Shown: positions 1 through 27,838 of the stretch, one piece after another | How positions within the stretch are numbered: the stretch's first letter is position 1 | How the letters are laid out: the number at the start of each line of letters is the position of its first letter | Origin: a virus | Length of the DNA stretch: 27,838 bases | IMG/VR virus record: IMGVR_UViG_3300035661_000272 | Location: 1 to 27,838 of that record | Direction: 5' to 3' (one strand) | Program-made: the position numbers and the translations under genes | Notes under the pieces: model-generated | Seen by the model: the letters and a program-made list of their open reading frames with translations, nothing else | The model's database searches: none | What the model was told of the DNA's origin: nothing

Positions 1-733
1 AGGATAGGACATAAGATGATAGGTCGCCCCCGCCCGTAGAATAGGTGCCGATGGTCTGATGGAACTCCTGATGGGACTGCCAAGGCATCAGACCGTGGCA
101 CTCTCTAAGCGCAAACTTATCCGTTGCCCCGTAATTCACATATGCAATCAGCAGCATATCAAAGGTCCATGGGGTCTGTTGCCAGATGAACGAAGTCCCG
201 TTGTAGAACAGGAACCACGGACCTGTTGTTGCTGGGTGGGCAGGAGATACCCAGCCATTAGTCAGAACAGGGATAAGCTCTCCCTGCCAATAGGCCGAGA
301 AAGTGCCCGTAAGTGTCACGGTTCTATTGGTAGAATCGTAAGTCTCAGTCACAGCAGCCGGGTCACTGAACCCCGTAGGGTCTTTGGTAATGGCGTCTAG
401 GTTATCGTTTTTCGACAGAACTGCATACCCACCAGCCCCGTTACTCTCTAGCGTGATGGATGAATAAGGGGAATTGAGTGTTTTGTTGGTTGCCCCGTCG
501 ATGGCCCCGACAATGGTAATGGTGTTCGTCGGGCTACAAGATCCGCTTTCATCCACAACCATTACGATCTGCCCTGATGTAGTCGCGGGCGGGAGAGTAA
601 CGGTTCTTGGGGCGGTAAGGGCCGTATAAGCGATCAGAAGGCCGTTGGTAAGGGTAGTGGCGTAGTCTGCATCACTGACCGTTACCTTCGTCAAAAACAG
701 GGGGGAATCGTTGGTCACAAGGCTGGTGGTCAT
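1..733 (-). CDS. Fibre-like virion protein, C-terminus cut by window edge
   Basis: An open frame starts with ATG at 733 and runs off the left edge, giving 244 visible residues with no stop. The start overlaps the stop of the upstream gene as ATGA, which supports it. Residues about 38-108 contain the pattern TVTLPPATTSGQ, then VVDESGS, TNTITI and IDG, a beta-rich module often seen in phage fibre and appendage proteins. The visible end is glycine- and serine-rich (GGGDLSSYVLS). I infer a fibre or appendage protein at the end of the virion operon. The exact role, and whether a depolymerase or receptor-binding domain follows beyond the edge, cannot be seen. Confidence 0.75.
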   Translation of the reverse strand, partial: MTTSLVTNDSPLFLTKVTVSDADYATTLTNGLLIAYTALTAPRTVTLPPATTSGQIVMVVDESGSCSPTNTITIVGAIDGATNKTLNSPYSSITLESNGAGGYAVLSKNDNLDAITKDPTGFSDPAAVTETYDSTNRTVTLTGTFSAYWQGELIPVLTNGWVSPAHPATTGPWFLFYNGTSFIWQQTPWTFDMLLIAYVNYGATDKFALRECHGLMPWQSHQEFHQTIGTYSTGGGDLSSYVLS

Positions 734-3700
734 TTCATTGCCTTGAGTCTGGCTTGCGCCCGCGAGTACTTCTGTTGCGCCTCAACCGCCTTCTGGGGCG
801 TCAGATTAATGTCTGGTTTCGACAGTTTCTTGCCCATTGCATTCACAATCTTCTCCATCTCCATCTTATCATTAGATAGATTAGAAGCATTGTACATATC
901 ATCGAATGAAGCTTTATCAAGAAGCCTATCAATATGTGTTTGACTGGTCAGTTTGCCTGCTTCCTTTTCGATTTTGTCCGCCTGTTGGGGTGTAATGATA
1001 CCCTTCTTCAATGCATCGAACACAGACTTGGTATCCCCATTGGCAAATTTGGTTGTCAGATCGCGGATTGTATTGCGTTGCTCTGCTTGATCGGGGGTAG
1101 CGCCCTTCTTCATGGATTCGGCCATACGCTCTGATAGGTATGTTTCGGATGCGGTATCCAACATGGAGGTTTTGGGCTGGACAAACCCCATAAACTGCCG
1201 CACCACATCTGCCTTTGAATCGTATCCCGGCCTGCCGCCCAGCAGGTTGCTAATGGAATAGGGGGTCATCTCCTTGGCCAAGAACTTCCCCATCCTGCCC
1301 GCATTTTGGGCTGCATCCTTCGCGTGTTGGGCGGAGAAGAACGGCTCCGTGGACCTTTCAAAAATATCGTTCCCCTGCCAGCCCTTGCCGCTGATTAAAC
1401 TGAAGATCGTCTTGGGTGTAGGGTGTACCTTACCCCAGAGATAACTGAAGGCGGGTAATGTGTGCCCACGGGCTACCTCATTCTCAATGTGCCAGATTTC
1501 AGGTATTTCCTTGCCCATGTAGCCGGGAACCGCCACTCGCTTGTCCCTTCCGCTGGCGTCCTTCCCACCGACTCTCGGGTAGAACACATCCTTTATCGAA
1601 TCCGGGCTGGAGGGGACTTCTGGGTGGATCGCATGAACGATGTCCCTGGTAATTTGTGATACCACCGCAGCGAGAACCGAACTTGCAACCAGATAGGTCA
1701 TACGGTTTGTTGCCCAAGGATGGGCCAATCCCTCTGGGTTGGGCATGGGGGCATCAATCAGTTTGCCGCCAGTTGCCTTGGTCGCAAGATGGCCCAATGC
1801 CTGGGCCGCCTCACCCTGTGGCGCTAACGCAACCTTCAGGCTACCAACATCCCATCCAGTGGCGCGGATAGCCATAAATGCGATCTGTCTGGCGAACTTG
1901 TTGAGATTCATATTATCGTAAGACACCTGGCCAAGCCTGTCCTCGATGCGCTTTGAGATATTCCTTGCTGCTAGATTACGCTGCGTTTCGTCGGCATCAG
2001 GATTCCGCCTCAAAAACTCGCGGTATTCATCAACAAAGACACCAATCTTCGCCATTGGGACATAATACTGCATAAGGGGCTTAGCAACCTGTTCAACGGT
2101 GGCGAGCGCCAATGTGACTGGGTTCTTTACCATCGCCGCCGTCCCGATAACCTTGCCATATTTGGCCCGCATCTTCGCGGCTTCGGTTGAAAGCCTATCT
2201 GCGGCGTTGATCATGTTCTCATGCTCGGAGGTGAAATTCATGCCACCACGCTCAAGCCCATCAACAATAGGTGCCCACTGTTTCTGAATTTCAGGTGGTA
2301 ATTGGCCGAGAACTGCCGCCTTTGCTTGTTCGGCTGTCCTTATGGCCTCGACTGGAGATCCCAATGCTTCCGAGATGGCCTTGCCGAACCCCTTTATATC
2401 ACCGTCCTGGACGAGTCTCTGGAGCCCGATGTTTATTTTGTTGGCGATGATGTCGTTGGTAACAAATGTACCGTGGAACATGGATAGCCCCATCTGCATA
2501 GCTACCTGAGCGTTCTCAATGTTTCTGAATGTCTCTAGGTAATTATTCAACTTGGGGTGCTGCTCAAATCCAAGGTTGATATAATTGTTTAATACCCTCG
2601 CTACATCAGGGGTGGCGTAGTAATGGCCCATGACGCGCTTCCCATCAATCTCCCGAGCCTCCGTGAACAGCCCATCTGAGATGGCGACCATGCCGCGAGG
2701 CTGCTCATTCGATGGGTGCCACTGGACAAGGCCGTTTTTGTCCATTCTTTGGAGGGCATCCTGAGCTGTAATCATCTTCTGTTTATTGGCAAGATCGGCC
2801 AGTGCAACACGGAATGGGTTATTGTCCTTCAGTTTAAGACCTGGGAACTTCTCCATTGCTTCCTGAACGGTCATATCCAAGGTGCGTGACTTGGTATAGC
2901 CCTTGTTCCCTGATAGGCTCCGCTTCAAGTATTTCTGGTATTCGTCAAAGGCATCGTTCTTTTCCCATACACGATGGAAATAGTCTGATAATGGGGCTTT
3001 GATAATGCCTCGGTCAGTTAGCGTTTGGCCCATCGCATCGTTTACATCCTTGAGCTTATTGATTGAAACGGCTAAAGGGCTATCTTCAACTAGATGCCCA
3101 GGCGTTTCAATGGCATGGATCATCTGGAGCTTCTGGTCATCAGACAGGGCATCAACCGTCTTGGCGATCTTCCCAAACGCATCTTGCGCCCTCAACTCAG
3201 CAGTATTTCTCTTGCCTATGGCATGTTGAATCTCCGTAGCGGCAAGCAGCGCCTTATCTGAAGCCCCAGATGGGTGCATACCATCAATTAGATCATTAAA
3301 CATCTTATAGGCTTTGCCGATACCCGCTTCGTTCCCTGCAAGGCGAGCCTTTACGCCTGCCGCGATACGGTTGAGGACCGGCTTCACAGCCTCTTGGACG
3401 GGGGCAGGGGCCTGTGTGGGCTCTTGCGCCTTCGCTTGCGCCGGTTCCGTGTATCTGTATTTAGACCATGCGGCATGGCGAGCGGCTACATCTTCAGGCG
3501 AATCGCTTGGATAGAACTCCTTTAACATATCCGCGAACTCTTGGCGGTGGGCAGCTTTCCGCGCCTTCAGTTCATCGGCCAGTGCCTTCTGTTCATTGGT
3601 TTCTACCTCACTTGCAGGCACAGTTTCTTCTGGGCCGCCAAGAAGCGGCAGACTTTCCTCGGGCAATCTCTTGCCGCGTAGCCTTGCCATCCCCAACTGA

Positions 3701-5747
3701 CTTTCCCTGCTTCCAGACACAGCCTGGTGCAAGTGCTCCGCGATTGCGGTTGCGACCTCTCTGGTGATGCCCTTGATCTTGGACATGATCCTGACAACGG
3801 TTTCCTTGACGGATGCGCCTAGATGCCCGATCCGCTCCATCACCGCACTGGCAACTTCGGTTGGCTCGGCATCAAGGGGAAGGTCCAGCAAGCGTTTGAG
3901 CGTATTCATCGTCGCTTCAAGGCCGGACCCTAGCCCGAACATATCCGCGATGTCACCGCCCTTGTACTCGGGTTTCCCAAGCCCCGCGTTCGGTTCACCG
4001 GATGGATGATCGGATGTCGGTGGGATCTGCTCGGATGTTTGGTCGGCGGCGCTGATCGCCTCAGAACCCATTTGCTGCGGGGCGGCCTCTGGGGTTGTGC
4101 TGGTTGGGGAGCCGGTTGAATCGGTGGATGGTTGCTCGGGTGTTGCTGAGCTATCTGCATTGGTAGTATCCAGGCCCAACTCACCGGGAGCCTTACCTGT
4201 ATTTTGAGATATTCTATCTTCTACATCGGCCAATTCATTACGCAGACCTTCGACCGTCTTTCGTGCAATCCTACGCCCCTCGGGACCGCGAGTTCTTGTT
4301 GCCTTCGTAGCCTGCTCTTGTGCAGACTGGATATCGGTAAGCAATTGCTCTCTACGCTGGTAGAGTGCATCAATCGTATCGGATTGCGGCTCAAGCCCCT
4401 CTTGTATCCCAAAACGCTTGTCAAGCTTGTTGGGCGGCTCTTCGGGGGGGGCAGTTGGTGGTTCGGTAGGCTTGGCATCACCAGCGTTCATTTCCGGTAG
4501 ATCAAGTTCAATCCGGCCCGTACCAGAGGGGGCAGGAGCTAGAGACTTGGCTTCTCTTCTTAGTTGTAACGCCCTCTCATTATCCCCAGACGCTAGTGCT
4601 TGTTTCGCCTCTTCGAGAACAGACTCTCTAGTTCTGGCTGGTTCAGGGTTGGGTGAGGCTTCTGGGGATTGGGTAGGTAGTCCAACCTCCCCATTAGTCA
4701 CAACACCGCCGTATCTCTTAGCAAATGCCTCCGGGTTTTCCCTGGCGAACCTGGCAAGATTGGTAGCCTGCTCCTCGGTAATAGGATTACCTGATGCGTG
4801 CGCAAATCCAATAATTGCAAGCGTCAATGCGTTGTCATCAACACCATCTAGCAATTTCTTATCGGGGTTATAGGCTAACTTTTCTAGCGCGTTCATCGCC
4901 AGTGTGACAGCGCCACCGATATTGGCAGAATTCGCAGAGCTTGCCAGCCGCTCAGCAATGGTTGGAGCTACATGCTCCAATGCGCCTGAACCCGTCCCGA
5001 AGGCACCAACGATCCCGCCCGCCAATGCACCACCTAAACCCATTACTTTCTGTGAGGCGGGAGATGCACCGGAAGCCTTTGCTCGCTCTTCTGCCTCATT
5101 GCCCATTGGAGCGCCAAACGCTACGGCTCCCGCTGCCGGGTTAAGGGCCGATACGGCCAGCGGAACACCCATCCTGGTAATGTTCCCAAGAACACCAGGT
5201 TGGTAGCCCTTCGGAGCCCATCCCTCCGCCTGCTGGGCCATCGCTTTTGTGTGACTCTCTACCTGCTCAAGAACCTTTTTAGCCCCAGATTCCTTATCCA
5301 GATTCGGGAAAACCTCTTTTGCAACCAATCTAGCAATACCCGCTGATGGCACCGTTTTGCCAAGCAACTGAGTCAGATCGTCAAACCGCTTGGCGATAAA
5401 TCCTGAAATCCCTGAAACCGCGTGTTCTCCGCTGGATATCAGATTGCCAGCAATAGCGCGTGGATCAAAATCCCCCAAACCGGTTGATTGGTCTGTCCCG
5501 AATAGATACTTCATCCCCCGTTGCACCAAGCCAGATGGTTCCTGGGAAGTCGTGGGCACATGGCTCGGCATCATCCCGCCTAACCAGCTTGACTCACCCG
5601 GTGGCAAACCAGACTGCGCCATTGTTTCCCCAGGGGGCAGACCGTAATCGGCACCCGTTGAGGACGGATTATTGGATGCGCGGGGCGAACCCCCTTGAGG
5701 AGTATCTGCCCCGCTAGGGGGAAGCCCATAAGGAACGGAATCTGGCA

Positions 5748-5748
<1 letters not shown>
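730..5748 (-). CDS. Giant (1672 aa) probable ejection / internal virion protein
   Basis: This is the largest gene in the window. Its ATG overlaps the stop of the preceding gene by one base (TAATG). Residues 1-60 are disordered and carry three GLPP-G motifs. Glycine/alanine-rich segments at about 190-260 could be membrane-active. A long P/E/S/T-rich linker spans about 350-610. The second half is mostly helical, with the motif DYFHRVW followed later by MGLSMFHGTF, a layout like the large helical or 'polyvalent-type' proteins of many phages. A hydrophobic helix (YLVASSVLAAVVSQI) lies in the last third. Its size and place after two smaller Q/G-rich virion proteins match the position of podovirus core proteins such as T7 gp16. 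I infer release with the DNA into the host. No lysozyme or transglycosylase motif was recognised. Confidence 0.7.
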
Positions 5749-7728
<1,980 letters not shown>

Positions 7729-7729
7729 A

Positions 7730-8260
7730 TTAAACCTCCACAAAAATCATGTTATCAGAATCAAGATACTTCTCTAATTCTTCGTATGTTTCGGCATAAA
7801 TCTCTTTTTCTGCCGATTCAACATCGGTTGACTTTACCGAAGTGAGGCAAGTCCAAACGACCTCGGTATGGCAATATCCGAAACGCTTTGCCCCAACAGG
7901 AGAATTGTAGATATGTGGCCCGCGAATACGACCGTTAAAGTTCTCGGACCTTACCGTGATCTCACCCGCATTGAGAATAATCATCTGGGGAACCTTGTAA
8001 ATCCTGCCTGTCAAAACGGTTCCTCTAGGCGCGATCATCGTCCTTGCGTAGATACCAGCGCCGAAATGATGCTCAATAGGGATCTCAACTTGCGGAAGCT
8101 CCAAAAGTCTCGTTTCAACCGCCATGATCCGTTCTCGGAAGGTCATGGACGGATCGTCAAAATTCATCAAACCCGACAGATCGTTCTTCTCCGCCAGGGA
8201 GACGGATTGCTTGGCTTTCACCAGTCCGTTAGGCCGTAAGATCAATGACTTCTCCATCAT
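7730..8260 (-). CDS. Cupin-like (jelly-roll) phage accessory protein
   Basis: The 176-aa protein carries a compact beta domain at residues about 58-150. Recognisable parts are IPIEHHFGAGIYARTMIAPRG, then GTVLTGRIYK, an AGEITV strand, GPHIYNSPVGAKRFGYCHTE and VVWTCLTS. This matches a small cupin or RmlC-like family widely found beside structural genes in phages. His64, His65, His116 and His131 are possible metal ligands by analogy. The first ATG overlaps the end of the acetyltransferase-like gene by 32 bases and no strong ribosome site is visible, so translation is probably coupled. A later start is possible. The function of this family is not established, and I give no substrate. Confidence 0.7.
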   Translation of the reverse strand: MMEKSLILRPNGLVKAKQSVSLAEKNDLSGLMNFDDPSMTFRERIMAVETRLLELPQVEIPIEHHFGAGIYARTMIAPRGTVLTGRIYKVPQMIILNAGEITVRSENFNGRIRGPHIYNSPVGAKRFGYCHTEVVWTCLTSVKSTDVESAEKEIYAETYEELEKYLDSDNMIFVEV

Positions 8261-8804
8261 TTACAAAGATAGGGAGTTCGGGGTGAGCAGGGAGGATGGG
8301 GGGAATATCCTCGATCTTGCTCTTGACCCCCCACCAATACAGGGCCTTGCCGCCCCAACCAGCCTTGGCGGTGCACTTGAAAATCTCTTCGTCCAGCAGG
8401 TCCAGGTAGTCAATGTGGCCCGTGATGCGGTTGCCGTGCAGCCCAACCTCCTTGAACCCCAAGGCAATTAGGTTCCTACCGGCCCTCGGGTTATTGGCCT
8501 TTACCGATCCATAGAGCCGGTTGCAATCGGTATCCGTGAAGATCCGCTTGATCGCTTTCCGCATGGCCCCAACCGCTTCCATGCCCCATGCCTCGGGCAG
8601 AAACGCGGTAAGCCCAAGATACTGCCCATCCCCAAGAGCCTCTGCCATCATCACTCCAGACCCAGGAACCACCAGTGTCCACATGATCTCAATGGACTCA
8701 GAAGCATCCAGTTCGTGATCCCCATGCCAGATATGAGGACGCACCTTGGGGTGGTTAAGCACCGAGTTGATGAATGGCACATCAGCCTTAGTTGCTAGGT
8801 GCAT
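8229..8804 (-). CDS. GNAT-type N-acetyltransferase-like protein
   Basis: In this 191-aa protein, residues about 80-120 show the acetyl-CoA binding region typical of the GNAT fold: a helix with MRKAIKRIFTDTDCNRLYG, then VKANNPRAGRNLIALGF and EVG. The asparagine/arginine turn and the LGF motif are the usual GNAT landmarks. The N-terminus resembles a short beta-alpha start of the same fold. The ATG overlaps the stop of the upstream fibre-like gene (TAATG). It is paired with the cupin-like gene downstream and sits inside the virion operon, so it may modify a virion or host protein late in infection, but the substrate is unknown. Similar acetyltransferase-like genes occur near tail genes in other podoviruses. 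Confidence 0.75.
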   Translation of the reverse strand: MHLATKADVPFINSVLNHPKVRPHIWHGDHELDASESIEIMWTLVVPGSGVMMAEALGDGQYLGLTAFLPEAWGMEAVGAMRKAIKRIFTDTDCNRLYGSVKANNPRAGRNLIALGFKEVGLHGNRITGHIDYLDLLDEEIFKCTAKAGWGGKALYWWGVKSKIEDIPPILPAHPELPIFVNDGEVIDLTA

Positions 8805-9388
8805 TAGGCTTTAATCTCCGTGACCCGGAAGGTAGAGGTTGCAACACCACCGAAAATAGCCGTTCCAGCATTACCGTTTAGTGTGAAGGTTCCGGCAGTT
8901 GACCCGCCTACATTCAGCTTGAGTGTAGTAGAAGATGTAGAAGCGGCTGTGAACTGATAAACCAGCGTCAAGTGAACATCTTGGTTCGTGGTCGTCGTCT
9001 GCATTGAAATGGCGGCAAGTGCATTGGCATTAGCATCCTGGAACAGGGCCGCAATCACATGAGCCGCTACCGAATAGGCCCCAAAGATCGTCGCCTCTAC
9101 TCGGATGAGGTTCCCGGCAGCCGAAGGCGTAACGGCGAGCGAAAAGAAGTTAGTTCCTTCGGTAGATTGGGGGATCGTATTATCAAACGGGATGGTCGTC
9201 GTCCCGGTGAGGGTCGTCTGGGATACTGTGGTCTGCGTTTTGACGACAGAGCCCGAACCGCCAGTTGCGGGAGACTGGAAGGTGGCGGTCCCTGCGCCCG
9301 TAGCGGTAAGAACCTGCCCAACCGTGGCGGTAGAAGCCCCCTTGCATTCGTGGAGGGCTGGGTCCGTTAAGGTAGAATGTCGCGCCAT
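8804..9388 (-). CDS. Fibre-like virion protein with KG..G.VL...GAGTATF motif
   Basis: The 194-aa protein starts at ATG 9388 with GGAG seven bases upstream. Residues about 15-38 hold a spacer motif common in phage fibres (KGASTATVGQVL, then GAGTATFQ). The remaining part is Ser/Thr-rich and beta-stranded; IPFDNTIPQSTEG, FFSLAVTPSAAGNLIRVEA and a final TFRVTEIKA look like a trimeric jelly-roll tip such as those at the ends of phage fibres. It follows a collagen-like gene directly, so the two may form parts of one fibre or tip. Receptor binding is inference. Confidence 0.7.
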   Translation of the reverse strand: MARHSTLTDPALHECKGASTATVGQVLTATGAGTATFQSPATGGSGSVVKTQTTVSQTTLTGTTTIPFDNTIPQSTEGTNFFSLAVTPSAAGNLIRVEATIFGAYSVAAHVIAALFQDANANALAAISMQTTTTNQDVHLTLVYQFTAASTSSTTLKLNVGGSTAGTFTLNGNAGTAIFGGVATSTFRVTEIKA

Positions 9389-9392
9389 ATAG

Positions 9393-9920
9393 TCACTCCG
9401 CTGTAATTATAGCCCCATATTCATCTTCCACAACCTCAAGATCAGTATGTATATCAGTAATACCCAATCCAAGCCCATCTGTTACGATATTACCAGACTC
9501 ATCCATAATGATTTCTTCGGATTCGGTCAATTCCGAAACGATCAGATCAAGGTTCGCAATCCCATCAGCCCCAGCAGGTCCAGTAGGCCCAGTAGGCCCA
9601 TCAGCCCCAGCAGGCCCAGTAGGTCCAGCAGGTCCAGTAGGTCCATCAGCCCCAGCAGGTCCAGTAGGTCCAGCAGGTCCCTGTGCCCCAGCAGGTCCAG
9701 CAGGCCCAGTAGGCCCATCAGCCCCAGCAGGTCCAGTAGGTCCAGCAGGTCCCTGTGCCCCAGCGCCACTTGATCCCGAGAATGATATGCCCCCACCACC
9801 AGAAGGGGATTGGCTTGTCGAAGCGATGGTTTGGACCTGAACTTTGGCCTGTTTTTGGATAAGTTCAAGCGCCCGATTGAGGTCGGGGAGAGTCAGGTTT
9901 TGAACGCGATGGATGGTCAA
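9393..9920 (-). CDS. Collagen-like fibre protein
   Basis: This 175-aa protein has 23 uninterrupted Gly-X-Y triplets at residues about 54-122 (GPA, GPT, GAD, GAQ), which predicts a trimeric collagen-type triple helix. A short helical N-terminus (residues 1-36) could attach to the virion and an acidic C-terminus (about 123-175) could be a trimerisation or tip segment. The best start is TTG at 9920, which overlaps the upstream stop as TTGA; no ATG is available nearby in frame. Collagen-like stalks are well known in phage fibres. It lies between a 148-aa protein and another fibre-like protein. Confidence 0.75.
9555..9761. repeat. Collagen-coding nested repeat
   Basis: The DNA is a run of 9-bp units (ccagcaggt, ccagtaggt, ccagtaggc) arranged in longer blocks; the block containing ccctgtgccccagcaggt occurs twice. 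All changes are in triplets, so gain or loss of units would lengthen or shorten the Gly-X-Y stalk without a frameshift. Confidence 0.9.
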
Positions 9921-10363
9921 CTGGGACTCTGCATGTATTCGTATGTGAACTCAACTGCCCTTACATCGGCATCCCCACAGAACTCTACATCAATCATGTA
10001 ACCGCGAGTTCCAATAGGGATTCCCAACCTGCGGCTCTTGGATGGGGTTTCCGTAAGCGTAACTGTCCCGTCTGACACCCAACTCCCGTCTACATAAACC
10101 CGGACATACAAACTTCCCTTGCCATGGAACTCAACCTGCTGGAACCGCTTTCTCCCAACGGGATCCCCGGCATCGTATTTTTTCATGTCGCTCAGATTAT
10201 GGAGCGCCTGTTCACCTGTTCTGATGTGCAGAGGAATCCGCGTAACGCCGTAGGGAGGGGCAAAACGATAGACAGCTCGCCCATTGAGTGTTACGGGGGC
10301 TGCGCTTGAAAGCGTGGATTCAGCGGAGTAGAAGGTGTTGAAGTTGTCTTGTGTGGAAGCCAT
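9917..10363 (-). CDS. Unidentified virion-operon protein (148 aa)
   Basis: The ATG at 10363 overlaps the stop of the upstream kelch protein by one base (TAATG), and its stop overlaps the next gene's TTG start. The sequence is beta-rich: [34 protein letters not shown] and [20 protein letters not shown] look like strands of a small sandwich or jelly-roll domain. I see no catalytic motif and do not recognise the family. Position between receptor-type proteins suggests a small virion component, perhaps a fibre adaptor. That is inferred from context only. Confidence 0.6.
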
Positions 10364-12888
10364 TAGAACGCCCCGTCAAATGTTTGGCAACTCGTGGAAT
10401 TTGGCGACATTGTGAAGGGCCTACCGTCTGAAAGAACAACGCCTCCTGTGGGACTTACGGAAATTCCCATGTAGTCAATAATCGGAGACGAATAAGTATT
10501 AGAAGAAATGTCATAAGTGATGGAATAAGTTGCATCAACAATAAGGATTTTAGACCCAGATGAGACTAAAAACCTGCTCATTGTGCTACTATTCGCACTA
10601 CTCGTATAGCCAGCTAATGCTGTCCATGAACCATCAACGATTGAATACTTAGCGGAATATCTAGTTGTATTATCACCATTACCATACCCCATGCAATAAA
10701 TAAACCCGTCACCTGGGTTCACCAGGTCTGCCTTAGCGCTGGAATATCCAATTGATGGCGGGGTTGTCGCAGTGACCCAAGAATTGCTAGAAATTTTATA
10801 TATCACTAGATGGGTTTGGTTATCCCCGCCATAGTCCCCCATCACCATTACCCTGTCGGAATCCAACTGGATAATCATATATGGAGGGGTGTTGGGAGAA
10901 GCACCTGGGGCATCGGCTAATCGCGTCCATGTATTAAGTGTCTCGCTATAAATCTGAGCAATATACCCAGCCCCGTAACAATACACAAATACTCTACCAT
11001 CATAAAGATTAAGCGCTTCATATCTAGCCCCCCCACCACTACCCACGATCATATCCGGTCCATCCCCCCAGGTCCCGAGTGAGGGATCGTAAATTTTCGT
11101 GGTTTTGGATGATGGAGCGCCCAGCCCCGTTAAAAGCGCCTTACCACTTGGGAGTAAAACCAATTGTTTGTGGCCGATTAGCCCATTGTTCGTAGTACCT
11201 AAATTCCCAGTAGATGACCAGGAATCAAGAACTGGGTCATAAAGATAGCTTGAGCCATCATTCCTATTTACCAGAAGCACCTTACCGCTATTGAGTGTTA
11301 CGCTCAAAGATGTTGGGTCTATAGACGGCATCGTTGCCCGCTGTGTCCAACCTACTTTAAATAATTGGATACCACGGCTTGCGGTTGCAGTCCCCCCCGT
11401 AACATTATCTATTGCGGTTACAGTCCCATACATTGATACTGTATCCCCTAACTTTGTGACTGGGTTTCCGATCTTAACTTCACCATCATCAAACTGCCAA
11501 GAATAAGTAAATGTATCCCCCGGCATACCCTCCGTTGTCGCAATTGCCTGCCAAGTGATAGTTGAATCGGTTTCTGCATATCCTAGTTGGACATTCGGCA
11601 CACTGTATGCCAATTGTTTTACTGTTACCTGTGTGCTAGGTGTCTCATAAACGGCTGTGCCAGAGGTTGCTACAACGCTATAGGCCCCAGATGCCGATGA
11701 TGGCGCATTAACCACCGAATAGGTTGAGGCTGTCGCTCCTGGAATGGGCGTACCATCCTTCTTCCACTGGTAAGTGGTGGGCTTGTTTGCCGTAGATGCA
11801 GCGTTAAGTGAAAGAGCCCCTCCCTCCGGCATAACAACTGGTGTGCTAGGGCTAATTTGTGCAGTTACCGCTTCACTAGATGCCAACGCGCTAATCGTAA
11901 GTGTGACTGTATTTGATGTAGTGGTTCCATTGGCATTAGTGATTGTGCAGTGGTAAGAGTCCCCATTAGCGCAAGAACTTACGAGTCCAGGCCAAGCATT
12001 GGGTATCACAAGGGAAATCGAAGAGTCAAACCCGCCATAATTAGGTAAAAGTGTTGGGTCAACGACGCTTGGGTATGTGCTCCCCCCCAACGGGATTTGC
12101 ACCCCATTTCTAAACCAAGCTATGGTTGGGGAAGATGGACTCATGTATCTAATGCCAATATCCCCAGCATTATACATTGTCCCTAATACATCATGCGGGA
12201 GCGACAGACTAGACGGCTGAAGCGTTATGATTGGTGCGTTGGTTGATGAAAGGAGAGAAACGGAAGCTCGGGTATCCCTCGTGTCCGCGCTAAATGGAGA
12301 CCCACCCGAAATTGTGGCATACGCCTTATATCTGTTGACAGTCCCAGCTACGACATTGGGTGTGGTATATGTTTGTACCGAGTAATCTGCGGGTGTATTA
12401 AATGTATGCGTGAAAACGGTTGTTTCGGTGCCCAGTGTTGGATAAACCTGTTGTGATGTAATAGAAAGTACCAGTGGATAAGAAGCAGTTGTAATTGGGA
12501 ACCCCGAAACTTCTGGCACCGCAAATACACTTAAAATCTTAGCTGTATTGTTTGTGACTACCGTTGGGTCTTGGTAGGACGAAAGATAGCTTAACGCCGG
12601 ATAAACAACTTCCGCAAACCCATCAAGGGGTTTTAGGCGATAAACAGACGGTGGATACTGCGTCTGGTTCCAGAAAGTGATTAGACCAGACGCCAGATTT
12701 GGATTTGGTGGGACAACCACGCTGATTGTTATTGCATTCCCGTCTGTTGCGGTGTCTGATTCCGTATGGCCTAACGCATCAAATGACCAATAAACGGGAT
12801 ACGGGCCTGAAAACGAGAATGAATAGGTAACAGTTTGCCCAACCGTAATCGTACCGGATGGTTCTACAATACTCGTCAGGTAGCTCAT
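10363..12888 (-). CDS. Ig-like / PKD-like / kelch propeller virion protein, receptor-binding candidate
   Basis: The 841-aa start is set at ATG 12888, which overlaps the upstream stop as ATGA; a TTG 39 bases earlier is less likely. Residues 1-215 are beta-rich. Two Ig-like domains follow at about 216-333 (IAWFRNGVQIP, YHCTITNANG) and 341-424 (TYQWKKDGTPIPGA, GAYSVVATSG), then a PKD-like domain at about 427-510 (TYSWQFDDGE). Residues about 513-841 carry at least six kelch-type blades with spaced motifs such as YDPVLDSW, YDPSLGTWGDGP, YSETLNTWTRL, YKISSNSW and YSIVDGSWTAL (Trp 557, 607, 654, 704 and 755). The modular surface-type architecture and location after the nozzle-like gene suggest a tail appendage that contacts the host. 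Receptor binding is inference. Confidence 0.75.
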   Translation of the reverse strand: MSYLTSIVEPSGTITVGQTVTYSFSFSGPYPVYWSFDALGHTESDTATDGNAITISVVVPPNPNLASGLITFWNQTQYPPSVYRLKPLDGFAEVVYPALSYLSSYQDPTVVTNNTAKILSVFAVPEVSGFPITTASYPLVLSITSQQVYPTLGTETTVFTHTFNTPADYSVQTYTTPNVVAGTVNRYKAYATISGGSPFSADTRDTRASVSLLSSTNAPIITLQPSSLSLPHDVLGTMYNAGDIGIRYMSPSSPTIAWFRNGVQIPLGGSTYPSVVDPTLLPNYGGFDSSISLVIPNAWPGLVSSCANGDSYHCTITNANGTTTSNTVTLTISALASSEAVTAQISPSTPVVMPEGGALSLNAASTANKPTTYQWKKDGTPIPGATASTYSVVNAPSSASGAYSVVATSGTAVYETPSTQVTVKQLAYSVPNVQLGYAETDSTITWQAIATTEGMPGDTFTYSWQFDDGEVKIGNPVTKLGDTVSMYGTVTAIDNVTGGTATASRGIQLFKVGWTQRATMPSIDPTSLSVTLNSGKVLLVNRNDGSSYLYDPVLDSWSSTGNLGTTNNGLIGHKQLVLLPSGKALLTGLGAPSSKTTKIYDPSLGTWGDGPDMIVGSGGGARYEALNLYDGRVFVYCYGAGYIAQIYSETLNTWTRLADAPGASPNTPPYMIIQLDSDRVMVMGDYGGDNQTHLVIYKISSNSWVTATTPPSIGYSSAKADLVNPGDGFIYCMGYGNGDNTTRYSAKYSIVDGSWTALAGYTSSANSSTMSRFLVSSGSKILIVDATYSITYDISSNTYSSPIIDYMGISVSPTGGVVLSDGRPFTMSPNSTSCQTFDGAF

Positions 12889-15347
12889 GGGGGACTCGTA
12901 ATGGTTACGGTTGTTAAAGGTGCCCAATTATTGAGCAAAACATACGCATTTTCAAACTCATCCACATGGGCATCAAGCGCCTTCATTCCTAGCGTGGTGA
13001 TTGGGAATCCAGGGATCTGCATATCCACCACGAAGGTCGTATTAGCCTCATAATCTGGGCCTGAATAGAATAGGTAATACTTACCCAGGTGGTAGAACGA
13101 TTTGATGTATTTATTGTAACCCTCAATGGTCCGGGTGTTATTGAGGGTGTAGGAATACTGATCCCCCTTGATCCCATCTTCTCCGGCTAGATCCGCGTAG
13201 TTGCGGGTCATAATGGTAGGCATCCACCAGAAGGGATAGGGCGTGACGAGTCTTGAAGGTGCAGTAAGCGTGGTTCCGGGGATACGAGTATCCGTCAGGC
13301 ACTCGGCATGAGAACCATCAAACAACATGATCCCCCGCTTGGACAGATACATCAGGCCCTTATCGGTTTTCTGAACCGAATGGGGAGCAAAACAGCCATC
13401 CTCAGCATGGGTCTTGAATACGCTCATCCCAGTCGCGGTATTACCGTCAATGCGGTAAATTGCATCCTCGCAAAGAACGATTAACCCCTGTGCGAACGAA
13501 GCCAGCGCAACCGGCTGGTATCCGAAGGGCAGGGAGAATGTCTCTGGCCAAGCATCAGGCTGAAGAATTGGCGTCCAACGGACGGTATGCCCGGAAATAC
13601 CGAACAGCATCCCATAGTGAGACTCAATCCCCTGTAACCCAATCGGTGCCCTATCGTAATCCACATTCTGCCCATTCTCTGAGTAGAAAGAGGTTGGGGT
13701 TCCACCCAGTGCAGAGAATGGTTTGGCATCCGCATAGGTTAGCTTATCCAACGGTTCCTCGGATACAAGGTTCCAGATACCCTGCTCATTCCGGTAGATC
13801 CTCCAGCGCCAATAGTAGTTGTTTTTAGGCATCCATTTGATAAGCGAGAAGGTGAGGGCAGTAGACGCCCGCAAGGGCACCATAAAGGTCGTTGAGGACA
13901 GTTTCTTGGCCTTGTAGAGCCCCGCCACGGTCTGACCCGTGCCACTCCCGACGAGGTAGATCATGTCATCGTCTGATACGACCCCAGTGGATGTATAGGT
14001 CACAAGAGCCTTGACTGGTTGGACGGAGGCCGTGGCGGGTAGATTGGAAACACCCTGCTGCGTTGCGGTTCCCGTACCAGCCCCAGCACCAGTCGCCGTG
14101 AAAACAATCCCTACCGTATTGGCCGATGCACCAATGAGCGTGAAGTCCGTTGTCCCGATGGTCGTGATCGCATAGGTATAGCCGACCACAAAGGAGCCAG
14201 CCGTTGTCGGGGCCGCAGGCACCACATCCGAAGGGAGATTGAGGTTCTTAACCGCAAATCGGTTCGCATCAATGGCAATAATGTCGTAAGTCTGCCCCTG
14301 GTATGTAGGATCAGCAAACCCAGAGAAGTATCCCTTATCATCGGTCGTGAACCCATGCCCTACCTTGAAAAAGGTGGTCATCAAGGTGGAACTGCTATAC
14401 GAGACTGCAACCCCACCAAGAGGAACTGTCCCGTAAGAAGATGCGCTGGCTGGGCAGCTCCCGGTCCCCGTGACTACGGTTGATACTCCATTGGCATCGG
14501 TCACATCGAAGAAACCGTCATTGAGGAAGTCGCGGGTAATGAGCCTACCCTGAGCCGCCGTAATTTCCTGAGACACAGAGGACAGCCCGGATTCATCAAA
14601 AACCCCATTCACATTCCTGAGATACGAATAGGCATAGGTGAACGGCTGGGTCTGCTCAAACTGGGTGGCATTGTCCCCGGAAGCCGTGACCGCGCCCGTA
14701 TCGTCATAACTCAACGAAGATGGGGGAAGTTCTGCCAATCTGTATTGCTCAGTATGCGTCCCCTGAAATACGATATACCCCGTAGCTTTGGGAACCTGCC
14801 CCCAAGTCAGTTTTACAGATGCACCCTTATGCGCCGTGTCCGCAATCGTAACAGTGATGGGGGCCGTTGGGGGCATAATACCATCTGCTGTTTTTGCGGA
14901 AATTCGGTACAGTCTATCCCCATCGGGGAGATTCCCAGCCCCCGAGTAGGAGATTGTCGCTGATAACCCAGATGGAGACAGGTCACTAGACTTGGCGATG
15001 GACAGAGCAGTCTTGGGCCTTGCAGTCCCGAGCAGAGCCGTCACCCCACCAATCGTCTTGGTTGGGTATTTGCCTTCTTCCGTGGTGTAGACTCGCTCGA
15101 TGCCACCAATATACTCGCCGGTATGGTCCTGCCAGTTATCAGAGTGGAACCACCGACCGCGATAAGACCAAGACCTTGATGTGGTCGGTGGAGCTGTAAA
15201 TTGCCACTCAGGGGCCTTGAACGGGCGTGGAGAGCCGGAGCGCAGGTCAACATTGTCTAGGATCGTAGAGAAACCTTCCGGGATGATGGCCTTGTCGCCA
15301 ACAACATTGATTCCCTTATCAAAAGAGATCCGGTAGGTTTTGCTCAT
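12885..15347 (-). CDS. Tail nozzle-like protein (podovirus tubular protein B type)
   Basis: This 820-aa protein starts at ATG 15347 overlapping the upstream stop (TAATG). The N-terminus (YRISFDKGINVVGDKAIIPE) is typical of large podovirus tail proteins of the T7 gp12 class. An Fn3-like stretch lies near residues 125-215 (VKLTWGQVPKATGYIVFQG). Residues about 383-431 are a module also found in the adaptor at 16672-17484. The C-terminal half has propeller-like strands: HYGMLFGISGHTVRWTPI, FAQGLIVLCEDAIYRIDG, SVQKTDKGLMYLSKRGI and MLFDGS. Length and order after the adaptors support a nozzle role, closing the tail tube. Sequence identity to T7 gp12 itself was not tested. Confidence 0.7.
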   Translation of the reverse strand: MSKTYRISFDKGINVVGDKAIIPEGFSTILDNVDLRSGSPRPFKAPEWQFTAPPTTSRSWSYRGRWFHSDNWQDHTGEYIGGIERVYTTEEGKYPTKTIGGVTALLGTARPKTALSIAKSSDLSPSGLSATISYSGAGNLPDGDRLYRISAKTADGIMPPTAPITVTIADTAHKGASVKLTWGQVPKATGYIVFQGTHTEQYRLAELPPSSLSYDDTGAVTASGDNATQFEQTQPFTYAYSYLRNVNGVFDESGLSSVSQEITAAQGRLITRDFLNDGFFDVTDANGVSTVVTGTGSCPASASSYGTVPLGGVAVSYSSSTLMTTFFKVGHGFTTDDKGYFSGFADPTYQGQTYDIIAIDANRFAVKNLNLPSDVVPAAPTTAGSFVVGYTYAITTIGTTDFTLIGASANTVGIVFTATGAGAGTGTATQQGVSNLPATASVQPVKALVTYTSTGVVSDDDMIYLVGSGTGQTVAGLYKAKKLSSTTFMVPLRASTALTFSLIKWMPKNNYYWRWRIYRNEQGIWNLVSEEPLDKLTYADAKPFSALGGTPTSFYSENGQNVDYDRAPIGLQGIESHYGMLFGISGHTVRWTPILQPDAWPETFSLPFGYQPVALASFAQGLIVLCEDAIYRIDGNTATGMSVFKTHAEDGCFAPHSVQKTDKGLMYLSKRGIMLFDGSHAECLTDTRIPGTTLTAPSRLVTPYPFWWMPTIMTRNYADLAGEDGIKGDQYSYTLNNTRTIEGYNKYIKSFYHLGKYYLFYSGPDYEANTTFVVDMQIPGFPITTLGMKALDAHVDEFENAYVLLNNWAPLTTVTITSPP
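14055..14201 (-). repeat. Shared ~48-aa module, copy in nozzle-like gene
   Basis: Encodes residues 383-431 of the nozzle-like protein: GYTYAITTIGTTDFTLIGAS, ANTVG, FTATGAGAGTGTATQ. The same module, with matching order and spacing, is encoded at 16957-17100. Over the core GTTDFTLIGASANTVG the two proteins are identical, while the DNA differs at many third codon positions. Confidence 0.85.
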
Positions 15348-16009
15348 TAGGATTTGATTCCAATGATCAAGTATGACATGGTGGGGCTTGATTGGAGCCC
15401 ATCATCTCTAGTGCAAACAGCGGTATAAGTATTTGATCCACCTGGGTTTGTCACCACAACGGATTTCAACCCATTCCCCTGATCTGGGATTGAATAAACA
15501 CCAATGGTCCATCTACAATCAGACAAATTAGCCTTGGTCCCATCTGGGTACAAAGGCTGAGGGATAACGATTGTCGCTCCGACAGTTGCTGGTGTTAGCA
15601 ACCCTTGATCATAAGCGATTGATCCCTTAACTGAGAGACCAGAAGCTGTGGCAGCAATCGCCTCTGTGATCTTGGGCGCGATGCCATTCAAAATTGTGGT
15701 GCTGGTGTCAGAAAGGTTGACCGTGGTAGCAAGATCAACACCATTCAACTTAGCGGAAGTAGTGAAGTTTGGGGAGTCATTAGGAGCCCAACCCGTTGCC
15801 CCAGCCACATTACCCGTCATGGTCCCGCCAGTCAGCGGAAGCATCCCCAGATTGGGGCTGTTCACGCTACCAACAAGCACCCATGCCGTTGCGGTACTAT
15901 TGGCAACATAGAAATTGCCCGTATCCGTTGCAACACAGTCATAACCCAGAACAGGGGTAGGAAGGGGGCCAGTCCCAATGTATCTGGTTCCAGTTAGTGT
16001 GAAGGACAT
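15347..16009 (-). CDS. Small fibre-like virion protein
   Basis: The 220-aa protein has ATG at 16009 with GGAG six bases upstream, directly after the preceding TAA. Residues about 57-68 (LPLTGGTMTGNV) match the repeated motif of phage tail-fibre proteins, and the N-terminus (DTGNFYVANSTATAWVLVGS) resembles a common fibre attachment segment. The remainder is beta-rich with Asn/Ser/Thr. It lies between the second adaptor-like protein and the nozzle-like protein, an unusual place for a fibre but compatible with a short appendage at the connector. No enzymatic site is visible. Confidence 0.65.
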   Translation of the reverse strand: MSFTLTGTRYIGTGPLPTPVLGYDCVATDTGNFYVANSTATAWVLVGSVNSPNLGMLPLTGGTMTGNVAGATGWAPNDSPNFTTSAKLNGVDLATTVNLSDTSTTILNGIAPKITEAIAATASGLSVKGSIAYDQGLLTPATVGATIVIPQPLYPDGTKANLSDCRWTIGVYSIPDQGNGLKSVVVTNPGGSNTYTAVCTRDDGLQSSPTMSYLIIGIKS

Positions 16010-16672
16010 TTACATCTCCCTTTCGGCCTGAGTCCGCGTCTGTTGAATCTTGGCGAGCAAAACTGGGTCAGCATACCCGATGAGTTGGTTGAACTTCTGC
16101 ATGAAGGCTTCCGCGAGTTGGAGGCTCTGTCCGTCACCATCCAGATTCAGAAGCCAGGAGGCTGCGGCATACTTCAGGAACTCGTTATGCGGATCGGGGA
16201 TACGGGCATCAACGGTATCCGTATCTAGCGTAAGATCAACCGGCTTTTGCACATACCCGACTACGGCGGTATAGGCTGGGTTTGGGATAGGGATAAGTTT
16301 GATCTTGGACCCGGACCAGAGAACCCAACGCTTAGGGGGGAACCCAGCGGTGGCCTGCGCGATGCTTTGCCACACATTAGACTTCATAGACTCAAAGGAC
16401 ACGCTAGACTCAACAAGTTCAGTCAGTGCGGTCCCGCCGACATTGAAACTGACCCTTGTTACCCGCAAATAGTCAGTCGGGATTGCTACGAAACCGCTTG
16501 CATCAGGGACAATAGGGGAGGACTCTGTATAAGTCGCACCAGTCTTATTCGCGTATTCCTTGATCGCAAAATTGATCGCATCCTGATACATGGGGAGATC
16601 GTATGTAGAGTGCTGGGGATCGCCCACAAGATACTGGGTCCAATTACGAATGGTCGCAAGCGTCTGAGCCAT
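16010..16672 (-). CDS. Head-tail adaptor-like protein (second of two)
   Basis: The 220-aa protein starts with ATG 16672 overlapping the upstream stop (TGATG). An N-terminal helical part (YDLPMYQDAINFAIKEYANK) is followed by a beta domain (about 55-155: GFVAIPTDYLRVTRV, WVLWSGSKIKLIPIPNP) and C-terminal helices (ARIPDPHNEFLKYAAASWLL, LQLAEAFMQKFNQLIG). This helix-beta-helix plan is the one seen in podovirus connector adaptors (T7 gp11 or P22 gp4 type). It follows another protein with the same plan, so the two may form successive rings or one may be a tail-completion protein. The assignment rests on layout and order. Confidence 0.65.
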   Translation of the reverse strand: MAQTLATIRNWTQYLVGDPQHSTYDLPMYQDAINFAIKEYANKTGATYTESSPIVPDASGFVAIPTDYLRVTRVSFNVGGTALTELVESSVSFESMKSNVWQSIAQATAGFPPKRWVLWSGSKIKLIPIPNPAYTAVVGYVQKPVDLTLDTDTVDARIPDPHNEFLKYAAASWLLNLDGDGQSLQLAEAFMQKFNQLIGYADPVLLAKIQQTRTQAEREM

Positions 16673-17484
16673 CAGAAGGTTCTCCCAGGGTCAAACAAAG
16701 CCCTTTGACGACCCCCGAGAACCCGCCCCATCACCCTATCCCGGCCACTCTGGGCGAATAGCGCGATGGCCTTGAGGTTGCCCAACTCCCGGTTATGCAG
16801 AACCTCACGGTCCTTGGAAAGTTGCAGGTTTTGGCCGGGGCCTGGGAGCATCAAGATTGTGGCAAGCGCACCCGCTACGATACAGTCCTCAGCCTCGTCT
16901 GGCAGGGGGATTGTATCTATTTCACCAGTCGGGATCTCTGACACCGTGACTTCAAGCATCTGGGTCACTGTCCCGGTCCCTGCCCCAGCAGCAGTAGCCG
17001 TGAACTGGACCCCAACCGTATTGGCGGATGCCCCAATCAGGGTAAAATCGGTCGTTCCTACCGTCAGAATGTTGTATGTCCGGCCCGCGACTAGGTTTGT
17101 TACCGCTACACCCTGAGGTGAGGGGTATAACTTGATCTGCGAATTACCGAGGTAGGAATATCCGTTAGGGATTCCAGCCGGTAGATCCGGGTATTCATAC
17201 ACATTATTGATCGCCTGCTCGTTATACTCGTTCAAAACCCGCCAGTTTCCCTGCACATCAAGCAATCTGACGAGGGAAACGCGGTTGACGGTATAGCCGG
17301 TCGTTGGGACAAGTGTGATGGGATTGGACGGTGCCGAGATGTTGCTCAATTTCTCCTGAGCCAACATGGTTTGCCTGCAAATCTTCCGAACAGACTCCTG
17401 AATGGCAAAAATGGATCGCTCTTCCTCAATATCCTTACGCATTGGTTGGACTTTGGGAAGGAGGTCGCGAACCCTTAATGCCAT
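16672..17484 (-). CDS. Head-tail adaptor-like protein (first of two) with inserted module
   Basis: The 270-aa protein starts at ATG 17484 with GGGAGG six bases upstream. N-terminal helices (about 1-45) precede a beta domain (ITLVPTTGYTVNRVSLVRLL, YSYLGNSQIKLYPSPQG), and the C-terminus is helical (IPLPDEAEDCIVAGALATIL, LQLSKDREVLHNRELGNLKA). That is the plan of phage connector adaptors. Residues about 129-176 form a module (GTTDFTLIGASANTVG, then FTATAAGAGTGTVTQ) that is also present in the nozzle-like protein and that appears inserted between the beta domain and the last helices. The neighbouring order, capsid then adaptors then nozzle, supports a connector role. Confidence 0.7.
   Translation of the reverse strand: MALRVRDLLPKVQPMRKDIEEERSIFAIQESVRKICRQTMLAQEKLSNISAPSNPITLVPTTGYTVNRVSLVRLLDVQGNWRVLNEYNEQAINNVYEYPDLPAGIPNGYSYLGNSQIKLYPSPQGVAVTNLVAGRTYNILTVGTTDFTLIGASANTVGVQFTATAAGAGTGTVTQMLEVTVSEIPTGEIDTIPLPDEAEDCIVAGALATILMLPGPGQNLQLSKDREVLHNRELGNLKAIALFAQSGRDRVMGRVLGGRQRALFDPGRTF
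16957..17100 (-). repeat. Shared ~48-aa module, copy in adaptor gene
   Basis: Encodes residues 129-176 of the first adaptor-like protein (LVAGRTYNILTVG, TDFTLIGASANTVG, FTATAAGAGTGTVTQ) and matches the module at 14055-14201. It is flanked by sequence that fits the adaptor's own fold, which suggests insertion or duplication of the module. Confidence 0.85.
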
Positions 17485-17487
17485 TTC

Positions 17488-17790
17488 CTACCTCCCTTGC
17501 AATTCAATGATCGCCTTAATGATACCATCTTTTGAGGTCGTGGGAGCAGGAGGTTCAGAAAGCCCTTCAGAAAGGGAATTGTAAAGATCCCGCAACGCCT
17601 TCATCGAAAAAGCGGCCAAAGCCTCGCCATTATACTTGGTTGGGGTTTCTTCCTCGGGTTCCGAATGGTCATAAACGACCTCAAACTCATTCGGATTCCG
17701 CAAACACTGATCAACCGTAATGTCGGAAAACTCACCTTGCTCAAACACACGACCCGTTAGATGGTTGATGATCTTCAAAACCTTAGCCAT
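17488..17790 (-). CDS. Small unidentified protein after the capsid gene, HeH/SAP-like C-terminus
   Basis: The frame extends to 17832, but ATG 17790 is chosen because GGAGAG lies just upstream; the longer version would run through a strong hairpin. The 100-aa product starts MAKVLKIINHLTGRVFEQGE and has an acidic linker. The last 40 residues (MKALRDLYNSL, then KDGIIKAIIELQGR) resemble the two helices and extended loop of HeH/LEM or SAP-type domains found in small phage proteins next to capsid genes. DNA or capsid contact is possible. The domain call is tentative. Confidence 0.6.
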   Translation of the reverse strand: MAKVLKIINHLTGRVFEQGEFSDITVDQCLRNPNEFEVVYDHSEPEEETPTKYNGEALAAFSMKALRDLYNSLSEGLSEPPAPTTSKDGIIKAIIELQGR

Positions 17791-17806
17791 TTTCTCTCCA
17801 TAAAGG

Positions 17807-17840
17807 CGGGAGGGTGATGCACAATGCAACAACCCTCCCG
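17807..17840 (-). terminator. Strong hairpin after the capsid gene
   Basis: A perfect 9-bp inverted repeat (cgggagggt / accctcccg) encloses a 16-base loop, within which tgca-caa-tgca can pair again. It lies between the capsid stop and the next gene. On the transcribed strand it is followed by CCTTTA rather than a clear U-run. It could be a partial terminator that sets capsid above downstream expression, or an mRNA-stabilising stem. Confidence 0.5.
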
Positions 17841-17854
17841 ACCAGTATAGTCAA

Positions 17855-19123
17855 TTAGTACAGAGGCACAAGAACAGCCGCCTCGGGCTTGACGAGCTTG
17901 TAACCAAACACATTCAGGCCGCTGATGCCCCAGCCGAAGGTGTCAGGAAGTTCAAGCTGGCGATGCTTCATGAACTGAGAAGCGAAGGCAAGCGAGGACT
18001 TGTGACCCACAAGGCAGTTGCTAGGAGCGCCAGAAGTGCCATTGGCGTTGAGGATGTTGTTGCTCATGTACACCTTCAACCCATCAATCTCACCGATGAA
18101 ACCATTCCGGATCGGGGAAGTGGTGTCGCCAGTGAAGTAAGCCTGGGCCAGAGGCCCCTGCTTCAGGATGTTGGCGTAATGGTTGCTGATGACCGCCCAT
18201 CGCTCACCATCGCGGGGGACATTCTGGTAGTCCAGAACTTCCTGCGCGTACTGAAGGGGCTGGAGGCTGTTCGCAGTAGTCAGGGTGGCGAGGGGAATAG
18301 CGGTGGAAGTGCCAATCTGCACAGCCGTTCCGCTCCAACCCACGGTATTAGCAAGCGCGATAGAAGCGGGGATGCCCTGAAGCACGGTCTTATCAACCGC
18401 AACCTTCATCTGCCAGCTTGCATCCTCAGTGATCTTCTCGATGAGGGCCAGATCGCTCTGGTAGTCATCAATGTAATCAACGCGGAAGGCGTAGAACTTC
18501 TGCTGGTCAATGTTCAGGATGATCTGCTCATCGCTGATGTCCTGATAGGTGATAGGGGCATTCACCGAGTAGTCGGAGATATTGACGGTGGGCACCTTGC
18601 GGATAACCACCTTATCGCCGAAACCGTTAATATCCGTTGTGTTATCGCTAGGCTCTTTATCCTAACTTCTGTGGCTTTCACCACAGTCCAGACTATATCT
18701 TATGCAAGAATCTTGTGGGTACTTGGTTTGGTTACCAAGTGATGATCCAGACCCACAGATGTCAAGCACCCCCGCACTCGTGTCCACTCTGGCTTCGGCA
18801 CCATCCGGTAAGCCTTGTGGTTAGTCGTTGAACCTTCCCCAAATTTCTTAGGGGCTAGGCTGCTGATTGCCCAATCCACGATCTTTTTGACCGTCGCGCT
18901 TGTCTTTTCAAACTTCGCTGTGGTGATCATGGCTTAAGGGTATCCCAGCAGTTCACGGGGTTGTTAAGGCAGAGCTAATATTTCAACCCTGCCATGCGGT
19001 GTTGGCAATGGCGGCGACAGCCGAAGAAGCATAGAACTTGTCCTGCATCTTGGCGGAATAGACTTGGGGAACAAAAGCCCCAGCCGAGAGGTTAGCACCG
19101 ATACGAGCGCCTGAGAGAGCCAT
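17855..19123 (-). CDS. Major capsid protein, split by a group I intron
   Basis: Exon 1 is 19123-18986 (46 codons), exon 2 is 18634-17855 (259 codons plus stop), giving 305 aa after splicing. Exon 1 starts with ATG after AAGGAG at seven bases and encodes MALSGARIGANLSAGAFVPQ, then VYSAKMQDKFYASSAVAAIA, NTAWQG. Exon 2 resumes with DINGFGDKVVIRKVPTV. The joined pattern, NTxxxG followed by a short spacer and FGDKVVIR, is the conserved N-terminal region of HK97-fold podovirus coat proteins. Later parts (NVPRDGERWAVISNHYANIL, IRNGFIGEIDGLKVYMSNNI, LNVFGYKLVKPEAA) fit the same family. Gene order (scaffold, decoration, capsid, adaptors) agrees. Reading straight through gives TGA as the first intron codon, so splicing is required for full-length protein. 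Confidence 0.9.
18635..18985 (-). ncRNA. Group I self-splicing intron in the capsid gene
   Basis: On the minus strand the four core elements are visible in order: P (AACTGCTGGGATA, about 18953-18941), Q (AATCAGCAGCC, 18868-18858), R (GTTCAACGACTAA, 18833-18821) and S (AAGATATAGTC, 18701-18691). P4 pairs CTGCTG (18951-18946) with CAGCAG (18865-18860). P7 pairs GACTA with TAGTC. P3 pairs CCCCGTG with TGCGGGG. P6 pairs CCCC with GGGG. P8 contains GTGGGT/ACCCAC and ACTTGGT/ACCAAGT, and P9 pairs CTGTGG with CCACAG. A hairpin GGCTT/AAGCC between P7 and P3' fits P7.1/P7.2 of subgroup IA. P1 pairs exon GGCAGGGT with guide GCTCTGCC, ending in U.G at the splice site. P10 pairs exon GATATT with intron AATATT. 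The last base is G. The intron is 351 nt with no recognisable homing endonuclease. Confidence 0.93.
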
Positions 19124-19134
19124 GTGTTATCTCC

Positions 19135-19611
19135 TTAAATCAACTGGAAGCCGCGAACATCAATACGAACTTTGCCGTTCAGCGGGGCGGTTGCACCAAG
19201 CAGGACACGAAGGGTTCCGGCAGGGGTATAGGTTTTGGACATGGCCGCAGCCAGCGTCGCAACACTGGTCGTGTCCTTAAACTTTCCAGCAACACCAGCA
19301 GACTTGGCGACCGTGCCAGCAGCAGCGGTAGCGGGAGTCGTGTTGGGGAGGTAGAAGCCAGAATCGGAATTATCGCCAACACCAAAGGTGCTAGAACTCG
19401 TACTAGAGGGGACCAGGATCGTGGCAAACACATCTTCCACAGTAAAGCCAGCAGGAAGGGTCAGCACATCAGCGGTGTCAGCGGCAGCGCCAGCAACACC
19501 AGCGGTCGTGAACTTAGAAAAGTCCACTACACGAGAGAGGGTCTGAGGAACCTTCATTTCCTTCTGGAAATTCTGGTCCGCAAGCCCAAGAGTCATATCA
19601 TAGTTCGCCAT
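19135..19611 (-). CDS. Probable capsid decoration (cement) protein
   Basis: The 158-aa protein starts at ATG 19611 with AAGGAG seven bases upstream. It lies between scaffold and capsid genes, the usual place for a head decoration or stabilisation protein. The sequence is beta-rich and Ala/Thr/Ser-rich (DVLTLPAGFTVEDVFATILV, GTLRVLLGATAPLNGKVRID) with a short charged N-terminus (DQNFQKEMKVPQTL). There are no catalytic motifs. Position and composition support decoration, but a sequence family match is not certain. Confidence 0.6.
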   Translation of the reverse strand: MANYDMTLGLADQNFQKEMKVPQTLSRVVDFSKFTTAGVAGAAADTADVLTLPAGFTVEDVFATILVPSSTSSSTFGVGDNSDSGFYLPNTTPATAAAGTVAKSAGVAGKFKDTTSVATLAAAMSKTYTPAGTLRVLLGATAPLNGKVRIDVRGFQLI

Positions 19612-19631
19612 TTACGAACTCCTTGTGGATA

Positions 19632-20573
19632 TTAGGTTTCAAACATAGCCTTAATCCGCGCATTAAATGCTTCCTTATCCTTGGCGCTCATACGATGGAC
19701 ATTGCCCTGGTATTGCTTAATTTCAGCCGGGGTAAGGGGTGCGGGCTTATTAGGCTTGGTGGTTGGGTTAGGCGTAGATTTGACGGTGGGGACCTTATCG
19801 CTAGGCTTGTCAGGAGTGATCTTGGCGGGGACCAACGATGATTTATATCGGTTAATCACTTCAACAATGTCCCGAGCGGTAGCAGGAACCTTACCCTCAT
19901 AAACCGCCTTGAACAGGGGCGGCGTATCTTCCGCTTCGATCCAGTTCTTAAGACCCTCAGAATTGGCGACCTCCTGATAGTCCGGGTGCGCTTTCATCAC
20001 TTCCTGGACAATCATTAGACCCGCCTGCTCATCAGCCTTCTGTTTCTGGATCTTTTCTTCGGCAGCTAGACGCTTATCAATTTCCGCGATACGGGCTTCA
20101 AGCTCTGCCTGCACCTTACGGGCCTTGCGTTCAGCGATCTTAGTTACCTCGGGGAGATCCTGCTCAAGGTCATCTTCCGGCTCAATCGGCTTGGGAAGTT
20201 CTTTTTCTTTTTCCTTGGCTTTAAGGATCTCGTTAAGTCTCTGTTCCAGTTCTGCCTGCCGGTCTGCCTGCTCCTTCTGTGCCTTGCGAAGTTCAGCGGC
20301 TTCCCGCTGGGCCTCGTTCATCGCCTTTACTGCGTCCTTGTATTTCTTGTCCTCGTCCACTTTGGGTTCCGGGACTGGCGTAGGTTCGGGTTCAGGTTCA
20401 GGCCCGGAGGTAGGCTCTGGTGCAGGTTCCGGGGTTGGTTCCGGGTCGGGAGTAGGCTCGGGTTCGGGGTTAGTGAGAGGTTCTGGACGGAGGTTCCCCT
20501 GCTCGTCAAAAAGCTCACGCTCCAAACGCTTCGCGTCTTCCGAGAACTGCTTGGACTTATTGTGGATGCTCAC
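19632..20573 (-). CDS. Capsid assembly scaffolding protein
   Basis: The 313-aa frame begins with GTG at 20573, supported by AAGGAG seven bases upstream. The first third holds a Pro/Glu-rich stretch (about 34-70, repeated EPTP and PEPE units), then a long charged coiled coil with KAMNEAQREAAELRKAQKEQ and further heptads to about 190, and a Pro/Lys-rich linker. A short helical basic-acidic C-terminus (MSAKDKEAFNARIKAMFET) resembles the coat-binding helix of scaffolds. High charge, low hydrophobicity and location before the capsid gene are typical. It would organise coat subunits during prohead assembly and leave or be degraded later. Confidence 0.8.
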   Translation of the reverse strand: MSIHNKSKQFSEDAKRLERELFDEQGNLRPEPLTNPEPEPTPDPEPTPEPAPEPTSGPEPEPEPTPVPEPKVDEDKKYKDAVKAMNEAQREAAELRKAQKEQADRQAELEQRLNEILKAKEKEKELPKPIEPEDDLEQDLPEVTKIAERKARKVQAELEARIAEIDKRLAAEEKIQKQKADEQAGLMIVQEVMKAHPDYQEVANSEGLKNWIEAEDTPPLFKAVYEGKVPATARDIVEVINRYKSSLVPAKITPDKPSDKVPTVKSTPNPTTKPNKPAPLTPAEIKQYQGNVHRMSAKDKEAFNARIKAMFET

Positions 20574-20626
20574 TTCTTTGCTCCTTGGACGGCATTATGC
20601 TTGGTCCGTTTAATAAGGAACGGCGC

Positions 20627-20863
20627 TCAGGATTGAGGCTTGGTTCCCCTGTTACTCATATAATTACTCACATCCTGCCGCAAAGTCAATATACGCTTCC
20701 ATATATTTAACTCACCTTGGATGTTTTTAAGGTTTTCAGGCGTACATACTTCAAGCCTGTCGTAGCACTTGCTCTTCTCTTGTGCCGCCCAAACCATGAA
20801 AACATCCCACTCCGGGCGATTCACAACGGCGGTCAGACGGTCAAAGGGAAGGCTCTCATTCAT
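20627..20863 (-). CDS. Small unidentified helical protein (78 aa)
   Basis: The ATG at 20863 overlaps the stop of the repeat protein as ATGA. The product is probably all helical: RLTAVVNRPEWDVFMVWAAQ, then NLKNIQGELNIWKRILTLRQ. Short proteins of this type with an 'F..W' motif and a later 'QG' helix pair are common in phage head modules, between portal and scaffold genes, but no function is known to me. No signal, membrane or metal site is visible. Confidence 0.6.
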   Translation of the reverse strand: MNESLPFDRLTAVVNRPEWDVFMVWAAQEKSKCYDRLEVCTPENLKNIQGELNIWKRILTLRQDVSNYMSNRGTKPQS

Positions 20864-22170
20864 GCCACATCCTCCATATAATTTACGAAAGCAACCAACT
20901 TGTTATAGTCCCATACTGGTTTGGCCGGTTCTTGGACATCTGGCTGTTGAACAATAGGCTTCTGGATGATGGCGATTGAACCGGGACTAGACTTTTTCGC
21001 CTCGATGTTGCGTTTTGCAACACGAACAAGCCCCACAACTGGTCTGCGCTCGTATGTGTAATTGGCATCATCTTGTGTCTTTTTAGGGACCGCAACTTCG
21101 TTACTTGCTTCTTTTGTTGCGGGATCTGGAGCCGGAAGTGCTATGTCAGTTTTGACATACTGGAACGGATGAGCGTTGGGGTCCGCAAGGGGGATATGCT
21201 TGATTTTGGGGGCATCCTCTACATTGAGATCTGGATCTACAGTTTCCAGCACGGCCTCAATGGCTACCTGCTCCTGCTGTTCTTCCCGTTTCCGCTCAAG
21301 TTCTAAGCGTTTTTTCCGCTCCCAAGCCTTCCGATACCAGTAGTATCTAAGCGCCAAATCCTGCGATGCACCGCCGTTTGCTATCGGTGCCCCGATCCCC
21401 CCGATGACCTGAACCCCATCTGGGAATGCCGTGGCGGATATAGTACTACCACCGTTAGCAACCGCCTGTCCGACCAATCCGTTCCCGAATACGCCAAACG
21501 GAATGATATTAGAATCACCAGAACCAACCGAGGTTCCAACCGATCCAGAAACCTCTACCCCATTAGGCAAGGCTGTTGCGTTGCTACTCACACCGCCGGA
21601 GGCTACTGGAGTCCCAACGGCACCCATTCCCTCAACGCCCGTGACTGCGCGATTAGATGAACCAGAGGCAATAGGTGTCCCAACGGACCCCGCACCAACC
21701 TGCCCAGATGGTGAAGTTGTAGCCGCTCCCGATCCGGTGGGAGATCCCACCGAGCCAGTTCCCATCACACCGGCTGGAAGGCCACTGACATTCGCTTGTC
21801 CAATGGCTGTAGGGGTGCCAACCAATCCTGTCCCGGCTATACCAGCAGGCGTTATGTTCGCATTACCCTGTGCGACTGGGGTTCCTATAGCCCCGCTACC
21901 GGCAACCCCCGCTGGGGTTCTGTTCGCATCCCCTTTTGCCGAGGGAGTCCCAACTTGCCCGGCCCCAGAGACTCCTGATGGTGAACCGGTTGCATTAGCG
22001 GCACCACCAGAAGCCACAGGTGTTCCTACCGCCCCTGTCCCAGACACACCATTAGGGATTGCAGCGGCACTACTACTTGAAGCCGCTTCCCAGAACTCTG
22101 ATCCGGCCACGGTCCCCAAAACCCCCGTATCTCGTAGGTTCTGAGCCGTGGCGCGGGTGGTCCAGAGCAT
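20860..22170 (-). CDS. Ten-repeat glycine-rich virion-type protein with helical C-terminus
   Basis: The start is ATG 22170, overlapping the upstream stop as TGATG; a longer frame to 22230 would run into the preceding gene. The 436-aa protein has a short head (FWEAASSSS), then ten repeats of 22-26 residues at about 38-271 with the core PxGVxGxGxVGTPxAxG. After them come a Tyr/Trp/Arg-rich segment and charged helix (RYYWYRKAWERKKRLELERK), then a long Pro-rich disordered tail. Related GV-G-VG repeats occur in phage structural proteins, and I infer a beta-type stalk or surface array. It sits unusually in the head module, between the portal and scaffold genes. Confidence 0.65.
   Translation of the reverse strand: MLWTTRATAQNLRDTGVLGTVAGSEFWEAASSSSAAAIPNGVSGTGAVGTPVASGGAANATGSPSGVSGAGQVGTPSAKGDANRTPAGVAGSGAIGTPVAQGNANITPAGIAGTGLVGTPTAIGQANVSGLPAGVMGTGSVGSPTGSGAATTSPSGQVGAGSVGTPIASGSSNRAVTGVEGMGAVGTPVASGGVSSNATALPNGVEVSGSVGTSVGSGDSNIIPFGVFGNGLVGQAVANGGSTISATAFPDGVQVIGGIGAPIANGGASQDLALRYYWYRKAWERKKRLELERKREEQQEQVAIEAVLETVDPDLNVEDAPKIKHIPLADPNAHPFQYVKTDIALPAPDPATKEASNEVAVPKKTQDDANYTYERRPVVGLVRVAKRNIEAKKSSPGSIAIIQKPIVQQPDVQEPAKPVWDYNKLVAFVNYMEDVA
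21358..22059 (-). repeat. Ten tandem protein-coding repeats (22-26 codons)
   Basis: Core of each repeat: Gly-Val-x-Gly-x-Gly-x-Val-Gly-Thr-Pro followed by Ala-x-Gly and a small Asn-containing turn. The first seven copies keep most of the core; copies 8-10 diverge (VGTSVGSG, VGQAVANGG, IGAPIANGG). Spacing varies by two to four codons in frame. Confidence 0.85.
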
Positions 22171-23003
22171 CACTTGGCTCCGATGGCAAAGGAGCCGACG
22201 CTGTTGCCGGTGCTGGTCGTGGTCGTCCAATACACCGCATTGATGCAGGCGTTGGCCCCGACTTTTGGCATCCCGAGCGCCGCAAAGTCCTTGGTGTCCG
22301 CGTAGTTCGCGGCGAGACTGGCGAATGATGCCAGCCGCTTGATCGCCGTGACGCCGAAGCTACCAGCAGTACCCGTAGTGGCGCTAAGTGTCACGCTGTC
22401 CACAGTCTTGATCCACTTACCCACGGTGCCAGCAGGCGGCTGGATCGGAAGCATACGGTAGGCGGGCAAGGATGCCGCAACGGTGACGGACACGGACCCA
22501 GTGGACGCATCGTTATAGGTCACGGCGCAAGTGGCGGTGACGCCGGTGGAACCCGTGGCAGAATACCACTCCAGATACCACTCCACATCAGAGTAGTCTG
22601 AAGCGCAGCGCCCATCGCTTACGGGCGAACTCATCACTGCGCCGGTTGACTGGGCCGTGGTCACGGTCCCATTGAGGCCGCCCATGTGTCCCAGGCGGTC
22701 CACCAGCCACTTACCCTGACCCTGGCTGGTCTGTGCGATGGAGCCCCATAGCAAGCGGCAGGTTGCGCTTCCGGGGTTGACATAGTTCGGATTGTAGGCC
22801 CCGAGCGTGGCATTGGTTGGATTCGCCCATGCTCCAGGAGTTGCGCCAGCCGCAGGCGCACCACCCTCCTGCCACCCGGAATACCAGTTGGAGGCCACGG
22901 CGGTAAGGCTGGTCTTGTAGATGTTGAACCGCCCACCAGCACCGGAGTTGCCAGCGGCGGCGAGAGCGGAGACAACATCAGAGGTAGTAGCGAAATCGGT
23001 CAT
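22170..23003 (-). CDS. Unidentified virion-type protein (277 aa)
   Basis: ATG 23003 is chosen over a TTG 12 bases earlier; no strong ribosome site is visible for either. The N-terminus (MTDFATTSDVVSALAAAGN) looks like an attachment segment. The body is rich in Trp, Gly, Ser and Thr with several strands (EWYLEWYSATGSTGVTATCA, AVTYNDASTGSVSVTVAASL) and the end is ANACINAVYWTTTT. There is no catalytic motif. It follows a 139-aa phage structural protein and precedes the ten-repeat protein, so a head- or vertex-associated virion role is likely from context. Confidence 0.6.
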   Translation of the reverse strand: MTDFATTSDVVSALAAAGNSGAGGRFNIYKTSLTAVASNWYSGWQEGGAPAAGATPGAWANPTNATLGAYNPNYVNPGSATCRLLWGSIAQTSQGQGKWLVDRLGHMGGLNGTVTTAQSTGAVMSSPVSDGRCASDYSDVEWYLEWYSATGSTGVTATCAVTYNDASTGSVSVTVAASLPAYRMLPIQPPAGTVGKWIKTVDSVTLSATTGTAGSFGVTAIKRLASFASLAANYADTKDFAALGMPKVGANACINAVYWTTTTSTGNSVGSFAIGAK

Positions 23004-23038
23004 GGCATAACCCAATCAATAGAACTGATAACAACCAT

Positions 23039-23458
23039 TTAGGCTATACGGATGACTGCGGTTGCTCCAGGTGCGGGTAGCTGCAAGGTCCAGGTTCCGT
23101 TGCTGGAAGTGGCGGAGGTAAAGGTCAAGATAGCGATGATCTTATTCGATTTACTGCTGTTGTAGATTACCGCAGCGTCAGCCGTGATTGAACTAGAGGG
23201 CCAGTTTGGGTCAGTCGTCCAATCCAGATACCCCGTCGTTCCAGATGTAGCAGATGTATAACCCGCCATTGTGGTGCCACCCTGGGTATAACCATTAGCC
23301 GTAGCCAATTCCCCGGCCGTGGAATAGGTGGTGGATGTGGCATCGAGTGACGCATTAGCCTGGACATATAGGGCGCACTTATAGACATCACTGGAAAGAT
23401 GGACACCCGCCAGGAAGTCGGCCTTAGCCTGGGTTGGGATGCAAGCAGTAACAGCCAT
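23039..23458 (-). CDS. Phage virion protein of the 'ALY' small structural family
   Basis: The 139-aa protein starts at ATG 23458 after GGAGGAG. Its pattern is one I recognise from many phage structural genes: an initial helix, LAGVHLSSDVYKCALYVQAN, then TYSTAGELATANGYTQGG, TTMAGY, TTGYLDWTTDPNWPSSSITA and DAAVIYNSSKSN, ending ATAVIRIA. Members are small beta-rich proteins found among virion genes. The precise place in the particle is not known to me. It stands two genes after the portal gene. Confidence 0.7.
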   Translation of the reverse strand: MAVTACIPTQAKADFLAGVHLSSDVYKCALYVQANASLDATSTTYSTAGELATANGYTQGGTTMAGYTSATSGTTGYLDWTTDPNWPSSSITADAAVIYNSSKSNKIIAILTFTSATSSNGTWTLQLPAPGATAVIRIA

Positions 23459-23536
23459 TTAATTCTCCTCCCCTTCTTCTTTTGCCTGATCTTCAACGAT
23501 CATTTCGACACCTTCTGGGTATGCAGTTGCGTCCAT
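23459..23536 (-). CDS. 25-aa minigene between portal and virion protein
   Basis: A short frame starts with ATG at 23536, with GGGAG about six bases upstream, and stops directly before the next ATG (TAA-ATG). Product: MDATAYPEGVEMIVEDQAKE followed by EGEEN, strongly acidic. It fills the only gap between the portal gene and the next gene, and its last codons contain that gene's ribosome site. It may be a real small protein or mainly a translation-coupling leader. Confidence 0.45.
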   Translation of the reverse strand: MDATAYPEGVEMIVEDQAKEEGEEN

Positions 23537-23546
23537 TTATTTCTCC

Positions 23547-25865
23547 CTATTCAACAGATTCAGCGAGCATTGTTCCATCAGGTTGCTGGGTGAACTTATG
23601 TTTCCCTGCCCGGTTGGGGATATTGATGTGGATATTAGGCATCATGGGTGGTGCCGGGGTGGTAGGGGGTTCCTGAGGCGGGGGCTCAGGTTCGGGTTCC
23701 TGGGGGGCTTGGCCACCCTGTGGGTTGCTTGCATTGATTTGCGATGCCATTTCAATATCCTGTTGCAGGACCGCAAGTTCTTGCTGGTCAGCAAATGCTT
23801 TGTTCTCTAGCACATTCTTATGCTTCATCATGTCGAGTGCCGCGATGGACTGGGGATCGAGTTGGTTAATCATCGCCAGCCACTTCTCGAAAATGATGGG
23901 GTAGATCGGATCGGTGGGGATCGTCTTTTCAAGAACCTGCATCATCATGTCAGGCGGAGTCGTTTCCGCCTTGGGCTTGGGAACATTCTGAACCTGTGCC
24001 ATCTTCTCGGCCTGCTGGACCTGCTGTTGCTGGTTCTGCGCCCGGATCTTCTGGACCTCTTCATCCGAGTAGACAATGTTGTCATTGACAATATCAAGGC
24101 CCCGGAAGATTTCCTTGGCGACCTCTGCCATGTTGATGTAATCAACCGAGCCAGGGATCTGGCCGAGCGCGGCAAATACTTCCGCGATCTTCTGCGTTGC
24201 CATTTCCTTATTCATAAGGCCGGTCACGCCACCCGCATCTACCTGCATATCACCCTTAATCGTCATGTCCGGGTTGTATTGCATCTCCCAGTCATAGAGG
24301 GCGCGGATCATGGGTTTCGTAAGATCGTTATCAATGTTGAATACCACGCCCCGCGTGTAGGAATCAGCGGCCCCAAACAGCATGGACATTCCGCCAGCGG
24401 TTCGGTTGTGCTGTCCATTCCCAGCAAACCCAGACGCCATATCTGGCATACTGGTTACTTCCTGCACGAAGTTGCGGAAAATATCCTGGATCAACTTCAA
24501 ATCGCCCATGATACTTGGGATGACCTTAAACTGGACGGGCTCCTGACTTGCGCCTTCCATGTTCTTGACCGGCCAGATGCCCCAAGGGACAATCTGATCG
24601 TATTTGGTCCCATCTACAAGCCTATTAACATCAACAACAAGCTGCGGAGCGCAAGAAATTCCCATGTTCTCTACCATCGCTCGCGCACTGGCATTGATGA
24701 TTGCCTGGGGATCGGCCATCTTCTCAGGAACCCCCCGACCCCAAATCTTGTAAGGAACCTTCTCGTAGGGAACGACAAAGAACGGGAGTTTGCCATTGGC
24801 ACGGTTGGACACCGTGATCTTGATGCAGTGGTTCCCACAGACCCAGACATTGCTTAGGTGCATCTTATTCAGATCGCCATCGGGAACATCGTGCCCAGCA
24901 GTCTTTAGCTCACGACCGCTCAGATAGCCCCAGAACTCAAAGACGATATACCGCTTCCCCATCTGCATAGACGCAGACCGGCGGTTGATAATGTCCACCC
25001 CTGATTCCCAGGGTTCCGCAGACCAATTCCCGTCCTGGATTTCATTCAGAACAAGGTTGATTTCCTCAGCGTCGAAGTCACCTTCCGCCAGTTCAACCAT
25101 CTGGTTCTTGTTGAAAACATGCCGATGGATGACCCACATCGCGTCACTAATTGTATAGGCGGCGGGATCTGGATAGAACTCAAACGGAGAAACCCATTCC
25201 AGATCGGCGCGGCTATCGTCCTCGCTGTCTGAAACCAGAACATACTTCTGCTGTTTCTGATGGATTCCGATCAGGCCCTTGAGCTTGTCAGAGAAAGACT
25301 CCTCCTGATCCACCAGCACCCACTTCTTCGGCGCGGCAGGGGCGGCAAGTGGCCCCTTGAAGATCATCGTCCCAAAGGTCACAAGGTCGAGAACACCCCG
25401 GCTAAACTTCTCTTCCCACCGAGTCTCAACCAGATTATCTTTGATCCGGTTCTGCATCCCATCACAAGCCGCCTTTGCCTGAGAAAGAACCTGCTTAAAC
25501 TCTGGAGACATTTCGGGGCTTGCAAGGGCCGCTTCAGGCTTCATGCCCAGCTTTACCAGCTCGGGATGCGGAGTGGGCTTAATGGACCAAGGATAGCCCG
25601 CAGGGGGCATCATAACGGCCATCAGACGAGAGTAAGCCGCCATTGTTTTCATCTGCGTGAGGTTCACGAACACGCTAGATGCGCCCTCGCGGAAGGTCAC
25701 ATCCGATCCATAAGTCCCGTTGAAGTTCTGAAGGGCCTCTTTCCAGACAACCTCCTGAAGAACCCGCAGACTCTTGGATACCTCAAACTTGTCCTGGACA
25801 TTCCGGGCAAGGGCAGAAGTCACGGATTCACTTACTTCAAGTTCGTCTGGGTTCACATCGGCCAT
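23547..25865 (-). CDS. Portal protein
   Basis: The 772-aa protein starts at ATG 25865 with TAGGAG six bases upstream, 24 bases after the terminase gene. Size and position directly after the large terminase match podovirus portals. Conserved-type parts include SRLMAVMMPPAGYPWSIKPT near residue 80, WVSPFEFYPDPAA near 225, KLPFFVVPYEKVPYKIWGRG with PEKMADPQAIINASARAMVE around 355-395, and SMPDMASGFAGNGQHNRTAG near 465-485. A helical Q-rich segment (about 605-625) and a Pro/Glu-rich tail (about 720-750) follow. It would form the dodecameric DNA channel at one vertex and bind the terminase and adaptors. Confidence 0.88.
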   Translation of the reverse strand: MADVNPDELEVSESVTSALARNVQDKFEVSKSLRVLQEVVWKEALQNFNGTYGSDVTFREGASSVFVNLTQMKTMAAYSRLMAVMMPPAGYPWSIKPTPHPELVKLGMKPEAALASPEMSPEFKQVLSQAKAACDGMQNRIKDNLVETRWEEKFSRGVLDLVTFGTMIFKGPLAAPAAPKKWVLVDQEESFSDKLKGLIGIHQKQQKYVLVSDSEDDSRADLEWVSPFEFYPDPAAYTISDAMWVIHRHVFNKNQMVELAEGDFDAEEINLVLNEIQDGNWSAEPWESGVDIINRRSASMQMGKRYIVFEFWGYLSGRELKTAGHDVPDGDLNKMHLSNVWVCGNHCIKITVSNRANGKLPFFVVPYEKVPYKIWGRGVPEKMADPQAIINASARAMVENMGISCAPQLVVDVNRLVDGTKYDQIVPWGIWPVKNMEGASQEPVQFKVIPSIMGDLKLIQDIFRNFVQEVTSMPDMASGFAGNGQHNRTAGGMSMLFGAADSYTRGVVFNIDNDLTKPMIRALYDWEMQYNPDMTIKGDMQVDAGGVTGLMNKEMATQKIAEVFAALGQIPGSVDYINMAEVAKEIFRGLDIVNDNIVYSDEEVQKIRAQNQQQQVQQAEKMAQVQNVPKPKAETTPPDMMMQVLEKTIPTDPIYPIIFEKWLAMINQLDPQSIAALDMMKHKNVLENKAFADQQELAVLQQDIEMASQINASNPQGGQAPQEPEPEPPPQEPPTTPAPPMMPNIHINIPNRAGKHKFTQQPDGTMLAESVE

Positions 25866-25889
25866 ATAAATCTCCTACAGCAGTATATA

Positions 25890-27278
25890 CTAATAGGCAA
25901 CTTTTGGATCTGCTGGCTTAAACTGCTTCAATTTAGGGCTTCTCTTAAAACGCTTGGGGACTTCAGCATTAGCATCAATATCCATCAGAAGATACCGCAT
26001 TGGATCAATCAGATCATCATTTACCTTCACGATCCTGGCTGGGCCTCCCTCCTTGGGCGTCCGGGTGCGGTAGGTTTTCATCTCCTTCAGCAACATAGTG
26101 CAGGTAGAAAAGATATAAAGCCTGCCCTCACCAATAAGCTTTCTGATTTCAGCGATTGAAGCATCAACAGCATTGTTTGCCTTCCTAAGAGATAGCCCCT
26201 CTTCCTGATAAATGGATGCCGTTGAGGTTCCAGTCCCAATCATCCGGTCAAAAGCATGAGGATCAGTCATAAATGTGACCCCCCAGTGCTTCAAGTGAGC
26301 AGCATGGTCAATCGCGGTTTTGTTTGATACCCGGTATTCATTGGTGATGTAGATTGTTTTCGAGTCATCGTCTATTGCCGCCATGAGCGCACCCGTAGGA
26401 TGGGTTAGGCCAACATCAAGTCCACCAAGCCTTCTCCAGTATGGTGGGATCTCAAATGGTTCAATGCTGTAATCACTTTCCTCAAAGTGGAACACTTTCC
26501 CATCCCCAATCTTGGCAATACCATCACGACGAGCAGAAAGTGTTGCCTCATCCATGCCCTTATGGAACCGCGCCTTAGCCTCCTCAGTCAGATGCGGAAC
26601 CTCATCCTGGCTGATGAATACCTTGAAAACCTTGTCATCTTCCATAAGGTCATTATACAGTGGAGTTACACCGTCTACGGGCGTGAAAGAATAAAGTAAA
26701 ATGCCGTTATTTGCCATTAGCCGAGCATTTACTTCCGTGTTGATGTCGGCAGGCGGCTCTTCATCCAGCCAAGCCCCACCTGTAAGTGTATTACTCATAA
26801 ACTTTTCAAGGCCCTGGTCATAGGCTAGGAACTGGACATTCGACCAACCTCCATCCACATGCTTAATATCCACACGATCAAGCGCCTTTGAAACCCCGCC
26901 CTTGATGATCGTATCCATATTGATAAGGTGCTTAGGGATCATGCCTGTTCCCATGCGACCGATGTTCCCAAATAGTTTGCGCTGGATGGTATCCCGGACC
27001 TTGGCCCCGTCCTTACCAACTGCCCACCACTCAGATGCAAATGGGATTCTAATTCCCTTCCACCAATCAGGGTACAGACCCGTCAAGTGGCAAGCAACCA
27101 TAAAAGACACGAGAGTCGTTTTCCCGATTTGGTTGCCCGCTATGAGCGCAGAAGTTAATGCGGTTGTGTTAGCAAACCTCAACTGGCAATCATACGGCCT
27201 AAAATCTGCCAGTTTATTCTCCTCCTCCTTCTGCTTTAACGCAGTAAGGGCTCGGATCAATTCGAGTTCGTTTCCCAT
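25890..27278 (-). CDS. Terminase large subunit (packaging ATPase/nuclease)
   Basis: The 462-aa protein has all the usual motifs. Walker A is AGNQIGKT (residues 47-54), Walker B is AWLDEE (169-174), and the coupling motif is YSFTP (196-200). The nuclease half starts with GGLDVGLTHPTGA (Asp288) and continues with FMTDPH (Asp339) and DDLIDPMRYLL (Asp421-Asp425), acidic residues that would hold metal in an RNase H-like fold. It drives DNA into the prohead through the portal and cuts the concatemer. No ribosome site is visible before ATG 27278, although a promoter-like sequence lies immediately upstream. No small terminase subunit is recognisable in the window. Confidence 0.93.
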   Translation of the reverse strand: MGNELELIRALTALKQKEEENKLADFRPYDCQLRFANTTALTSALIAGNQIGKTTLVSFMVACHLTGLYPDWWKGIRIPFASEWWAVGKDGAKVRDTIQRKLFGNIGRMGTGMIPKHLINMDTIIKGGVSKALDRVDIKHVDGGWSNVQFLAYDQGLEKFMSNTLTGGAWLDEEPPADINTEVNARLMANNGILLYSFTPVDGVTPLYNDLMEDDKVFKVFISQDEVPHLTEEAKARFHKGMDEATLSARRDGIAKIGDGKVFHFEESDYSIEPFEIPPYWRRLGGLDVGLTHPTGALMAAIDDDSKTIYITNEYRVSNKTAIDHAAHLKHWGVTFMTDPHAFDRMIGTGTSTASIYQEEGLSLRKANNAVDASIAEIRKLIGEGRLYIFSTCTMLLKEMKTYRTRTPKEGGPARIVKVNDDLIDPMRYLLMDIDANAEVPKRFKRSPKLKQFKPADPKVAY

Positions 27279-27283
27279 GCAGT

Positions 27284-27315
27284 TATATATTGTGTTGCAA
27301 ATTGCATCTTGTCAA
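27284..27315 (-). promoter_or_regulatory. Possible promoter for the leftward virion operon
   Basis: On the minus strand TTGACA (27315-27310) is a perfect -35 box, followed by an A/T-rich tract. The best -10 choices are CAATAT at 17 bases or TATATA at 20 bases, neither perfect. It overlaps the plus-strand promoter. The start point would fall within a few bases of the terminase ATG. Confidence 0.35.
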
Positions 27316-27323
27316 CCTATACT
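27295..27323 (+). promoter_or_regulatory. Sigma70-like promoter for the 45-aa gene
   Basis: TTGCAA (27295-27300) and TATACT (27318-27323) are separated by exactly 17 bases. TATACT matches five of six -10 consensus positions. The predicted start near 27330 gives a short leader carrying the AAAGGAGA ribosome site of the 45-aa gene. Confidence 0.6.
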
Positions 27324-27365
27324 CTCATTCGGGGACAACGATTCTTTTCTCTAAAGGAGAACTCA

Positions 27366-27503
27366 ATGGCTGGTAACAAGAAAATGCAGGCCCAGAAGCC
27401 CTCGACCGATAAGTCGGGTGGCGATTTTGGCTTCCTGGCCCCTGCCGCTGCCGCTGGTAGCTACAACCAGGTGTCCGCCAATACGGACGGCAAGAAGAAG
27501 TAA
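27366..27503 (+). CDS. 45-aa plus-strand gene of unknown function
   Basis: This is the only convincing plus-strand gene. ATG 27366 has AAAGGAGA at optimal distance; the longer in-frame version lacks a site. The product begins MAGNKKMQAQKPSTDKSGGD and contains FGFLAPAAAAGSYNQVSANT, ending in DGKKK. It is basic at both ends with a short hydrophobic middle, and has no recognised domain. It has its own promoter and a strong terminator, faces away from the terminase gene, and so is an independent transcription unit of the moron type or the last gene of another operon. The function is unknown. Confidence 0.7.
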   Translation: MAGNKKMQAQKPSTDKSGGDFGFLAPAAAAGSYNQVSANTDGKKK

Positions 27504-27529
27504 GCCTCTAGCCTCAAGGGGCAGAGCCG

Positions 27530-27557
27530 GGGGGTGGCAAAGTGCCGCCCCCTTTTT
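27530..27557 (+). terminator. Intrinsic terminator after the 45-aa gene
   Basis: A 10-bp stem (gggggtggca / tgccgccccc, one T.G pair) with an aag loop is followed at once by five T. It is 26 bases after the stop and is a textbook rho-independent terminator on the plus strand. Confidence 0.92.
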
Positions 27558-27709
27558 CTGTGCCGGAGTATAAATTGAGAATGGGAATCATTTCTATTTG
27601 GGGACTAATGCTCAAGTGAAGTGGTATGTGGTCTGTGCCAAAACAAAGAAAAAGATGCCATCTGGTGGCAGTGGTATGTGCAAATATTGTTGTGGGACTT
27701 GACACGGGC

Positions 27710-27748
27710 AAGAAAAGAAAAGAAAGTAAGCAAAGAAAAGAAAAGAAG
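27710..27748. repeat. Two copies of a purine-rich direct repeat
   Basis: The 14-mer agaaaagaaaagaa occurs at 27711-27724 and 27734-27747, that is, 23 bases apart start to start, within a nearly all-purine plus-strand tract. Confidence 0.8.
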
Positions 27749-27795
27749 GCTCATAAGAGGTAGTGATTCAAGTGAGGTACTGAATAAAGGTAGTA

Positions 27796-27815
27796 CCTTA
27801 AGATAGTACTTAAGG
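27796..27815. repeat. Inverted repeat CCTTAAG-6-CTTAAGG within a GTAC cluster
   Basis: Perfect 7-bp arms (27796-27802 and 27809-27815) with loop ATAGTA. GTAC occurs at 27777, 27793, 27806 and 27817, spaced 16, 13 and 11 bases. It could be an operator or a hairpin. Confidence 0.6.
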
Positions 27816-27838
27816 AGTACTCTGCCTTGTCGAAGAAG

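Follow-up and report, generated by a model that had tools for sequence, protein, structure and literature searches.

Group I introns of the Bacillus phage SPO1/HMU type lie in DNA polymerase genes and encode HNH endonucleases (I-HmuI and relatives). An intron in a capsid gene is less common, as a sequence-only reading of the DNA analysed here had fairly remarked, but precedents exist: splicing of an intron in the major capsid protein (MCP) gene of mycobacteriophage LittleE (cluster J) has been shown by RT-PCR and N-terminal sequencing, and a further case, lactococcal phage Tuc2009 with an intron in a capsid gene, is cited there (PMC3706429). Metagenomic gut Jug phages carry many group I introns, some of them spliced according to metatranscriptome reads, and the parts of that report drawn on here name terL, nrdD and DNA polymerase genes as the interrupted genes, and not the MCP gene (PMC12363816). 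Likewise, a Bastillevirinae survey describes many phage group I introns in a text from which the word 'capsid' is absent (PMC11878797).

The DNA analysed here (the window) is a complete IMG/VR virus record of 27,838 bases, and its MCP gene is split on the minus strand. Comparison with related loci (denoted L followed by a number) makes it highly probable that the interruption is a self-splicing group I intron of the L8-homing-endonuclease class, which would have spread by homing and of which the window copy would now be a splicing-only form. Capsid-gene introns are known already from LittleE and the window element is another of that kind; it shares with the LittleE case a mobile-type intron within a phage MCP gene, a U as the last base of exon 1, a G as the last base of the intron and the existence of intronless relatives. 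However, the LittleE intron is ~819 bp, is typed by its authors as 'most likely group I', contains an antisense endonuclease reading frame with LAGLIDADG similarity, and splices in another capsid sequence, DLDRNNGTGGYAVP (PMC3706429). Among annotated phages, the top-ranked DNA match to the intron core was in Pseudomonas phages such as Pa_WF01/YH6 (75% identical across 25% of the query), whose introns, unlike that of the window, are in an RNA polymerase gene. The interest of the window intron comes from the natural series of alleles that surrounds it. Beyond the reach of the sequence-only reading were the empty and endonuclease-bearing alleles, the probable endonuclease loss in the window copy, and the occupation of this capsid codon in ~20 divergent phage lineages.

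Exon 1 of the MCP gene (18986-19123, minus strand) has 46 codons, is preceded directly by a Shine-Dalgarno-like AGGAG, and ends in ...IANTAWQG, with GGT as its last codon. The intron follows at 18635-18985 (351 nt, minus strand, without homing endonuclease) and then exon 2 at 17855-18634 (minus strand, 259 codons), which matches PHROG 267 major head protein and Pfam Phage_capsid_4 (E 5.2e-9). Across the junctions the sequence runs from ...TGG CAG GGT at the 3' end of exon 1, through TGAAAT...CACAACG in the intron, to GAT ATT AAC at the 5' end of exon 2, so that an in-frame TGA is the first intron codon directly after exon 1. Deleting exactly 18985-18635 (351 nt) restores a 305-codon MCP frame with a predicted spliced junction of GGCAGGGT followed by GATATTAACGG, and the joined protein matches PHROG 267 at E 3.3e-46. 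The MCP of the intronless locus L002 is 98% identical to that of the window, and its structure model (mean pLDDT 72.5) is closest to HK97-fold capsids, with Mycobacterium phage Che8 as the top match (E 3.5e-15); judged on this model, the interrupted gene is an HK97-fold major capsid gene. The splice point corresponds to residues 46/47, just ahead of the first modelled strand (54-58), in an N-terminal part of modest confidence.

A cmscan of the window against all Rfam gave a single match, to the group I model RF00028 (18995-18669, minus strand; model positions 1-253, complete; 54.2 bits, E 2.4e-11; gathering score 50), which spans the entire catalytic core. The sequence-only reading had taken the interruption of the MCP gene for a group I intron and proposed this model as a check, and the RF00028 match together with the empty alleles described below bears it out; that reading had also named the lack of a covariance match combined with an independent start in exon 2 as what would speak against it, and the first half of this combination fails because the match exists. 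Helices P1, P3, P4, P5, P6, P6a, P7, P8, P9, P9.1 and a 6-bp P10 can all be placed in the window intron, all on the minus strand. P1 (18968-18993) pairs exon 1 sequence GGCAGGGU (18993-18986) with GCUCUGCC (18975-18968) and sets U.G at the 5' splice site, while P10 (18629-18982) pairs AAUAUU of L1 (18982-18977) with the first six nucleotides of exon 2, GAUAUU (18634-18629). P3 (18770-18960) is formed by CCCCGU (18960-18955) and GCGGGG (18775-18770), and P4 (18861-18950) by 18950-18944 and 18867-18861 with P5 nested within. The guanosine-binding helix P7 (18691-18834) joins R, GGUUCAACGACUA (18834-18822), to S, AGAUAUAGUC (18700-18691), through GACUA/UAGUC. P8 (18714-18757) pairs UGUGGGU (18757-18751) with ACCCACA (18720-18714) around loop L8 (18750-18721), the place of an HNH gene in L003 and L004. 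In the 3' part there follow the P9 hairpin (18669-18686; CUGUGGU GAAA GCCACAG) and P9.1 with the family signature GGAUAAAGAGCC..CGAUAAC (18648-18665, extending to 18641). By eye, a possible CCAC...GUGG pairing that encloses GGCUU...AAGCC can be made out between the P7 5' strand and the P3 3' strand, where an intron of subgroup IA would have its extra stem or stems (P7.1/P7.2).

Covariation was assessed over 21 introns, comprising the window, L003, 17 more at the capsid site and two from a site nearby. All 21 have T(U) as the last base of exon 1, G as that of the intron and a U.G pair closing P1; in the window these are GGCAGGGU/GCUCUGCC and a 3' end of ...AACG, and the P1 sequence varies along with the exon across the set. 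P3 is paired in 126/126 cells with 33 double changes, which fall in five of its six pairs; P7 is paired in 99/100, with a compensatory change of GACUA/UAGUC to GAUCA/UGAUC in L267 and in both introns of L159 (L159a, L159b); and P9 is paired in 139/140, with 58 double-change cells. When the partner strand was slid as a control, pairing of P3, P7 and P9 fell to 0.19-0.70. Covariation over the 21 related introns thus supports P1, P3, P7 and P9, including the P3/P7 pseudoknot core. For the other helices, 62/63 (P5), 42/42 (P6), 75/84 (P6a) and 93/105 (P9.1) cells are paired. The U.G of P1, P10 and terminal G of the sequence-only reading were all placed, and among its core stems P3, P7 and P9 hold by covariation and P4 and P6 could be positioned, while P8, which is unlike among the window, L003 and L004, is backed together with its in-loop hairpin by the closest relatives only. 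We dropped P8.1 as a family-wide helix, its conserved look being confined to the window, L003 and L140.

Empty, endonuclease-bearing and endonuclease-less states of the site occur in one phage group, all ~90-96% identical. In L002 and L005 the same MCP gene is uninterrupted and exactly 351 nt shorter (90-93% nucleotide identity), the site reading GGC followed by GAC ATT AAC in the context ...GCATGGCAGGGC then GACATTAACGG... Since these loci are near-identical with an uninterrupted gene, the intron boundaries have the support of an empty allele, the strongest evidence for them, in addition to that of folding, and the earlier placement at 18635-18985 (351 nt), given without the strand (minus), proves exact to the base. 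The same intron as in the window is present in L003 and in the partial L004 and L006. The L003 and L004 introns have 516 nt extra in loop L8, giving 867 nt in total for L003, and this sequence codes for an endonuclease of the HNH_3 type (E 3.4e-15) that also has helix-turn-helix segments, with GGAGGG ahead of its ATG; between L003 and L004 this gene differs by 18 synonymous nucleotides and six nonsynonymous codons. The L003/L004 form resembles the SPO1/HMU type in that its peripheral loop carries an HNH endonuclease, which would likewise bring about homing by cutting the intronless allele, and differs in the HNH_3 type with helix-turn-helix segments and in the window copy being without endonuclease. 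Within the nearest 100 nt of flank next to the 5' junction, intron-bearing copies differ from each other by 0-1 positions versus 6-7 to the empty allele, a slight likeness of the kind expected from co-conversion during homing, and no more than suggestive of it. With three allele states in existence, the life cycle of the intron (invasion, fixation, loss of the endonuclease, loss of the intron) becomes directly testable in natural phages.

That the RNA splices, that the endonuclease cuts and that the endonuclease was lost, not gained, are inferences from these comparisons. In the proposed mechanism, the intron RNA would fold P1 to P9 with a P3/P7 pseudoknot, an external guanosine would direct cleavage behind the final U of exon 1, in its last codon GGU, and exon 1 would be joined to exon 2 after the terminal G to give a 305-residue MCP; an unspliced message would stop at TGA, the first intron codon, and yield only 46 residues. 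The HNH endonuclease in L8 of L003 and L004 would cut the intronless MCP allele at conserved sequence, with repair copying the intron in, and the window copy would be an immobile, splicing-only form after endonuclease loss. As every virion needs hundreds of copies of the capsid protein, splicing must be very efficient; the intron may splice slowly or be inactive in part. Standard gene callers can be expected to split such MCP genes, and capsid-based phage surveys could therefore miss or truncate these phages.

The intron might instead be degenerate and non-splicing, with a truncated MCP or a fresh start in exon 2, a reading for which the missing endonuclease and an ORF with a GTG start inside exon 2 (17855-18610) can be cited. 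However, all core helices are intact, a dead intron is not expected to be tolerated in an essential capsid gene, and the exon 1 protein sequence is conserved among homologues, with six synonymous and no nonsynonymous differences between the window and the intronless allele. Over the whole joined frame, the window and L002 differ by 45 synonymous nucleotides versus seven nonsynonymous codons, which indicates purifying selection on that frame, and the intronless alleles together with the conserved exon 1 imply that the gene yields the joined protein despite the GTG-start ORF. We therefore hold a degenerate intron to be very improbable. Lower still do we rate an assembly artefact or chimera that fused an intron to the capsid gene, for although the window contig is metagenome-derived, the same intron-exon joins recur in the independent contigs L003, L004 and L006, and analogous joins in ~20 lineages. 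The window element appears, from its sequence, to be an ordinary, intact, endonuclease-less group I intron.

The direction of endonuclease change bears on the loss step alone, not on the intron itself. Neither Pfam nor PHROG detects a homing endonuclease in the window intron, which accordingly lacks this mark of a mobile intron, and neither finds one among the proteins scanned elsewhere on the contig. The intron does contain a 76-codon frame (18700-18930, minus strand), which we rejected as a functional gene (best Pfam E 0.09, no PHROG match): its ends are those of the 248-codon endonuclease frame of L003, with the same frame and TAA stop and 172 codons fewer, so that 516 nt are missing in frame. 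It is probably the residual tail of an HNH gene, and a functional protein from it is unlikely. The endonuclease-less 351-nt form could conversely be ancestral, L003 and L004 having recently gained the HNH gene in L8, and the next closest intron, in L140 (MCP ~60% identical), is likewise endonuclease-less. However, both endonuclease-less copies match HNH tail codons in frame with its stop, L140 keeping ...LHY..TKPS.. before the same stop, and in 14 endonuclease-bearing introns at the capsid site the gene occupies the same loop region. Because the window and L140 keep the HNH tail in frame, loss is the better reading and recent gain is doubtful; an in-frame deletion of 516 nt has most probably removed the homing endonuclease from the window copy.

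A query with the endonuclease led to L009, L010 and L012, which have related introns in MCP at the homologous codon boundary, and further lineages were found through a signature of the 3' part (GGATAAAGAGCCTNNCGATAAC) and through a P1 pattern. The intron 3' signature occurs in 86 IMG/VR contigs, and a signature scan of genome contigs gave five matches. In all, ~20 divergent lineages of uncultured phages, with MCPs mostly ~30-60% identical to each other, carry a related intron at the boundary between NT[D/N]YEG and [D/E]I, and separate Rfam matches were obtained for L010, L012, L279, L140, L290, L267, L163, L297, L154, L159, L340 and L344. Among the tabulated introns at the capsid site the endonuclease is sense in eight, antisense in six and absent in five; an HNH gene antisense to MCP and intron was seen in L010, L163, L110, L289, L282, the L154 second intron and L111. 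Intron presence is patchy, since the intron label changes eight times on a tree of 99 MCPs, with at least six changes forced by supported branches; the sampling of empty alleles extended no further than the best 80 loci of each scan. Distances between introns correlate with those between MCPs (Mantel r 0.68, falling to 0.52 when L003 is left out), which points to vertical descent within clades as well, and much of the distribution could reflect vertical descent with losses instead of frequent homing. Among annotated phages of the phage collection no intron was seen at the capsid site: all 60 MCP matches listed are single uninterrupted pieces, and in each of the 141 matching records a single place accounts for 80% or more of the coverage.

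Three of these lineages (L159, L154/L124 and L340/L344) have a second intron 9 nt upstream. The order is exon 1 ending in ...NTD or NSD (GAT), an intron, TAYGAGGGT, an intron and exon 3, the 9-nt micro-exon encoding Tyr-Glu-Gly and reading TATGAGGGT in L159 and L340. These tandem pairs of group I introns in MCP are located at L159:3003-3701, L340:5100-6262 and L344:1065-2223, and also occur in L154/L124. L159 gives two separate Rfam matches (51.9 and 57.0 bits), L340 and L344 two each at about 48 and 58 bits, 48 being just under the gathering score of 50, and in L154 the first intron alone is over the threshold. That the micro-exon lies inside one longer intron is ruled out by the two separate matches that flank it in L159, L340 and L344. 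Of the cores compared, those of the two L159 introns are nearest to one another, which points to local duplication; the nearest core to the L154 first intron belongs to another locus. The micro-exon would serve as the 3' exon (P10) of one ribozyme and the 5' exon (P1) of the next, and skipping it would stay in frame and lose Tyr-Glu-Gly, so that capsid splicing could yield two proteins. Taken together, it is probable that this capsid codon is a recurrent target of an HNH-driven intron family in ~20 lineages, with micro-exon assembly in three and possibly two protein forms. The open-access literature searched holds no description of micro-exons in phage group I introns, and their novelty is provisional.

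Related introns were also seen elsewhere. L144 has one of the same family at another, more N-terminal site in MCP, around codon 10, and introns with the same 3' signature occur in L125, L130, L179, L129, L175, L145, L153, L100, L102, L109 and L113, where the adjoining frames, on visual inspection, resemble genes for DnaK, ribonucleotide reductase, DNA polymerase III alpha and tail tape-measure proteins.

The remainder of the window apparently represents a tailed phage whose minus strand carries the head and tail genes, a Pfam search recovering portal (E 1.4e-18) and large terminase (E 2.2e-11); ARAGORN found no tRNA in the window. Two virion-region proteins (16672-17484 and 12885-15347, minus strand) have a common repeat-like segment, TDFTLIGASANTVGVQFTATAAGAGTGT and TDFTLIGASANTVGIVFTATGAGAGTGT. 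A protein with collagen-like Gly-Pro repeats (Pfam Collagen E 2.3e-12) lies near one with Ig-like domains and weak Kelch similarity (9393-9920 and 10363-12927, minus strand), and these are probably tail or fibre parts. Amid the tail genes, a weakly acetyltransferase-like protein (PHROG 1249, E 1.6e-4) is encoded at 8229-8804 on the minus strand.
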